From contig JABCZR010000010.1 in NCBI GenBank assembly GCA_013289585.1, positions 62,001 through 126,000 on the forward strand: DNA of 64,000 nt, read 5' to 3'. Positions 1-64,000 of the stretch are shown piece after piece (position 1 is the first letter of the stretch; each line of letters opens with the position of its first letter). Below the pieces are notes generated by a model, which saw nothing but the letters and a program-made list of their open reading frames with translations, had not been told where the DNA came from and searched no databases. The DNA is from Acidobacteriota bacterium. Its GTDB lineage: Bacteria; Acidobacteriota; Terriglobia; Acidiferrales; UBA7541. A program made the position numbers and the translations under genes.

Positions 1-9
1 CCCCAAATC

Positions 10-405
10 TTACTTTCCACAGAAAATCTGGTCGACCTTGTATTTTTGAAAAGCGCGATCTGCCGTCAGCAAAGTCATTTCTTCGATCAGAGCCTGGGCG
101 ATGAGCATCCGGTCAAACGGGTCCCGGTGATGCATCGGCAGAGCGCCAGCGCGCAAGGCGTGTTCGTGGGTGATATTGAGCGCCTGCATGGGCCAGGAAC
201 GCAACGCGAGAGGTACGAATTCCAGAGGCGCCTTCGGAAGACGCAGTGCCCCTAACGCAAACTTGATAGCGATTTCCCATGTGCCAACGGCGGAGAAGTG
301 CAACTCAAACGAGGAGGAAGTCAGAATCTCCTGCGCTCTGGCGTTTAGTCTATTTTCACCGTTCAGGGCCCAGAGAAACACGCTCGTATCAAGCAAATAC
401 TTCAT
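10..405 (-). CDS. VapC-like PIN-domain toxin
   Basis: A 131-residue PIN-domain protein, the probable RNA-cleaving toxin of a type II toxin-antitoxin pair. The N-terminus reads LLDTSVFLWAL, with the first conserved PIN aspartate, and an acidic/hydrophobic segment HHRDPFDRMLIAQA followed by LLTADRAF carries the other expected metal-binding acidic residues. Length is normal for VapC. Its start overlaps the stop of the upstream antitoxin by four bases (ATGA type), so the pair is translationally coupled. VapC toxins usually cleave tRNA or rRNA; the actual target cannot be read here. The family call is secure; toxicity is inferred. Confidence 0.9.
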   Translation of the reverse strand: MKYLLDTSVFLWALNGENRLNARAQEILTSSSFELHFSAVGTWEIAIKFALGALRLPKAPLEFVPLALRSWPMQALNITHEHALRAGALPMHHRDPFDRMLIAQALIEEMTLLTADRAFQKYKVDQIFCGK

Positions 406-674
406 GCCTGCTTCTTGGATTTCCCGGCGCGCTTCGGCTTTCGACCTTCAAATAGATCAAGCAAATCGTCGGGAAGGGGAGCGTCAAAATCATCAGGGAC
501 GGTGAACTGCCCGCGAAACATCCCCAGGACGCGCTGCGCCTTCTCCCTGGGGACAGGGATCAGGCGCGCCACCGGAACACCGCGGTTCGCGATGGTAATT
601 TCCTCGCCAGCGGCAACGCGGCGCAGCAGCATAGAGAATTGCGTTTTCGCCTCGTGCGTATTCACTTTCCTCAT
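402..674 (-). CDS. Phd/YefM-family antitoxin
   Basis: A 90-residue antitoxin of the Phd/YefM fold. The N-terminal part (VNTHEAKTQFSMLLRRVAAGEEITIANRGVPVARLIP) is the typical DNA-binding and dimerisation module of this family. The C-terminal half (about residues 50-90, rich in D/P then K/R) should wrap the PIN toxin encoded immediately downstream. It is expected to neutralise the toxin and repress its own operon. A promoter with a palindrome in its spacer lies directly upstream and fits autoregulation. The predicted transcription start falls at or next to the ATG, so the message may be leaderless. Confidence 0.88.
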   Translation of the reverse strand: MRKVNTHEAKTQFSMLLRRVAAGEEITIANRGVPVARLIPVPREKAQRVLGMFRGQFTVPDDFDAPLPDDLLDLFEGRKPKRAGKSKKQA

Positions 675-680
675 AAACTC

Positions 681-710
681 ATACTAGACTAAGTTAGTGG
701 ACTAAGTCAA
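681..710 (-). promoter_or_regulatory. Promoter and probable operator of the toxin-antitoxin operon
   Basis: On the minus strand TTGACT (705-710) and TAGTAT (681-686) are separated by 18 bases, a good sigma-70 type promoter. Between them sits the perfect palindrome ACTAA-G-TTAGT (688-698), and GACTAAGT occurs twice (687-694 and 700-707). Placement of a palindrome in the promoter spacer is what an autorepressing Phd-type antitoxin would need. The start point would lie about at base 674, the first base of the antitoxin ATG. Confidence 0.6.
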
Positions 711-759
711 GTCGTTACTCCCTGTTTCGCATTGGGCCTCATTCTGTCTATCATGAATC

Positions 760-1428
760 ATGACCTCCCTGCGGTGCCGCGGTTTGCTGTTTGATATGGA
801 TGGAGTCTTGGTGGACTCGACGCCGGCGGTGGCGCGTGTGTGGTCCGTCTGGGCGCGCAAGCATGGTCTTGATCCCGAAACGGTGGTGAAGCTAGCGCAC
901 GGAAGGCCCAGCATCAGCACGATTCTCGAGCTCCTCCCTCGTGCAGACCATGACGCGGAGGATCGCGAAGTGGAGCGTATGGAAATCGCGGACGTTGAAG
1001 ATATCGTGGCCCTGCCGGGCGCCGCAGAGCTTCTGCATTTGCTGCCATCGAACCGATACGCGATCGTGACTTCCGCTACGCGGGCGCTGGCGGAGGTGCG
1101 GCTGAGCGCAGCAGGGTTCTCCATCCCTGAAAATCTCGTGACCGCACGCGACGTCCAGCGCGGCAAACCGTATCCGGATCCTTATTTGAAAGGCGCGCAG
1201 TTCCTAGGGGTTCAACCCACGGAATGCGTGGTCGTTGAAGATGCGCCATCCGGCATCCGCGCCGGAAAAGCAGCGGGCGCGCGCGTTGTGGCGCTGCGGA
1301 CGACTTCCAGTGATGCAGAACTTGAAGAGGCGGGCGCGGACTGGATCGTCAACGATTGTGCCGACCTGTTTTTGGAATCTGAGGCCGGGAACGAAGAGTT
1401 CTTAGTTCTGCGCCGTCGAACAAAATAG
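760..1428 (+). CDS. HAD-superfamily sugar phosphatase / phosphoglucomutase-like
   Basis: A 222-residue HAD hydrolase of the subfamily that includes beta-phosphoglucomutase and small sugar phosphatases. The nucleophile motif LLFDMDGVLVDS (residues about 9-20) carries both catalytic aspartates. The helical cap follows (residues about 20-80). Motif II is VTSATRA, the motif III lysine lies in RGKPYPDPY, and the acidic motif IV is VVVEDAPSGIRAGKAAGA. The substrate cannot be deduced; a small sugar phosphate is most likely. No clear ribosome binding site precedes the ATG. The gene is divergent from the toxin-antitoxin operon and followed by an unrelated peptidase. Confidence 0.88.
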   Translation: MTSLRCRGLLFDMDGVLVDSTPAVARVWSVWARKHGLDPETVVKLAHGRPSISTILELLPRADHDAEDREVERMEIADVEDIVALPGAAELLHLLPSNRYAIVTSATRALAEVRLSAAGFSIPENLVTARDVQRGKPYPDPYLKGAQFLGVQPTECVVVEDAPSGIRAGKAAGARVVALRTTSSDAELEEAGADWIVNDCADLFLESEAGNEEFLVLRRRTK

Positions 1429-1505
1429 TCCAAGACTTTGCGCGAACAGGTACAATCTCAACTTCGCAAAATGACGAACGATGAGCCTACCCGAGGAGAG
1501 AACTG

Positions 1506-3065
1506 ATGATCCGTGTGAAGAATCTGGGTGTGTTGTTAGCTCTAGCATTGGCCCTGGGCACCATCAGCGCGAGCCTGCACGCGCAAGAGAAAGACGCGAA
1601 GCCCGCTGATAAGCCGGCGGAGGCGGCTCCTGTTCCCGCCAAGGAAGAATCGTCGATCACCGATCACACCATCAAGCTGGGCGGGCAAACGATTCCCTAC
1701 AAGGCCACGGCGGCCACGATTTTAATTAAGAATGAGAAGGACGAACCGACGGCGCTGATTTATTACACCGCTTATACACGCAGCGACGCGAAGGATCTCA
1801 GCCAGCGGCCGGTATCCTTTGTATACAACGGCGGGCCAGGCTCTTCTTCCGTATGGCTGCACATGGGTTCGTTTTCGCCGCGCCGCGTCATCACCACGAA
1901 TGCCGAGTCGACGCCGCCGGCTCCCTACAAGCTGGTGGAAAACGCCAATTGCCTGCTGGACAAAACGGATCTGGTGTTCATTGACCCCGTCGGAACGGGA
2001 TTCAGCCATGCCGTCGGCAAAGCCCAGGACAAGGACTTCTGGGGCGTGGATCAGGACGTCAAGTCCCTGGCGCAATTCATCGCCACCTACGTCAGCCGCA
2101 ACAGCCGCTGGAATTCACCCAAGTTTCTGATTGGCGAGAGCTACGGCACGTTCCGCTCGGCGGCGCTTTCGAATTATTTGCAGTCGCATGACGGCATGTA
2201 CTTCAACGGCATTGTGCTGATCTCCTCCGTGCTGGATCTCGGAACCATCTCCTTCAATGCCGGCGAAGATATGCCCTACATTTTCTATCTGCCCAGCTAT
2301 GCGGCCACCGCGTGGTATCACAAAGTATTAAAGGACCGTCCGGAAAATCTGAACGCTTTTCTGGAGGAAACGCGCAAATTTTCGCAGACGGATTACGCCG
2401 ATGCCTTGATGAAAGGGTCGAAGCTTGGTGACGCGGAGAAATCCGCCGTCGCGAAAAAACTTTCGCGCTACACCGGCCTGAGCGAAGACTATCTGGTCAA
2501 AGCAAACCTGCGCGTCAATTTGCCGCAATTCATGAAGGAATTGCAGCGCGCCCGCGGACTGACCACCGGCCGCCTGGACGCGCGCTTTTCCGGTTGGACC
2601 TACGATCTGCTCGGCGAATACGCCGAATACGATCCACAGGATACTTCCATCACCGGTCCCTTCACAGCGGTATTCAACAACTACGTTCGCGATGAACTGA
2701 AATTCGGCCAGGATAAGGTTTATCACACGGGCGCTGACGAAGCGGGGCAGAATTGGGACTGGAAGCACCGCGGCGGCGGTGACAATTTCGGTTTCCCCGG
2801 TTCTCCCAACGTGGAAGGCGACCTGATCCAGGCACTGCTCACCAATCCGCACTTGCAAGTCGAAGTGGAAAATGGAATCTACGACCTGGCAACGCCGTTC
2901 TTTGCCACGGAATACACCATGGAGCACCTCGGCTTGCCCGATAAGTTGCAGAAGAACATCCACCTGCAATATTACGACGCCGGACACATGATGTATTTGC
3001 GGGATGAGGATCTCGCGAAGCTGAAAGCGAATATCGCCAGCTTTATTGACAGCGCGTCCAAATAA
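1506..3065 (+). CDS. Secreted S10-family serine carboxypeptidase
   Basis: A 519-residue peptidase S10 homologue. A signal peptide is visible (MIRVKNLGVLLALALALG, cleavage near ASLHAQ), so it should act in the periplasm or outside. Family landmarks are all present: the substrate-binding FVYNGGPGSSSVWLHMG, the nucleophile serine in IGESYGTFR (about residue 212), the aspartate in GIYDLATPF and the histidine in YDAGHMMYL. S10 enzymes remove C-terminal residues from peptides, often at acid pH. The start is supported by a GAGGAGAG ribosome site eight bases upstream. It stands alone in its orientation with a 260-base gap to the next gene. Confidence 0.92.
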   Translation: MIRVKNLGVLLALALALGTISASLHAQEKDAKPADKPAEAAPVPAKEESSITDHTIKLGGQTIPYKATAATILIKNEKDEPTALIYYTAYTRSDAKDLSQRPVSFVYNGGPGSSSVWLHMGSFSPRRVITTNAESTPPAPYKLVENANCLLDKTDLVFIDPVGTGFSHAVGKAQDKDFWGVDQDVKSLAQFIATYVSRNSRWNSPKFLIGESYGTFRSAALSNYLQSHDGMYFNGIVLISSVLDLGTISFNAGEDMPYIFYLPSYAATAWYHKVLKDRPENLNAFLEETRKFSQTDYADALMKGSKLGDAEKSAVAKKLSRYTGLSEDYLVKANLRVNLPQFMKELQRARGLTTGRLDARFSGWTYDLLGEYAEYDPQDTSITGPFTAVFNNYVRDELKFGQDKVYHTGADEAGQNWDWKHRGGGDNFGFPGSPNVEGDLIQALLTNPHLQVEVENGIYDLATPFFATEYTMEHLGLPDKLQKNIHLQYYDAGHMMYLRDEDLAKLKANIASFIDSASK

Positions 3066-3325
3066 CAATCGGACGAAACACAAAAAGGGCCGAATCTGGC
3101 CGGAGTTCCCCAGGGACGCCACTCCTTTTGTTCGTGGCGGCCCGCTTGTTTTTTCGGCCACCCTGTCCCTTCGGACAGTTATTCACACGAAATTCGGCCA
3201 TCGCCGTACCCTGGCCAAAACAGACCGCTCGCCTATACTGCAATGGGCGCAGGAATCAGCGCCCTGACTTCACTTCGAGCGACCCGCCCCTTTTTTCCCG
3301 GGCCTCACAAGGATGCGACCTATTC

Positions 3326-4558
3326 ATGGGGACATTAACGCAACCAATGCCGCCGCAGTCGGCGCCTGCGCAGGCGCCCGCTTCCCCGGCGGTACAGAGA
3401 ACGATTCACACGGCGCAGCTCGTCACCGCCATGCTCAAGGCCAACACGCGCGTAAGTGATTTGATTTTCTCGCCCGGGCGCGCGCCGCAAATCGAAGTGA
3501 ACGGCCAGCTCGTCGAGCTCAAATACAAGGGGCTGGAGTGCCTCACGCCTCAAGACACCAGCTACATCGCTCACGACATCATGGGCAAGAACGAGGCGCC
3601 CGTTCGAAAACTGGAGCAGGATGGCTCCGCTGATCTTTCCTATGGCATTACCGGCGTCGCGCGTTTCCGCGTGAATATTTTCAAACAGCGCGGAAGCTAC
3701 GCCGTGGTCATGCGTGTGATCCCAGACAAGATCCCCGGCTTCCAGGAGCTGCATCTGCCCGCGGCCCTGACGGACATCGTGGAGTTGAGAAACGGGATCG
3801 TGCTCGTTACTGGCCCGACGGGTTCGGGCAAATCTTCAACGCTCGCCGCAGTTCTCGACAAAATGAACGAAGAGAAGGCCTATCACATCCTCACGATTGA
3901 AGATCCCATCGAGTTCCTGCACCGTCACAAGAAATCGACCATCCATCAGCGCGAATTGCACACGGACACGCCAAGCTTTGCGCTGGCTCTGCGCGCGGCA
4001 TTGCGACAGGCGCCCAAAGTCATTCTGGTGGGCGAAATGCGCGATCGCGAGACCATCGAGATCGCGTTGGAAGCTTCCGAAACCGGCCACTTGGTTCTCT
4101 CGACTCTCCATACCATTGATGCCGCGAAAACCGTGGAGCGCATCGTGGGAGTTTTTCCGCTGGCGGACCAGCTGACCATTCGAACGCGCTTTTCGAAAGC
4201 CTTCCGCTGCATCGTTTCGCAGCGCCTCCTTCCGACCAAAGACGGCAAGGGGCGCATCGCCGCCGTGGAAATTCTGAAATCCACCATGCGCACGCGCGAA
4301 TACATCGAAAAAGGCGAAAGCGAAGGCAAGTCGCTTCTCGACGCCATGCGCGACGGCAGCACCGAAGGCATGCAGCACTTCGACGGCGAAATCGAAAAGC
4401 TTATCCGCGAAGGGCTCGTCGATTTCGAAACCGGCCTGACCTATTCGTCAAACGCCGGCAATCTGCGCCTCGAAATGGCCGATTACACCGAAGGCCGCAG
4501 CCACAGGACAACCTCAGCCAAGGCGAACGATACCGCTGTGGTCGAAATCGAAAGATAG
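3326..4558 (+). CDS. pilT: PilT-type twitching-motility ATPase
   Basis: A type IV pilus retraction-type ATPase, 410 residues from the chosen ATG. The ORF track extends 66 codons upstream, but that stretch lacks family character; the internal ATG with AAGGA about ten bases upstream is preferred. Walker A is GPTGSGKSS (about residue 162), the Asp box is TIEDPIEF, Walker B lies in KVILVGEMRDRETIEIALEASETGHLVLSTLHT, and the arginine-rich C-terminal part ends with VEILKSTMRTREYIEKG. The hexamer should act on the cytoplasmic face of the pilus machine. No other pilus genes are in the window, so PilU or a related paralogue remains possible. Confidence 0.88.
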   Translation: MGTLTQPMPPQSAPAQAPASPAVQRTIHTAQLVTAMLKANTRVSDLIFSPGRAPQIEVNGQLVELKYKGLECLTPQDTSYIAHDIMGKNEAPVRKLEQDGSADLSYGITGVARFRVNIFKQRGSYAVVMRVIPDKIPGFQELHLPAALTDIVELRNGIVLVTGPTGSGKSSTLAAVLDKMNEEKAYHILTIEDPIEFLHRHKKSTIHQRELHTDTPSFALALRAALRQAPKVILVGEMRDRETIEIALEASETGHLVLSTLHTIDAAKTVERIVGVFPLADQLTIRTRFSKAFRCIVSQRLLPTKDGKGRIAAVEILKSTMRTREYIEKGESEGKSLLDAMRDGSTEGMQHFDGEIEKLIREGLVDFETGLTYSSNAGNLRLEMADYTEGRSHRTTSAKANDTAVVEIER

Positions 4559-4655
4559 ATAAATCAGGAAAAGCGCGGCTTCAACGCCGAAATCGGTTAT
4601 CCTGTGACGGACTTGGCGCCCGATCCAGGTCCGGACTCCGAAAATATCCCCTGAG

Positions 4656-6362
4656 ATGAATTCTTCGAGCGGCAGCACGATGCTGCAATTCCCTACCGCA
4701 ATTATTGTTGTTCTCGCCGGTGCGTTCGGATTTATTTTGATCAGTCTTCTCGCACCTCGGTCCAGTGAGAACTTTTTCCGCCGCTTCGAACGGGCGTTCA
4801 CCAGACTGGCGGAGCGAAAAACACTCTCCGTCTGGGTCTTTTTTTTTTCCGTGATGGTCCTCCGCCTGGCGGCTCTGCCGCTGCTGCCCGTTCCCGTTCC
4901 CGGCATTCACGATGAATTCAGCTACCTCTTGATGGGCGACACGTTCGCGCACGGGCGGCTGGCCAATCCGATGCACCCCATGTGGATGAGTTTCGAAACA
5001 TTTCACGTCAATTGGTTTCCCACCTATTCCTCAAAATATCCGCCCGCGCAAGCGATCGTTCTAGCGCTTGGATACTTGTTCGGACTTCCGTGGATCGGCG
5101 TGCTACTCAGCACCGCCGCGATGGTCGCCGCGATTCTCTGGATGCTGCAAGGGTGGCTTCCCGCGCGCTGGGCATTTCTTGGCGGCATATTGATAGCGCT
5201 GAAATTTGGAATCGCCAGCTACTGGATGAATAGCTATTGGGGAGGAGCCGTTGCGGCCACAGGAGGCGCGCTGGTGTTTGGCGCGTTGCCCAGAATCATG
5301 CTTCGCGCGCGCACACGCGATGCATTGTTGTTCGGACTTGGAATCGCCATCCTGGCCAACAGCCGGCCTTACGAAGGAATGCTCCTATGCATCCCAGTGG
5401 CTGGCTGGTTTCTCTGGTGGCTTTCCGGAAAGGCAAAATCACGCGCGGCCCTGCGCACTCGCGTCAGGAAGATTCTTTTGCCGGTGGGAGCCATGCTTTT
5501 ACTCACCGTTTCCTTCATGGGTTATTACAACTGGCGCCTAACGGGAAGCTCTACTCGGTTTCCCTACGTCTTGAACGCGCGCACCTACGAATCGGCGGGG
5601 CTTTTTCTTTGGAATCATCCCCGCGCGCCGCTGCATTACAACAACCAGCAGTTCGAAGATTTCTATAATGGCTGGGAACTCGAGAACTACGACAACTCCT
5701 GGCATGGCGTCTGGAAAGTGACCGTTGAAAAAATCACGCGTAGCGCAAGCACTTACTTCTGGTGGGGAGCACTGCTGCTCGTGCCGGGATTGCCGTTTGC
5801 TTTTTTCGACCGCAAAATGCGCCTGCCGCTAACAATCTTCTTCCTGGTAAGCGCCGGATTTTTCACCGTGATCTGGTCGATGCCCCATTATGCAGCGCCA
5901 ATGACCTGCGCGATTTTCCTGCTTTTGGCGCAGGCCATCCGGCATTTACGTGCGATGAAGATTGCCGGACGCCCCATCGGCATGTCGCTCGCGCGCGCTG
6001 CTGTGCTGCTTCTCGCAATGGATACCGTGCTCGCCACCACCAGCGGCGTTTGCGATCCGCTGAAGTGGACTTGCCAGGGCGATCCCAGCCGCACCGCGAT
6101 CATCGAAAAACTTTCTCATACTCCCGGGAAACACCTCATCATCGTCCGCTATGGCGACGATCACAATATTCATGACGACTGGGTTTTCAACGGAGCGGAT
6201 ATCGACGGCGCCAAGGTGCTCTGGGCGCGCGAAACGAATCCTCAACAGGACGCCAGGCTCTTCGCTTATTTCAAGGACCGACAAATCTGGCTGGTCGAAC
6301 CCGACACCGACAATACCGAGCTGCTTCCCTACCCTCTCGCCATCGTGCCGCCGAAAAACTGA
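4656..6362 (+). CDS. Polytopic GT39-like membrane glycosyltransferase
   Basis: A 568-residue integral membrane protein with about ten hydrophobic segments, the first at residues about 9-27. The first large periplasmic-loop region contains IHDEFSYLLMGDTFAHGR, resembling the acidic catalytic loop of GT-C enzymes (ArnT/PMT/GT39), followed by YSSKYPPAQAI, a common GT39 pattern. Such proteins transfer sugars from polyprenyl-phosphate donors to lipids or proteins outside the membrane. A GT2 polyprenyl-phosphate type synthase and a methyltransferase are encoded convergently next door and could supply the donor. Family call is good; acceptor and sugar are unknown. Confidence 0.72.
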   Translation: MNSSSGSTMLQFPTAIIVVLAGAFGFILISLLAPRSSENFFRRFERAFTRLAERKTLSVWVFFFSVMVLRLAALPLLPVPVPGIHDEFSYLLMGDTFAHGRLANPMHPMWMSFETFHVNWFPTYSSKYPPAQAIVLALGYLFGLPWIGVLLSTAAMVAAILWMLQGWLPARWAFLGGILIALKFGIASYWMNSYWGGAVAATGGALVFGALPRIMLRARTRDALLFGLGIAILANSRPYEGMLLCIPVAGWFLWWLSGKAKSRAALRTRVRKILLPVGAMLLLTVSFMGYYNWRLTGSSTRFPYVLNARTYESAGLFLWNHPRAPLHYNNQQFEDFYNGWELENYDNSWHGVWKVTVEKITRSASTYFWWGALLLVPGLPFAFFDRKMRLPLTIFFLVSAGFFTVIWSMPHYAAPMTCAIFLLLAQAIRHLRAMKIAGRPIGMSLARAAVLLLAMDTVLATTSGVCDPLKWTCQGDPSRTAIIEKLSHTPGKHLIIVRYGDDHNIHDDWVFNGADIDGAKVLWARETNPQQDARLFAYFKDRQIWLVEPDTDNTELLPYPLAIVPPKN

Positions 6363-6371
6363 ACGACCGTC

Positions 6372-7019
6372 CTATTTTATTTTCCGAAGCAGCGCCACAA
6401 AATGCAGCCCTCGGCCTACAAGGAGGTTGAATGGCAGGGGGTAAAGTGGCATCTTCGAAGTCCAACTCGCCTCCGCCAGCCCGCACTTGGAAAAGTGCTC
6501 CTCCCACTCTCTGCGGCTTTGATAGTTGTACGTCAGCACCACGCCGTGCGGCCGGTTGCCCACCCAATCCATCAAACGAAGCATCGCATCATCAAAAAAG
6601 TTCTCGTCCAGATGATCCTTCAGCAGAACAAACGAGCGGCTCACGCGCGCGGCTTCACAAAGCAAAATCGCCGGATCCTGCGTATGGTGCAACACATCCA
6701 CAAAGAGGCAGACATCGAAGGAAGTATCCGCGAACGGGAGTGATACGCCATCAAACGCGCGGCACTCGATTTTGCATTCCGGCCGCGCCAGAAACTCGAC
6801 GCCCTGAATGGAGATGTCCGGCCGGTGTCGCGCAATAAGGCTCGCAATCGTTCCGTCTCCACACCCGATGTCCAGCACGGATGCGTTTCGCGGAATCTGG
6901 GCCGCGAGCGCTTCCGCAAGAACGCGCGTCCGCCGCTGAAAAATGAAGGCCTGGTGCCAACGCCCGATCCAGGAGAGTGGCCAGGAAAGCGGCCGCGATG
7001 GCTGCGGTGTGGCGGCCAT
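6372..7019 (-). CDS. Class I SAM-dependent methyltransferase
   Basis: A 215-residue Rossmann-type methyltransferase. The SAM-binding motif I is VLDIGCGDGTIASLI (about residues 50-64); the post-motif acidic residue lies in SIQGVEFL, and motif II is FDVCLFVDVLHHTQDP. The start codon abuts the stop of the upstream glycosyltransferase with no spacer, so the two are co-translated. This suggests that it modifies a product of that glycosyltransferase pathway, a lipid or sugar, but the substrate is not visible. Its 3' end converges on the GT39-like gene nine bases away. Confidence 0.85.
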   Translation of the reverse strand: MAATPQPSRPLSWPLSWIGRWHQAFIFQRRTRVLAEALAAQIPRNASVLDIGCGDGTIASLIARHRPDISIQGVEFLARPECKIECRAFDGVSLPFADTSFDVCLFVDVLHHTQDPAILLCEAARVSRSFVLLKDHLDENFFDDAMLRLMDWVGNRPHGVVLTYNYQSRREWEEHFSKCGLAEASWTSKMPLYPLPFNLLVGRGLHFVALLRKIK

Positions 7020-8243
7020 TTATCTCTGGTCGTAATCGCCGATAAAGGTGCCGCGGCTGATGCCCAGCATACTTAGGAAGAAGGAAGCAAAAATCACCTG
7101 CACCCCGAGGAACAGCCACATGGACCAGAAAAGAACTTGGCGGACTTCGTGCAGCGGCCCGAACCCGCTCGCTGCCCACTGCCAGGTAATCCACGCGCAG
7201 CCCGCGAGTCCCGTAAGAAACAATGCCCCGCCTAGAAACAACCCGGACTCCAGAGTGACGCGCCGCAGGACGCGCTTCAAAGACACCGTATTGCGGTCAA
7301 AGCGTTCCGCATAACTGAAAACCTTAGCGAAAGCGCCGATCGAGAGGATCTGCGCGCCCATCAACGTGAAAATCACCCCGAAGATCATCGTGTGCAGATC
7401 CAGCGTGATGCGTGGCGTGATGGTCCGCGGCCCCGGCAGCAGCCAGATCACCAGCGCCAGGCCCATCGCGGCAAGCAGCGCGCCCGGCAGAAAAAAAAGC
7501 CAGTTTGGTGCGTACAGCAGCATGAAGCGAAGGCTTCGCCACCCATCGCGAAAACTCCGCAGGTGCGGTGCCCGCCCGCGTTTGTCCGGCCACAGAATAA
7601 TCGGAATCTCCGTGATGCGCGCGCCGATCTGCGCGGACTTGATGATCATCTCCAGGGCAAATTCCATCCCGGAGCTGCGCACATCCAGCCGGTCGTAGAG
7701 CGCGCGCGTGAATCCGCGCATCCCGCAGTAGCTGTCCCCGATGCCCACATGAAATAAAGTGTTCAGCAGCGCGGTCAGCCCCGGATTCCCGAAATATTTG
7801 TGCAACGGAGGCATCGCGCCGGGCTTGATCCCGCCCCGGAAGCGGTTGCCCATCACCACGTCAAAGCCTTCGCGCAATTTTTCCACGAACCGCGGGACTT
7901 CCGTGAAGTCGTAGCTGTCGTCCGCGTCCCCCATGATAATAAATGGCCCGCGTGTGGCCGCGATTCCCGCTCGCAGTGCCGCGCCGTACCCGCGCTCCGG
8001 GACGCGAATCACCCGCGCGCCGTGCTGCTCCGCGATTTCTACAGAGCCGTCATTCGAACCGTTGTCCGCAATGATCACTTCGCCCGAAAGCCCCGCTTTG
8101 CGAATCGCGTCCGTGGCTTTGTCGATGCAGAACGCCAGTGAGTTCGCCTCATTCAGGCAAGGGATCACCACCGACACATCCACCGGATCCGATGCGCCCA
8201 CAGTCGCTGCCGCTGAGCCCACAGAAGTTAAAGCGGTATTCAT
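7020..8243 (-). CDS. GT2 polyprenyl-phosphate glycosyltransferase with C-terminal membrane domain
   Basis: A family 2 glycosyltransferase of about 407 residues. The GT-A fold starts VSVVIPCLNEANSLAFC; the DXD-type metal site is IIMGDADDSYDF, and the acceptor region is VMGNRFRGGI. It resembles dolichyl/undecaprenyl-phosphate mannose or glucose synthases. The last 170 residues contain about four membrane helices (for example WLFFLPGALLAAMGLALVIW). The ORF can begin ten codons earlier, but the ATG at 8243 starts the conserved part. It leads a two-gene operon with the methyltransferase and probably makes a lipid-linked sugar on the cytoplasmic side for a GT-C enzyme such as the neighbouring GT39-like protein. 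Confidence 0.85.
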   Translation of the reverse strand: MNTALTSVGSAAATVGASDPVDVSVVIPCLNEANSLAFCIDKATDAIRKAGLSGEVIIADNGSNDGSVEIAEQHGARVIRVPERGYGAALRAGIAATRGPFIIMGDADDSYDFTEVPRFVEKLREGFDVVMGNRFRGGIKPGAMPPLHKYFGNPGLTALLNTLFHVGIGDSYCGMRGFTRALYDRLDVRSSGMEFALEMIIKSAQIGARITEIPIILWPDKRGRAPHLRSFRDGWRSLRFMLLYAPNWLFFLPGALLAAMGLALVIWLLPGPRTITPRITLDLHTMIFGVIFTLMGAQILSIGAFAKVFSYAERFDRNTVSLKRVLRRVTLESGLFLGGALFLTGLAGCAWITWQWAASGFGPLHEVRQVLFWSMWLFLGVQVIFASFFLSMLGISRGTFIGDYDQR

Positions 8244-8387
8244 GCGGGAATCATAATAACCTGCCCGCTCCAACTTTTCATCACGCGAACACTAGCTCGC
8301 GCTGTTTCCCCGCGCGCTTCACGGCCGTTGACTTCCGGTTCCGAGAAAATCTAACATCGTCGCCCATAGGCGGAGCCCTTTCCCCTC

Positions 8388-11231
8388 TTGATCGGCCAAA
8401 CCATCTCTCACTACCGTGTCCTTGAAAAACTCGGCGGTGGCGGTATGGGCATAGTTTACAAAGCGGAAGACATTCGCCTCCACCGCTTCGTCGCCCTGAA
8501 ATTCCTCCCGCCTGATGTTGCTCGGGATTCTCACGCCCTCGCCCGCTTCCAACGTGAAGCTCAAGCCGCCTCGGCTCTCAATCATCCCAACATCTGCACC
8601 ATCCATGACATTGGCGAACAGGAAGGCCACTCCTTCATCGCCATGGAATTTCTCGAAGGCATGACGCTGAAACACCAAATCGCCGGACGTCCCATGGCAG
8701 TGGAAACTCTGCTCTCTTTGGCCATCGAAATCGCTGATGCCCTCGATGCTGCCCACTCCAAAGGCATCATTCATCGCGACATCAAGCCTGGCAACATCTT
8801 CGTCACCACCCGCGGCTTCGCCAAAGTTCTCGATTTCGGCTTGGCCAAAGTCTCCGGCAATCCGGAAGGAACCAAAGACGCCACCGCCGCCACTCGCGAT
8901 CTTCCCGAACATTTGACCAGCCCCGGCGCCGCTCTCGGCACCGTCGCCTACATGTCCCCCGAGCAAGTCGGCGGCAAGGAACTTGACGCTCGCACCGACC
9001 TCTTCTCCTTCGGCGCCGTTCTCTACGAAATGGCCACCGGTGCGCTGCCCTTTCGCGGAGACACCTCCGGCATTACCTTCGAATCTATCCTCAATCGCGC
9101 CCCCACCCCTGCCGTCCGCCTCAATCCCGACCTACCCGCCGAGCTCGAACGCATCATCACCAAAGCCCTAGAAAAAGACCGCGACCTCCGCTACCAAAAC
9201 GCCGCCGATCTGCGCGCTGATCTCAAGCGCCTGAAGCGTGACAACGAATCCGGCCATCGCTCGTCTCCCGTCGGCCCACCCGTCAGTTCCCTGCCGCCAT
9301 CTCCTGGTCCAGATGGATCCGCATCGGCCCGGCCTGGATACTCCCGTGCAGCCGTCGTAACTCCCGATCATCCTTCTGGTTCCTCCTCCGTCGTCGCGGT
9401 CGCGCGCCAACACAAGTTTGGCGTTGTTGCCGTCAGCTTGTTCGTGCTTTTTTTTGCAGCTGCGGCGCTCTATGGTCTCTATGCTTTTCTCAATCGCACT
9501 CGCTCGCTGCCTTTCGCCAGCTTCACCGTCAGCAAAATCACAGATAGCGGCAGAGCAGGCGCCACCGCGATTTCCCCTGATGGGAAGTTCATACTAAGCG
9601 TGCAGAAGGGCAACGGCGAAGAGAGCCTTTGGCTCCGCAACATCGCCACCGGTAGCGACACCCAGGTGGTTTCGCCCACCGGTCAGACCTTTGCCACTCC
9701 TGCTTTCTCTTCCGATGGCGACTATTTGTATTTCCGTGAAACCTCCCCGGACGCAGGACAAACTCTTAATCTCTTCCGCGCTCCCGTCCTCGGCGGCAAA
9801 CCTCAGCTCATCGCCAGGGACGTCGACACCAACGCCGCTCCCTCTCCTGATGGCCAGCACATCGTTTATGTTCGGGACAATGATCCCGAAGTCGGCAAAT
9901 GGCGCCTGCTGCAAGCCAATGCCGATGGCAGCAAGGAAACCGTCCTGCTGATTCGCCCTTTGAATCAGCTCCCGGAGACGCTTGCCTGGTCGCCGAACGG
10001 AAAAACCATCGCTCTTTCCTTCATCAACCAGTCCGGAACCTCCAGAGGCGAAATTGACCTCTTCGACGTCGCCACGAACAGCTTGAGCCTCCTGGTCAAC
10101 TTCTCCGACAAGCTGGTTTTCGCAATTGCCTGGGTTCCCGACGGCCGGTGGATTTATGCCGTGTATTTCCCCCAAGGTGCGCATTCCACTTCCAATAGTC
10201 CGCAGATTGGCGCATTTTCTTTTCCCGATGGAAAGTTTCGGACCATCACCAACGATACCAACTTTTATACCTTGCTGACCGCCTCCGCGAACGGAAAAAC
10301 TCTCTCCATTATTCAGAGCCGCGCGCAAAATGAAATTGACTTGCTTCCTGCCTCGGGCGGCGATTCCCCTTCCGTCCTTCCCGGCATACCGCCCCAGCAA
10401 GCAGTCAACAGTCTGGACTGGACCTACGACGGCAATCTTTTGCTTTCTCAGGGTCACCGCATCGTGCGCACTCCTCTGGATGGTAGCAACCTCGTAACCT
10501 TTCTTTCAGACTCCAGCGCGTACATTAACCAGGTAGCCGAATGCGATGGCGGCCGTTCCGTTCTCCTCACTTGGTTTTATCGAGGCGGCAAGAACACCAT
10601 TGGAATCTGGCGTGCCGCCACGGATGGTGCTGAGCCTGCCATGCTCACTTCCGGCAATAGTGCTGTTATTTGGAGCTGCTCTCCCGATGGGAAGTGGGTT
10701 TACTACCATAAGTGGGATGGCCGCAGCGTTTATCGAATGCCGCTCGCCGGTGGTAATCCCGAGCTGATACCTGAAACCGCATTCGACAATTCCATCATGC
10801 ACGCCATGGCTCTTTCGCCCGACGGCCGCACATTAGCCCTCTTTATTGACAGTTTCTCGCCGGAAACGCGCATCTATTCGAGCAAGATTGCACTCGTGAA
10901 TCTGCAAGAAGCTCCAAAACCTTCCATTCGCGTTCTCAACCCTCCTGCCGGCCCCAATTTCGTCTTCCATCTTGCGAACCCTCCATCGAATTCTGCCTTC
11001 CACTTCACGCCTGATGGTAAGTTTTTGGCTCTGGTCTCCGAAAATAAAGGCGTGGACAACATCTGGCTTCTGCCACTCGATGGCTCCAATGGCCATCAAA
11101 TAACCAATTTTAAGTCCGAGCTGATTCCCGAGTTTTGTTTTTCTCACAACGGCGAAAAGCTCGCCATCCTCCGGCATCACACCGAGTCCGACGTCATCCT
11201 CCTCCGCGACCCCGCAACCGCCTCAAAATGA
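8388..11231 (+). CDS. Receptor-like Ser/Thr protein kinase with WD40/TolB-like propeller
   Basis: A 947-residue PknB-type kinase. The kinase domain fills residues about 6-275: Gly loop [17 protein letters not shown] lysine in FVALKFL, catalytic loop [10 protein letters not shown] (about residue 129), DFGLAK and the activation-segment [11 protein letters not shown] proline/serine-rich linker leads to one membrane helix ([20 protein letters not shown], about 343-362). About 570 extracytoplasmic residues follow with repeated TolB/WD40-like blades carrying SPDGK-type motifs. The likely role is sensing outside and phosphorylation inside. The start is TTG with no strong ribosome site, so it is tentative. 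The stop overlaps the next gene's ATG. Confidence 0.9.
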
Positions 11232-11884
11232 TCCCCAACCCCTCGTCCGATCCCTGGGAAGCCGCTTACTTGCGCTTCGAAACGCCGGAGCAGGAGATTC
11301 AGAAATTCATCTCGCGCCTCGGGAAATTGGGTGCGGCTGCGTGGCCGCGCGATGCCGAAATCGTGGAGCTCTTTTGCGGGCGAGGCAATGGACTGAAGGC
11401 CCTGGAACAGCTCGGTTTTACGCGCACCGAAGGCGTGGATCTGTCGCCGCGATTGATCGCGCAGTATCGCGGGCCGGCAAAATGTTTCGTCGAAGATTGC
11501 CGCCAGCTTCCCTTCGCGGATCGCAGCAAGGACATCCTCATCGTGCAAGGCGGCCTGCATCATCTTCCGGTGTTGCCTGAAGATTTGGAACAAACGTTTG
11601 CGGAAATGCAGCGCGTCCTGCGGAAAGAGGGCCATGTGGCTTTTGTGGAGCCGTGGCTGACTCCGTTCCTCCGATTCGTGCATGCCGTCTCGGAGAATCC
11701 GCTGGCACGTCGCCTTTCGAACCGGCTCGATGCTCTTGCCACCATGATCCAATTCGAACGCCGCACCTACGATCAATGGCTCACCCAGCCCGGGTTGGTC
11801 CTCCGGATGGCGCGAACACATTTTGTTCCCAAGTACGAATCCTTCGAATGGGGCAAATGGAATTTTGTCGGAGCCCCCCGCTGA
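11228..11884 (+). CDS. Class I SAM-dependent methyltransferase coupled to the kinase
   Basis: A 218-residue methyltransferase. The SAM motif is [15 protein letters not shown] (about residues 40-54), then [11 protein letters not shown], and the acidic/aromatic motif is [13 protein letters not shown]. The ORF track starts 31 codons earlier inside the kinase gene. The ATG that overlaps the kinase stop (ATGA) is the natural start because the conserved protein begins there and the overlap gives translational coupling. The substrate is unknown; the coupling suggests that it is expressed with the kinase, not that it acts on it. Confidence 0.82.
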
Positions 11885-12056
11885 TTTCGAACTGACCAAT
11901 CGCACTTCGCACTTCTTCAGCTGTAGCTCGCAGATTCAAATCTTCTTTCGAATCCCGCGCAAATCTTCCTCTCGACTTCACTCTTGCAATTCCTGCCTCC
12001 GCGGTTATGATGGCCGCCTTGCTCTGCACTCTCATTCTTTTTCCTAGCAGGAGCCA

Positions 12057-13502
12057 TTGACCACCACACCGCTGGCCCATTCGAATCCTCCCCGCGCCAC
12101 CGGGCGCCTGCTGAAAGTTCTCGGCATGTGGTTCGGCGTGGCCGCCGCTTTTGGGAATACCATCGGCGCGGGCATCGTTCGAACGCCCGGCGACGTCGCC
12201 AGGCTTCTGCCCAACGCCTGGATTTTTCTCGGAGTTTGGATCCTTGGCGGCCTCTACGCCCTCTCCGGCGCATCCTCGATGGCCGAACTTGGCGCCGCGA
12301 TTCCACGCAGCGGCGGCCAGTACAATTTTTCGCGCCGCGCCCTCGGTGACTACGCCGGATTTATTGTCGGCTGGAGCGACTGGCTTTCCACGTGCGGTAC
12401 CGCCGCCGCCGTTTCCATCGTCATCGCCGAATACAGCGGCCACCTTTTCCCCATTCTCGCCGGCACCACAAAAATGGAAATCATTTCCATCGCCATTATC
12501 TGTGGATTTGGAGTTTTGCAATGGCGCGGAATTAAGTGGGGCAGCGGCACGCAGCTCGCTTCCGCAACGATGAAAGCGGCCGCTTTCCTGATTCTCGTGA
12601 TTGCTTGTTTTCTTCTTGGCGGGCCCGCTCACAAAGACGCGATCGAATCAGGCGCCTCGTCACTTTCCATGCCCACCGGCTGGTCCCTGGTCATTGCGGT
12701 GATGCTCGGCCTGCAGGCCGTGATTTATACCGTCGATGGATGGGACGGCATTATTTATTTTGGCGAAGAAGTTCGCAATCCGGGCCGCGATATTCCGCGC
12801 GCGATTTTCGGCAGCGTCTTCTCCATCATGGGGATTTATCTGCTGCTGAATCTCGTGGCGCTCTACATCCTGCCCATGAAAGAAATCGCCGGGAATAATT
12901 TTGCGCTTGGTTCCGTCGCCGGCCGCGTCTTTGGAAGCCTCGGTGATCCCATCATCCGCTCCATCATGGTCGTTTCCATGCTGAGCTGCATGAACGCTAA
13001 TCAGCTTTTCTGCACACGCACGCTCTATACCATGAGTTGCGATGGATTATTTTTCCGGCGCGCCACGCACGTCAATGCCGGCGGAACGCCGACGATTTCG
13101 CTGCTGCTCAGCACCATAATCGGAGTGCTTTTCGTTCTCATTTCTTTCCTCAACGCCAATGCTTTCGAGCACGTCATCGACATGCTGTCGTTTTTCTTTG
13201 TCGCCAACTACACGCTGTCCTATTCGTCGTTATTTATTCTGCGCAAGCGCGAGCCGGAAATGAACCGGCCGTATAAAGCGTGGGGTTATCCGTGGACGAC
13301 GGGGATTGCGCTGGTGGCTTCGGTACTTTTTCTGATGGGCTCGCTCCTGCCCGATTTTCTGGACGCTGTTCGTGCCGGAAAATATTGGCCCCCGAGCCCG
13401 GCGATGCTGGCGTTGGTTGCGCTGGTGTTGAGCTATCCCGTATTTCGCATCCTGAAATCGGTCTCGAAACGTGGTGATGGCAACGCGGCGAACAATTCCT
13501 AG
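12057..13502 (+). CDS. APC-superfamily amino acid permease
   Basis: A 481-residue transporter with about 12 membrane helices. The first helix carries the unwound substrate site GNTIGAGIVRTPG, typical of APC amino acid/polyamine antiporters, followed by the consensus region AELGAAIPRSGGQYNFSRRALG. The start is TTG with GCAGGAG about eight bases upstream. It probably imports or exchanges an amino acid across the inner membrane. It converges on the glutamate-semialdehyde dehydrogenase gene, which degrades proline and glutamate derivatives, but the pair is not an operon, so a shared substrate is only a suggestion. Confidence 0.87.
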   Translation: MTTTPLAHSNPPRATGRLLKVLGMWFGVAAAFGNTIGAGIVRTPGDVARLLPNAWIFLGVWILGGLYALSGASSMAELGAAIPRSGGQYNFSRRALGDYAGFIVGWSDWLSTCGTAAAVSIVIAEYSGHLFPILAGTTKMEIISIAIICGFGVLQWRGIKWGSGTQLASATMKAAAFLILVIACFLLGGPAHKDAIESGASSLSMPTGWSLVIAVMLGLQAVIYTVDGWDGIIYFGEEVRNPGRDIPRAIFGSVFSIMGIYLLLNLVALYILPMKEIAGNNFALGSVAGRVFGSLGDPIIRSIMVVSMLSCMNANQLFCTRTLYTMSCDGLFFRRATHVNAGGTPTISLLLSTIIGVLFVLISFLNANAFEHVIDMLSFFFVANYTLSYSSLFILRKREPEMNRPYKAWGYPWTTGIALVASVLFLMGSLLPDFLDAVRAGKYWPPSPAMLALVALVLSYPVFRILKSVSKRGDGNAANNS

Positions 13503-13522
13503 CCGCATTTTTTTGCGACCAA

Positions 13523-15100
13523 TTAGTTCGAGACTTTTTCGGCTACGGATTTGGCCTGGAGGAAAAGGAGCAAATAATCTTTTCCGCCGGTCTTGGAATC
13601 GGTGCCGGACATATTGAAACCGCCGAAGGGATGGGCGCCGACCATGGCGCCGGTGCATTTGCGGTTCAAATAGAGATTGCCGACGTGAAAGGAATCTTCG
13701 GCTTTCTTGATTTTTTCCGGATTCCTGGAATAGACCGCTCCCGTCAGTCCAAATTCCGTGTTGTTGGCGATTTCCAATGCGTGGTCGTAATTCTTCGCTT
13801 TGATTACGGCGAGGACAGGCCCGAATACTTCTTCCTGCGCAAGGCGCGCTTTGGGATCCACGTCGGCGATAATTGTGGGCTCGATGAAGAAGCCGTCGCC
13901 CGCAGCGCGTTTTCCACCGGTGAGCAGCTTTCCTTCTTTCTTGCCGACTTCGATGTAATCGAGAATGGTTTTCATCGCGGACTGGTTGATGACCGGGCCC
14001 ATGTAGTTGTTGGGATCGTCGCTGGGACCGACGGTAATTTTTTTGGTGCGCTCGACGAGTTTCTGGACGAAAGTGTCGTAGATTTTTTCAGAGACGATGG
14101 CGCGCGAGCAGGCGGAGCACTTTTGCCCCTGATAGCTGAAGGCGGCCTGCGCGGTGCCTTCGACTGCGGCATCGATATCGGCTTCGTCGTCCACGACGAT
14201 GGCGTCTTTGCCGCCCATTTCGAGGACGGTGCGCTTGATCCAGATCTGGCCGGGAACGGCTTTTCCGGCGAGTTCACTGATGCGCAAGCCAACTTCCTTT
14301 GAGCCGGTGAAGCCGATGTAGCGCGTCTTGGGATGCTGGACGAGGACGTCTCCGATGACGCTGCCCGGACCGGTGATGAAATTTACGGCTTCCTTGGGAA
14401 CGCCGGCTTCAAAGAGAATGTCGATGAATCTTGCGGCGATGGTCGGAGAGTCGGCGGCGGGCTTGACGACGACGGTGTTGCCGGTGACAAGCGAGGCCAC
14501 GACGAGTCCGGCCATGATGGCGCAGGGGAAATTCCACGGGGGAACAACGACACCTACACCCAGGGGGATGTAGACGAGATAGTTGCGCTCGCCACGCATA
14601 GGCGTGAGTTTTTGCGGTTCGGCGAGGCGCAGCATTTCGCGGCCGTAAAATTCGCAGAAGTCGACGGTTTCGGCGATGTCCGCGTCGGCTTCAATCCAGG
14701 TCTTTCCAACTTCGTAGCAGACCAGAGCGTTCAGTTCGTATTTGCGCTCGCGAACGATTTGCGCGGCGCGGAAGAGGCATTTGGCGCGCTCTTCAGCCGG
14801 CACCTTCTTCCAGGTATCGAAATATTTGTTGGCATCCTCGACGGCCTGTCTGGCCATTTCCGCGGTGGCGTTCTGGAATTCGCCGATCACTTCCGAAGGG
14901 CGGGAGGGATTCGTGGAGGTGCGCTTTTCCTGGGTGGTAACTTTTTTGCCGCCGAGCCACATGGGGTATTCGTGACCGAATTCGGACTTCACCTTTTTCA
15001 GAGCATCTTCCATCCGTTTACGGTTTTCCGGCTTGGAAAAGTCGATGAATGTCTCATTGGTGAATTCGGAAACGTGGACGGTTTTTTCAGCGGTGGCCAT
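13523..15100 (-). CDS. pruA: L-glutamate gamma-semialdehyde (P5C) dehydrogenase
   Basis: A 525-residue aldehyde dehydrogenase of the P5C dehydrogenase (PruA/RocA) type. It oxidises L-glutamate gamma-semialdehyde to glutamate with NAD in proline and arginine breakdown. Landmarks: the oxyanion asparagine region VPPWNFPCAIMAG, the cofactor loop GFTGSKEVG, the general base LEMGGKDAIVVD and the nucleophile cysteine in GQKCSACSRAIV (about residue 325). Length and the N-terminal KVTTQEKRTSTNPS region match single-domain RocA/PutA2 enzymes. A GAGGAGGGAA-like ribosome site precedes the ATG. No proline dehydrogenase is in the window. Confidence 0.9.
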   Translation of the reverse strand: MATAEKTVHVSEFTNETFIDFSKPENRKRMEDALKKVKSEFGHEYPMWLGGKKVTTQEKRTSTNPSRPSEVIGEFQNATAEMARQAVEDANKYFDTWKKVPAEERAKCLFRAAQIVRERKYELNALVCYEVGKTWIEADADIAETVDFCEFYGREMLRLAEPQKLTPMRGERNYLVYIPLGVGVVVPPWNFPCAIMAGLVVASLVTGNTVVVKPAADSPTIAARFIDILFEAGVPKEAVNFITGPGSVIGDVLVQHPKTRYIGFTGSKEVGLRISELAGKAVPGQIWIKRTVLEMGGKDAIVVDDEADIDAAVEGTAQAAFSYQGQKCSACSRAIVSEKIYDTFVQKLVERTKKITVGPSDDPNNYMGPVINQSAMKTILDYIEVGKKEGKLLTGGKRAAGDGFFIEPTIIADVDPKARLAQEEVFGPVLAVIKAKNYDHALEIANNTEFGLTGAVYSRNPEKIKKAEDSFHVGNLYLNRKCTGAMVGAHPFGGFNMSGTDSKTGGKDYLLLFLQAKSVAEKVSN

Positions 15101-15811
15101 GGCGGGTTCCCTCCTCGATGTGCAAACAGCCTATTGTACTGCGTTCGGAAACGGGGCGACAAGCTACGGATCGTTGAACGTTGGAACGTTAAAACGTTGA
15201 AAAGAGGTGCCCCAGGCATTTGTAAGGATGTCAAAGGAAGGGAGTTGCGGGAGGGGGCATTTGTAAGTGGATGAAAAGAAAGAGCGACGATCCCCGAGGA
15301 TGAATGCAAGTTCTAGAATGGGAATGGTTGGGTGACACCCGGCAGTTTTAAGAAAGAGTGTGGATCCGTTTGATGACAAAAGAGTTGTGAAATGCTTTTG
15401 GTGTAAAGAGCGAAAAGAGCGAGCCAAGAGTGAAGGAAAAACTGGAGGCGCACCCCGCCCCCATGGTTTTTGTAACGATGTGATTCGATGGGGGTCAGTG
15501 GGTGGGGGGCTGCTAAGGATGTGAGCGGTAAGGGTTTACGGCCGACTGAAAGAGGAGAGTACAGCGAAGATCGACGAGGGTGATGGCTGAATATCACGTC
15601 TCATGTTATCGCATTAGTACCGTACAGGCCAAGATAAATCGTTAAGTGCAAGAAGGGAAACGAGATAGGGGAGGGGGTGAGAGCCTCGAAGGAAAAGCCC
15701 GAGTCATAACCATGGGGAGCGCGGCCGGGCAAGGCGGATATCTATCTATTGGAAGATCTGTTTAGCAGATAGATTCGTATCCGGTGAGGAACTGGCTTAA
15801 GCTCGTCTTTT
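15101..15811. repeat. 711-base gene-free spacer with degenerate repeats
   Basis: No convincing gene. Two repeat types are visible. AACGTT recurs every eight bases at 15177, 15185 and 15193. A looser unit of the form (G)CATTTGTAAGGATGTCAAAG returns at about 15208, 15258 and 15467, with a weaker copy near 15510. The segment CACCCCGCCCCCATGGTTTT (15451-15470) plus TGTAA closely resembles a segment at 51910-51931 in another gene-free spacer. The minus-strand ORFs called here translate the repeats (LTSLQ-like peptides) and are not believed. The last 100 bases should carry the promoter of the helicase-nuclease gene. Confidence 0.55.
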
Positions 15812-18800
15812 ATGAAGATTGTCAGAGGACAGATTCGATTTGCGGGATCAGACCTGAGCAACCACCTCGCCTGCAGGCATAAAACTACGCTGGAACTGCA
15901 GGTAGCACAAGGAAAGCGGATGCCGCCGGATTGGGCTGCGCCGGACCTGAAGGTGATTCAGGAACTGGGGCTGCGGCACGAGACGGCCTATCTCGTCCAT
16001 CTTTCGGCGCAGGGGTTGGTCGTCGAGAACCTGGGTCAAATCGATCACAAAGAAGAGGAGCGGCTGTTGGAGCAGACCTTAGCGCTCATGGAACGCGGCG
16101 CGAAAGTGATCGCTCAAGGGGCTCTGAGCGACGGGGCATGGTTTGGGCGGCCGGATGTGCTTCGCCGCGTGGAGACGGCGAGCAAGCGCTGGAAGTGGTC
16201 GTACGAAGTGGCGGATACGAAGCTGGCGCGCGAGACGAAGGCCACGACGATTCTGCAACTATCGTTATATTCGGATTTGCTGGCGAAAACTCAAGGGACG
16301 GTTCCCGAATACTTGTGGGTGGTGCCGCCTGGGGAAGGGTTTGCGGGGGAGAAATACCGCGTGTCGGAGTATGCGGCGTATTACCGACACGTGCGGGAGA
16401 GGCTGTTAAAGGCTGTGGGAGAGGATGCAGGTAAGGGAAATTATCCGGAGCCGGTGGAGCACTGCAAGGTGTGCCAGTGGTTTAAGGAGTGCGATCAGAG
16501 ACGGCGGGCGGATGATCATTTGTCGCTGGTGGCCGGAATCCGGAGGCAGCAACGGGATCAGTTTGAGGCGTGGAATGCGGAAACGATGGCGAAGCTTGCC
16601 GAACTACCAATCCCTTTGAAGGAGAGGCCGAAACACGGATCCAAGGCGGGCTATGAGCGTGTGCGGGAACAGGCACGGGTGCAAGTGGAGGGGCGGACGG
16701 AAAAGAAGCTGAAACACGAGCTACTTTTGCCAGTATTGGAAGGGATGGGATTTTGCCGGCTGCCGGAGCCTTCGGTGGGCGACATGTTTGTGGATTTGGA
16801 AGGCGATCCGTTTGTGGGAGAGAACGGGTTGCAATATCTCTTTGGGTTCGCGGTGCTCGATGCGGCGGAAGAATTGAAATACGAAAAGCGGTGGGCTTTG
16901 AATCGTGAGGAGGAGAAAAGGGGCTTTGAGTGGCTGGTAGACGAAATCATGCGGCGGCGGGAAACGAATCCGAAGATGCACGTGTATCACTTCGGGGCGT
17001 ACGAGCCTGGGGCGTTGAAGCGATTGATGGGAATGTACGCGACACGGGAGGACGAAATTGACCGATTGCTGCGCGCGGGGGTGATGGTCGATCTGCATCA
17101 GGCGTACAAACAGGGAGTGCGAGCGAGCGTGGAGGAGTATTCGCTGAAAAAGGTGGAAGGGTTTTATGGATTCGAGAGAAAGACGCCGCTGGAGGCTTCA
17201 CGAGTGGCGATGCGTTATGTAGAGCACCGGCTGGAGTTGGGCCGAATGGGTGAGGAACTGCCGGATGAGATTCGCGAAACGATGGAGGGGTACAACGCCG
17301 AAGATTGCGTTTCAACCGCGAAGCTAAGGGACTGGTTGGAGGGGGAACGGGAGAAGTTGGTGGCGAGCGGCATTGAGGTTCGTCGGCTGCCGGAAAAAAG
17401 CGGCGATCCTTCAGAAAAGTTGAAAGACAAGCTGGATCGAGTGGCAGCGTTGACGGAACTGCTTTCCGCTGAAATCCCGGCCGACCCGGCTGCACGGACA
17501 GAAGAACAAGCAGCTCGATGGCTTTTGGCGCAGCTTTTGAGCTGGCATCGGCGCGAAGACAAACGCGCGTGGCAGGACGGCTACCGATACGCGGAGATGA
17601 ATGACGAGGATTTGTTGGATGAGCGAGTGGGGCTAACCCGCATGAGTTTCGTGAAGCGAGTGGGATCGGGCCGGCAGGTGCCGACGGATCGCTATTCCTT
17701 TGAGCCACAGAGGAGCAATGTGCGGGCCGGAAAAGAACTGTACTACGGCGACGAGAAATTCGGCGAAGTGGTGACGATCGACCAGGCAAAGGGCGTGGTG
17801 GACATCAAGAAAACCAAGAAGTCTGCGGAGGTGCATCCGCCGACGGTTTATATGTGGAGCGCGCCGTTGCCAACGGATTCGCAGGCTGGATCACTTTACC
17901 GGATCGCCGCGTGGGCGGCAGAAAACGGGATTGATGCGGCAGGGCGTTACCGCCCGGGACGAGACTTGGTGCTGCGACGGCCGCCGCGGCTCATCAACGG
18001 TGAGAAGTTAGAGCAGTTGGCTTCCGAGACGGCGGTGAACACAGCAAATCGAATCATGTTGGCGCTGGAAGATTCCGTGTTTGCGATTCAAGGGCCTCCA
18101 GGCTCCGGAAAAACGTATACGGGAGCTCGGATGATTTGCGAGCTGGTGAAATCAGGGAAACGGATCGGTGTAACGGCACTGAGCCACAAAGTGATTCGCA
18201 AGTTGCTTGATGACGTGGTGGCAGCGGCACACGAGATGAGCTTCGAGGGAGTGCGGTGCCTGGATCGCGACAACGAAGGGGCGGAGAGTGAGGGGGTGGC
18301 AGTCGCAAGAGTTGACAACGACGAGGCTTTGGCCGCGCTAACGACCGGCAAAGCGAACGTTCTAGGCGGTACATCGTGGCTGTGGTCGCCGGAAAAAGCG
18401 TTTGAATCGGTGGATGTGCTGTTTATTGATGAGGCTGGGCAGATGTCGCTGGCGGATGTGCTGGCGGTGTCGCAAGCGGCGAAAAGGTTGGTTTTACTGG
18501 GCGATCCGCAACAATTGGAACGGCCAACGAAGGGGAGCCATCCGGACGGAGCGGAGAAATCCGCGCTTGAGCATTTATTGAACGGACGGAAGACGATTGA
18601 GGCGGGTCTGGGATTCCTGTTGCCGGAGACTTGGCGTTTACACCCGAACGTGTGCCGATACACATCGGACTTTTTCTACGATGAAAGACTGAGTCCGCAT
18701 CCTATATCAAAGAGTCGAGTGATTGAGGGACATGAATGGTTGAGCGGAGCGGGATTGTGGATTGTTCCAGTGGAGCATGAGGGAAATCGGAATTCGAGCG

Positions 18801-19249
18801 CGGAAGAGGTCGAAGTGGTGGCACGAATCGCAGAGGGATTGCTGAGGCCGGAAGTAAAGTGGTTTCGTAGCGCGGGGAATTCGCGACGCTTAAGGGAAGA
18901 AGAAGATATTTTGATCGTGGCGCCCTATAACGCGCAGGTTGCGGATTTGTCGGCACGACTGCCGAAAATGCGAATTGGGACGGTAGACAAGTTTCAGGGG
19001 CAGGAAGCGCCGGTAGTGATTTATTCGCTGACGACGTCGTCGTCGGAAGATGCGCCGCGGGGGATGGAGTTTTTATACAGCTTGAACCGGCTGAATGTGG
19101 CGACGTCGCGAGCGATGACGACGGTGATTTTGGTGGGTAGCCCGAAGCTGTTCGAACCGGAATGCCGAACGCCGCGGGAGATGCAACTGGCGAATGCGTT
19201 TTGCGGTTACCTGGAAATGGCTATCACGGTTGATCCTTCTTCGATCTAG
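15812..19249 (+). CDS. RecB-like nuclease / DEDD exonuclease / SF1 helicase fusion (TM0106-type)
   Basis: An 1145-residue fusion. Residues about 1-240 look like a Cas4/RecB-type nuclease: SDLSNHLACRHKT at the N-terminus, EVADTK (about 133) as the active-site motif and a C-terminal CKVCQWFKEC cysteine cluster. Residues about 325-510 look like an RNase H-fold 3'-5' exonuclease (FVDLEGDPF, HVYHFGAYE, YNAEDC). The C-terminal half is a Dna2/Upf1-like SF1 helicase: GPPGSGKTYTGA (about 761), LFIDEAGQMS (about 871), LLGDPQQLERP, DKFQGQEAPVV (about 1060) and LNVATSRAM. It probably resects or degrades DNA/RNA in repair or defence. A repeat-rich spacer lies upstream and a toxin-antitoxin pair downstream. 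Confidence 0.85.
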   Translation: MKIVRGQIRFAGSDLSNHLACRHKTTLELQVAQGKRMPPDWAAPDLKVIQELGLRHETAYLVHLSAQGLVVENLGQIDHKEEERLLEQTLALMERGAKVIAQGALSDGAWFGRPDVLRRVETASKRWKWSYEVADTKLARETKATTILQLSLYSDLLAKTQGTVPEYLWVVPPGEGFAGEKYRVSEYAAYYRHVRERLLKAVGEDAGKGNYPEPVEHCKVCQWFKECDQRRRADDHLSLVAGIRRQQRDQFEAWNAETMAKLAELPIPLKERPKHGSKAGYERVREQARVQVEGRTEKKLKHELLLPVLEGMGFCRLPEPSVGDMFVDLEGDPFVGENGLQYLFGFAVLDAAEELKYEKRWALNREEEKRGFEWLVDEIMRRRETNPKMHVYHFGAYEPGALKRLMGMYATREDEIDRLLRAGVMVDLHQAYKQGVRASVEEYSLKKVEGFYGFERKTPLEASRVAMRYVEHRLELGRMGEELPDEIRETMEGYNAEDCVSTAKLRDWLEGEREKLVASGIEVRRLPEKSGDPSEKLKDKLDRVAALTELLSAEIPADPAARTEEQAARWLLAQLLSWHRREDKRAWQDGYRYAEMNDEDLLDERVGLTRMSFVKRVGSGRQVPTDRYSFEPQRSNVRAGKELYYGDEKFGEVVTIDQAKGVVDIKKTKKSAEVHPPTVYMWSAPLPTDSQAGSLYRIAAWAAENGIDAAGRYRPGRDLVLRRPPRLINGEKLEQLASETAVNTANRIMLALEDSVFAIQGPPGSGKTYTGARMICELVKSGKRIGVTALSHKVIRKLLDDVVAAAHEMSFEGVRCLDRDNEGAESEGVAVARVDNDEALAALTTGKANVLGGTSWLWSPEKAFESVDVLFIDEAGQMSLADVLAVSQAAKRLVLLGDPQQLERPTKGSHPDGAEKSALEHLLNGRKTIEAGLGFLLPETWRLHPNVCRYTSDFFYDERLSPHPISKSRVIEGHEWLSGAGLWIVPVEHEGNRNSSAEEVEVVARIAEGLLRPEVKWFRSAGNSRRLREEEDILIVAPYNAQVADLSARLPKMRIGTVDKFQGQEAPVVIYSLTTSSSEDAPRGMEFLYSLNRLNVATSRAMTTVILVGSPKLFEPECRTPREMQLANAFCGYLEMAITVDPSSI

Positions 19250-19437
19250 GTGAACTTCGAGGGAGAGGGATTTCTCTCAACGCACGCCGACGCTTTCGCG
19301 GGAAGCGAAAGCGGAAGAAGAGGTCGGCCCGCTCACTTCGAAATAACAGTATAGGCATGGAGCGCGGCGGCGGGATGGTCAAAAATGGCGACGGAGATGG
19401 TATCCTCGGGCTCTGAACAACATATCAGGAGAAGAGC

Positions 19438-19668
19438 ATGGCAAAGCTAGATCGCATCACGCAGGACCCGGGGGTGATGGGTGGAAAGCCCTGCGTCCGG
19501 GGGATGCGTGTGACAGTAGGAATGATAGTAGGCCAGATCGGGGCGGGACACAGCATTGAGGAAGTGCTGGCGGAATACCCTTATCTGGAGCGGGAAGACG
19601 TACTGCAGGCACTGCGGTACGCGGCATGGCTTGCGGAAGAACGTGAAGTTACGTTGCCTCGCGCATGA
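19438..19668 (+). CDS. DUF433-family antitoxin
   Basis: A 76-residue DUF433 protein. The signature ITQDPGVMGGKPCVRGMRVTVGMIVGQIGAGHSIEEVLAEYPYLEREDVLQALRYAA is a small winged-helix-like domain usually paired with PIN-like DUF5615 toxins. AGGAGAAGAGC immediately before the ATG is a good ribosome site. Its stop overlaps the start of the next gene by four bases (ATGA), as in a toxin-antitoxin operon. It is expected to bind DNA at its own promoter and neutralise the toxin. Confidence 0.88.
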   Translation: MAKLDRITQDPGVMGGKPCVRGMRVTVGMIVGQIGAGHSIEEVLAEYPYLEREDVLQALRYAAWLAEEREVTLPRA

Positions 19669-20045
19669 AGCTGCTAGTAGATATGAATCTGTCGCCAAAG
19701 TGGATAGCTCTCCTTCATGATTCGGGATGGGAGGCCGTGCATTGGTCATCGGTGGGACGGGCAGATGCGCGGGACTCGGAGATAATGGCCTATGCGGCGG
19801 CAAAGGGATATGTCGTTGTGACGCATGACCTGGACTTCGGCGCGATTCTCGCAGTTACTCACGGGAAAAAACCCAGCGTGGTACAAATTCGGAGCGAAGA
19901 TGTGAGCTCGGATATCGTCGGCAGGCAAACCGTGGCGGCGCTGCGCCACACGCAAGCTGAGCTCGAGGCCGGCGCTTTGGTAACGATTGAAGCTGACCGA
20001 ACGCGCCTTCGTTTGCTTCCCCTAGAAAGAAGAGAAGAACAGTAG
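19665..20045 (+). CDS. DUF5615 PIN-like toxin
   Basis: A 126-residue DUF5615 PIN-like protein. The N-terminus MKLLVDMNLSPKWIALLHDSGWEAVHWSSVG carries the first acidic site, and VVVTHDLDFGAILAV carries the second, both characteristic of the family. It is translationally coupled to the DUF433 antitoxin. A ribonuclease toxin role is inferred from the family and pairing. The C-terminal tail (VTIEADRTRLRLLPL) is the usual final strand of the fold. The frame remains open for 72 codons after its TAG stop (see next entry). Confidence 0.87.
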   Translation: MKLLVDMNLSPKWIALLHDSGWEAVHWSSVGRADARDSEIMAYAAAKGYVVVTHDLDFGAILAVTHGKKPSVVQIRSEDVSSDIVGRQTVAALRHTQAELEAGALVTIEADRTRLRLLPLERREEQ

Positions 20046-20264
20046 ACGATATACGGCTGTACGCCGGAACGATCTGACCAACTGCTCGAAGACTTCTACG
20101 CGCTGCAACTCTGGCACACCTGCGATGCGATTTTAACGAAACGAAATGAGCGGGAGCGACACCACCCAGGGAGAGGCCCGTATGCGAAGGTGATTCGCGA
20201 GGTCTCAGCGGCGTGGGATTGTCTCCGCGGCCGGCGGCGGAATAGGAACGGAGGGACATCATGA
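20046..20264 (+). other. Open frame without a start codon, possible gene remnant
   Basis: Directly after the toxin's TAG the same frame stays open for 72 codons and ends in a TGA that overlaps the ATG of the next gene (ATGA). The composition looks protein-like (for example LLEDFYALQLWHTCDAILTK) and the junction is of the coupled type, but there is no ATG and only one late GTG (20190). It may be a gene that lost its start, a 3' remnant, or chance. I do not recognise the family. Confidence 0.3.
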
Positions 20265-20533
20265 TTGAGGTAGGAGCCCACACGGTGCTGGTGTTTGTGA
20301 AGATGCAATTCCAGGGGCAATGGTCGCGGTTCAGCCTGGTGCAGCAAATCGGGTACGACGTCAACAAGGGCGGACTGCTATTGGTGGTCACGGAAGACGA
20401 GAACGCGGCCAAGACGACGTATTGGTTTAAGCTGGCCACGGGCCACGAAGTCTGGGTTCTCGAGGATGTTGTTCACATTCCCGCGATTTGCATCAGGAGC
20501 GTGCCGGGCGATCAGATCCGGTGCAAAGGCTAA
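20261..20533 (+). CDS. Hypothetical small protein
   Basis: A 90-residue protein I do not recognise. It has no signal peptide or membrane segment; it is rich in beta-branched and aromatic residues (VGAHTVLVFVKMQFQGQW, TYWFKLATGHEVWVLEDVVHIPAICI) and contains two cysteines near the C-terminus, suggesting a small beta-rich domain. The start is backed by a strong GGAGGG site six bases upstream. It lies downstream of the DUF433/DUF5615 pair and may be part of the same transcription unit. Confidence 0.55.
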   Translation: MIEVGAHTVLVFVKMQFQGQWSRFSLVQQIGYDVNKGGLLLVVTEDENAAKTTYWFKLATGHEVWVLEDVVHIPAICIRSVPGDQIRCKG

Positions 20534-20847
20534 AAATTCAATTGGACGCTAACGGGCACGTGCCATTGTGAGGCTAAGCGAGGGTCGAACATTGGATGAC
20601 GTGGCGGTGCTAACGGCGATGCAGTGGGAGTTCATACCGAGGATAATCAAAGGCAAGCACGCAACCGGATTTGCTACGATTCGCTTTGATTTCTGAGATC
20701 TTGCATTCCTTACATGCCTTGGGCTCGAATTTCTTACATCCAGCACGAGGGCAGCATAGAGAACTGAATCATCGCTGCGGCTGGGCTGCAGCGGCGGTCT
20801 GGGGAAAAGCGGGAGCAAGTTCCCGCACTCCAAGGCTCGGAGAAAAG

Positions 20848-20875
20848 CACGGGTCTGAAGACCCGCCACTACAAA
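20848..20875. repeat. Dispersed palindromic repeat, copy 1 (CGGGTCT..AGACCCG)
   Basis: The 28-base element begins CACGGGTCTGAAGACCCG and runs on through CCACTACAAA. A copy with one difference (A for G in the loop) is at 52546-52573. The core folds as a 7-base stem with a two-base centre. Both copies lie just past the 3' end of a minus-strand gene. Confidence 0.75.
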
Positions 20876-20879
20876 GGAG

Positions 20880-20904
20880 AAGGCCCGACTTTTGATCGGG
20901 CCTT
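20880..20904 (-). terminator. Intrinsic terminator of the SnoaL-like gene
   Basis: On the minus strand AAGGCCCGA and TCGGGCCTT form a 9-base stem with a 7-base loop, followed by TCTCCTTT. It lies 36 bases past the stop of the SnoaL-like gene. The T-rich tail is imperfect, but position and stem strength are convincing. Confidence 0.6.
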
Positions 20905-20940
20905 CGGACATTTTGGTTTAGTTCGGTGAGGCTGAGGCAA

Positions 20941-21393
20941 CTACCTTCCGGCGGCGACAGCGACTTTGGCTTTGGCAAGTTCCGGGACCACGCCGAGTTG
21001 CTGCATCATGCCGAGAGCGTCCCAGTTAACGTAGCCTTCGACGATCTTGCCGTTGGAAACGCGCGCGATGGTCACGCCGGAGGTGGTGATGTGCTTTCCG
21101 GTCGGGGCCATGCCGTTGAGATCGCCTTTATGGGTACCGCGGCAGGACCAGCGGGTCATGACGGTCTCGCCTTCGGCAATGACATCTTCGATGGTCAAGT
21201 GAATGTCGGGGAAGGCATTGCGGTACAGAGATGCTCTGCGCTTCTCGCTATCCGGGCCCTTGCCAAAATCGGGCGTCGAAGGATCATGGTGAGTGTAGGT
21301 GGGGGCAAAGATCTCGTCGGCTACGGAGAGATTGCCGTTGTTCCAGAGTTCCGCGAAGAGACGGCGGACGATTGCTTTATTGTGTTCAGACAT
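20941..21393 (-). CDS. SnoaL-like / ester cyclase family protein
   Basis: A 150-residue protein of the SnoaL-like, NTF2-fold family. Typical features are the N-terminal helix NKAIVRRLFAELWNNGNLSVADEIFAPTYTHHDPSTPDFGKGPD, then YRNAFPDIHLTIEDVIAEGETVMTRWSCRGTHKGDLNGMAPTGKHITTSGVTIARVSNGKIVEGYVNWD. The fold binds small hydrophobic molecules; the specific reaction is unknown and many members have no proven enzyme activity. The ATG at 21393 is chosen because AAGGAGAA precedes it; the longer ORF start has no such site. Confidence 0.83.
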   Translation of the reverse strand: MSEHNKAIVRRLFAELWNNGNLSVADEIFAPTYTHHDPSTPDFGKGPDSEKRRASLYRNAFPDIHLTIEDVIAEGETVMTRWSCRGTHKGDLNGMAPTGKHITTSGVTIARVSNGKIVEGYVNWDALGMMQQLGVVPELAKAKVAVAAGR

Positions 21394-21945
21394 GAGTGGT
21401 TCTCCTTTTGAGAAAAGCAAATCTTGAAAAAAACAAGAACGGATCTCGCGCGAGGCGAGTGGAGCTCGAATGTTGTGGCATGGAACCGCTGCGGGCTTGG
21501 GCGTGCAGTCCAGCAGGCCGGGCAGATGGTTAAGCGTGGCGTGAGCGGAGAAACAGGAGCCGAGGACGAACTGCCCTCTTGGCGCTCGATGCAGAGCTTA
21601 ACTGTTAAAGAAACTGCCCTCGGACTACGGAGCGGGAGTCTCGCCTCAAACGGCGAAACCACGAGATGATGCTGTGCTTCACGGACGTGGGTGTCAAGGA
21701 CAATCGAAGACTACTTCTGTGCAAAAAAAGCGGCAGGGGCGCGGAAATCCGCGCGTTGGCGGCCGCGGGAAGCGTGCTGAGGAGAAATTGTTTCGCATTG
21801 TTGCGAACAGGCGGGATGGGGGTACAATGATGCCGCTTTCGAAGATGGAAAAGATATTCCGGCTTAGTCGAGATTGCAGGAGCAGTGAATTCGAAAGCGG
21901 ATCCAGCCCGTGCCGGCATCGAAATGTTTTTTACGGAGGATGAGG
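21394..21945. other. 552-base intergenic region
   Basis: No gene is supported; the plus-strand ORFs at 21424 and 21674 have no recognisable protein character. The region must hold the divergent promoters of the SnoaL-like gene and the secreted helical protein. One plus-strand promoter candidate is listed separately. Confidence 0.45.
21801..21828 (+). promoter_or_regulatory. Candidate promoter of the secreted helical protein operon
   Basis: TTGCGA (21801-21806) and TACAAT (21823-21828) are separated by 16 bases, giving a leader of roughly 110 bases before the ATG at 21946. Confidence 0.4.
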
Positions 21946-22485
21946 ATGAGTACGAAAAGCGCAGCAGCATTGGCCATCCTGGCGTTCGTGGCTTTTACGC
22001 CCGGGATGATGGCGCAGGACCAGGCCCCGCCACAGAAGGCGCCGGTCAAAATGGCGAAGCCGCAAGCCTCGCCGAAGGAACAGAATCTGCAGGAGTACGT
22101 CAAGCTTTTGCGTGAAGACGTGCGTTCACAAAAGTCCGCGGTCATGAGCGCGGTGATGCAACTCGACCCGGACGAGGCCGCGAAGTTCTGGCCGATTTAC
22201 CGCGACTACGACGCGGAACTGAGCAAGTTGAACGATCTGCGGGTGGCCAATATCGAAGAGTACTCGAAGACGTACAACCAGATGACGGACGCGAAGGCGG
22301 ACGAGTTGATCCACAACGCGCTGGACTATCAGAAGCAGCGCGGGGAGCTGCTGGCAAAGTACTACGAGCGGATGAAGCAGTCGATGGGCGCGATTACCGC
22401 TGCGCGGTTCCTACAGGTGGAACACCAGTTGCTGCTGATCATCGATTTACAAATTGCTTCGTCGTTGCCCGTGGCGGGCTCCTGA
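21946..22485 (+). CDS. Exported helical protein, Spy/CpxP-like
   Basis: A 179-residue secreted protein. The N-terminus MSTKSAAALAILAFVAFTPGMMAQ is a signal peptide. The mature part is almost all helical, with QNLQEYVKLLREDVRSQKSAVMSAVMQLDPDEAAKFWPIYRDYDAEL resembling the helical hairpins of Spy/CpxP-like periplasmic chaperones and their relatives, which carry (L)TPEEAxxFWPIYxxY patterns. A true LTxxQ motif is not present, so function is uncertain. The ATG at 21946 has GGAGG five to six bases upstream; the 12-codon longer ORF is unlikely. Next gene lies 24 bases downstream in the same direction. Confidence 0.6.
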   Translation: MSTKSAAALAILAFVAFTPGMMAQDQAPPQKAPVKMAKPQASPKEQNLQEYVKLLREDVRSQKSAVMSAVMQLDPDEAAKFWPIYRDYDAELSKLNDLRVANIEEYSKTYNQMTDAKADELIHNALDYQKQRGELLAKYYERMKQSMGAITAARFLQVEHQLLLIIDLQIASSLPVAGS

Positions 22486-22509
22486 CACTGAATAAGAGGA
22501 GAATCGAGA

Positions 22510-23118
22510 ATGCGCAGCTACAAGATTTTGGCGATGGTGTTGTCGGGAATGATGGCGGGATTCACAGGGACGGCGACGGCGCGGCCGGGGCCGGCGCCTG
22601 TGCCGCAGCAAAAGATGATTACCGTGCCAGCGGGCACGACCATTCTGGTGCGCATGCTGGATAGTGTGGATTCCAGCAAGAATCCTACGGGTTCGCGGTT
22701 TACGGCGACGCTGGAGACGAATCTGGTGGTGAATGGCAAGGTGATCGTGCCGAAAGGAAATACCGTGTATGGCCGGCTTGCGGAATCAAAACAGGCGGGA
22801 CGCGCAACGGGATCATCCGAGCTGACCTTGGAACTGACGGACATTGTTGTCCATGGAACCGCGTATCCATTGCTGACCAGCGATTATTCGGTAAAAGGCA
22901 GCAGCAGCGGAAAGCGAAGCGCGAAGCGTCTTTTGGGCGGTGCGGGACTCGGGGCAATTATCGGAGGCATCGCAGGGAATGCCGGGATGGGAGCCGCGAT
23001 CGGCGCAACGGCTGGGGCAGTGGGCTCGGTGGCGCAAAAAGGCCAAGCGGTGAATGTGCCCAGCGAGACGTTGCTGGAGTTTCGTCTGCAGCAGCCTGCT
23101 TCACTGCCAGGGCGATAG
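22510..23118 (+). CDS. Exported protein with glycine-zipper segment
   Basis: A 202-residue secreted protein of unknown function. A signal peptide (ILAMVLSGMMAGFTGTATA) is followed by a beta-rich domain (about residues 35-135: ITVPAGTTILVRMLDSVDSSKNPTGSRFTATLETNLVVNGKVIVPKGNTVYGRL) that recalls the C-terminal domain of TrbI/VirB10-like and capsule-associated proteins. A glycine-zipper (LLGGAGLGAIIGGIAGNAGMGAAIGATAGAVGS, about 142-175) can insert in or pack against membranes. AAGAGGAGAA before the ATG is a good ribosome site. It probably forms an operon with the preceding helical protein. Confidence 0.6.
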   Translation: MRSYKILAMVLSGMMAGFTGTATARPGPAPVPQQKMITVPAGTTILVRMLDSVDSSKNPTGSRFTATLETNLVVNGKVIVPKGNTVYGRLAESKQAGRATGSSELTLELTDIVVHGTAYPLLTSDYSVKGSSSGKRSAKRLLGGAGLGAIIGGIAGNAGMGAAIGATAGAVGSVAQKGQAVNVPSETLLEFRLQQPASLPGR

Positions 23119-23173
23119 GCTGGCCAGCTCGCGAGTCTTAAACAAACAAGAGGAAGTAATCCGTGTGAACAAG

Positions 23174-23208
23174 GAATTCCGCGCCGAGTTGGACGCAGCG
23201 CGGAATTC
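23174..23208. terminator. Bidirectional terminator-like hairpin
   Basis: GAATTCCGCGC and GCGCGGAATTC form an 11-base perfect stem with a 13-base loop between the convergent glycine-zipper and PAP2 genes. The T tract is weak on either strand. Confidence 0.5.
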
Positions 23209-23330
23209 TTGAACCAAACGTATTCGCTTGTCCGTTTGGGTGCGTATCCGCGTTCGAAACCTCTCTCTTTTCGGCAGAACCGAAATCCTAGGATCAGGTA
23301 GTGGTTTGCGTGGCGGCGGGCGAGAGCGGT

Positions 23331-24209
23331 TTAGCGTGACCTGAGAACGGCGAACTCTGAAATAGTGACGCCGAGGGCTGCTCCGAGGAATACGTCGGAA
23401 GGAAAGTGCGCTTGATTGGTGACGCGGGAAAAGCTGATGAGAGCTGCCGCGCCATAGGCTACATAGGGCACCCAGCGATGTTTGCGGTAGCGATGCGCGA
23501 AGACGGCGGCGACGGCGAACGCAGCGGAGGCGTGACTGGAGGGAAAGCTGCTGTTGATGCCGACGTTCGAAACATGGCTGTTGAAGAAGGTGTCGCTGAA
23601 AGGTCCGGCGGGCGGGATGTCCGAGGGCCGCAGGCGGCGCGTGGAGACCTTCAGCACGACGTCGAGGATGGCGGTATCGGCGTAGGCTTCAGCGGCGAAG
23701 AGCGCGGTCTTTTCTGCGTAGGAATTGTGGGTGAAATGCCCGACGATCAGAAAAGCGGCGGGGACTGCGGCGATTTCGCCGGCGGTGATGGAACCGGAAA
23801 ATACTTTGTTGAAAGTGTTGAAGGTCGTGGTGCGGCGAAAGTAGCCGGCGTCGTAGGGATCAGCGACGATAAGGCCAGCGGTCAAGCCGGTTATCGAGAG
23901 CGTGGGGATCCATTGGTGGCCCTTGGCGAGCTGCACAGGAAACAGCCAGATGTCTTTCTGATCTTCCAGAAAATTACGGGGGAAGGTACTCCAGGAGACG
24001 TCGCGCTCAGGGAGCGCCGCGGCTGAATTTGGCGGTGATTGGCTTTGCGGAGTTGCGTTATCCGTGGCGGCGGTTTGCGGAGTTTCCTGGGCGCGAAGAG
24101 GTAAAGCGATAGACGCAACTGCCAGGCACGCAATCACCAACGAGACGCAGGGACGGCCGAATCCGCGATGACGCTGGTATTTACTGCTTTGGAATTTCTT
24201 AGCCCACAT
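23331..24209 (-). CDS. PAP2-superfamily phosphatase
   Basis: A 292-residue PAP2 (type 2 phosphatidic acid phosphatase) protein with an N-terminal signal or anchor (CVSLVIACLAVASIALPLRAQ). The three phosphatase motifs are KVSTRRLRPSD, SSFPSSHAS and SRVTNQAHFPSDV, holding the conserved Lys/Arg, Ser-His and Arg-His residues. Several hydrophobic helices separate them. It should dephosphorylate a lipid phosphate such as phosphatidic acid or undecaprenyl pyrophosphate on the outer face of the membrane. The ATG at 24209 avoids a long overlap with the upstream gene, which ends 16 bases before it; the two may be co-transcribed. Confidence 0.86.
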   Translation of the reverse strand: MWAKKFQSSKYQRHRGFGRPCVSLVIACLAVASIALPLRAQETPQTAATDNATPQSQSPPNSAAALPERDVSWSTFPRNFLEDQKDIWLFPVQLAKGHQWIPTLSITGLTAGLIVADPYDAGYFRRTTTFNTFNKVFSGSITAGEIAAVPAAFLIVGHFTHNSYAEKTALFAAEAYADTAILDVVLKVSTRRLRPSDIPPAGPFSDTFFNSHVSNVGINSSFPSSHASAAFAVAAVFAHRYRKHRWVPYVAYGAAALISFSRVTNQAHFPSDVFLGAALGVTISEFAVLRSR

Positions 24210-24225
24210 TACCACTTCAAGGATA

Positions 24226-25290
24226 CTAATGAACCGGCGCAAGCACCAACTTTTGGATGCGCCAGTTGAGGGGTTCGGCAACGTACAGTTCGTTTTCGGA
24301 GGGGCAAGCAATTTCGTGGATCAATCCGAACTGGCCGGGTTGCTTGCCGGACTTGCCGAAAACGCCGAGAACTTTTCCGTCGAGAGAGAGTTTATAGATG
24401 CGCCCTGGGAAACCGTCGGCCGCGTAGAGCACTTGATTGGGGCCGGGCGTGATGCAGATGGCCCAGGGGGCGCCGGGAGCCATGGTGCCCGTTGTGGCCG
24501 TGGGCTTGTTGCCGATGGCGGGGTGAGCGTCGGCGGGAACGGGGACGTCAATGGTGATCAGGCGGAGAAATTTTCCTTCGGTGTCGAAAACCTGGATGCG
24601 GCGGTTGCCGCGGTCGGCGACGTAGATATTATTTTGCGCGTCGACGGCGATGCTGTGCGGAACGTTGAGTTGGCCGGGCTTGTCCCCGGGTTCGCCCCAG
24701 GACTTGAGCCAGTTGCCGTCATTGTCGACCTTAGCGATGCGGGAATTCACATAACCGTCGCTGATGTAAGCATTGCCGGCGGCGTCCCAAGCAACGTCGG
24801 TGACCTGGCGAAACATGCCGTCGACGGGAGGAAGAGGCGGCTTGACGTGCTTGAGCGGCTCGGTGCCCTCGTCGGAGGCCTCCTGCTTGCGGCCGAAAAC
24901 CATGACGACGCGGCCTTCGGGATTGAACTTGATGACCATGTCGGAGCCTTTGTCGGTGGCCCAGATGTTGTCGTCCTTGTCGATCTTGACGGTGTGGGCG
25001 AAAGACCAGGCGTAGAGATTGTGGCCGATCTCGCGGATGAATTTGCCGTCGGGACCGAACTGGAGGAGTTGCGCGGCGCTGGCGGCGTAAGCAGGACCGG
25101 TGGTGTTTCCGCGGGAGAAGACAAAAATGTGGCCGTGGGAATTGACGGCGACGCCGGCGACTTCGCCAAGATGGATGTCCGGCGGGAGTTTCAGGAAGTC
25201 AGGGACGGCGTGGTAGGGGATTTCGGGCGGTTGCTGGGCGAAAAGCGGAGCGGCTGCAAGAAAAAGCAAGACGAAGAGAGAGCGCTTCAT
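24226..25290 (-). CDS. Secreted NHL-repeat beta-propeller (PAL-like)
   Basis: A 354-residue exported protein. MKRSLFVLLFLAAAPLFAQ is a signal peptide. The rest is a six-bladed NHL propeller: VAGVAVNSHGHIFVFSRGN, VKIDKDDNIWATDKGSDMVIKFNPEGRVVMVFG, VAWDAAGNAYISDGYVNSRIAKVD, IAVDAQNNIYVADRGNRRIQVFDTEGKF and CITPGPNQVLYAADGFPGRIYKLSLDG. The blades resemble peptidyl-alpha-hydroxyglycine alpha-amidating lyase, but in bacteria such proteins usually have unknown binding roles. GAGGTG upstream supports the ATG at 25290 over the five-codon longer form. Confidence 0.82.
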   Translation of the reverse strand: MKRSLFVLLFLAAAPLFAQQPPEIPYHAVPDFLKLPPDIHLGEVAGVAVNSHGHIFVFSRGNTTGPAYAASAAQLLQFGPDGKFIREIGHNLYAWSFAHTVKIDKDDNIWATDKGSDMVIKFNPEGRVVMVFGRKQEASDEGTEPLKHVKPPLPPVDGMFRQVTDVAWDAAGNAYISDGYVNSRIAKVDNDGNWLKSWGEPGDKPGQLNVPHSIAVDAQNNIYVADRGNRRIQVFDTEGKFLRLITIDVPVPADAHPAIGNKPTATTGTMAPGAPWAICITPGPNQVLYAADGFPGRIYKLSLDGKVLGVFGKSGKQPGQFGLIHEIACPSENELYVAEPLNWRIQKLVLAPVH

Positions 25291-25356
25291 GAAATTGCAC
25301 CTCATGAGTTTGAAATTTCGTTATTTCGCACCCGCATCATACGCGGGTTTGCGGAA

Positions 25357-25743
25357 TCAGTCGCCTGCTAGGAATCTGTACTGGGTTTCAGTGAGCGGAA
25401 CGACGGAGAGGCGGCCCTGTCGAACGAGGGGTGAATCGGCGAAGAGTTTATTGGATTTGATTTGTGCGAGCGTGATTATTTTGGCGAGGGGTTTTCCGGC
25501 TTTGAGTTTGACGGCAGGGTTCTTGAGGTTGGAGACATCGACGGAGAGGACGGTGGCGGTGCCGACGGCGGACTTGTGGTCACCGGTTTCGTAAATAATG
25601 AGGCGCGTGCCGGAAGTCATTTGGGAAAGGTTGCGTAAGGCGACGGGATTGTGAACGCCATCCCAGACGGTTTCCTTGTCGCGCTGAAGATCGGCGAAGG
25701 AATATGCGGTTGGTTCGGTCTTGAGCAGGTAGTTGGAAGACAT
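25357..25743 (-). CDS. EVE-domain protein
   Basis: A 128-residue EVE (PUA-like) domain protein close to the bacterial Thy28/YciH-type proteins. The opening NYLLKTEPTAYSFADLQRDKETVWDGVHNPVALRNLSQM and GTRLIIYETGDHKSAVGTATV are the family hallmarks; the aromatic cage that reads modified bases is likely formed by the Tyr/Trp residues in the first 30 positions. EVE proteins bind modified nucleobases in DNA or RNA. A GAGGAGAA site precedes the ATG. No restriction enzyme is fused or adjacent. Confidence 0.88.
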   Translation of the reverse strand: MSSNYLLKTEPTAYSFADLQRDKETVWDGVHNPVALRNLSQMTSGTRLIIYETGDHKSAVGTATVLSVDVSNLKNPAVKLKAGKPLAKIITLAQIKSNKLFADSPLVRQGRLSVVPLTETQYRFLAGD

Positions 25744-25796
25744 TGCGGTTCTCCTCGGAGGTTTGAGCTTTCTATTCTACATGACGCTCGAGAAAG

Positions 25797-26387
25797 TCAC
25801 TTCTTCTTCGCGGGAATAAGCCCGGGTAGTCGTCGCTGATTCTGCGAATGACGGATAAGCTCGGAAAGCCGCTTGCGTTTTGTTTCTTCTCTTTTTGCGC
25901 TGACGGTCCGATAGGTGCACACCCTTTGGTACCAAGGAGGTTGCGAACGGAAGAATTCCCAAGCCGCTTTGTTGGCACGAAATTGCCTCTTTTGTTCACG
26001 TGTGAAGCGGGCGCTATTCCGTTGTTCGTAAGAGTAAATGGCGGATTTTTTCTCGTCGCGTGCGGCAAAAGCTTTGAGACCGGCGGGATGCATCAGATCT
26101 TTCTTTGTAAGTTCCTGAACGAATTTGATGTTGATGGAACTCCAAGCGCTTGTGGGCCTGCGGGGAGTGAAGCGAATTGTGTAGCTGGTTTCGTTGAGGT
26201 TCTTGCGAACGCCGTCGATCCAGCCAAAGCACAGTGCAACTTGTACGGATTCGGACCAGGTGATGCTGGGTTTTCCGGAATCTTTTTTGTGGAAGCCGAC
26301 GAGTTGCTCGCGGAGCTTGTCGTGATGGGCTTCGAGCCAAGCGCGGAAGTCAGCCGGCGTTGGGAAGAATGTGGGTTTTAGCGGCAT
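25797..26387 (-). CDS. YdeI/OmpD-associated family protein
   Basis: A 196-residue protein of the YdeI (OmdA) family, linked in the literature to peptide/bacteriocin tolerance but of unknown biochemistry. Recognisable parts are FRAWLEAHHDKLREQLVGFHKKDSGKPSITWSESVQVALCFGWIDG, SYTIRFTPRRPTSAWSSINI and the C-terminal basic helix region WEFFRSQPPWYQRVCTYRTVSAKREETKRKRLSELI. The track start is TTG three codons earlier; the ATG at 26387 is preferred. It is isolated by short spacers. Confidence 0.85.
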   Translation of the reverse strand: MPLKPTFFPTPADFRAWLEAHHDKLREQLVGFHKKDSGKPSITWSESVQVALCFGWIDGVRKNLNETSYTIRFTPRRPTSAWSSINIKFVQELTKKDLMHPAGLKAFAARDEKKSAIYSYEQRNSARFTREQKRQFRANKAAWEFFRSQPPWYQRVCTYRTVSAKREETKRKRLSELIRHSQNQRRLPGLIPAKKK

Positions 26388-26493
26388 GGAGTCCAAACTA
26401 GGTTAGCAAATCGATGTGTGAAGGTTAAGGCTGACAGACGGGCCGTGCAAGCGTTGGCTCTGTGCAGGAAAAGCGCGGAATGAAAGACATCAA

Positions 26494-27156
26494 TCATTGC
26501 ATCCGAAAAGGTGAATTAACCGCCTGCTCGAACAACGCGGCTATTTGTCTGAGTGTCTCTTCCCGTTCGTTATTCTGTTTGAGCCAATCGGACATGTAAC
26601 GCCGCGCCGTTTGCTCCTGACCACTCTTAGCGAGGTAAAAAGCGTAGGCGAGAGCTACCTGCGGCAAATTGGAGAGTTTCCATTCCCATTCGTGATGAAA
26701 TTCAATCTGTTGAAATAAAACGCGCAAATCTGAAAGGCTTCTGACCGAACTGAAGAATTGAAAGGCTTTCGGGAGTAAGTGGGCGCGAGTTGCTTCTGCG
26801 TCGCCTCGCATGGCGTCTTTGCCACGGGTGGTGCAAATTCGAAAGCCGAGATCATTCCCGTCACGATGGAAACCCGAGTAAATTAAATCCATCTTGGCAC
26901 TTTTCGGAGTGCGGTGCCAGCGTATATCCCCTACCCCCATCGTGATATGCGGGACAAATCGCAACGATAGACCCCATGTAAAGAGTAGACCGGTGTACTC
27001 ACCCTTGAACTTAATCACGTCATGCAATTCGCTTAAGCGGGATCGCACGTATTGGAGCGGTTTTACCTTTTCGAATCCGCTCTTAAGCAGAGAATCATCA
27101 AAAATCTCTTCAATCACTCTCTGAACGGTCTTAGGAGGGCAGGGTTCGATGGTCAT
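26494..27156 (-). CDS. Hypothetical protein, DUF4304-like
   Basis: A 220-residue protein without signal peptide or membrane segments. The N-terminal part (LLKSGFEKVKPLQYVRSRLSELHDVIKFKG, followed by LSLRFVPH and DLIYSGFHRDGNDL) weakly resembles DUF4304-type proteins. The C-terminal part is helical and may contain TPR-like hairpins (LAYAFYLAKSGQEQTARRYMSDWLKQNNEREETLRQIAALF). It starts six bases after the class III aminotransferase stop, so it may be the last gene of that operon, although its lower GC content hints at a different origin. Confidence 0.5.
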   Translation of the reverse strand: MTIEPCPPKTVQRVIEEIFDDSLLKSGFEKVKPLQYVRSRLSELHDVIKFKGEYTGLLFTWGLSLRFVPHITMGVGDIRWHRTPKSAKMDLIYSGFHRDGNDLGFRICTTRGKDAMRGDAEATRAHLLPKAFQFFSSVRSLSDLRVLFQQIEFHHEWEWKLSNLPQVALAYAFYLAKSGQEQTARRYMSDWLKQNNEREETLRQIAALFEQAVNSPFRMQ

Positions 27157-27162
27157 ATCGAT

Positions 27163-28518
27163 CTAGGCTCCCGTCAATTCTGTGCAGGCGGAAGCGAAGA
27201 TTTTGGTGTGGGCGTCGATGTCGGCTTCGGTGGTGGCAGGGGACATGAGGGCCATGTTGTGGAACGGCGTTAGGAGGACTCCGCGGTTTAGGGCATAGAG
27301 GTGGAGGAAGCGTTCGAGTTCGAAATCGGCGGCAGCGGCGGATTCACCGCCGTTGCGGGGAGGCTTTGCGGCAAAGGTGTATTCGGCGCGAGCGCCGAGT
27401 TGGATGACGTTCCAGGGAAGACGGTGTGCGCGGATTTCGGCGGCGACGCCATCGTTGAAGCGCTGGGCGAGCGGGATCATGCGTTCGAACGCGGCGGGAG
27501 TGAGGACGTGTTCGAGCGTGGCGCGCATGGCGGCTAGTGAAAGCGCATTGCCTGCCAAAGTTCCGCCGATTCCACCGACGTCGCAGTCTTCGAGATGGAT
27601 GCGCGCGGAGATGCGCTGGGCGACCTCTTCGCTGCATCCGTAGGTAGCGCCCGGAATGCCGCTGCCGATGGCTTTGCCGAAAACGAGCATGTCTGGATCG
27701 AGCTTCCACGCGGCGGTGCAGCCGCCGGGCCCGGCGCAGATGGTATGGGTTTCGTCGGCGATGAGAAGAGAGCCATAGCGGCGGGCGAGTTCGCGGGCGT
27801 CGCGCCAGTAGCCGTCGTCGGGGAGAATGATGCCGACGTTGGTCATGGCGGGTTCGGCGAGGATGCAGGCGACATCGCGATGCTTGAGGGCGTCTTCGAG
27901 GGCATTGAGATCGTTGAATTCGACGACGCGGGTAGTTTCGGCGGGGTTGACGGGCGGGCCGATATTGCCGCGGCGCGGGCCGACGACACCATTTTCAAGC
28001 GTGGCGAAGGATTCGTCGACGGTGCCGTGATAGCAATAATGGAAGACGAGGATTTTCGAACGGCGCGTGATTTCGCGGGCGATTCGAATGGAGAAGCGGT
28101 TGGCGTCGGTGGCGGTGAGCGTGAACTGCCAGTACGGAAGATGAAAGCGGCGCTGGAGATCTTCGCCGACCCAGAGCGCGTCTTCGGTGGGAAGCATGAA
28201 GGTGATGCCGTCTTTGGCGCGGCGGGCGACGGCATCGGCGACGATGGCGGGGGAGTGGCCGGTCATGACGCCGGTGTCACCGAGGCAGAAGTCAATGTAG
28301 TCGCGGCCGTCGACGTCGGTGAAGTGCGCGCCGTTGGCGGACTTTACGAAAATTGGAAAAGCGCCGGCCCATTTTTTCATCCAGTTCATGGGGACGCCGC
28401 CGAGGAGGGAGGATTGAGCGCGGGCGTAGAGCGCGGCGGATTTGGGGTGGTCGGCGACGAAGCGGGATTCTTCGCGAGAGTGGAGCTGTCTCAATTTGGC
28501 GCGGTTTATCGCATTCAT
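27163..28518 (-). CDS. Class III aminotransferase, glutamate-1-semialdehyde-aminomutase-like
   Basis: A 451-residue PLP-dependent class III aminotransferase. The N-terminal SLLGGVPMNWMKKWAGAFPIFVKSANGAHFTDVDGRDYIDFCLGDTGVMTGHS resembles glutamate-1-semialdehyde aminomutase and beta-amino-acid transaminases. The ring-stacking region is YHGTVDES, the PLP aspartate lies in LLIADETHTI and the Schiff-base lysine in LVFGKAIGSGIPGA. Placement in an operon with two FAD oxidoreductases, not with porphyrin genes, argues for amino-acid catabolism instead of haem synthesis. Beta-phenylalanine aminotransferases belong to this group. Confidence 0.85.
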   Translation of the reverse strand: MNAINRAKLRQLHSREESRFVADHPKSAALYARAQSSLLGGVPMNWMKKWAGAFPIFVKSANGAHFTDVDGRDYIDFCLGDTGVMTGHSPAIVADAVARRAKDGITFMLPTEDALWVGEDLQRRFHLPYWQFTLTATDANRFSIRIAREITRRSKILVFHYCYHGTVDESFATLENGVVGPRRGNIGPPVNPAETTRVVEFNDLNALEDALKHRDVACILAEPAMTNVGIILPDDGYWRDARELARRYGSLLIADETHTICAGPGGCTAAWKLDPDMLVFGKAIGSGIPGATYGCSEEVAQRISARIHLEDCDVGGIGGTLAGNALSLAAMRATLEHVLTPAAFERMIPLAQRFNDGVAAEIRAHRLPWNVIQLGARAEYTFAAKPPRNGGESAAAADFELERFLHLYALNRGVLLTPFHNMALMSPATTEADIDAHTKIFASACTELTGA

Positions 28519-28527
28519 CAGGACGCT

Positions 28528-28848
28528 CTAAATCACCGAAAAGTGGTCGAGGCCCTCAGGATAGAGCGGAAGAAAATCGTCCTCGCCAACCTCTCGGTAG
28601 CCAGCTTTCAAATTGCTAATATGATTCGGAATTGAACCGATATTCTTGACTCGCTCGAAGGTCGCTCTCGGGTCTTCGGTAAAGATAAAAATATTCATCT
28701 CGCCCGAGCCGATGTCATGGCCGTCGACGTTTCCATGGTCACCGATGCCTTCCTTGATTTGACCTTCGAGCGAAATCAACAGGTGCAGTTCTTGCGCTGT
28801 CGAAGTAGACGGCCATTGCAGAACAAGCATGTATTCCATATCAGGCAC
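28528..28848 (-). CDS. Hypothetical small protein
   Basis: About 106 residues, unrecognised. The sequence EYMLVLQWPSTSTAQELHLLISLEGQIKEGIGDHGNVDGHDIGSGEMNIFIFTEDPRATFERVKNI looks like a compact alpha/beta ferredoxin-like domain. It starts either at GTG (28848) or ATG (28839), three or twelve bases after the stop of the upstream oxidoreductase, and ends nine bases before the aminotransferase start, so it is embedded in that operon. Confidence 0.6.
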   Translation of the reverse strand: MPDMEYMLVLQWPSTSTAQELHLLISLEGQIKEGIGDHGNVDGHDIGSGEMNIFIFTEDPRATFERVKNIGSIPNHISNLKAGYREVGEDDFLPLYPEGLDHFSVI

Positions 28849-28851
28849 TCA

Positions 28852-30468
28852 TCATCGGAGGGCGTGGATGATTTCGCGGGCGGCATTGGCGCCGCTGGCG
28901 CCGGTCAGGCCGTTGCCGGGATGCGTGCCGGAGCCGCAGAGGAAGAGGCCACGGATGGGGGTTTTGTAGCGCGCCCAATCGAGGACGGGGCGCATGGTGA
29001 AGAGCTGGTCGAGGGCGAGTTCGCCGTGGAAAATGTGGCCGCCGGTGAAACCGTAGGAGGTTTCGAGATCCTTGGGCGTGATGACCTGGATGCCTTCGAC
29101 GAGGCCAGGAAGATTCGGCGCGTAAGTGGCGAGGGTCTTGATGACGGTGTCGCCGAGTTCCTTGCGATGAGCATCCCAGTTCCCTTCCTTCTTCACGCCG
29201 CCCGCGGATCGGTCAATCAACTTATAGGGAGCGAATTGTACGTAGGCGGAGAGCACGTGTTTGCCGTCGGGAGCCAGCGCGGGATCGAGAATGGTTGGAA
29301 TGGTGACGTCGAGCCAGGGCGATTTCGAAAACTCGCCGTACTTGGAGGCATCGAAAGCGCGTTCGAGGTAGTCGATTCCCGGGCCAATGTGGACGCGGCC
29401 GGAAAGAGCTTTGAGGGAGCTTTCATTCGAATCGAGAGCAGTAAAAGCAGGGAGACCATCGAGCGCGAGATTGACTTTGGCAACGTTGCCATTGGCGCGG
29501 AAATTTTTCATGCGATTGGCAAAAGTGGGATCGAGCTGCGAGGGATCGACAAGATTGAAAAGTGTGCGCTTGGGATCGGCGCCGGAGACGACGGCTGCGA
29601 CGGCGATTTCTTCGTCGTCGGCGAGCACGACGCCGGAAACGGCCCCATCCTTGATTCGAATATGCTGCACTTCGGCGTCCGTGCGAATTTCCGTGCCGGC
29701 GCGTTTCGCAGCTTCGGCAAGCGCGCGCGTGAACGACCCGAGACCGCCGCGCGGAAACGCGGCCGAACCGACCGGATGCGAATCGGCGGCGGCGCGAAGA
29801 AGCAGGACGGCAGTCGAACCGGCAGACCAGGGTCCAAGCGCCGTGCCGAAAATGCCGCGAGCCGCAATGGTGGCGCGAAGCAATTCCGTCTCGAAAAATT
29901 CGGCGACGAAATCCGCCACTGCCATGGGGCCCCAGCGGAGGAGGTCGAAAATGCCGGTTTTGCCGAGGCTGCGAACGCCGCGGCCGGTTTTCAGAAGATT
30001 CCAGAGATCTTCGGGCGTGGGATGATCGATAGCTGGCGGCGTGATGGAAGTGAGCTGTTTAAAGAAGCCGGCGGTTTCCACGAGCGATTCGGCGAATTGC
30101 GTATATTTCGCGGCATCCTTGGCGGAGAGACCGGCGATGCCCGCGGCGGTTTTGGCCGCATCGTTGTAAAAGAAGAGAGCTTTGCCATCGGGCGCGGGAG
30201 CGAAAACACGCGGATCGGGATGGATCACTTCATATTCAAACTTTTCGAGTTGCAGATCTTTCGCAACGTCAGCGCGCAGCGGGCCGAGTGTGTGCGCAAG
30301 CGTGGAGGCTCGGAAACCGGGATGAAATTCCTCCGTAATCGCTCCGCCGCCAACCATTTCGCGGCGTTCGAGGACGAGCGGCTTGAAGCCGCCCTTCGCA
30401 AGATAAAAAGCAGTGATGAGAGCGTTGTGTCCGCCGCCGATAATTACTACGCGCTGTCCGATGGGCAT
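28852..30468 (-). CDS. FAD-dependent oxidoreductase, PYROXD2/phytoene-desaturase-like (copy 1)
   Basis: A 538-residue flavoprotein related to PYROXD2 and the phytoene desaturase/CrtI group. The FAD-binding N-terminus is QRVVIIGGGHNALITAFYLAKGGFKPLVLERREMVGGGAITEEFHPGF; the middle has FPRGGLGSFTRALAEAAKRAG and EIAVAAVVSGADPKRTLF; the C-terminal FAD contact is GLFLCGSGTHPGNGLTGASGANAAREI. The ATG at 30468 begins two bases after the stop of its paralogue; the ORF track's earlier start lies inside that paralogue. Substrate unknown. Carotenoid synthesis is unlikely because no Crt partner is present. Confidence 0.86.
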   Translation of the reverse strand: MPIGQRVVIIGGGHNALITAFYLAKGGFKPLVLERREMVGGGAITEEFHPGFRASTLAHTLGPLRADVAKDLQLEKFEYEVIHPDPRVFAPAPDGKALFFYNDAAKTAAGIAGLSAKDAAKYTQFAESLVETAGFFKQLTSITPPAIDHPTPEDLWNLLKTGRGVRSLGKTGIFDLLRWGPMAVADFVAEFFETELLRATIAARGIFGTALGPWSAGSTAVLLLRAAADSHPVGSAAFPRGGLGSFTRALAEAAKRAGTEIRTDAEVQHIRIKDGAVSGVVLADDEEIAVAAVVSGADPKRTLFNLVDPSQLDPTFANRMKNFRANGNVAKVNLALDGLPAFTALDSNESSLKALSGRVHIGPGIDYLERAFDASKYGEFSKSPWLDVTIPTILDPALAPDGKHVLSAYVQFAPYKLIDRSAGGVKKEGNWDAHRKELGDTVIKTLATYAPNLPGLVEGIQVITPKDLETSYGFTGGHIFHGELALDQLFTMRPVLDWARYKTPIRGLFLCGSGTHPGNGLTGASGANAAREIIHALR

Positions 30469-30470
30469 GA

Positions 30471-32096
30471 TTAGTGGGCCGCCTTTGACGCGGTCGCGGC
30501 GGAGTGCGAGGAACTGCCTTTCCATTCTTTGAGGATGACCTGGCTGGCGATGCGGCCGTTGGCGCCCATAATGCCTCCTCCGGGATGCGTGGCGGAGCCG
30601 CACATATAAAGGTTGTGGATGGGTGTGCGGTAGTAGGCCCAGCCGGCGACGGGGCGCAGGAAGAAAAGCTGCTCGAGTGAAAGCTCGCCTTGAAAAATAT
30701 TTCCCTGGGTGAGGCCGAATTCGCGCTCGAGATCAAGCGGAGTGAGCAGCTGGCGGCCGACGATGATGTCTTTAATGTTGGGTGCGTATTCGGCGATGGT
30801 GTTGATGACGTTGTCGCCGAAAGCTTCTTTCTGATCGTCCCAGGTACCTTCGGCAAGCTTGTAGGGCGCGTACTGCACGAAGCAGGAGAGGACGTGTTTG
30901 CCGGGCGGCGCAACGCTGGGGTCGGTGAGGCTGGGAATGACCATGTCAATGTACGGCTTGCGGGAGAAATGGCCGTACTTGGCGTCGTCATAAGCGCGCT
31001 CCATATATTCCATACTGGGCGAGATGGAAACCGCTCCGCGAAGATGCGCGCCGGGACCGGGCAAACATTTGAAATTGGGAAGCGCGTCGAGAGCGAGATT
31101 CACTTTGCCGGAAGAGCCGCGGAATTTGTAGCGGCGGACGCCTTCGAGAAAATCGGCGGGCAATTCATTCGGTTCCAGAAATTTTTCGAAGGTGAGATGC
31201 GGATCGACGCTGGAGGAGACTACGTTGGCGGAAAGTTCTTCGCCGGATTGCAGGACGACCCCAGCGGCGCGGCCATTTTTCACGACAATTTTTCCAACTG
31301 GCGCCTTCGTTCGAATTTCGACGCCCGCTTCGCGAGCGGCGTCGGCGATGGCGTTCGAAATCGCTCCAGTACCGCCGCGGCTGAAGCCCCAGGAGCGGAA
31401 CGCGCCGTCGATTTCTCCCATGTAGTGATGCAAAAGAACATAGGCGGTGCCGGGCGAGCGAATGCCGAGGAAAGTTCCAATGATCCCGGAGGCGGACATC
31501 GTTGCCTTGAGTACGTCGGTCTCAAACCACTGGTCGAGGAAATCGGCGGAGCTCATGGTCATGAGCTGGACGAGGGTGTAGCGCTCATCGGAAGAAAGTT
31601 CGCGGAAGCGTTGCAACAGAAAATGAAGCTGCTTGAGGTCCTTGGGATTGAGGGTGGTGGGGTCCGGCGGAATCATGGAGAGCATGGGCTTCACGAAGCG
31701 GCACATGGGCGTCATCATTTTCGAGAACTCGTCGTAAGCTTCGGCGTCGAGGCCAGAGTGCCTGCGGATGTCGCGGATGGATTTGGCGTGATCGTTCACG
31801 CGCCAGAGGTAGTCGCCGCTGGGCATGGGAGAGAAAGTGCCGTCGAGCGGGAGAATTTCGAGGCCGTGGCGGGGGAGATCGAGCTCACGAATAATTTCCG
31901 GACGAAGCAGCGAGACGACGTAAGAACATTCGGAAAAAAGAAAACCGGGAATGATTTCCTCCGTGACGGCAGCGCCGCCGAGGACATGGCGTCGTTCGAG
32001 AACGACGACCTTTTTCCCCGCTTTGGCAAGATACGCGGCATTCACCAGGCCGTTGTGGCCTCCGCCGATGACGATCACGTCGTAGTGCTGACCCAT
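30471..32096 (-). CDS. FAD-dependent oxidoreductase, PYROXD2/phytoene-desaturase-like (copy 2)
   Basis: A 541-residue paralogue of the next gene in the operon. It starts YDVIVIGGGHNGLVNAAYLAKAGKKVVVLERRHVLGGAAVTEEIIPGF, shows SRGGTGAISNAIADAAREAG and ELSANVVSSSVDPHLTF, and ends LYMCGSATHPGGGIMGANGRIASQVIL. The same order of motifs and similar length indicate duplication followed by divergence; the pair could form a heterodimer. It is the first gene of the minus-strand operon and diverges from a GcvT-like gene 180 bases away. Confidence 0.86.
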   Translation of the reverse strand: MGQHYDVIVIGGGHNGLVNAAYLAKAGKKVVVLERRHVLGGAAVTEEIIPGFLFSECSYVVSLLRPEIIRELDLPRHGLEILPLDGTFSPMPSGDYLWRVNDHAKSIRDIRRHSGLDAEAYDEFSKMMTPMCRFVKPMLSMIPPDPTTLNPKDLKQLHFLLQRFRELSSDERYTLVQLMTMSSADFLDQWFETDVLKATMSASGIIGTFLGIRSPGTAYVLLHHYMGEIDGAFRSWGFSRGGTGAISNAIADAAREAGVEIRTKAPVGKIVVKNGRAAGVVLQSGEELSANVVSSSVDPHLTFEKFLEPNELPADFLEGVRRYKFRGSSGKVNLALDALPNFKCLPGPGAHLRGAVSISPSMEYMERAYDDAKYGHFSRKPYIDMVIPSLTDPSVAPPGKHVLSCFVQYAPYKLAEGTWDDQKEAFGDNVINTIAEYAPNIKDIIVGRQLLTPLDLEREFGLTQGNIFQGELSLEQLFFLRPVAGWAYYRTPIHNLYMCGSATHPGGGIMGANGRIASQVILKEWKGSSSHSAATASKAAH

Positions 32097-32198
32097 TCGG
32101 TATGGCTCCGATATAACTCAAATGAAGAAAAAACCTGCGGGAAACAAGGCCTCGCCATTCTACTGAGCCCAGACTTTCGGCACAAGTCTGAGTCAGCC

Positions 32199-32228
32199 TT
32201 GCGACGGCGATGAATTCGCACCTATAAT
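32199..32228 (+). promoter_or_regulatory. Promoter of the GcvT-like gene
   Basis: TTGCGA (32199-32204) and a perfect TATAAT (32223-32228) are 18 bases apart. The start point would be near 32235, downstream of the first in-frame ATG (32232), which supports the GTG at 32277 as the true start. Confidence 0.65.
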
Positions 32229-32276
32229 CCAATGGCTTTGCGGCGCGTTACGCCGCGTGTGCATCGGGGAGGAATT

Positions 32277-33476
32277 GTGCCGGTTGGAACTGCGTTTCAT
32301 GAGAGAACGCTGGCGCTGTGCGAGAGCCTGAATTACCGCGAGTGGTCGGGCTATTACACGGTCAGCGTGTACGAAATGCACCACGAGCACGAGTACAACG
32401 CCATCCGGAATTCGGCGGCGCTGATCGATATTTCTCCGCTGTTCAAGTACCGGGTGACGGGACGTGATGCCACGAAGTTCGTGAACCGCGTGATTTCGCG
32501 CGACATTAATAAGGTTGCTGTGGACCAGGTGATTTACTGCTGCTGGTGCGACCCCGAAGGAAAAGTGATCGACGACGGGACGATCACGCGGCTGGGCGAA
32601 AACGATTACCGGTGGACGGCGGCGGACCCGAGCTTGCGGTGGTTCAGGCAGAACGCGCTGGGGCTGGACGTCAGCATCGAGGATATTTCGGAACAGGTGG
32701 CGGCGCTGGCGCTGCAGGGTCCGACCTCGGGGCGGCTGCTGCATGCGGTGACGGACGCGAGAATCGAGAACTTGAAATATTTTCGCGTGACACGAGGAAA
32801 AATTGCCGGCGTGCCGGTTGATATTTCGCGGACGGGCTATACAGGGGATTTGGGATTCGAAGTGTGGATGCCGTGGAAAGATGCGGTCAAAGTGTGGGAT
32901 GCGCTAGTTGCCAAGGGAAAAGCGTTTGATATTCATCCGGCGGGGATGATTGCGCTGGACATTGCGCGCATCGAGGCGGGGCTGATTCTGATTGAAGTCG
33001 ATTACATTTCAAGCAAGAAGGCGTTGATCGAATCGCAGAAATATTCGCCGGCGGAGATTGGGCTTGGCAAACTGGTGGACTTGAAGAAGGAAACTTTTGT
33101 GGGGCGCGAAGCGCTGGCACTGGAAGCCAAGAAAGGCGCGGAGCGGGCGCTTGTGGGCTTGGAAATTAATTGGAACGAGGTCGAGGCGCTCTACGAGAAG
33201 CTGAAGATGGCGCCGCAGGTGCCGAGCATGGCGTCGCGCGCAGCAGTGCCGGTGTATCGCAATGGCAGGCAGGTTGGGAAGGCAACGTCAACGACGTGGT
33301 CGCCTACGCTGAAAAAAATGATTGCGCTGGCGTGCGTGAGCCGGGAGAGTTCAGCGGTGGGCACGACTCTAAGCATGGAGATGACCGTCGAAGCCGTACG
33401 CCAGTCGGTTTCGGCGAAGATCGTGCCAATGCCCTTCTTCAATCCGGCGAGAAAAATGGCCGTGCCGGTCATCTGA
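32277..33476 (+). CDS. GcvT-like aminomethyltransferase / folate-dependent protein
   Basis: A 399-residue GcvT-fold protein. HEHEYNAIRNSAALIDISPLFKYRVTGRDATKFVNRVISRDI and QVIYCCWCDPEGKVIDDGTITRLGENDYRW match the tetrahydrofolate-binding T-protein family, as do SRTGYTGDLGFEVW and IHPAGMIALDIARIEAGLILIEVDY. The GTG start follows GGGGAGGAATT, a strong ribosome site; the ATG 15 codons earlier lies at the predicted transcription start. With no GcvH or GcvP nearby it is more likely a one-carbon demethylase-type relative (as in dimethylglycine/sarcosine metabolism) than the T-protein of glycine cleavage. Confidence 0.82.
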   Translation: MPVGTAFHERTLALCESLNYREWSGYYTVSVYEMHHEHEYNAIRNSAALIDISPLFKYRVTGRDATKFVNRVISRDINKVAVDQVIYCCWCDPEGKVIDDGTITRLGENDYRWTAADPSLRWFRQNALGLDVSIEDISEQVAALALQGPTSGRLLHAVTDARIENLKYFRVTRGKIAGVPVDISRTGYTGDLGFEVWMPWKDAVKVWDALVAKGKAFDIHPAGMIALDIARIEAGLILIEVDYISSKKALIESQKYSPAEIGLGKLVDLKKETFVGREALALEAKKGAERALVGLEINWNEVEALYEKLKMAPQVPSMASRAAVPVYRNGRQVGKATSTTWSPTLKKMIALACVSRESSAVGTTLSMEMTVEAVRQSVSAKIVPMPFFNPARKMAVPVI

Positions 33477-33534
33477 CGCGTACCCACTCGCGTACCTTTA
33501 GAACTCTGATCAAATTCATACAGCTGGCTGGGGC

Positions 33535-34731
33535 TCACTGGTTCAGGCGGTTATATTTTTTCAGGACAGTTTGGAGTTTATCGTGGGGCAGCGCGATGAC
33601 TTTGTGATTTTCGATGCCGGTCATAGTTTCGGCGGCGATCATGGCGTTGACGATGGCTTCTTCGGTGGCCTGGACGGTGGCGGCGAAGACAGGTTCGATT
33701 TTGTCGTTGGGCAACATTTTCAGATCGACGACGTGGCCGGGAGCGGCGGCACCCGGATTGGCGGTGGAGAAGGCGATGAAGATGTCGCCGGAGCCGTTGC
33801 CGGAGATGCTGCCATCGCGACCGAGGCCGAGCGAAACGCGGCGCGCGAGGCGCTTGAGCTGGTGCGCGACGAGCGGGGCGTCCGTGGCCACGACGACAAT
33901 GATGGAGCCACGGTCTAATTCGCTGAAGGAAGTGGACGCGTACGCGGGATCTTCGGGAATCTCCTTTCCGACTGGTACGCCGGCGATGCGCAAATTGTGC
34001 CGCACGCCGTAGTTGCATTGCACCAGGACGCCTACCGTATATCCGCCGGCTTTCAGATCGAGCTTGCGCGAGGATGTTCCGATCCCGCCCTTGAATTCGT
34101 TGCAGATCATTCCCGTGCCGCCGCCGACGTTCCCTTCTTCGACGGCGCCACCGTGCGCGGAATCGATGGCGTGAAAAGCGTGCTCGGGTTTGACGTGGAA
34201 GCCATTGATGTCGTTGAGCCAGCCATCCCAGGTCTCCGCGACGACCGGAAGCGACCACCAGTAGCCGGTGGGATCGGGCTTGCCGTGATTGACGCGCCAC
34301 GCGATGACAGCATCGCGCACGACGCCGACGCTGTGTGTATTGGTGATCATCACAGGGCCTTCCAGAAACCCGGACTCTTCGACCCACGTCGTGCCGGTCA
34401 TTTCCCCATTGCCATTGAGCGACCACCAGCCGGCGAAAACGGGATCGTTCATGGAATTCATCCCGCGAGGAAGAATCGCCGTGACGCCGGTTCGAATGGG
34501 GCCTTTGCCGACCTGAAGTTTTCCTTCGCCGGAGATGAGTGTCGTGTGTCCGACGAGGACTTCGGAAACATCGGTGATGGCGTTGAGCGGGCCGGGCGTG
34601 CCGTCAAAAGGCACACCGAGATCGCGCGCGCGCGGCTTGGCAGGCGCCTTCTCCTGAGCAGAAACCATCGCCGCGCCTGCCAAAAAACAAAAGAGAAGTG
34701 CTGAAAAACGGGAATAAGCACAACGGATCAT
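33535..34731 (-). CDS. Secreted S58-family aminopeptidase (DmpA/BapA-like)
   Basis: A 398-residue N-terminal-nucleophile peptidase of family S58. A signal peptide (FSALLFCFLAGAAMVSAQ) sends it to the periplasm. Family features: ARDLGVPFDGTPGPLNAITDVSEVLVGH at the start, NTHSVGVVRDAVIAW, the oxyanion region GGGTGMICNEFKGGIGTSSR, and GNGSGDIFIAFSTAN, where the Gly-Ser bond is self-cleaved to free the catalytic serine. Members cleave D-amino-acid amides or N-terminal beta-amino acids. Its ATG overlaps the stop of the M28 peptidase gene (ATGA), so the two are co-expressed. Confidence 0.9.
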   Translation of the reverse strand: MIRCAYSRFSALLFCFLAGAAMVSAQEKAPAKPRARDLGVPFDGTPGPLNAITDVSEVLVGHTTLISGEGKLQVGKGPIRTGVTAILPRGMNSMNDPVFAGWWSLNGNGEMTGTTWVEESGFLEGPVMITNTHSVGVVRDAVIAWRVNHGKPDPTGYWWSLPVVAETWDGWLNDINGFHVKPEHAFHAIDSAHGGAVEEGNVGGGTGMICNEFKGGIGTSSRKLDLKAGGYTVGVLVQCNYGVRHNLRIAGVPVGKEIPEDPAYASTSFSELDRGSIIVVVATDAPLVAHQLKRLARRVSLGLGRDGSISGNGSGDIFIAFSTANPGAAAPGHVVDLKMLPNDKIEPVFAATVQATEEAIVNAMIAAETMTGIENHKVIALPHDKLQTVLKKYNRLNQ

Positions 34732-36920
34732 GGATTGTTTTTCTCCCAAGAGGATCGAGCGGAACGCAATAAATCCGTGTTCTTCTGCACTGCCTGCTCC
34801 AGCAGGGCCGCTTGTTGCGACGCCAATTTCCAATCTTGCTTCTCGACAGCTTCGGTCAAGCCGGGGAACTCCAGGTGCGCGTAAGTGTAGCGCGAGGAAT
34901 AAAGAAGATGCTGGAACCACGGGCGTCCCGGAATGCCCGCGGGATCCAGCCAGTTGGCTTCGACCTGAAGAAGCTGCGCATTGAGATGCTGCAGTCTTTC
35001 CGGTGAGGCTTGACCAAGCAGGAGGTCATGCGTTGTGGTGGCGTGCAACGCCTGGCCCTCCGTTTCAAACTCGGCGATTCGCGCATGAAGCTTTTTCAGA
35101 TCGAGAGGAGGCTTCGGATTGTTTTTCTGCTCCAGCTCACGGAGGAACTGTTCTAGCGCTGAACCGTTGACGCCGAAATCAAAAGGAAGAATGTCCGCGT
35201 TGGCGAGGCGGAGAGCAACGAGACCCCACATGCGCGTGAGCGTAACGTGGTATTCGAATGTGGGGTCCCCGATATGCGACATCCAATAGTGGTCGTCATA
35301 CATGGAGTGGTAGACGCCGTATTCTCCGCTAAAGCCGAGATTGATGACCGGGCGGCCGAGATGATTCAGAAAAACGGTATGATCCGAGCCGCTGCCAATA
35401 CGCGTCTCGACGAGCGCACTGTCTGAGGGCGGAGCGGCGGCCTTCGAATTCCTCATGCGGGTCGCGCGCCATGCTGCGTAGAGAGATTTTCCGGAAGGCG
35501 CACGAACGTCTTTGGAAGCTTCCACGAGCATAGGAGCGAGCGAAGCAACGGCGGAAGGCGAGAAGCTGAGGCCCTCGGGGCCTGCTGTTGTGGCGGCTCC
35601 GGCAACTGAGGAATCAACGTTGAGATAGGCGACAAGTTTTTTCTTCAACTCGTCGGCAAATTGCTCACCCCACTCCGTGGAGCCCGTCAGGCCGTACTCT
35701 TCTCCATCCCAGCTGCAGACGACGATGGTGCGTCGCGGGCGGATGCCGCGCTGCTTGAGTTCGCCAAGCGATCGCGTGAGCTCCATCATCGAACTTGTGC
35801 CGCTGGATGGATCCACGCCGCCGAAAGCCCACGCATCTCGATGATTGCCCAGCAGCACCCATTCCTCGGGAACCTCGCTGCCGCGTATGCGCGCTTCGAC
35901 GACCGTGTATGGTTGCAGGCTGGTGTCCATGTCCACTTTCAAGTGAACCTTTACGGCGCCGGTGAGGCGATAGGTGATCGGTAAAGCGCCTTGCCAATCT
36001 TTCGGAGCTTCGGGCCCGTTCATATTTTCAAGAAGCGGCTTCGCGTCCCGCCAGGAAAGCGGGAGCCCGACAATTTTGGGGAGCGAGCGCGCTTCTTCGG
36101 GCGCGATGTGTTTAGCGCCGGCCACGGAAGCCCAGCCGGGTGTTGTCGGGTCACCGGGAACGATATAGTCGTAAGTGATCGCGCCACGCTGGATGTGGCT
36201 TTCCGGGCCCCAGGGTCCATCCGGAAAAACTTTGCCGCGAGCGTAGCCATCCTCGGCGGGATCGGAATAAATCAGCAAAGCGGCGGCGCCTTCGCGCTCG
36301 GCAGTGAGCGCCTTGAAACCACGATAGCTGTAGGGATTCGAATAGCGGACCAACACAATTTTGCCCTTCACGCTGATGCCGTTTTTGCGGAGAAGGTCGT
36401 AATCTTCAGGATTCCCGCTGTGCGCGTAAACCACTTCCGCGGTAACGTCGCCGGAAGCCGAAAATCCGAAATAAGAACCGGAGACGGCAGGGTTTTTCGT
36501 ATCGGGGTCCACGTCGTAGGGATCCTCGCGCAATCCTGCCGTGTAAGGTACAGGCGCAATCATCTCCAGGGAAACGCTGCGCGGCCGCGAGTGAAGAACA
36601 TCGTAGCGCCGCAGCGTGACGTCTTCCCAACCTTGCTTGCGCCATTCGGCCGCGATGAATTCGGCTAGCCAGTTATTGCGATCGGAAGCGGCGGGATGAG
36701 GCTCGGCGGTGAAGGTGCGATGCCACTCGCGCGCTTTCTCCGGCGAAGGAATGGACTGAAACGTGTTTTCGAGTTGATGCTCCACGACCGCGTGCGCCGG
36801 AGTAAAGCCAAGCAGGGCCGCGCCCGAGGGAGCAGACTCTTTTAGCTGGGCGGAAAGGACGACGGCCAGCGCGAGGAATGAAAAGAATAAGACCACTATC
36901 TTGCGGGGAAAAAAGGGCAT
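34728..36920 (-). CDS. M28-family glutamate carboxypeptidase II-like
   Basis: A 730-residue secreted zinc peptidase resembling PSMA/NAALADase. After the signal peptide (KIVVLFFSFLALAVVLSAQ) come a PA insert (about residues 150-290: VVYAHSGNPEDYDLLRKNGISVKGKIVLVRYSNPYSYRG), the M28 catalytic domain with zinc ligands in GNHRDAWAFGGVDPSSGTS, WDGEEYGLTGSTEW, YLNVDSSVAGA and VYHSMYDDHYW, and the C-terminal transferrin-receptor-like dimerisation domain (about 590-725). It should remove C-terminal acidic residues from peptides. It heads an operon with the S58 peptidase; the class III aminotransferase gene lies 67 bases upstream in the same direction. Confidence 0.92.
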   Translation of the reverse strand: MPFFPRKIVVLFFSFLALAVVLSAQLKESAPSGAALLGFTPAHAVVEHQLENTFQSIPSPEKAREWHRTFTAEPHPAASDRNNWLAEFIAAEWRKQGWEDVTLRRYDVLHSRPRSVSLEMIAPVPYTAGLREDPYDVDPDTKNPAVSGSYFGFSASGDVTAEVVYAHSGNPEDYDLLRKNGISVKGKIVLVRYSNPYSYRGFKALTAEREGAAALLIYSDPAEDGYARGKVFPDGPWGPESHIQRGAITYDYIVPGDPTTPGWASVAGAKHIAPEEARSLPKIVGLPLSWRDAKPLLENMNGPEAPKDWQGALPITYRLTGAVKVHLKVDMDTSLQPYTVVEARIRGSEVPEEWVLLGNHRDAWAFGGVDPSSGTSSMMELTRSLGELKQRGIRPRRTIVVCSWDGEEYGLTGSTEWGEQFADELKKKLVAYLNVDSSVAGAATTAGPEGLSFSPSAVASLAPMLVEASKDVRAPSGKSLYAAWRATRMRNSKAAAPPSDSALVETRIGSGSDHTVFLNHLGRPVINLGFSGEYGVYHSMYDDHYWMSHIGDPTFEYHVTLTRMWGLVALRLANADILPFDFGVNGSALEQFLRELEQKNNPKPPLDLKKLHARIAEFETEGQALHATTTHDLLLGQASPERLQHLNAQLLQVEANWLDPAGIPGRPWFQHLLYSSRYTYAHLEFPGLTEAVEKQDWKLASQQAALLEQAVQKNTDLLRSARSSWEKNNP

Positions 36921-36987
36921 GGCTCTTTGACTCTCCGTATGAAATCGATGAAGCAGAGTGCGAACAGTTAGCGGGCCCACGTGCGAA

Positions 36988-38325
36988 TCAAACTTGAAAC
37001 ACCTTTGTGAGAGCTGACCGGATGGCGCGGGCAATCTGCGCGGATTCCTCGGGCGAAATCGTAAAGGGCGGCGCGAGAAGGATGTGATCGCCGCGCAGAC
37101 CGTCGACGCAGCCCTGCGTTGGATAGGTCAGAACATTCTCCTCGAGGCAAGCCTGGCGGATTTTCTCCGCAATGTTCTCAGATTTTGGAAAAGGCTCGCG
37201 CGTGGTTTTGTCGTTGACGAATTCGACGCCGAGGAGCAAGCCAAGTCCACGAACATCGCCAACGTGGCGATGCGCCAGAAGCGACGTAAGTGCTTCGCGC
37301 AGGTTTCGACCCGCGGGATTGACGCGCTCGAAAAGTTTGTGCGATTCCAGATAGTCGAAAACAGCGTTGCCTGCGGCGGTGGAAACGGGGTGAGCTTGAT
37401 ACGTAAAGCCGTGCATGAATGCGCCGGAGCCTCGTTCGAACGCGTCGACCACGCGCGCGGAAACAAGCACCGCGCCGAGCGGCGCGTAACCACTGGCGAT
37501 TCCCTTCCCGACTAAAATCATGTCCGGCTCGACGCCCCAGTATTCGACGGCAAAAGCCTTCCCGGTTCGGCCCAGGCCAGTCATCACTTCGTCGGCAATC
37601 AGTAGAATGCCATTTTTGCGGCAGATTTCGGCGATACGCGCAACGTAGCCGTCCGGAGGCACGGCGGCTCCGAGCGTTGCACCCACGACAGGCTCGAAGA
37701 TAAAAGCTGCGGCATCACTTTTCTTGTTTCCGTCCAAATGAGCTTGCAGGTCATCGGCGCAAGCGAGTTCGCATTGTGGGAATGTCTTTTCGAACGGGCA
37801 GTGATAGCAGAAGCAAGGCGCGATGTGGCCCCAATCGGCAATGAGCGGCTCGTAAGGCGCACGACGCGCGACGTTGCCGCTGACAGACATTGCTCCAAGC
37901 GTGCTGCCGTGATAGCTCTGGCGCCGCGAAAGAACCCGGTAGCGCTCCTTTTGCCCAGTTTCGAGATGATATTGACGCACGAGCTTGATGGCTGTCTCGG
38001 TGGCTTCTGAACCGCCGGAAGTGAAGTAGACGCGGCCGCCGTTGCGAAAATTTGCAGGAGCAAGTGCGAGTAACCGGGCCGCAAGTTTTTCGGCAGGAGC
38101 CGAGTGAAATTGCGAGGTGTGCGCGAACGCAATCTGCGAAGATTGCTCGGCCATCGCGCGGCCGATTTCCTGCACGCCATGTCCGATGCTGACGACGGCG
38201 GCCTGGCCGGAAGCATCCAGGAAGCGCCGCCCATCGGAAGCGATGATCCAGCAGCCTTCGCCGCGAACGGCAACGGGAAATGTCTTCTTGAAATTGCGGG
38301 AAAATAGCCCGCTGTTCGTGGCCAT
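36988..38325 (-). CDS. Class III aminotransferase (omega-amino acid type)
   Basis: A 445-residue PLP-dependent class III aminotransferase. YFTSGGSEATETAIKLVRQYH, SYHGSTLGAMSVSG, the PLP aspartate in LLIADEVMTGLGRTGKAFA and the Schiff-base lysine in ILVGKGIASGYAPLGAVLV are all present. The segment FCYHCPFEKTFPQCELACADDL holds four cysteines and is typical of a large group of uncharacterised omega-transaminases. Together with the M28 and S58 peptidases downstream it suggests peptide degradation followed by transamination. The ATG at 38325 starts the conserved region; a strong ribosome site is not seen. Confidence 0.87.
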   Translation of the reverse strand: MATNSGLFSRNFKKTFPVAVRGEGCWIIASDGRRFLDASGQAAVVSIGHGVQEIGRAMAEQSSQIAFAHTSQFHSAPAEKLAARLLALAPANFRNGGRVYFTSGGSEATETAIKLVRQYHLETGQKERYRVLSRRQSYHGSTLGAMSVSGNVARRAPYEPLIADWGHIAPCFCYHCPFEKTFPQCELACADDLQAHLDGNKKSDAAAFIFEPVVGATLGAAVPPDGYVARIAEICRKNGILLIADEVMTGLGRTGKAFAVEYWGVEPDMILVGKGIASGYAPLGAVLVSARVVDAFERGSGAFMHGFTYQAHPVSTAAGNAVFDYLESHKLFERVNPAGRNLREALTSLLAHRHVGDVRGLGLLLGVEFVNDKTTREPFPKSENIAEKIRQACLEENVLTYPTQGCVDGLRGDHILLAPPFTISPEESAQIARAIRSALTKVFQV

Positions 38326-38475
38326 GAGTCGTCCGGCCAAGAATTGTAGCAGAGTCGCATGCGCGCGCTGCAACGCGCGAGGCTCGTGAGCGAGAGGTGT
38401 GCCTTGCAACCGGCAGTCGAAAAGAGGCAGAGAGTTATACTATGGCTCGCGGCCAAACACCGAGTGGAGGATTCC

Positions 38476-39147
38476 ATGGGAGAGATGATTGAGTTCAAGC
38501 GACCGGACGGAAAGACTTGTGCTGGCTATCTGGCCTCGGCCAAAGAGGGAGCGAGCGCACCGGGCATGGTGGTTATTCAGGAATGGTGGGGACTCAACGA
38601 TCAAATCAAAAAGATCGCGGATCGATTTGCCGTCGCAGGTTATCGTGCGCTCGTTCCGGACCTTTACCGCGGCAAGGTCGCCACCGCTGCCGACGAAGCA
38701 ACCCACCTGATGAATAACCTCAATTTTCCCGATGCCGCAGGCCAGGACATTCGCGGCGCCGTGCAGCAGCTGAAACAATCTTCGAAGAAAGCAGCTGTGG
38801 GCGGCTTCTGTTTGGGCGGCGCGCTGGCGATTCTGGCTGCCCTGCGAGTTCCGGAGATGGATGCTGGCGCCTGCTTCTACGGAATTCCTCCGCTCGACGC
38901 CACCGATCTGAAAAAAATCAGCATCCCCTTGATTTGCCATTTCGCGAACACGGATGACTGGTGCACGCCTGCCAAGGTAAACGAACTGGAGTCCGCACTC
39001 AGGCAATCGAAATCAAGGTTCGAGATCTATCGTTACGACGCGCAACACGCCTTTATGAACGAGGCGCGCCCACAAGTGTACGACGCTGCTTCCGCAAAGA
39101 TGGCGTGGGACAGAACGCTCGCGTTCCTGAAAAAGGCGCTCGCCTAG
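38476..39147 (+). CDS. Dienelactone hydrolase family protein
   Basis: A 223-residue alpha/beta hydrolase of the dienelactone hydrolase family. The nucleophile elbow is GGFCLGGAL with cysteine (about residue 112), the acid is in NTDDWCTP and the histidine in YDAQHAFMNE, the classic Cys-Asp-His triad. The oxyanion and lid region is VIQEWWGLNDQIKKIADRFAVAGYRALVPDLYRG. It hydrolyses enol-lactones or related esters; the natural substrate is unknown. GAGTGGAGG seven bases before the ATG supports this start over the 39-codon longer ORF. It diverges from the class III aminotransferase. Confidence 0.9.
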   Translation: MGEMIEFKRPDGKTCAGYLASAKEGASAPGMVVIQEWWGLNDQIKKIADRFAVAGYRALVPDLYRGKVATAADEATHLMNNLNFPDAAGQDIRGAVQQLKQSSKKAAVGGFCLGGALAILAALRVPEMDAGACFYGIPPLDATDLKKISIPLICHFANTDDWCTPAKVNELESALRQSKSRFEIYRYDAQHAFMNEARPQVYDAASAKMAWDRTLAFLKKALA

Positions 39148-39429
39148 GCGACCTTTTCGCGGCGTCGCTTAAGGATCAAAACGGACTGGTGCATTGTCCG
39201 GTGCAGGCAGAGACGCCACTAGGGCTCTGCTGCTCAGTTCCGGCCGATCCTCTGCCGGCTGAACTCCCCCGAATCCAATAAATCATCCACCACACGAGAT
39301 GCTCCTATGCTAGGGTTGATTGCGAAAAAGAGAACGCTTCTCCGCCCGGTCGGCTCGAAGAAATCACCGCTGAAACCGAGTGCCTTTCTCCCGTCCGGCG
39401 CTAATCGTGGCGTCCCTCGGTAAGCATCG
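39148..39429. other. 282-base spacer before the hybrid kinase
   Basis: No gene is seen. Near 39235-39265, AGTTCCGGC and GCCGGCTGAACT can form an imperfect hairpin that may end the dienelactone hydrolase transcript. No strong ribosome site precedes the kinase ATG, although the conserved transmembrane segment begins right after it. Confidence 0.4.
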
Positions 39430-42400
39430 ATGATCAACTTTCTGGAAAACCTGAAGCTCCGGCGGAAACTACTGATCGCCATGGTTCCGCTGGTCTTGAT
39501 GGTCATCGTCGCGGGTGTGTATTCGTCATTCGAAAGCAAGACCATCGACGCCTGGTACAGCACCCTGATTGACACAGAAGTGGAGGCATTGCGGAACATC
39601 GCCGAAGCGCGAAGTCACACAAATCGGTTCGGGCTCTTTCTGTACGAGCTTGTCGCAGAGACCGATCCCGATCGAAAACTGAAAATCGACGGGCAATTGG
39701 AGAAGACTCGCGCCGACTACCACACCGTGATTTCTGCGGCCCTTCGGGAGAGCCCTGAGCGCGCGGATAAAATCAACACCGCAGCAGCCCTCTTCGATAA
39801 AGCCGTAGATGATGCGCGCCCAGTGCGCGCCGCTGCCATGGCCGGAAACACCGAAAAAGCTTCAAATCTGATGCGCGCCGGGGTGAACCAGGAATTGGAG
39901 CAGGCGCGCCAGGCCGCCATCAACATCACAGAGGAGCTGCAGAAGGCCATTGATGACCGCTCCAACGAGCTGACCAGAAACACGCACCACGCGATCGTGG
40001 TCACCTGGCTGGTGATCGGGTTGGGCCTGTTGGCATCGTGGGCCACCGCGGTCTTTATCGTGCAAACGGAAGTCGTGCGGGAGATGCTTTCTCTTCGCGG
40101 CAGCATCCAGGATCTCGCGGACGGGAAGTTGGACGAACCCATACCCTTTCTCGATCGCCGCAACGAGATCGGCGAGATCAGCCGCGCGCTTCGAACGCTG
40201 CAACGCGGCGCCCGCGAACGCGAGATTCAAGGCTGGGTAAAAGCCGAGGCGGCGTCCACTCTGCAGCGGCTGCAATCGACCCAGGACTTTAGCGCGTTCG
40301 CGACTGCCTTGTTGTCGCGCCTGTCGGAATCCATCCCCATCATTTATGGAGCACTTTATCTCGTTGATGAGACACAGAAGCGATTCTTCCGCGCGGGATC
40401 GTTTGCGCTCAACGACGCGAATAATCCACAAGAGTTTGCGCTCGGTGAGGGCCTGGCGGGGCAAGCTGCCGTGGAACGCCGGCCGCTGGCAATTACCGCC
40501 GGCGATCAAGTCCGGATCACAGCTGGCATGGGGACCGTGAAGCCCGGCATCCTGCTGTTTCTGCCAGTGATCAATCAAGACGTCGTGACAGCAGTCATCG
40601 AGTTGGCGCCGGTTTCCTCTGTAAGCGAGCGCCAGCAAGCCCTGCTCGATGCGCTCTTACCCTCCGTAGCCCTGAGCGCCGAAATCCTGGCCGGCAACAT
40701 TGCCACCAGAAAGCTTCTCGATCAGACCCGCGCCCAAGCGGAAGCGCTGGCCGCTTCCGAACGCCAGATCACCGCGCGCAAAGAGGAGCTCGAATCCATC
40801 AACCAGGCGCTCGAAGTGTCGGAGGTGGAACTGCGGCGCGCCAAGGAAGTCGCGGAAGAAGCCAGCAGAATCAAGGCGGATTTCCTGGCCAATATGAGCC
40901 ACGAGATTCGTACGCCCATGAATGCCATTATCGGCATGTCGCATCTGACGTTGCGGACCGAACTCAATCCTCGTCAGAAAGATTACGTCCGAAAGATTCA
41001 AATGGCCGGCCAGCACCTGCTCGGCATCATCAACGACATTCTGGATTTCTCGAAAATTGAAGCCGGCAAATTGTCGGTCGAAACTATCGACTTCGATCTC
41101 GAAAAAGTGCTGGAGAACGTCAGCAACCTGATCTCCGAGAAAGCCTCGGCCAAAGGATTGGAACTCATCTTCGACATCGAAGCCGCGGTCCCCACGCAAC
41201 TGAAGGGTGATCCCCTGCGCTTGGGACAAATCCTGATCAACTTTTGCAACAACGCCGTCAAATTTACCGAGAGCGGCGAGATCGTCGTTAGAGCCCGCGT
41301 CCAGGAAAAAGATGAGGACGGTCAACTGGTTCGTTTTTCGGTCAGCGACACCGGAATTGGCCTGACCCAGGAACAAATGGGACGCCTGTTTCAAGCGTTC
41401 GAACAGGCCGATGCTTCCACAACACGCCAGCACGGCGGCACCGGGCTGGGATTGGCGATTTCGAAGCGGTTGGCGCAACTGATGGGCGGCGATGTTGGCG
41501 TCGAGAGCGAAGTGGGCAAAGGAAGCACGTTCTGGTTTACCGCCCGCCTGGGAAACAGCGCGGTTTCAGCGCGCCGCGCGGCGAGGCCCGACTTGCGCGG
41601 CCGGCGCGTTTTGATCATCGACGACAATCCGCAAGCCCGCGCGGTACTTTCGAGCATGCTCACGAGCATGACTTTTGTCGTGCACGAGGCGCCATCGGGC
41701 CTCGAAGGAATCGAGATGGTCCGTCACGCCGCGGCAGTTGGCGAGCCCTATGAGATTGCTTTTGTGGACTGGCAGATGCCGGGGATTGATGGCATCGAAA
41801 CCGGCAAACGGATTCACGCGCTGCCAAATATAGCCGTCAAGCCTCAACTCGTAATGGTTACCGCGTACGGCCGCGAAGAAGTTCTAAAGCAGGCGGAAGC
41901 CAACGCATTCGCCAACGTCTTGATCAAGCCCGTAACTCCCTCCATGCTGTTCGATTCGGCGATCGAAGTCCTCGGCGCCGGCCAGGAGAGCGTTCGCGAC
42001 CTCCAGGCTGGTCCTGCTCCGGAACTATCCCGGTTGCGTGACGCGCGAGTTTTGCTGGTGGAAGACAATGAACTCAATCAAGAGGTAGCTCTCGCGCTGC
42101 TTGAGGACGCGCACATGTCGATTGATGTGGCGCAGAACGGGGAGGTTGCTGTCCGCATGGTGGGTAGCGGCACGTACGACGTGGTGTTAATGGATATGCA
42201 GATGCCCGTGATGGATGGCATCACCGCAACGAAAGCGATCCGCGCCAATCCGCGGTTTCGCTCGCTGCCCATTATTGCCATGACTGCCAACGTGATGGCC
42301 GCCGATCGCGAAAAGTGTATCGAGGCCGGCATGAACGACCATGTCGCCAAGCCCATTGATCCCGAGGAACTTTTCGCCGCGCTGCTCCGCTGGATCAAGC

Positions 42401-43083
42401 CCCGCGATGGGGGCAGAGCGGCGGGAGAAGCCGCGGCGCCAGTCTCGAGCCCTTTGGCGCCGGCTAAAGCTCCTGATTCCGTGGTTCTGGAAATTCCCGG
42501 GATCGACACCAAGTCCGCGCTCCGGCGAACGGGCGGCAATCTAAAGCGTTATGAGTCCCTATTGCGCAAATTTGCGGACCCGATGGCGGGTGGCGTCGCG
42601 GAAATCCGGAGCGCTCTGGTCGCGAACGATACAGTGACAGCCGCGCGAGCTGCTCATTCCTTAAAAGGCGCTGCTGCCAATCTTGGCGCGACCGCGCTGG
42701 CGGAAGTCGCAGCAAAGGCGGAGACTGCCCTGACCAAGGGGCAGGGTGTTGAAGATGCATTAAAATCGCTTGCGATTTCTTTCGAAGCCCTAACGGCGGC
42801 AATTCGAACGGCGCTCCCGAACGAACAAGTAGCAGCCGGAGATGCCCAGGTTTCCGCGGATCCCGCGACGGTGCGGGAACCTCTCAACCGGCTTAGAAAA
42901 TTGCTGAAAAATGACGATGGCGACGCCTCCGATTTCATAATCGACGCCCGGCCCGCGTTGTCCCGAGTGCTGACTGAATCGGAGATCAATACTCTCACCG
43001 GCCTGGTCGGCAACTTCGATTTCGAAGCTGCACTCAAGTCCCTTGCAAACATTTCCGCGCGTCTGTCCCTCAAACTGGAGTGA
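39430..43083 (+). CDS. Hybrid sensor histidine kinase with two receivers and Hpt domain
   Basis: A 1217-residue BarA-like membrane kinase. Order: membrane helix (about 14-34), four-helix-bundle sensor, second helix (about 187-211), HAMP, a GAF domain (about 285-430), coiled coil, HisKA with the phosphorylated histidine in [13 protein letters not shown] (His491), HATPase ([22 protein letters not shown]), receiver 1 (VLIIDDN; Asp780 in FVDWQMP), receiver 2 (LLVEDNELN; Asp922 in LMDMQMP) and a C-terminal Hpt with [11 protein letters not shown] (His1076). It should run an internal His-Asp-His relay. The adjacent receiver-phosphatase, five bases downstream, is the obvious recipient. Confidence 0.93.
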
Positions 43084-43087
43084 AAAT

Positions 43088-44251
43088 ATGGCTCAAGCAG
43101 CGCCAGCACCAGCAAAATCAATTCTGATTGTCGACGACACCCCCATCAATCTCGGCGTGATCTCCGGCGCGCTGAAAGATTCGTATCGAACCAAAGTTGC
43201 CACCAATGGCGAGAAGGCGCTTTCCATTGCCTCCGGCGAGGAGAAGCCCGACCTGATTCTGCTCGACGTGATGATGCCGGAAATGGACGGCTACGAAGTC
43301 TGCCGCCGCTTGAAAGCGAATCCGGACACGCGGGATATCCCGGTGATTTTTCTTACTGGACAGACCGGAACGGACGATGAAACGAAAGGATTCGAAGTCG
43401 GCGCTGTCGACTATATTCATAAGCCATTTTCCGAGGCCGTTGTAAAAGCGCGCGTGCGTACCCACCTCATGCTCCGCGAAGCCCATGAGCAAATTGCGAA
43501 ACAACTGGTGGCCATCAACATTGAATTGGAAATGGCGCGGCAAATCCAGTTGTCCATTCTGCCGCGCAGCACGCCGAAACTTCAGGGTCTCGATATTGTG
43601 GCCAGCTACATTCCTATGACTTCCGTCGCGGGTGATTTTTATGACTTCATTATTGTGGACGAAAAACGCGTTGGGATTCTCGTCGCTGACGTGTCGGGAC
43701 ACGGCTTGCCTTCCGCGCTGATCGCTTCCATGCTGCAGGTCGCCCTGACCGCTCAAGCGTCCCACGCTGCTGATCCGGCGCGGGTGCTGTCGGGATTGAA
43801 TCAGGCGCTGTGCGGAAAGTTCGAACATAATTTCGTGACCGCGGCCTATGTGTTTGTGGACATGGAAAAAAAGATGATGACTTACGCCGGGGCTGGGCAC
43901 CCACCTGTGCTGTTTTGGCGCAGCTCGGCTGGCAAAGTCAGCGAGGTTCTGGAAAACGGACTGTTCCTCGGCCAGTTCCCCGAAGCCACCTACGCCTCCC
44001 TGCAATTACCCGTTGAGGCTGGTGACCGGAGTGTCCTCTATACCGATGGAATTCCGGAAACAAAAAACGCATCGGAAGAAGAATTCGGGACCAAGAGATT
44101 CATGCAGTTTATGCAGAAGAACCACAGCCTGCCCGTGGATCAGTTCGCCGATGGATTGCTCGACGAGCTGTCGCGCTGGTCAGGGCAGCCGCGTGGTCAG
44201 GGACAACAGGACGACATCACCGTGCTGACCATTGAGTTCAAAAACTCCTGA
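43088..44251 (+). CDS. Response regulator with PP2C-type (SpoIIE/RsbU) phosphatase
   Basis: A 387-residue protein with an N-terminal receiver (SILIVDDTPINL; phospho-acceptor Asp60 in LILLDVMMPEMDGYEVC; conserved Lys in IHKPFS), a helical linker (about 125-160) and a SpoIIE-type PPM phosphatase domain (about 175-385: GDFYDFIIVDEKRVGILVADVSGHGLPSALIASML, GAGHPPVLFW, LYTDGIPE, DDITVLTIE) carrying the metal-binding aspartates. Such proteins dephosphorylate anti-sigma-factor antagonists. The ATG at 43088 has GGAG seven bases upstream and follows the kinase stop by four bases. Confidence 0.92.
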   Translation: MAQAAPAPAKSILIVDDTPINLGVISGALKDSYRTKVATNGEKALSIASGEEKPDLILLDVMMPEMDGYEVCRRLKANPDTRDIPVIFLTGQTGTDDETKGFEVGAVDYIHKPFSEAVVKARVRTHLMLREAHEQIAKQLVAINIELEMARQIQLSILPRSTPKLQGLDIVASYIPMTSVAGDFYDFIIVDEKRVGILVADVSGHGLPSALIASMLQVALTAQASHAADPARVLSGLNQALCGKFEHNFVTAAYVFVDMEKKMMTYAGAGHPPVLFWRSSAGKVSEVLENGLFLGQFPEATYASLQLPVEAGDRSVLYTDGIPETKNASEEEFGTKRFMQFMQKNHSLPVDQFADGLLDELSRWSGQPRGQGQQDDITVLTIEFKNS

Positions 44252-44467
44252 TGGGGGAGCTCAGCTCGAGCGAGAATTCCTCAGAATCTTTCTTCCATCT
44301 TCCTGCGCGTCGAATAGTGGACAAAGATGGCAGGCCTTTCGGCCGGGGCGCCATCTAGTAAGTACTCCTGTCCTTAATCTGACTCTCCGTACAGATGGCA
44401 ATTCAGGTTTTGGACGGTAGCCTGCCGAAGACGGGCGGTTTCCGTAACGAACAGTATGGGAGGCCTT

Positions 44468-46138
44468 ATGCGTACCCTGAAGATCTTGCCGGTTATGCTG
44501 GCGCTGGGTGCGATCCCGCTGGCCGCAGCCCCCCAGCAGCAATCGTCCCTGACCCAAGTGGTGGACAAGATTGTGGCTCAAGAGCAAGCGGAGATGCAGT
44601 CGCTGCGCCAATATTCACCGATCGTGGAAACGTACATCCAGCTGCTCCACCCTAGCAAGGATCTCGGTCCCGTGCCGAACGGCGACAAGTATTTTCTCGG
44701 CCGCGCCGAACTCGCAAAGGGCGTGGAACTCGAACCGCTCATCAGCGGCACGCGTACGAAGCACAATATGTTCGGAAGTTTGGGCAATCTATTCTCGATG
44801 GAATTCCTGCCGCGCGGTTTCCTCCAGATGATCTATCTGGACATGAACGGCTTCGACCGCCAGCACTACAAGTTTGACTACGTCGGCCGCGAGTTCCTGG
44901 GCGAGGTTCGCTGTCTGGTTTTCGATATCGATCCAACGTCAAAAACCGACAGAGGGCGCTTCGTCGGCCGTATCTGGGTGGAAGATCAGGATTACCACAT
45001 CGTGCGTTTCAACGGTGGGTACAGCGGCCGGTCCAAGGCTAGCTACTACTTTAATTTTGACAGCTGGCGCACAAATGCCGGGAAGAACGAATGGCTCCCG
45101 TCTTTCATCTACAGCGAAGAAGTCGACAATGTGGAAGTCAAGACCTTCAGGGCGCAGACACGTCTTTGGGGCTACGCCCCCGAGCACGCTCAGGAAGAGC
45201 AGGAGCTGAGCAAAGTCCTGGTGGAGACGTCCAAGCCGGTGAAGGATCAGACGGAAACGGCAAATGATTATTCACCTCTTCAAGCAAAGCGCGCCTGGGG
45301 TCGCCAGGCGGAAGACAACGTTGCCTCCAAGATGGAGCAGATGGGCTTGATGGCACCGTACGGTGACGTGGACAAGGTGCTGGAGACCGTGGTCAACAAT
45401 CTCGAGGTCACCAATAACCTCGATATCCAACCGCCGGTGCGCTGCCGCGTGCTGATGACCTCAACGCTGGAATCGTTCACTATGGGCCACACCATCGTCC
45501 TGAGCCGCGGCTTGGTGGATGTGCTTCCCGACGAGGCCAGTCTTGCGGCTATCCTCGCGCACGAGCTCGGTCATGTGGTGCTCGGACATCGCATGGGTAC
45601 GCAATATGCATTCTTCAATCGCTTGCGTTTCGAAGAGAAGGATACCTTCCGCCACTTTGGATTTACGCGCACGCCGGAAGAGGAACAGGCTGCGACGCAG
45701 GCAGGTGTTGAAATACTGAAGAAGTCGCCATACAAGGACCAACCGGGAAACGCCCCGCTCTTTCTTCAAGCGTTGAGTAGCCGTTCGAAGGAGATCCCCA
45801 ACCTGGTCAGTCCACATCTTGGCAATCGGGTCGCGACAAGCTCGACCATCTCCTCGGCGCTGCCCGCCGCCCAGTCTCCCGCAGCAAAGCCTGCAGCTAA
45901 CGCCATTGCGGCGTTGCCACTCGGCGGACGCATCAAAATCGAACCATGGAACAATCAGCTGCAAATGCTGAAATCCAAGCCCGCAGGTTCAGTGGCCGAG
46001 GACGAGAAGATCCCGTTCGAAGTTACGCCGTTTGTTCTCTATCTCACTCGCCAGACCGATAACTCATCGGCGGCTCCAGCTAGTGCGGTATCCGTGAAGT
46101 CAGACCCGGATACGCCAATACCAGTCTCTAAACCATAA
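44468..46138 (+). CDS. Secreted M48-family metalloprotease
   Basis: A 556-residue exported protein. MRTLKILPVMLALGAIPLAAA is a signal peptide; GGGAGG four bases ahead supports this ATG over one four codons earlier. About 270 residues (for example GFDRQHYKFDYVGREFLGEVRCLVFDIDP and GRIWVEDQDYHIVRFNG) resemble outer-membrane lipoprotein-sorting-like domains. The protease part has LAAILAHELGHVVLGHRMG with HExxH near residue 365 and upstream PPVRCRVLMTSTLESFTMGHTIVLSRGLVDVL. The tail is Pro/Ala/Ser rich. It probably does envelope quality control like BepA, but the N-terminal fusion is unusual. Confidence 0.85.
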   Translation: MRTLKILPVMLALGAIPLAAAPQQQSSLTQVVDKIVAQEQAEMQSLRQYSPIVETYIQLLHPSKDLGPVPNGDKYFLGRAELAKGVELEPLISGTRTKHNMFGSLGNLFSMEFLPRGFLQMIYLDMNGFDRQHYKFDYVGREFLGEVRCLVFDIDPTSKTDRGRFVGRIWVEDQDYHIVRFNGGYSGRSKASYYFNFDSWRTNAGKNEWLPSFIYSEEVDNVEVKTFRAQTRLWGYAPEHAQEEQELSKVLVETSKPVKDQTETANDYSPLQAKRAWGRQAEDNVASKMEQMGLMAPYGDVDKVLETVVNNLEVTNNLDIQPPVRCRVLMTSTLESFTMGHTIVLSRGLVDVLPDEASLAAILAHELGHVVLGHRMGTQYAFFNRLRFEEKDTFRHFGFTRTPEEEQAATQAGVEILKKSPYKDQPGNAPLFLQALSSRSKEIPNLVSPHLGNRVATSSTISSALPAAQSPAAKPAANAIAALPLGGRIKIEPWNNQLQMLKSKPAGSVAEDEKIPFEVTPFVLYLTRQTDNSSAAPASAVSVKSDPDTPIPVSKP

Positions 46139-46271
46139 GCGGCTCAAGAACGAAACCGCTTCTCACCTGCGATCGGTGAACGCGATCCTGCCAGACAAAG
46201 TGATCTGGTGGCCGGCGAACGCGTTCACTGGAAACGAATCCGCTGCCAATTCATAAGATCGTTGCAAAGAG

Positions 46272-47660
46272 TTGTGCTACGCTGGCGCCAATTCCCTTGG
46301 CCATGATACGAAAAATCTTCGGCACATCCATGAACCTGCGGACGCGCAATTGACGGAGCACCCGACAAGGCTCGTTCGAACGATTGGGCGCTGGAGCCTT
46401 GTCGCGTTGATCATTAACACGATGATTGGCGCGAGCATTTTTGGGCTGCCGGCGCTGATTGCGGCGCGGCTCGGGAAGTGGAGTCCCCTCGGATTTCTCG
46501 CGGCGTTCGCCGGAATTGCGGTCATCGCCGCGTGCATGGCGGAAGTGGCGTCGCAGTTCCAGGAGGCGGGCGGACCCTACCTTTATGCGCGAGTGGCGTT
46601 TGGCCGGTTTCTTGCGATCCAGAATGGCTGGCTGACGTGGCTCTCCAGGATCGCGGCGGTTTCCGCTGTGGCGAATCTCTTCATCACTTATCTCAGCGAA
46701 TTTTTTCCAGGCGTGAAGGCGCCACTCGTGAGGGCAGCTGTCTTGACGGTTCTGATTGGTTTTCTCGCAGCGGTGAACTATCGCGGAGTGACGGGGGGAA
46801 ACTGGGTCAGCAATTTTTTTACCGTGACTAAGGTTATCTTGCTCGCATTTTTCATCGTGGCGGGGCTCGCGGCGCTGTTGCTGCATCCTGGAATTCGAGT
46901 AGCGCCGCCCGATATGACGACAACGGCAACGGATTGGTTTGAGGCGTTGCTCCTCATGATCTATTCCTACGGGGGATTCGAAGCGGCGCTTATCGCTTCC
47001 GGAGAAACGCGCGACGCGCGCAAGGACATTCCGTTCGCGTTGTTCACGGCGATCGCCGCGACGACCATTTTGTACATCGCCGTGCAGTATCTGGTGATCC
47101 ATACGATTCCGGATGCGGGTGCGTCGAGCGCACCGGTGGTGGATTCCGCACGGCGGTTTCTTTCGCCGCTGGGGGTGCAGATTGTGGCAGCAGGGACGCT
47201 GGCCTCGGCTTATGGCTATCTCAGCGCCAATATGCTGCATACGCCGCGAATCACGTTCGCCATGGGCGAGCGCGGAGATTTCCCGGTGTTTTTCGGCAGG
47301 ATTCATTCGCGCTTTCGAACGCCACATCTCTCCATTGTGATCTTTGCCGTGGTGCTGCTGGCGTTTTCGATCGCCGGCAATTTCAAATGGAATGCGCTGT
47401 TGTCCAGCGTGGCGCGGTTGTTTGTCTACGGATCGGTCGCGGCGGCGCTGCCGGCGCTGCGGAAAAAGCAGCCGCAAGCAGAGCGGTTCCGGCTGCCGTT
47501 CGGCAACTTGTTGGCGCTGCTCGCGCTGCTGTTCACGGGTATCCTGGTCACACGCATGCATTGGGGCGAATTCCTGGTGATTTCTATCACGGCGGCGCTG
47601 GCGTTCTTGAATTGGCTCTGGGCGCGGAAGCGGGGCGATTCGTTCGAATCCACGAGTTAA
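46272..47660 (+). CDS. APC-superfamily amino acid permease
   Basis: A 462-residue transporter with about 12 membrane helices. The first helix has the substrate loop ALIINTMIGASIFGLPALIAARLG, followed by AEVASQFQEAGGPYLYARVAFG, both typical of APC transporters. The start is uncertain: TTG at 46272 gives the ORF shown, but TTG at 46350, just before the first helix, is equally possible and neither has a good ribosome site. It is distinct from the permease at 12 kb. The next gene, a VOC protein, follows after about 100 bases. Confidence 0.85.
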   Translation: MCYAGANSLGHDTKNLRHIHEPADAQLTEHPTRLVRTIGRWSLVALIINTMIGASIFGLPALIAARLGKWSPLGFLAAFAGIAVIAACMAEVASQFQEAGGPYLYARVAFGRFLAIQNGWLTWLSRIAAVSAVANLFITYLSEFFPGVKAPLVRAAVLTVLIGFLAAVNYRGVTGGNWVSNFFTVTKVILLAFFIVAGLAALLLHPGIRVAPPDMTTTATDWFEALLLMIYSYGGFEAALIASGETRDARKDIPFALFTAIAATTILYIAVQYLVIHTIPDAGASSAPVVDSARRFLSPLGVQIVAAGTLASAYGYLSANMLHTPRITFAMGERGDFPVFFGRIHSRFRTPHLSIVIFAVVLLAFSIAGNFKWNALLSSVARLFVYGSVAAALPALRKKQPQAERFRLPFGNLLALLALLFTGILVTRMHWGEFLVISITAALAFLNWLWARKRGDSFESTS

Positions 47661-47766
47661 TTCCCGTGCGCGCCGAGAGAAAACCGCCGCCATTTTGGCG
47701 GTTGCATGCCAGGTTCGAACGTGTGATTCCAGTGCCACAAATGTGCCAAATGTTGGAGAGCTTGCC

Positions 47767-48204
47767 ATGACAATGAAACGCACGGGCGATGCGTGGATGC
47801 CGGCGGATGAATACGGCCGCGCAATGCCGAAATTTTCTCTGAATCTGCTGGTGCGCGAAGTGGAGCGGTCAGTTCCCTTTTACAAAGATGTGCTCGGCGC
47901 GGCGGTGCGCTATGCGGATCAAGACTTTGCGGCGCTGAATCTGCAGGGTGTGGATTTTATGCTGCATTCCGACCACGCTTACGACCATCACCCGCTTTTC
48001 GAACGGCTGAAAACTGGCGGTGCGCGTGGAACCGGAGCGGAATTGCGCGTGATGGGGATCGATCCGGATGCTGTTGAAAAAAGAGCAAAGGCTGCCGGAG
48101 TAAAAATCATCCAGCCGGCAATGGATTTTCCGCACGGATGGCGTGACGTGATGCTCGAGGACCCGGATGGCTACATCTGGGCCGTGGGCGTGGCAATACC
48201 TTGA
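47767..48204 (+). CDS. VOC (glyoxalase/bleomycin resistance) family protein
   Basis: A 145-residue vicinal-oxygen-chelate protein with two beta-alpha-beta-beta-beta modules: FSLNLLVREVERSVPFYKDVLGAAVRYADQDFAALNLQGVDFMLHSDHAY and MGIDPDAVEKRAKAAGVKIIQPAMDFPHGWRDVMLEDPDGYIWAVG. The potential metal ligands include the histidine and glutamate of the second module. It may be a dioxygenase, glyoxalase-like or antibiotic-binding protein; the sequence does not decide. The ATG at 47767 is preferred to one 24 codons upstream. Confidence 0.85.
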   Translation: MTMKRTGDAWMPADEYGRAMPKFSLNLLVREVERSVPFYKDVLGAAVRYADQDFAALNLQGVDFMLHSDHAYDHHPLFERLKTGGARGTGAELRVMGIDPDAVEKRAKAAGVKIIQPAMDFPHGWRDVMLEDPDGYIWAVGVAIP

Positions 48205-48311
48205 GTGCAGTCGGCCGGTCCGTCCTGTCCGATTTGCGGTAGAAACGATACAATATGCGCGCTCGTGCTTCGAATCCTGTGACATGTAGTTGTGTGCGAG
48301 GAGAGAGCTTG

Positions 48312-50369
48312 ATGAATCGCGTGATTCTGCGTTGTGTTTTTGCATTCGCATTGTTCCTGGCCGCTTCGATTTCCGCCTTCGCGCAAGACAGTGCCAAGCA
48401 TCCCATCACCTTTACGGACCTGATCAGCATGCATCGGGTGGCGGAGCCGCAGGTGTCGCCGGACGGAAAATGGGTGGCGTACACGGTGACCACGCCGGAC
48501 ATGGAAGCGAATCGCAACGCCAGCAACATCTGGCTGGTTGCCACGGCGGGTGGCGCGGAAATCCAACTGACGCGGAGCGGGCACGATTCGTCGCCGGCAT
48601 GGTCGCCGGATGGAAAAATGATTGCGTTTCTTTCTTCGCGAAGCGGCGATTCGCAAGTGTTTTTGCTGTCGATGGAGGGTGGAGAGGCCCATCCGTTTAC
48701 GAAACTTTCCACGGGCGCGGATATGGTGAAGTGGTCGCCGGATGGAAAGACGATTGCGTTTACGTCTTCTGTGTATCCGGATTGTAAAGACGATGATTGC
48801 AACAGCAAGCGCGACGCGGAAAAGGAAAAGAGCAAAGTAAAGGCGCACGTGGCTGAGCATCTTCTTTACCGGCACTGGACTCACTGGAACGACGGCAAGC
48901 GCAGCCACCTCTTCGTTGTTTCCGTGGATGGAAGCGGTGCACCGCGTGATCTCACAGCGGGGGCGGATTACGATATTCCGCCAGATGAGCGCAGCGGGCC
49001 TGTCGACATTAATTTTTCGCCTGATGGAAAGGAAATCTGCTTCACCGCGGTGACCGACAAGATGGAAGCGATCAGCACGAATGCGGATTTGTTTATTGTC
49101 CCGGTCGCCGGCGGCGAGGCCAAGCGCATCACCACGCAGCCGGGATTCGATGGGAATCCTGTGTACTCTCCGGATGGGAAATACATCGCGTATCACGCGC
49201 AGCTCACCGCGGAATACGAATCGGATCGCTGGCGCGTGATGCTGTATGACCGGCAGAGCGGCAAGAATGAGAATCTTTCCGAGGGCTTCGACCGCAGCGC
49301 GGAGGAACTGGTGTGGTCGCCGGACAGCAAGACGATTTATTTCACGGCGGAAAACGAAACGCAGAAGCAGGTCTACGCCATGGCCGCACGCGCTGGTGCG
49401 CCACCGAAACCGGTTATCGCGGACACGTATAACATGGCCATTTCCCTTAGCGCTGACGGAAAGACACTGGTGTTCGAGCGAACGAGCCTGACAATGCCGG
49501 CGGAAGTTTTCGCAGCAGCGAGCGACGGCACGAACGCGCGGCAACTAACGCATCAGAACGAAAAGTTCCTGGCGGCGCTGGACATGAATGCCCCGGAGAC
49601 GTTGTGGTTCGAAGGCGCGGAAAAAACGAAAGTGCAGGCCATGCTGATCCGGCCGCCAAATTTCGATGCGACGAAGAAATATCCGCTGCTGGTCCTGCTG
49701 CACGGCGGCCCGCAGACGATGTGGTCGAACGCCTGGGGGTACCGCTGGAATGCGCAGGTTTTTTCCGCGGCGGGATACGTGACGCTGATGATCAACCGCC
49801 GTGGGTCCACGGGCTACGGGCAGAAATTCACGGACGAGATCACCAATGACTGGGGCGGCAAAGCGTACGTCGACGTGATGAACGGCGTGGATTACACGCT
49901 GAAGAAATATTCTTTCGTTGATGGGACGCGCATGGCCGCGGCGGGAGGGTCTTACGGTGGGTACATGGCGGATTGGATTGCGACGCACACCGGACGGTTC
50001 AAAGCGATCGTGAGTCACGCCAGCACCTACGACAAAGTCTCGATGTTCGCGACGGAAGAGTTGTGGTTTGAAGAACACGACATGCAGGGCACGCCGTGGA
50101 CAAATCCGGAAAGCTACAAGAAATGGTCGCCTTCGACGTACGCGAGCGAGTTGGGAAAATTCAAGACGCCGACACTGGTAATCGCGGGGGAACGGGACTA
50201 TCGCGTGCCATACACGCAGTCGCTGGAGTTTTTCAGCGCGCTACAGCGGCAAGGCGTGCCATCGAAGCTGGTAGTTTTTCCAGATGAGGGACACTGGATA
50301 CTGAAACCACAGAATGCGCAATTTTGGTATAAGACGTTTCTGGATTGGGTGGCGACGTACGTCAAATAG
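48312..50369 (+). CDS. Secreted S9-family prolyl oligopeptidase / acylaminoacyl peptidase
   Basis: A 685-residue S9 peptidase. After a signal peptide (VILRCVFAFALFLAASISAFAQ) comes a TolB-like beta-propeller (about 30-410, repeated SPDGK motifs) that gates the active site, then the alpha/beta hydrolase domain: LLVLLHGGPQTMWSN, the nucleophile in GGSYGGYMADW (about Ser548), the aspartate in VIAGERDYRVPY and the histidine in FPDEGHWILK. It cleaves oligopeptides from the N-terminus. GAGGAGAGAGCTTG before the ATG supports this start. It is one of several exported peptidases in the window. Confidence 0.92.
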   Translation: MNRVILRCVFAFALFLAASISAFAQDSAKHPITFTDLISMHRVAEPQVSPDGKWVAYTVTTPDMEANRNASNIWLVATAGGAEIQLTRSGHDSSPAWSPDGKMIAFLSSRSGDSQVFLLSMEGGEAHPFTKLSTGADMVKWSPDGKTIAFTSSVYPDCKDDDCNSKRDAEKEKSKVKAHVAEHLLYRHWTHWNDGKRSHLFVVSVDGSGAPRDLTAGADYDIPPDERSGPVDINFSPDGKEICFTAVTDKMEAISTNADLFIVPVAGGEAKRITTQPGFDGNPVYSPDGKYIAYHAQLTAEYESDRWRVMLYDRQSGKNENLSEGFDRSAEELVWSPDSKTIYFTAENETQKQVYAMAARAGAPPKPVIADTYNMAISLSADGKTLVFERTSLTMPAEVFAAASDGTNARQLTHQNEKFLAALDMNAPETLWFEGAEKTKVQAMLIRPPNFDATKKYPLLVLLHGGPQTMWSNAWGYRWNAQVFSAAGYVTLMINRRGSTGYGQKFTDEITNDWGGKAYVDVMNGVDYTLKKYSFVDGTRMAAAGGSYGGYMADWIATHTGRFKAIVSHASTYDKVSMFATEELWFEEHDMQGTPWTNPESYKKWSPSTYASELGKFKTPTLVIAGERDYRVPYTQSLEFFSALQRQGVPSKLVVFPDEGHWILKPQNAQFWYKTFLDWVATYVK

Positions 50370-50381
50370 CGGATCGTCGCG

Positions 50382-50415
50382 GGGCGTAGGGCCAGACGTG
50401 CTGCGCCCCTACAAG
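50382..50415. terminator. GGGGCG/CGCCCC hairpin between convergent genes
   Basis: GGGGCG and CGCCCC with a 17-base loop, ending in TACAA, lie between the convergent S9 peptidase and DUF4126 genes. It resembles the dispersed hairpin repeats elsewhere in the window and may act as a two-way terminator. Confidence 0.45.
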
Positions 50416-50419
50416 GCGA

Positions 50420-51016
50420 TTAAGAGGCGAGCAGGCGCTGAAGGGCGCGGCGCGCAAAGTGAAAAAGATAAAAGAGCAGAACAGCAGAGAGCGCGACGAG
50501 CGCGACGACGATGATAGTTGTTGCAAGCGGATGGGCCGTGGCCATCCACGTTAGCCACACGGCAAGGATGTCTTCTCCAAAACTCAAAACCCAATTGCTG
50601 AATGGTTCCGGGACGGTATTGACGGCGGCGCGGGCACTGGCCTTAGTGCCGTGGGCGGTCAGGGCGACACCGCCGGCGAGCAGCGCCGCGCCCCAGCGCC
50701 ATTGCGGTGCAGCGCCACCGGCCGCAGCGAACGCAAGCAGCGCGGCGGCCGGCGGACGGATGAACGTGTGGATGGCGTCCCAGATGGTGTCGAAATACGG
50801 AAACTTGTCCGCGAAAAACTCAGCCAGATAAAGGGCGATCGCAATTCCGAGCACCCCAGGATGAGAGAGAATCTGGAGCGAGGGCGGCAGATGAAGCACG
50901 CCGAAACGCTCGAGAAGGCCAAGCGTGGCCACGGTGGCGTAAAGATTCAAACCGGAAGAGAATCCGGCGCCGAGGGCGAGGCCAAGCGTTTCGATGGGGT
51001 TCATCGAGTCCATCAT
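50420..51016 (-). CDS. DUF4126 membrane protein
   Basis: A 198-residue integral membrane protein of the DUF4126 family. The conserved N-terminus NPIETLGLALGAGFSSGLNLYATVATLGLLERFG is followed by IALYLAEFFADKFPYFDTIWDAIHTFIRPPAAALLAFAA and WGAALLAGGVALTAHGTKASARAAVNTVPEPFSNWVLSFGED, all family signatures, with about five membrane helices. Function is unknown. The ATG at 51016 (or 51004) begins the conserved part; the 35-codon longer ORF would collide with the divergent TPR gene's promoter. Confidence 0.85.
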   Translation of the reverse strand: MMDSMNPIETLGLALGAGFSSGLNLYATVATLGLLERFGVLHLPPSLQILSHPGVLGIAIALYLAEFFADKFPYFDTIWDAIHTFIRPPAAALLAFAAAGGAAPQWRWGAALLAGGVALTAHGTKASARAAVNTVPEPFSNWVLSFGEDILAVWLTWMATAHPLATTIIVVALVALSAVLLFYLFHFARRALQRLLAS

Positions 51017-51123
51017 ACCAGCCAGCGTGAGCGGCGCGGGCAGTAACTCCTGGTGGGAGAGAGCCGAGGATTGGTTTGACGCGCACGTGAGAGAAGACGA
51101 TTCTGTGGAGCGGACGGTCATCC

Positions 51124-51864
51124 ATGTTTGGGCTGGGTCATTTTTTCTATCCCTGGGGGTTCCTTGTGCAGGGCCTGGCGATTGTGCACTTCATCAGGCG
51201 GCGGCCGGAGAACTATTGGTTTTACGTCATCTTTTTTCTTGGGCCGCCAGGGGCCGCGGTGTACATCCTTGCGGAAGTGCTGCCGGACCTGGGGCTGCTG
51301 CGCGGCGTGTTTCAGGGATTTGGGCGCCGATCGCGCATCCATATCGTAGGGACGCAGATTTTGGACAATCCATCGGCGGCGAATTACGAAGAGCTGGGCG
51401 AGCTTTACAAAGATCAAAAGCAATTTGAAAAGGCGCGCGAGGCGTTCACGAATGCCATTGCAGCGCGAAGCGATTCGATCTACACGTTTTATTCGCGGGC
51501 GCAATCGTCGCTGGGATTACAGGATTTTGCGGCGGCGATTCCGGATCTGGAGCGCGTGGTCGCTGCAGATAGAAAATTCGACTACTACCGCGCGGCCGGG
51601 CTGCTGGCGGATGCCTATGCGCAAACGGGGCAATTGGACCGAGCAGCTCCGCTCTTTACGGAAGCAACGCAGATTTCGACGACTGCGGAAACGCTGTACA
51701 ATTACGCGAGTTTTCTGAAGACGGCGAACCGGTGTGAGGAGTCCCGCGAGTGGGCACAGAAATTGCTGGCCAAGAAACGCTCGCTCCCACGATACATGCA
51801 AAGGCGAGAGCGGCCGTGGTTCCGCAAAGGCAAGGCGCTGCTGAAGGAACTGGCCGGCAATTAG
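51124..51864 (+). CDS. TPR protein with N-terminal membrane helices
   Basis: A 246-residue protein. Residues 1-60 form two membrane helices with a short turn (FFYPWGFLVQGLAIVHFIRRRPENYWFYVIFFLGPPGAAVYIL), resembling a phospholipase-D N-terminal (PLDc_N-like) anchor. Residues about 85-220 hold four to five TPR hairpins (NYEELGELYKDQKQFEKAREAFTNAIAARSDS and so on). It is probably a membrane-anchored scaffold facing the cytoplasm; partners are unknown. It diverges from the DUF4126 gene, and the repeat cluster begins 60 bases past its stop. Confidence 0.75.
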   Translation: MFGLGHFFYPWGFLVQGLAIVHFIRRRPENYWFYVIFFLGPPGAAVYILAEVLPDLGLLRGVFQGFGRRSRIHIVGTQILDNPSAANYEELGELYKDQKQFEKAREAFTNAIAARSDSIYTFYSRAQSSLGLQDFAAAIPDLERVVAADRKFDYYRAAGLLADAYAQTGQLDRAAPLFTEATQISTTAETLYNYASFLKTANRCEESREWAQKLLAKKRSLPRYMQRRERPWFRKGKALLKELAGN

Positions 51865-51909
51865 GGGCCGGCGATGAGCCTCTTTTATTTGCAGCTCTTG
51901 GTTAACCTC

Positions 51910-52130
51910 CCCCACCCCCTGTTTTTTGTAACTGCGCATTCTAAAGGATTTACGGAAGATTTTTTCGTAAGTGCGCATTCTAAAGGGGTTATAAGCCCTT
52001 TAGAATGCGCAGTTCCGAGAAGTGCTTGCAACTGTTGATTGCAATAGGGTAACTGGCGCGCTTTGCTGGCTGTAAGTCCTTCAGAATGCGCAGTTCTGAG
52101 GGGGGCTTGGAAGTGCGGATTCTAAACGAG
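51910..52130. repeat. Cluster of direct and inverted TGCGCATTCTAAAGG repeats
   Basis: A 15-16 base unit, TGCGCATTCTAAAGG, occurs directly at 51933 and 51972, inverted at 51996-52011 and, with changes, inverted at 52077-52092 and direct at 52114-52126. The pair at 51972-52011 makes a perfect 16-base stem with an 8-base loop. A C-rich run CCCCCACCCCCTGTTTTTTG (51909-51928) plus TAA at the left edge recurs in part at 15451. No gene is seen in 51865-52301; the minus-strand ORF here translates the repeats (SELRILK twice). Confidence 0.75.
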
Positions 52131-52301
52131 TTGCAGACACGAACTCCAGAGGAGTGCTTGCCGGAGGACACAAGCCAGAATCGGACGTAGCTTTGCCCGG
52201 ATAGCGCTTCGGGAACATGAGGGGCACTGAAGAGTGAATAAGCTACGCAGATTTACCTGAATGGAATTGTATCACATAGCCATATAAGGTCAAGGAGGAT
52301 T

Positions 52302-52375
52302 TGGAGGCGCGAGGCGGAATCGAACCGCCGATAATGGTTTTGCAGACCATTGCCTTACCACTTGGCGACCGCGCC
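52302..52375 (-). tRNA. tRNA-Cys (GCA)
   Basis: Read on the minus strand from 52375, GGCGCGG begins a 7-base acceptor stem closed by TCGCGCC (last pair G-T), followed by T as discriminator and an encoded CCA (52304-52302). The anticodon arm GGTCTGCAAAACC has the anticodon GCA for cysteine; the T arm is GGCGG-TTCGATT-CCGCC. U73 is usual for tRNA-Cys. It lies about 205 bases downstream of the sulfurtransferase gene in the same orientation. Confidence 0.95.
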
Positions 52376-52457
52376 ACCGGACGAAAAAAGTTGTCAGTAT
52401 TCAATGATCAGTCATCAGTTTGAAAAAAACTACTTTACAGTTCACCTCATCGAATGA

Positions 52458-52506
52458 GAACTGGACGGGGGAAGCCCGAGGAGAAGAAACTTCTCCCGTC
52501 CAGTTC
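52458..52506. repeat. Long inverted repeat between tRNA-Cys and the sulfurtransferase
   Basis: GAACTGGACGGGGGAAG (52458-52474) and CTTCTCCCGTCCAGTTC (52490-52506) pair over 17 bases with one mismatch around a 15-base loop. It may terminate the sulfurtransferase transcript or be a small palindromic element. It has no T tract. Confidence 0.65.
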
Positions 52507-52545
52507 CCTGCTCTGGACTACAACCTGAAAAGTCTGCTTGCAACC

Positions 52546-52573
52546 CACGGGTCTAAAGACCCGCCACTACAAA
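52546..52573. repeat. Dispersed palindromic repeat, copy 2 (CGGGTCT..AGACCCG)
   Basis: CACGGGTCTAAAGACCCG and the following CCACTACAAA match the copy at 20848-20875 in 27 of 28 bases. It sits eight bases past the stop of the sulfurtransferase gene, where its hairpin may protect or end the message. Confidence 0.75.
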
Positions 52574-52580
52574 AACTGGT

Positions 52581-53465
52581 TTAGCGGGCTGCGGCAGCAT
52601 GCTCAGCAGTGGCGGCGCGGGTTTCGTTGACGATGGGGGCGCCGATCAGGTTGCCCCACTCGGTCCACGAACCGTCATAATTGCGCACGTTGTTGTAGCC
52701 CAGCAAATACTTCAGCACAAACCAGGTGTGCGAACTGCGCTCGCCGATGCGGCAATAAGCGATGACTTCATCGGAGCCCGTAATACCTTTTGGCTGATAG
52801 AGCCTTTGAAGATCCTCGAGCGACTTGAAGGTGCCATCTTCGTTGGCAGCTTGCGCCCACGGGATATTCGCGGCCTTGGGGATGTGTCCGGGGCGCTGTG
52901 CCGTTTCCGACATCCCTGGAGGAGCGATAATCTTTCCGGTGAACTCATCCACGGAACGAACGTCTACGAGCTGGCCCGGTTTGCGGCCTTCCACAACGGC
53001 GAGGACGTCCTCTTTGTAGGCGCGGAGGGATTCGTTGAGGCCAGAGACACGATAGGTGGCCGGCGCAACGCTGACAGGATCCTTGGTTACGGGGCGCTTT
53101 TCTTCGAGCCATTTCTTGCGGCCGCCGTTGATGAGGCGGACATCTTTGTGGCCATAGTATTTCAGTTGCCAGAAGGCGTAGGCGGCGAACCAATTGTTGT
53201 TGTCGCCGTAGAGGAGGATGGTGGTGTCATTGGAAATGCCGGAAGCGGCGAGAAGCTTCTCGAGTGTGGACTTGTCGATCAGGTCGCGGCGGATGTTGTC
53301 CTGGAGCTGAGTCTGCCAGTTCCAGCCAACCGCTCCAGGGATGTGGCCCTGATCGTAGGCAGTGGTGTCCACGTCGACTTCGACGAGGCGGAGATTGGGG
53401 GAATTCAGGTTGTGAGCAACCCAATCGGTGGAAACCAGAACTTCGGGATGTTTGTACTCTGACAT
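52581..53465 (-). CDS. Rhodanese-type sulfurtransferase (CRIGERS active site)
   Basis: A 294-residue tandem-rhodanese protein. The inactive N-terminal domain (about 5-125) has VEVDVDTTAYDQGHIPGAVGWNW; the C-terminal domain (about 160-280) has QLVDVRSVDEFTG and the active loop AYCRIGERSSHTWFVLKY with the sulfur-carrying cysteine. The CRIGERS loop is the type seen in actinobacterial CysA2/SseA-like thiosulfate sulfurtransferases. It moves sulfane sulfur from thiosulfate or a related donor. AAGGAGAAG precedes the ATG. Its roughly 200-base leader contains a Cys-codon upstream ORF and terminator/antiterminator elements, so it is probably induced by cysteine shortage. Confidence 0.9.
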   Translation of the reverse strand: MSEYKHPEVLVSTDWVAHNLNSPNLRLVEVDVDTTAYDQGHIPGAVGWNWQTQLQDNIRRDLIDKSTLEKLLAASGISNDTTILLYGDNNNWFAAYAFWQLKYYGHKDVRLINGGRKKWLEEKRPVTKDPVSVAPATYRVSGLNESLRAYKEDVLAVVEGRKPGQLVDVRSVDEFTGKIIAPPGMSETAQRPGHIPKAANIPWAQAANEDGTFKSLEDLQRLYQPKGITGSDEVIAYCRIGERSSHTWFVLKYLLGYNNVRNYDGSWTEWGNLIGAPIVNETRAATAEHAAAAR

Positions 53466-53507
53466 TCGATCTTCTCCTTTGATCCAGCTTTGAAACTTGT
53501 GTGATTC

Positions 53508-53550
53508 AAAAACGAAAAACCCACCTGCTCATTAGATTCTGGCGGTGGGT
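53508..53550 (-). terminator. Leader terminator of the sulfurtransferase gene
   Basis: On the minus strand ACCCACC and GGTGGGT form a 7-base stem (two more GC pairs possible around a bulged A), immediately followed by TTTTCGTTTTT. It lies between the upstream ORF and the sulfurtransferase ribosome site, about 45 bases before the ATG, so it can only act as a leader attenuator; the nearest minus-strand gene upstream ends about 1 kb away. Confidence 0.75.
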
Positions 53551-53657
53551 GGAAACTTTTGAGGCTAAGACGGACTCGCTAGATGCTCAGCCTCCCCGCG
53601 CCAGAAGACACACGCGTACAACACAGACAGCAGCATGCCATTTGCGCGTTCTTCTGG
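53537..53657 (-). promoter_or_regulatory. Cysteine attenuator: competing leader helices
   Basis: Three helices can be drawn on the minus-strand RNA. P1 pairs CCAGAAGA-ACGCG (53657-53645) with CGCGT and TCTTCTGG (53616-53601) across a 3-base bulge. P2 pairs GAGGCTGAG (53594-53586) with CTTAGCCTC (53569-53561). An alternative helix pairs TTCTGGCG (53606-53599, part of P1) with CGCCAGAA (53544-53537, part of the terminator's left side), and GGG (53597-53595) with CCC (53549-53547), leaving P2 intact between the two arms. This antiterminator and the terminator are mutually exclusive, the usual logic of an attenuator. Confidence 0.7.
53579..53641 (-). CDS. Cysteine-rich leader peptide
   Basis: A 20-codon ORF, too short for the ORF track, that starts ATG and ends TAG. 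Residues 1-8 are MACCCLCC: five Cys codons in six positions, followed by TRVSSGAGRLSI. It starts about 30 bases after the predicted transcription start and overlaps the strands of P1 and P2. A ribosome waiting for Cys-tRNA on codons 3-8 would break P1 and free TTCTGGCG for the antiterminator. The ribosome site is weak (AGAAGAA). Similar poly-Cys leader ORFs ahead of sulfur genes are known from mycobacteria; here the surrounding terminator makes the regulatory role likely. Confidence 0.75.
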   Translation of the reverse strand: MACCCLCCTRVSSGAGRLSI

Positions 53658-53677
53658 GGGTAAGCCAACATATGCGC

Positions 53678-53706
53678 ATGATACAAGGGATGGAGCGGGT
53701 TGGCAA
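53678..53706 (-). promoter_or_regulatory. Promoter of the leader peptide and sulfurtransferase
   Basis: Minus-strand TTGCCA (53706-53701) and TATCAT (53683-53678) are 17 bases apart, each one change from consensus. The start point would be near 53671, giving a leader of about 205 bases. Confidence 0.65.
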
Positions 53707-53877
53707 TAGTACTTAGGCGTGACTCTTCCAGGCCAGGTTGGGAGCGCTTGGCGTGGAATTGCGACCCTCGCGGGGATGCCGAAAAACCGAGCAGCGTGCG
53801 GCGTAGGTATATCTACTGTATTGACGGTTGCAGGATGGCGGGCTAATTGTACGCGTCCCTCAAGGAGGCTACGCAAA

Positions 53878-54114
53878 ATGGCCCGATACTTGAATTGTGA
53901 GAACCCGAGATGCCGGTTCATTCTCGACCGACGAATGAACGGAAAGCTACTGGGCGACCCGCAACTCATCCTCAAGAAATGTCCGGAATGCGGAGGCGCT
54001 TGGTCCTCCACGTGCCCGTGCTGCGCGCAACCTCTGACGCTGAAGTTGATCCATGGTCTTCCGCATGCGAACTGCTGCGATAAGAGGCTGCAGTCCAACG
54101 CAAAAGCAGCTTAG
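53878..54114 (+). CDS. Small zinc-ribbon protein
   Basis: A 78-residue protein from the ATG at 53878, which has AAGGAGG nine bases upstream; the longer ORF to 53719 covers the intergenic region and is not credible. It has cysteine pairs in NCENPRCRF, KCPECGG and CPCC, and a final CC in ANCCDKR, suggesting one or two zinc ribbons. No catalytic domain is visible; a nucleic-acid or protein-binding adapter is possible. It diverges from the sulfurtransferase leader. Confidence 0.65.
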   Translation: MARYLNCENPRCRFILDRRMNGKLLGDPQLILKKCPECGGAWSSTCPCCAQPLTLKLIHGLPHANCCDKRLQSNAKAA

Positions 54115-54145
54115 CGCGCGCAGCAGGGCAATCGATTATCCAAAT

Positions 54146-54440
54146 GAGCGACCTGAGACATAGGTGACAGATCGTACCGGACACAAAGGTTACACTCTTT
54201 CCTTTTTTTGAGGGAGGAAGTGATGCCATGGAAGGAGTGTTCGGTGATGGATGAAAGGCTGCAGTTTGTAGCTCGCCGGCCAGCTGGCGAGGCGATGGCG
54301 GAGCTTTGCAGGGAGCTCGGTATTTCTCGCAAGACCGGCTCCAGGATTTTCGATCGTTACCAGGAGTGTGGCGTTCAGGGTTGACGGATAGAAGCCGACG
54401 TCCCTACCACTATGCTCATCAACTTCCTTTTCAACTCTAC
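54146..54440 (+). pseudogene. IS481-family transposase remnant, frameshifted and truncated
   Basis: The frame starting ATG at 54223 encodes MPWKECSVMDERLQFVA, then MAELCRELGISRKTGSRIFDRYQECGVQG, the helix-turn-helix start of IS481 transposases, and stops at 54384. The next conserved words, GLTDRSRRPYHYAHQLPFQ, appear in another frame immediately afterwards, so one base has been lost around 54380. Nothing of the DDE catalytic domain remains after about 54440. The stretch from about 54146 (GAGACATAGGTGACAG, GGACACAAAGGTTACAC) looks like the left end of such an element. Confidence 0.75.
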
Positions 54441-54603
54441 CTGTCTGCCCAGGCCGAAAAAACAGATGCCCAGCACTACAATTCACTATATTGCTCCCTT
54501 TCTCAAGGGCCTCTAAACATAAATCGGGCAGGTGTTCGAATAGCTCGATCCCCGAAAGGAACTTATATCTAGCATGTCCGCAATCCTTGGAAGGAACTGG
54601 GCG

Positions 54604-55389
54604 CTAAAGAACCACAGCCTCACTGAATCGGGAATTCAAGTTAAGCGCCCTCATACGCTCATCACGGGCCTTTTCACGCTGAAGTTCGTGGAGCAGTTCA
54701 CGCAGCCTCGTTCGGGCTTTGTGTAACTGCGACTTGGAAACACCTACTGAGCGTCCCATGATCTCGGCGATCTCGTTGTGTTGGTATCCTTGAATATCGT
54801 GCAAGACAAATATTGCGCGATATCCCGCGGGCAACCGCTTGAGGCAGCGCTCGAGATTTATTCGGTCAATCGATCCTTCCAGCAACAAATCAGGCGCGCC
54901 AATGTCGATGCTTGGCGAGGCGGTTTCATCGTCCGGGTCGGAAGCAGCCTCAATCGAGACGATTGGTGGCGACTTCTTGCGTAAACGCATCAGCACGAGG
55001 TTGACTGCCAGTCTGTGAAGCCACGTAGAGAAAGCCGATTCACCGCGGAAAGTATGAATTTTTCGGAGCAAGAGCAAAAAGGTCTCTTGAGTCAGATCTT
55101 CTGCTTCGGCGGTGTTTCCTACCATGCGTAGGCACACCGCATACACACGTCTGCTATGCAACCGGTAGAGGTATTCAAACACCTCCCGATCGCCGTTGCG
55201 AGCTCGCTGGATGGCCTCGGCTTCACACAGCTTCTCGCTGGCGCAAGGAAAGGCTGGCAGCGCAGCCTTCTTCGAGATGCATTCCTTGCTGGAACGCGCA
55301 TCCCAATTTAGGCTACGCCGCTTCTCTACATTGGGCCTCGCCAGGGATCCAACCATCTTTCTGCACCTGGCGTTTGCAGTGACTTGCAT
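54604..55389 (-). CDS. ECF-type RNA polymerase sigma factor
   Basis: A 261-residue ECF sigma factor with a 55-residue N-terminal extension. Region 2 is AIQRARNGDREVFEYLYRLHSRRVYAVCLRMVGNTAEAEDLTQETFLLLLRKIHTFRGESAFSTWLHRLAVNLVLMRLRKK; region 4 is LERCLKRLPAGYRAIFVLHDIQGYQHNEIAEIMGRSVGVSKSQLHKARTRLRELL. AAGGA nine bases upstream supports the first ATG. No anti-sigma gene adjoins it. It starts 11 bases after a small secreted protein gene, which itself follows a second ECF sigma factor, all in one direction. Confidence 0.9.
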   Translation of the reverse strand: MQVTANARCRKMVGSLARPNVEKRRSLNWDARSSKECISKKAALPAFPCASEKLCEAEAIQRARNGDREVFEYLYRLHSRRVYAVCLRMVGNTAEAEDLTQETFLLLLRKIHTFRGESAFSTWLHRLAVNLVLMRLRKKSPPIVSIEAASDPDDETASPSIDIGAPDLLLEGSIDRINLERCLKRLPAGYRAIFVLHDIQGYQHNEIAEIMGRSVGVSKSQLHKARTRLRELLHELQREKARDERMRALNLNSRFSEAVVL

Positions 55390-55400
55390 GACTTTTTTCC

Positions 55401-55886
55401 TTAGCGACCCGAAGTGTGGACTTCGATGGATGTTTTGTTTTCACTGACCTTCGACGCTGGCGCGGTCTGTGAGGCCATCTTTTGACTACCGTACTTGCGT
55501 CCCATGTGCTTCTGTGTGGGCGTCGTGTAGATGAACGTCCGTCCTAGCTCCGGCGCCTCGAATGTCTGGACTGTCTGCACATCTGCGATGTCCACTAGGT
55601 TCAACTGTGGGCGTTCAGAAGCCACTTTCTGGTCTGCTGCGGTGGCCATGATGATGGCGTTGGCTGCCTGTCCGTGAACGTAAAGTGTGTATGGAGAGCT
55701 CACGGTTGACATGGTAAATGTGTAATCGCCAGGGGGTAGTGTGGCGCCTCCCCAGTGAGTCTCGACTGGAAGCGTGAACTTGCCTTGATAAGCAGTCTGC
55801 GCTTTCCCACTAGTCGCCAAAGCGCCCAGTGAAAGTGCAGCCATACCTAACTTCGTAAGTAATTTCATATGCCGAGCCCAGATCAT
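55401..55886 (-). CDS. Exported beta-rich protein of unknown function
   Basis: A 161-residue secreted protein. The ATG at 55886 has GAGGAGAC seven bases upstream and gives the signal peptide MIWARHMKLLTKLGMAALSLG (cleavage near SGKAQ). The mature part (FTLPVETHWGGATLPPGDYTFTMSTVSSPYTLYVHGQAANAIIMATA, then TFEAPELGRTFIYTTP) is a small beta-sandwich-like domain that I recall as frequent in Acidobacteriota, without known function. The 81-codon longer ORF runs through the promoter region. It lies between two ECF sigma genes in the same orientation. Confidence 0.65.
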   Translation of the reverse strand: MIWARHMKLLTKLGMAALSLGALATSGKAQTAYQGKFTLPVETHWGGATLPPGDYTFTMSTVSSPYTLYVHGQAANAIIMATAADQKVASERPQLNLVDIADVQTVQTFEAPELGRTFIYTTPTQKHMGRKYGSQKMASQTAPASKVSENKTSIEVHTSGR

Positions 55887-56216
55887 TTGAAGTCTCCTCG
55901 TTCCGTGTGATTTTGAATTGCGAGACATTTTGGTGTCTTCAGCGTGTAGGACCACGCATGGTCTCGGATAATTCCCCGATCCAGCGCTATTTAAGAGGAG
56001 GGAATAAAATTGTGAGTATTTCGGTCGCCAAGTTATGACCGTTTCTCTCAGTGCACCGGCGTGGCGAAGGAGCCGATGGAGACTCTCTATCTGTCCTTGC
56101 CGCTCATCAAGCGTTCCTGCCCCATTCATTCATGACCGAAAAACAAACAAGCTCGAGGTTTGCCCGCCGCCACAACAATGAGTGCATATCTGCAACTTCT
56201 GCTTACTCTCGCGCAC
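55887..56216. promoter_or_regulatory. 330-base spacer with an inverted repeat
   Basis: No gene is seen. GACCA-CGCA-TGGTC (55950-55963) is a perfect 5-base inverted repeat about 65 bases upstream of the secreted protein's ATG and may be an operator. No sigma-70 promoter is obvious, so an ECF-dependent promoter is possible. Confidence 0.35.
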
Positions 56217-56780
56217 TCATGCGTTCACATTTACGATTCGTCGTGAACTCGGCATCGGAACTTCGTTCATAAGAGTTGTCAGAACTCCACGAAGGCAGCT
56301 CCGTGCACGAGATAAGGTGGACATGACGGTGCCTATGGGCATGCTGGTGATCTCTGCGATCTCTTTGTAGGACATCTCCTCGAGTTCGCGCAAAATCAGT
56401 ATTTCGCGATAATTCTGCGGCAACTTCTTCAGCGCCCTCCGCACCAGGGTTGAGTTGTCGTTCTGGAGCAAAACCTCTTCTGCATAGGGAATGCGGGAAT
56501 GAACAGGGAAATGCTTCTCGTCAAATTCCTCTGCACCTCGCAGAGGTCGATTTGTATGCGACCACGTATAGAAAGTATTCCGGACAATTTTCAGGAGCCA
56601 CGCACGGGCGTCGCCGCCGTGGAAGCCAGAGAAGAATCGGAAAGCGCGCAAATATGCTTCCTGGACCACATCCTCCGCATCCCGCTCATCGCGCGTCAGC
56701 CAGCGCGCCAAGTTGTAAGCGGCGTCAAGATGCGGTAAGACAGCCTCCTCAAAACTTGGAAGAGAATCGTGTTCCCCCAT
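56217..56780 (-). CDS. ECF-type RNA polymerase sigma factor
   Basis: A 187-residue ECF sigma factor. Region 2 is VLPHLDAAYNLARWLTRDERDAEDVVQEAYLRAFRFFSGFHGGDARAWLLKIVRNTFYTW; region 4 is VRRALKKLPQNYREILILRELEEMSYKEIAEITSMPIGTVMSTLSRARSCLRGVL. The ATG at 56780 follows GGGAGG; the ORF start 11 codons earlier has no such site. It is more compact than the sigma factor at 54.6 kb. No zinc-binding anti-sigma protein follows; the downstream gene is the exported beta-rich protein. Confidence 0.9.
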   Translation of the reverse strand: MGEHDSLPSFEEAVLPHLDAAYNLARWLTRDERDAEDVVQEAYLRAFRFFSGFHGGDARAWLLKIVRNTFYTWSHTNRPLRGAEEFDEKHFPVHSRIPYAEEVLLQNDNSTLVRRALKKLPQNYREILILRELEEMSYKEIAEITSMPIGTVMSTLSRARSCLRGVLTTLMNEVPMPSSRRIVNVNA

Positions 56781-57019
56781 AGCGGCCTCCCTGCAACCAG
56801 TACCGCGTCCCAACGTATGTGCCGACTGATGCGCTGGACGGCCCCACTATGGTTTGCACTTCTGATCGATACAATGGACGAGCAGTTCTTTCCCGCTGGA
56901 ATCATGCTCCCCTGTTAACTAGCACTTAATAAAAGACTTACGGGACGTTGTCCCCGCCATCGAGTTCCAGATAACTCTGGCCAGTGATACACTCAGTTTC
57001 GATTGAGGTTCACTTCTCC

Positions 57020-58948
57020 ATGCGAGAAGAACATCAGGTTAGCGGCCGGCTTCGTTTTGGGGTTTTCGAACTTGATCTTCGCGCTGGTGAATTGCGCAAG
57101 CGCGGTCTGCGAATTCGCCTGCAGGAACAGCCCTTCCAACTTTTGGCGATGCTGCTTGAGCACCCCGGCGAGGTCGTAACTCGCGAGGAGCTTCAAAAGA
57201 AACTCTGGCCCGCGGACACTTTCGTGGATTTCGACCACGGGCTCAACAAAGCGATGAGCAAGATTCGCGAGGCCCTCAGCGACTCCGCCGAGAGTCCCCG
57301 CTTTGTGGAAACCGTAGCTCGTCGCGGCTACCGCTTCCTCGCTGAAGTTAAAGTTGCCGATGTGGCCGTTGTTCGCGGTCCGGAACTCGCCACTCCTCCT
57401 CAGCCCGTGGCAGAAGCTGGTGATCGCAGGGACTCAGCTGGCAAATCCGCAATGCCCAAGCATTTTCTGTCGTCACTTGCGTCGAAGATATCGGCCTTCG
57501 TTCTCCTTCTACTGGTGGTTTCTCTCTCCGCATGGATGCTTCATACCTGGAACCGCCCGTCACTTGTCATTCGCTCGCTGGCGGTCCTACCGCTCGAAAG
57601 CCTTTCGAACGATGCGTCCCAGGATTACTTCGCTGATGGAATGACCGACGAGTTGATTTCGGACCTCGGCCAGATCAGTGCGTTGCGTGTAATCTCGCGT
57701 ACCTCAGTGATGGTTTATAAACACGCGCGCAAGCCGCTACGGCAAATCGCTCGCGAACTGAATGTCGACGCCGTGGTGGAAGGTACCGTGCTCCGTTCCG
57801 GCGACAGGGTCCGCATCACGGCGCAATTGATCGACGCCTCTTCTGACAAGCACTTATGGTCCCAAAGCTACGAGGGAGAATTACGGGATACCTTGGCGCT
57901 CCAGAACCAGGTGGCCAGAGCCATCGCAGATCAGATTCGAATCAACGTGAATCCACAAGAACAAGCCGCCCTGAAAAACGTCAAGGTCGTTAATCCACAA
58001 GCGTACGAGTCCTTTCTCAAAGGGCGCTACTTCTGGAATAAACGAACGGCGGATGGTTTGAAAGCCGCTCTGGCTTATTTCAATCAAGCCACAGATGAGG
58101 ACCCGAAATATGCCCAAGCCTATTCTGGCTTAGCCGACACTTATTCTTTGCTGGGAGACTGGCAGTATGCAGTGATGACTCCCAAGGAGGCCCTCCCAAA
58201 AGCAAAGGCCGCAGCGATCAAAGCTCTGGAATTGGACAGCACGCTCGGCGAAGCCCACAACTCGCTGGCATTCTGCTTGGATGGTTTCGACTGGGATTTC
58301 GACTCTGCCGGGAAGGAATTCCGGCGGGCTATTGAACTGAACCCGAGCTACGCTACCGCTCACCATTGGTATGCTTGGCATTTGAGTCTATTGGGCAAGT
58401 ATGACGAAGCGATCGCGGAAATGAGAAAAGCGGAGAACTTGGATCCGCTATCTCTCATCATCAACGCCGATTTGGCGGAGCTCCTTGTCCTCGCGCATTC
58501 ATATGACGAAGCGATACAGCAAAGCCGCAAGACAATCGAAATGGATCCTAATTTTGCTTTCGCACACAACCAACTTGCCCAGGCTTACCTCCAAACCCAC
58601 ATGCACGTTGAAGCCGTCGCAGAACTACAAAAAGCGGTACAGCTTTCTGGGGGTAGCCCCACAGCCGTAGCCAATCTCGCTCGCGCGTATGTTGCATCCG
58701 GCGAGAGGAACGAAGCGGTAAAACTATTGAACGATCTGAAGAAGCGTTCCAGTCCGGTTTCTTCGCATGCTTCGGAGATTGCCGTGATCTATGCGGCTCT
58801 CGGTGATACCGATCAAGCCATGAATTGGCTCGAAAAAGGCTACGAAGAGCGCTTTAACCCGGGCGTCCTCCTGCGCCCGGGCTTCGATCCTCTCCGCTCC
58901 GATCCGCGATTCCAGGAGCTTGTACGCCGCATTGGTCTCAATCATTAA
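57020..58948 (+). CDS. CadC-like transmembrane winged-helix regulator with TPR domain
   Basis: A protein of about 642 residues. Residues about 8-100 form an OmpR/CadC-type winged helix (RFGVFELDLRAGELRKRGLRIRLQEQPFQLLAMLLEHPGEVVTREELQKKLWP to SPRFVETVARRGYRFLAEV). One membrane helix follows (KISAFVLLLLVVSLSAWMLH, about 160-180), then a TolB-N-like domain (LAVLPLESLSNDASQDYFADGMTDELISDLGQISALRVISRTSVMVYK) and about seven TPR units outside. It should sense something in the envelope and regulate DNA directly. The start may be GTG at 56984 or ATG at 57020. Confidence 0.85.
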   Translation: MREEHQVSGRLRFGVFELDLRAGELRKRGLRIRLQEQPFQLLAMLLEHPGEVVTREELQKKLWPADTFVDFDHGLNKAMSKIREALSDSAESPRFVETVARRGYRFLAEVKVADVAVVRGPELATPPQPVAEAGDRRDSAGKSAMPKHFLSSLASKISAFVLLLLVVSLSAWMLHTWNRPSLVIRSLAVLPLESLSNDASQDYFADGMTDELISDLGQISALRVISRTSVMVYKHARKPLRQIARELNVDAVVEGTVLRSGDRVRITAQLIDASSDKHLWSQSYEGELRDTLALQNQVARAIADQIRINVNPQEQAALKNVKVVNPQAYESFLKGRYFWNKRTADGLKAALAYFNQATDEDPKYAQAYSGLADTYSLLGDWQYAVMTPKEALPKAKAAAIKALELDSTLGEAHNSLAFCLDGFDWDFDSAGKEFRRAIELNPSYATAHHWYAWHLSLLGKYDEAIAEMRKAENLDPLSLIINADLAELLVLAHSYDEAIQQSRKTIEMDPNFAFAHNQLAQAYLQTHMHVEAVAELQKAVQLSGGSPTAVANLARAYVASGERNEAVKLLNDLKKRSSPVSSHASEIAVIYAALGDTDQAMNWLEKGYEERFNPGVLLRPGFDPLRSDPRFQELVRRIGLNH

Positions 58949-58982
58949 ACTCGAAATCTGGGGAGCGAGGCCACGATTCTGG

Positions 58983-60581
58983 TTAATTTCTGGTGAGGAG
59001 TCCTTTGGCATGCGACAGTTCAGGACGTTGAGCGCGTGTCTCACAGTTTTTGAGGAGTTGTGCGTAGTAGGCAGCAGCGGTTTGCAGGTCGTGGAGCAAT
59101 TCGGCGGAGCGCGCGGCACCGAAGAGACCATTGAAACGGTTAGGGTCGGTTTTCAACGATTTCTGGTACTCGGCCAGCGCCTCCCGTGAACGACTCATTT
59201 CCAAGAGCATATCCCCGAGCGTTTCGCGCGCGGGCAACTCAACTTCTCCCTTGCCTTCCGCGTCCTGTTTGTCCGCGAGGGAGCTCAAAAGCCTGAGAGC
59301 TTCGTCATTTTTTCCTTCGGCGAAAGCCAGCCAGGCATGAGCCTCAACGCCGTTCGTGCTCATGTAATCAGCTCTATAGGGACGGCTAGAGTTGCGAACC
59401 GTGTCGAGCATGGCGTCGTACTGCAGGACGGCATCTCTGGCGGCGGCTACATTGCGCAGATGACCCGCGGCGACCGCGCGTGCCCAATAGGTGATCGCTT
59501 GGCTACCGGGTTCAGCGCCTGCGGGAGGCTGGAGCGCCAGTGCTTCCATCCAGTGATGCATTTCGAGTGCATACATCGCGGGCAGATGCGCGCGCATTCT
59601 GTCTAGATATCCGTCGAGGCCCGGATCGACATCGTCTTCGTGAATGGCAGCCAATTGATCGACGATAGCTTTCGCTTTGCTGTTTTCGCCGATTTGCAGG
59701 TAGGCGTACTCCAAGAAATCCATGGCGTGAATCTGATGTTCCGCTCCGACGTGCATTCCAGAGGATTGGTTCGTCGCGGCGATGGAGGCGAGGTTCGATT
59801 GAATGTCTTCTTGCCAGAGGCCGAGCCGAGCAAAAATGTGGGAGGGCATGTGCAGGGCATGAGGTGAAGCAGGAGCGATTTGCGCGTAACGGCGAGCGGC
59901 CGGGAGTCCCAAGGCGGCAAGATGAGGGTTGTCGGCGGCGTGGATTATATAGTGGGCTACGCCGGGATGATCAGGTGCTTCCTTGAAGAGTTCGGCAAGG
60001 ATTGCGATGGCTCTCTTAGGATTCTCCAAGTTACTGTCATTATCAGGCTGCGATCCAAGCAATGATAACGCGTAAAATACAGCGGATTCCCGATCCTCCG
60101 GATAGCGGGTGAAAAGTATTTGCATTACATGGCAATAATCTGCTGAGCGTTTTTGGTAGTCGCGATTATCGTCGCCGTAGAAGACTGCGAGGGCATCAAT
60201 GTAATCGCGTTCCCGTTGTGAATTGCCATCAATGGCTTTCGCGACTTGAATCAATTTCCTGCCATTCTGAAGATCGGAAGCCGTGGGACGGTTCCAAAGG
60301 GGACGATAGATACTCAGGGCTTGGCCCCAATATGCGATAGCGCAGTGAGGATCCTGATCGATTACATCCTTGAAGCTCTTCTGAGCTTCTTCGTACCAGA
60401 AGGAATGGAGAAGGGCGAGTCCGCGCTCAAATTCCTTTTGAACTGAATGGTCGCAGGTGATGGGGAACGAAACTTTGCCGATCTTTTCGAGCCGTTCGGT
60501 GTGCTGATGTTCTTCTTGCGCAAAGAGAGCGAAAGAGAAAAGAAGTGACGCCAAGCTCAGCAAACAAACACATTTCGTCAT
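58983..60581 (-). CDS. Secreted TPR protein
   Basis: A 532-residue exported protein from the ATG at 60581, with signal peptide KCVCLLSLASLLFSFALFAQ. It consists of TPR-like hairpins; the first repeats are FERGLALLHSFWYEEAQKSFKDVIDQDPHCAIAYWGQAL, followed by HPGVAHYIIHAADNPHLAALGLPAARRYAQIAPASPHALHMPSHIFARLGLWQEDIQSN. This combination is common in a family of secreted TPR proteins of unknown role. It converges on the CadC-like gene with a 34-base gap. Confidence 0.8.
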   Translation of the reverse strand: MTKCVCLLSLASLLFSFALFAQEEHQHTERLEKIGKVSFPITCDHSVQKEFERGLALLHSFWYEEAQKSFKDVIDQDPHCAIAYWGQALSIYRPLWNRPTASDLQNGRKLIQVAKAIDGNSQRERDYIDALAVFYGDDNRDYQKRSADYCHVMQILFTRYPEDRESAVFYALSLLGSQPDNDSNLENPKRAIAILAELFKEAPDHPGVAHYIIHAADNPHLAALGLPAARRYAQIAPASPHALHMPSHIFARLGLWQEDIQSNLASIAATNQSSGMHVGAEHQIHAMDFLEYAYLQIGENSKAKAIVDQLAAIHEDDVDPGLDGYLDRMRAHLPAMYALEMHHWMEALALQPPAGAEPGSQAITYWARAVAAGHLRNVAAARDAVLQYDAMLDTVRNSSRPYRADYMSTNGVEAHAWLAFAEGKNDEALRLLSSLADKQDAEGKGEVELPARETLGDMLLEMSRSREALAEYQKSLKTDPNRFNGLFGAARSAELLHDLQTAAAYYAQLLKNCETRAQRPELSHAKGLLTRN

Positions 60582-60826
60582 GTTTTTCGCTCTATAGCTC
60601 TTTGCACGAACGAGCTCAACTGTTGTCAGCGCTGAGCAACAAAGGCTCCTTCGCTTGGCGACGAACGCGTCTCGGTTCAAAGACAGCATTGGCCAAGCGA
60701 AAGAAACCGTCTAACTGGTACCTAGACTGGCAGCCCTTGCGCGGAATACGCTAGGCAGAACCACGCCAGGATGGCCCGGAGATTCAAATGTTCATTGGTC
60801 ATGAAGCCGTTGGGTGCGCGGACTAG

Positions 60827-61258
60827 TTAATCCACAACAATCTGGCCTTTCATCCCTTTGTGGCCAAGGCCGCAAGTATGGCAGCACCTGAACGTGTAGG
60901 TTCCTGGCGATTGGGCCAAGAAGTCAATCGTCGTCGTTTCACCCTTCTTGAGCTGCCAACAATCTTGTGCCGAAGTGAAAATCAGGCCAGGGGTGCCCTT
61001 CGGCTGGGCGTCATCGGGAACAGTCCCGATTCTGAAACCATGATCGTGGTCGGTAGCCGTGATCTTGAGTCGAACTTTGGTGCCGGCCTTCACATGAACT
61101 GGCGAGGGCGAATACTCGTACTTCTTCGCGATAAGTTCGATGACCTGCGCCTTCTGCTCCTGTGCCACGACCGGACTGGGCTGGGTAAGACAAAAGGCGA
61201 GAACCACGGAAAACGCCAATAGAGTTAGGACCAGAGCATGGTTCGCAATTCCCTTCAT
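60827..61258 (-). CDS. Free-standing CuA-type cupredoxin
   Basis: A 143-residue exported cupredoxin. The signal peptide is HALVLTLLAFSVVLAFCLTQPSPVVAQ. The domain resembles cytochrome oxidase subunit II: VIELIAKKYEYSPSPVHVKAGTKVRLKITATDHDHGFRI supplies the first histidine, and CCHTCGLGHKGM (125-136) fits the binuclear CuA pattern C-x3-C-x3-H-x2-M exactly. There is no transmembrane helix pair or oxidase neighbour, so it is probably a soluble electron carrier or copper-handling protein in the periplasm. GAGG-type ribosome site upstream. Confidence 0.85.
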   Translation of the reverse strand: MKGIANHALVLTLLAFSVVLAFCLTQPSPVVAQEQKAQVIELIAKKYEYSPSPVHVKAGTKVRLKITATDHDHGFRIGTVPDDAQPKGTPGLIFTSAQDCWQLKKGETTTIDFLAQSPGTYTFRCCHTCGLGHKGMKGQIVVD

Positions 61259-61514
61259 TAGGCCTCCTGATAGTTCGAATTCTTAGACATTGGTCGGGAT
61301 CAACCATTGTTCTCATCGAAGGCCAAACGCACCAATGCGCCACAATCTATGCGGACGGAAAGTGGAAATAAGGTGGACCTAGTCACCGCTGAAGTCCCCG
61401 GGAATGAAACCAATGTTCGCTAATCTCCCAGCGCTTTCCACATTGTCTAGGTCCTGCCTCGCGCAGAGGTTGTACTGACCCCTTTTTTACAAATACCGTT
61501 GTAGTTGTGCTCGC

Positions 61515-62621
61515 TTAAGATTCGCGTCGGGCTTCATCCGCTTCCGCTGCCAGGTTCAACAAAAATTGCTGGAGCTCTTTCGGCTGGCCGATGAAGAGCC
61601 CGTCTTCGATAAAGCCCTTGATAGCTCCGGTCGCATCGAGCTGACCCGCTCCGGTCGGACGAATGATGGAGACTTCCGGCAGGCCTTTAATGAAGTCTGT
61701 TGGTTCCGGCATGATCAAATTTGCCTGGAGCGACTCGGGCTGACCTTGCGCCAAATTGACAAACGTCAGAGTTCCGCCGGGCTGGTTGTCGGTTAGCGCA
61801 ACCGCGTTGCCGGCCTTATCGTGCCAGACTTGGAAGTGCATGATTTCCGCGCCGCCAATGCTGATGGTTATGCGCAGAACTTCCGGGTTCGATACGCGCT
61901 GGCTTAGCGTGGCGTAGAGACTGGTTCCAGCTTGCTCGATGAATCCGAAGTGAAATCCCGCTGTATTGGCAATTGCCTGAGCATGATTCGCGTCGCTCAG
62001 GTCGGCAAGAGTTGCGGGAATTGCGGGATGCTGGCCCTCATTCAAGCTTGGTACGGCTTGCGGAAAGGCCGGCGCGCCGAGGTCGACGTTTTCCTTGCTT
62101 CGGTAGCGAGTCCACCAACTGGTATCCACTTTCAATTGCTTCAGGTTGGTGAGGCGCCCGGTTTGCGGCACGCCTGGAACGCTGCTGGGCGCCAAGTTGT
62201 GCGCAAACTTGTCCAGGTTGATCGGCTCATGTCCCTTGGATTTCAAATACGCACGTAGAAAGGCGACGTGGCTGATCTCATCATCGGTGTTGTCAGAGAT
62301 ATATTGCGGCATGTCCCCGTCGAGCTGCAGCAGCCCATTCACGTAGGGTTGAAACGTAGGATTATTCGCGACCTCGACTCCACCGAGTTCCCTGTATTGC
62401 TTCCACAAGTCCGTTTCAATAATCTCCGCGGCTAGCAAGAGCTGGAGAATGTCAACGTCTCCCTTGCTCAGGCTTCCTCCTTCGTGCTCCTGGGCGAACG
62501 CCGGTGACCCTTTGGCCAGAAAGCCGGCGCCGATCGCCGCCGCTCCTATGCCCAAGGCTCCCTTCTTCAAAAATGAACGTCGCGCCGTACCCTGCTTATT
62601 ACCGGTTCCGGATTTCTCCAT
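61515..62621 (-). CDS. Tat-exported ferritin-like protein
   Basis: A 368-residue protein with a twin-arginine signal (ARRSFLKKGALGIGAAAIGAGFLAKG). The mature part begins KGDVDILQLLLAAEIIETDLWKQYRELGG and DNTDDEISHVAFLRAYLKSKGHEPINLDKFAHNLA, with the Glu and ExxH spacing of ferritin-like (Ferritin_2) four-helix bundles; GGAEIMHFQVWHDKAG supplies another E-x2-H. Tat export suggests folding with a metal in the cytoplasm. It probably binds a di-iron or di-manganese centre. It lies downstream of a vanadium haloperoxidase in the same direction, 187 bases apart. Confidence 0.82.
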   Translation of the reverse strand: MEKSGTGNKQGTARRSFLKKGALGIGAAAIGAGFLAKGSPAFAQEHEGGSLSKGDVDILQLLLAAEIIETDLWKQYRELGGVEVANNPTFQPYVNGLLQLDGDMPQYISDNTDDEISHVAFLRAYLKSKGHEPINLDKFAHNLAPSSVPGVPQTGRLTNLKQLKVDTSWWTRYRSKENVDLGAPAFPQAVPSLNEGQHPAIPATLADLSDANHAQAIANTAGFHFGFIEQAGTSLYATLSQRVSNPEVLRITISIGGAEIMHFQVWHDKAGNAVALTDNQPGGTLTFVNLAQGQPESLQANLIMPEPTDFIKGLPEVSIIRPTGAGQLDATGAIKGFIEDGLFIGQPKELQQFLLNLAAEADEARRES

Positions 62622-62808
62622 TTGTCCCTTCCTTTTATAAGAATTGAGTTCGAATCGTTTGCCTCAGGGCGTTCAGCTGAAACAGCCTTGAGTTTATTTC
62701 CGCGTTTCAAGCCACTAGACCGACCTCCTTCCCGTTCCATTCCGATTAAGAGCCCGTCAGTGATTAGTGACGGCAATCAAGGAGCAAGAGCGTCGTGGTT
62801 CCCTCCGA

Positions 62809-64000
62809 TCATTCGTCGTCGGGTTCGTCTTCCCGGTGCACAGGAGTCATGAAGTTGTCTGTAACGAGGTCTGCTATCTCCCGGCCTAGCCGTTGACCAG
62901 TGGTGAGGTCCGGGCGGAAATGTACTCCGGCGAAAATTCGACTCAACGTTGCTTCTTCATCCGCAGCCGAGAAGCTGGTGAACGAGCGCTCCACTCCCGG
63001 CAAGACTTCAGAAGTAACAGCGAATTGGAAGTGAATGTGCCGGAAGAGGGAATTCAGCACGGATGCTCCGGCCGCACTGATAACCGCGTGCGCGCCCGGA
63101 TAGGAGGGATCTGGAGTGGTGGTGCCGACCTCCGGAAGCCAATTCGGGTCGGGGAGTGTTTTCGCATTGCCATCTGTTGCAGCCTCGCGAATCGCCGTCA
63201 CCGGGCGCCAGTAGTTGTACGTGTACTTAGCGTCGTAGAAAGCAATCACTCCGTCTGCAAGACTCAGGTTCAGAAGTGCAAAGAGGCGGGCGTTCTGCGC
63301 CGTAGTCAAACCATGCGCTGCGGACGCGGTCTGCGTAATCTCATTCCAGTAGTTCTGGATGGCTCCATTCCAAAAACGGCCCGTAAGCGCCTGGTCCGGA
63401 GTTGCGGTGCTGCTTCCACTGATTCCGAGTGATTTCACTTCATTGAAAACATCGCTGTAGGCCTCGCTGGTCAACGCCAGAGGAGGACCAGGACGAAATT
63501 GATTCGCCCGCTCTAGAGCGAAAGGTGTGACATGCGACCACTGCGTGAGTTGAGGTTGCTTCGGGAAATTAGGCGGCGTCGACTGGTAATCGCCCGGGGC
63601 GTTGCCGAAAACAAAAGGAACCGCAGGAGCAGCGGATCCGTCGTTGCTTCGCAACGCCAGGACCTGATCCGCGACGGTCTTTCCTATCGTAATGCCTTCC
63701 GTTTTCTCTCCGCCATCGGGAATTGACGCCAAAGATTGCTGCAGTTGGTCGTCGAGCAAGGTTTGAAACTTCGGATATAAAGCCAGGAGAACTTCGTGCG
63801 CTGCGGCGGCTGCCGCTGCGTCTTGAGAAGCAAAATGCGATACGCCACTAAGGCGAACTAGGTAGACCTTGTGGGTTCTGTCGATGGCATTTACGGCGTC
63901 ATAGATCGCGGCGTGCATGATCGCAAAGCTGCGGGTAGAGTGGACGGTTGCCGGCTGCGCGCCCGGCGTGCGAACGATTACGAGAAGTGTCCGATTCCAC
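62809..64000 (-). CDS. Vanadium-dependent haloperoxidase (5' end outside the window)
   Basis: The frame is open to the window edge: before the ORF track's ATG it reads WNRTLLVIVRTPGAQPATVHSTRSFAIMHAAIYDAVNAI, a standard start of this family, so the given ATG is internal and the gene is partial. The vanadate pocket is formed by TYNYWRPVTAIR and DPSYPGAHAVISAAGASVL (PAP2-like); the third motif is IFAGVHFRPDLTTGQRLGREIADLV. The enzyme oxidises halides with hydrogen peroxide, usually outside the cytoplasm. Here the usual SGH is replaced by GAH. Confidence 0.85.
   Translation of the reverse strand, partial: WNRTLLVIVRTPGAQPATVHSTRSFAIMHAAIYDAVNAIDRTHKVYLVRLSGVSHFASQDAAAAAAAHEVLLALYPKFQTLLDDQLQQSLASIPDGGEKTEGITIGKTVADQVLALRSNDGSAAPAVPFVFGNAPGDYQSTPPNFPKQPQLTQWSHVTPFALERANQFRPGPPLALTSEAYSDVFNEVKSLGISGSSTATPDQALTGRFWNGAIQNYWNEITQTASAAHGLTTAQNARLFALLNLSLADGVIAFYDAKYTYNYWRPVTAIREAATDGNAKTLPDPNWLPEVGTTTPDPSYPGAHAVISAAGASVLNSLFRHIHFQFAVTSEVLPGVERSFTSFSAADEEATLSRIFAGVHFRPDLTTGQRLGREIADLVTDNFMTPVHREDEPDDE

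Follow-up and report, generated by a model that had tools for sequence, protein, structure and literature searches.

The window, a stretch of 64,000 nucleotides from the genome of a soil-dwelling member of Acidobacteriota, carries on its minus strand, in this order, a promoter, a cysteine-rich leader open reading frame (ORF), a terminator, a Shine-Dalgarno sequence, a rhodanese gene and a tRNA-Cys gene. The rhodanese gene (52581-53465, minus) has its Shine-Dalgarno sequence AGGAGA at 53478-53473 and encodes a CRIGERS-type thiosulfate sulfurtransferase with two domains and a CRIGERSSHTWF motif (PF00581, E 2.5e-34), whose best solved relatives are the rhodanese 1uar (1.2e-107) and the thiosulfate sulfurtransferases 3aax (2.4e-105) and 3hwi. 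The enzyme is likely to mobilise sulfane sulfur, from thiosulfate or mercaptopyruvate, for the supply of cysteine or other sulfur compounds, the substrate being inferred. The co-directional tRNA-Cys (GCA) gene (52302-52375, minus) lies 205 nt past the rhodanese stop codon.

The promoter (53678-53706, minus) consists of TTGCCA (53706-53701) and TATCAT (53683-53678) separated by 17 nt, as originally predicted. The prediction of a 20-codon ORF beginning MACCCLCC at an ATG at 53641 was correct in that an ORF is present, but its start failed, since all orthologs share one frame starting 10 codons 5' of this ATG (e.g. MSMFTQKNAPLCICCMCYMRVSSGAERLSF) and most have no internal ATG at that position (...LCICC...). 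The conserved leader defined by the aligned orthologs, MLAYPQKNAQMACCCLCCTRVSSGAGRLSI, comprises 30 codons from an ATG at 53671-53669 to a TAG at 53581-53579 (53579-53671, minus), and its frame, start and stop region are kept in 14/15 congeners. Within it lies a run of proposed sensor codons, TGC TGC TGT CTG TGT TGT (53618-53635, minus). In 15/15 congeners 6-7 nt (6 nt in the window) separate the -10 hexamer from the leader ATG, and the -35 hexamer begins 35-36 nt upstream of that ATG in all 15, so transcription is expected to begin at the ATG and to yield a leaderless ORF. No Shine-Dalgarno-like match precedes the leader ATG in 14/15 congeners; in three more diverged leaders (L070-L072) the gap from the -10 hexamer to the ATG is 8-10 nt. 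That the leader ORF is leaderless is thus probable, yet it is inferred from promoter spacing, the start site not having been mapped.

Fifteen species of the window's genus (g1) carry the leader at a constant position, and it also occurs in four acidobacterial genomes of greater divergence, of which three bear the label of Candidatus Acidiferrales or gp2 relatives. The named leader-bearing relatives are Acidobacteria MAGs, two of which carry the Candidatus Acidiferrales label. The best Cys density of an upstream ORF in the window was matched by 0/60 dinucleotide shuffles, and in 13/15 congeners, the window included, it was reached by 0-2/60. The two leaders that fail this comparison are L013, where three codons are deleted in frame and 4/60 shuffles reach its Cys density, and L011, which is interrupted by an in-frame TGA. 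Comparison of sequences supports the ORF, its Cys run and the promoter spacing directly. Seven same-genus rhodanese orthologs with 69-71% identity (L019-L025) are without the leader, and in other groups, at 75 named rhodanese loci, upstream Cys-rich ORFs mostly did not surpass shuffles unless they came from relatives of the window; the exceptions are L123 (Mycobacterium) and, more weakly, L080 (Deltaproteobacteria). As a separate observation, the TGA in L011 (genome G022) stands at the first Cys position, immediately before the Cys run (MQANPQKTTRTS*CCLCCMCASSGAGRLGI), and may represent a nonsense mutation, an assembly error or recoding.

Four segments of the transcript, all on the minus strand, offer alternative pairings. 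Segment 1 (CCAGAAGA, 53650-53657) has segment 2 as its partner (53608-53601), segment 2 (TCTTCTGGCG, 53599-53608) can pair with segment 1 or segment 3, and segment 3 (CCCACCGCCAGAA, 53537-53549) can pair either with segment 2, forming the antiterminator, or with segment 4, the 3' arm of an intrinsic terminator hairpin (CCCACC...GGTGGG) with a T run (53519-53511). This terminator (53515-53549) is supported both by pairing in the alignment and by the fold. A further hairpin, AGGCT/AGCCT (53562-53593), which covaries, lies between segments 2 and 3 and is stacked within the antiterminator. The minimum-energy fold of 53670-53465 includes helix 1:2 and the terminator (z = -2.04), and the Shine-Dalgarno site of the rhodanese gene sits outside the hairpins. 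Three structural elements of the original prediction held, namely a helix flanking the ORF, an intrinsic terminator just before the ribosome site of the gene, and an alternative helix of 8+3 bp that excludes both, whose pairing is present and covarying. One correction is needed: because the ORF starts 10 codons upstream, the 5' arm of helix 1:2 lies inside the 30-codon ORF.

These pairings were assessed in a structural alignment (A3) of 19 leader sequences. Helix 1:2 was paired in 93.8% of cells with both sides changed in 2 pairs, and its covariation score was equalled in 2/500 shuffles. The antiterminator 2:3 together with its inner AGGCT/AGCCT hairpin was paired in 92.2% of cells and showed two-sided changes in 5 pairs and 7 cells, the pairs being one of 2:3 and four of the five of the inner hairpin; the score and the number of changed cells were reached by 0/500 shuffles. 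It must be noted that the shuffles do not correct for the relatedness of the sequences. When, as a control, the partners were slid by 1-3 columns, pairing did not exceed 55.9% and no more than 3 pairs were obtained. At column 74 in segment 2, a T to C change in L070-L072 is matched by an A to G change in segment 3, and in L072 segment 1 has also changed from A to G, a case of a single base of segment 2 tracking both its partners. The terminator helix 3:4 was paired in 94.2% of cells and is too conserved for covariation; a GC-rich terminator hairpin with a T run is present in 19/19 aligned leaders, termination itself being inferred. Compensatory changes in both helices and in the hairpin between them support, by sequence comparison, an antiterminator that is mutually exclusive with its alternatives.

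The consequence of ribosome position was analysed by staged folding, in which the transcript downstream of the stalled ribosome is folded before segment 4 exists. A ribosome stalled at the main Cys codons favoured the antiterminator (probability 0.74-1.0), and with the ribosome at the stop codon the antiterminator probability was 0.00-0.02 in 13/14 g1 leaders with an intact ORF, the exception being L006 (0.48). In L070-L072 a ribosome at the stop codon left a probability of 0.37-0.87, and in four leaders the last Cys codon is at position 20 or 21, where a stall gives 0.00. The staged folding was run without a shuffled-sequence control. It replaced full-length equilibrium folding with a ribosome block, which was rejected as a test of the mechanism: there the terminator usually beats the antiterminator even with the block, because helix 1:2 closes around the ribosome and segment 4 is present from the start. 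Since the terminator usually wins at full-length equilibrium, the choice must be kinetic and settled while the transcript is being made, as it is in attenuators of the trp type.

The proposed sequence of events is as follows. RNA polymerase would initiate at or beside the leader ATG, with a ribosome translating the leader close behind. When Cys-tRNA is ample, the ribosome would reach the stop codon and cover segment 2, so that the 3:4 terminator forms and transcription stops; when the leader is not translated, segments 1 and 2 would pair, leaving 3:4 free to form and again giving termination. When Cys-tRNA is scarce, the ribosome would stall on the Cys run, in the loop that segments 1 and 2 enclose, and block helix 1:2, so that segment 2 pairs with segment 3 before segment 4 is made. 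Antitermination would then allow readthrough into rhodanese and probably also into the tRNA-Cys gene. This response, in which low Cys-tRNA turns rhodanese on by way of the antiterminator, was part of the original prediction and is supported by the conserved features and the covariation, while ribosome stalling and the direction of the response remain inferences from sequence alone. The locus is accordingly regarded as very likely a ribosome-mediated transcription attenuator sensing charged Cys-tRNA, for which no transcript, ribosome-profiling or reporter data exist.

The regulated unit can probably be extended beyond what was first predicted. A tRNA-Cys gene lies downstream in 13/15 leader-bearing congeners, the remaining two being L008, which has a broken copy, and L017, which has none in range, and a tRNA-Cys gene follows rhodanese in 0/7 g1 orthologs without the leader. 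A second tRNA-Cys is found elsewhere in the genome of the window. A crude scan of the interval from rhodanese to tRNA-Cys revealed no promoter-like site, but the gap of about 50-430 nt could hide a promoter missed by it. In genome G004, which has no rhodanese match, a leader (MTSLAKSNVATRLCCRCWGLIRSGEGRLIP) and terminator (L043) stand immediately upstream of tRNA-Cys without an intervening enzyme gene; only a few dozen bases separate the terminator from the tRNA gene, and no promoter-like site was found there. This arrangement and the downstream co-occurrence make tRNA-Cys a likely distal gene of the regulated unit, co-transcription being inferred. In the open-access literature searched, no paper was found in which a leader-peptide attenuator precedes the gene for the very tRNA whose charged form it senses.

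It was also observed that in L006, L008, L015, L016 and L018 the native tRNA-Cys, 3' of rhodanese, is split by an insert in the anticodon region, and that in 4/5 of these loci a second, different full tRNA-Cys lies ~100-200 nt further on. The pattern looks like recurrent integration of mobile elements bringing a replacement tRNA; no integrase was identified.

One may ask whether attenuation here is translational or Rho-dependent, as proposed for mycobacteria, instead of relying on an intrinsic terminator. In favour of this, mycobacterial leaders before cys genes have no conserved terminators (PMC1262725) and have been presented as translation attenuators (PMC13236596), and the leaders of rhodanese family f3 (L027-L029) have a GC hairpin without a T run. 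Against it, the T-run terminator is found in 19/19 aligned leaders, the Shine-Dalgarno sequence is outside the hairpins, and the target in L043, being a tRNA, offers no ribosome site that could be masked. This alternative is consequently considered very unlikely, and transcription attenuation by an intrinsic terminator is retained.

A covariance model (R1) spanning the switch core from segment 2 to the T run, with the Cys run excluded, was used for searches, on which the genome-wide counts rest; the window matches at 53513-53616 (minus) with 91.3 bits, its sequence being within the training set. R1 matched 95/299 Terriglobia genomes, often 2-5 times each, and 10/297 genomes in a phylum-wide sample, 9/10 of which are from the window's own class. 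The first genes at 77 examined loci were CysD (18), rhodanese (17), the nitrite/sulfite reductase family (12), aspartokinase (10), siroheme synthase (cysG; 3), TonB-type receptors (3) and TauE-like (2), with single cases of a sulfate-binding protein, an SsuA-family protein, sulfate adenylyltransferase (sat), a porin and others. Most independent matches precede sulfur genes, and in 55 of the 63 matches that were neither in the training set nor of the Thr type at least 3 Cys codons occur within 20 codons in the expected frame, that of the tail, compared with 8 and 5 in the other two frames. The in-frame enrichment of Cys codons at independent matches and the recurrence at sulfur genes are results of comparison, and the downstream genes (rhodanese and elsewhere cysD, the sulfite/nitrite reductase family, cysG, sat, and the sulfate-binding and SsuA-family proteins) fit a Cys pathway. 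The genome of the window itself has a second, more weakly matching Cys leader, MNTCCQNMCCPCTQNAACRMTSISGQRSFRT (L270, G000:C21:26343-28343, minus), ahead of a nitrite/sulfite reductase family gene. The Cys attenuator is therefore likely to be part of a class-wide set rather than a single case, an inference that rests on sequence alone. Separately, Cys leaders in L171, L189, L212 and L281 stand ahead of TonB-type outer-membrane receptors with carboxypeptidase-regulatory domains, which are candidates for organosulfur uptake.

The structured leader with its terminator could also be read as a metabolite riboswitch or T-box with cysteine or tRNA as its direct ligand, the ORF being incidental. No attenuator family was found in an Rfam search of the leader and ten sister loci, where nothing matched apart from the tRNA gene itself. 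Furthermore, the alternative helices are short and built from coding sequence, and Cys codons are enriched in frame at independent sites. These observations all but exclude a riboswitch or T-box and leave the ribosome-mediated attenuator as the preferred reading.

The switch core is not confined to Cys leaders. Contig C1 of the window's genome has an 80% DNA match to the Cys switch over about 52 nt; its interpretation as a chance terminator was rejected when it proved to be a Thr-codon attenuator, with the leader MLSTATKRITSTSSMSITSTTTKTTITASGAWRNS, before aspartokinase (L237, G000:C1:333314-335306, minus). The two attenuators share a CTTCTGG...AAAAGTTTCC...CCACCGCCAGAA core. A similar core with a Thr leader precedes asd in a single relative. 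Weak matches, each in a single relative, are a Leu/Val/Ile-type leader before acetolactate synthase (L277, G202:C71) and a Trp-containing leader before DAHP synthase (L283, G018:C179), both of which may be unrelated attenuators.

The Thr leader also bears on the hypothesis that the product of the Cys-rich leader is itself a functional small protein, binding metal or thiols, and that the conservation downstream merely reflects an ordinary terminator belonging to the same gene. Conservation extends from the Cys run to the peptide tail SSGAGRL, as would be expected of such a protein. However, the tail codons are segment 2 itself, and its non-coding complement, segment 3, covaries with it; the spacing of the Cys codons is variable, and the helices persist where codons have been lost (L013); and a homologous core with a Thr run before aspartokinase fits a codon sensor and not a thiol peptide. 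The small-protein hypothesis is hence very improbable.

Taking the leader as a codon sensor, a bolder reading is that Terriglobia possess a modular attenuator family in which one homologous core (2-3-4) is combined with exchangeable codon runs, Cys for the sulfur regulon, Thr for aspartokinase and asd, and possibly branched-chain and Trp runs, the Cys version in the genus of the window also controlling tRNA-Cys. As a joint claim this is favoured only by a narrow margin. If true, a shortage of charged Cys-tRNA would in this genus raise both the sulfur supply and the sensed tRNA. The findings suggest further that a switch core can retain its structure while the sensor codons are swapped.

In its plan the switch corresponds to the trp, his, thr and leu attenuators of proteobacteria, with a leader ORF carrying sensor codons, segments 1-4, a mutually exclusive antiterminator and intrinsic terminator, and the same polarity. 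It differs from these in sensing Cys, in the predicted leaderless ORF, in its occurrence in Acidobacteriota, in the probable tRNA-Cys target and in the one core common to Cys and Thr leaders in one genome. The Thr leader MLSTATKRITSTSSMSITSTTTKTTITASGAWRNS before aspartokinase resembles enteric thrL.

Polycysteine leaders are already known in mycobacteria, where leaderless small ORFs of this kind respond to cysteine (Canestrari et al. 2020, cited in PMC9031893, PMC9094748 and PMC13236596); they share with the present leader contiguous Cys codons, downstream sulfur genes and a leaderless ORF, which here is predicted. In Mycobacterium asiaticum (L123) a rhodanese of the same family has a Cys-rich ORF upstream, but this ORF does not share the conserved leader sequence of the genus of the window. 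In mycobacteria a conserved terminator hairpin was not found (PMC1262725) and translational attenuation has been described for them, whereas a conserved terminator with a T run is found here. Candidate Cys leaders in Actinobacteria were predicted in 2005 (Seliverstov et al. 2005, PMC1262725) and are likewise short ORFs with Cys runs ahead of cys operons, yet these have the Cys runs near the stop codon, lack terminators and belong to another phylum. A survey published in 2010 assigned essentially none of the attenuators of Acidobacteria (PMC2965389). In agreement with the original prediction, no prior report of a Cys attenuator set in Acidobacteriota was found in the open-access literature searched, which does not cover all journals. 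What is new, in the absence of expression data, is the Acidobacteriota set with an intrinsic-terminator switch; it assigns a predicted function to a set of the attenuators left open in that survey and predicts, for a major group of soil bacteria, which genes answer to the supply of cysteine.

Two other designs were observed 5' of rhodanese genes. In family f3 (L027, L028 and L029) very Cys-rich ORFs (e.g. MGRCRRVLSCLCCCRFCCALCPCSCSGGPR) have a stop codon that runs into a GC-rich hairpin without a T run, a different Cys-leader design. In family f6 (L030 and L031) the leader ORFs end in CCC or CCCR directly before the stop, a layout like that of the Actinobacterial Cys leaders.
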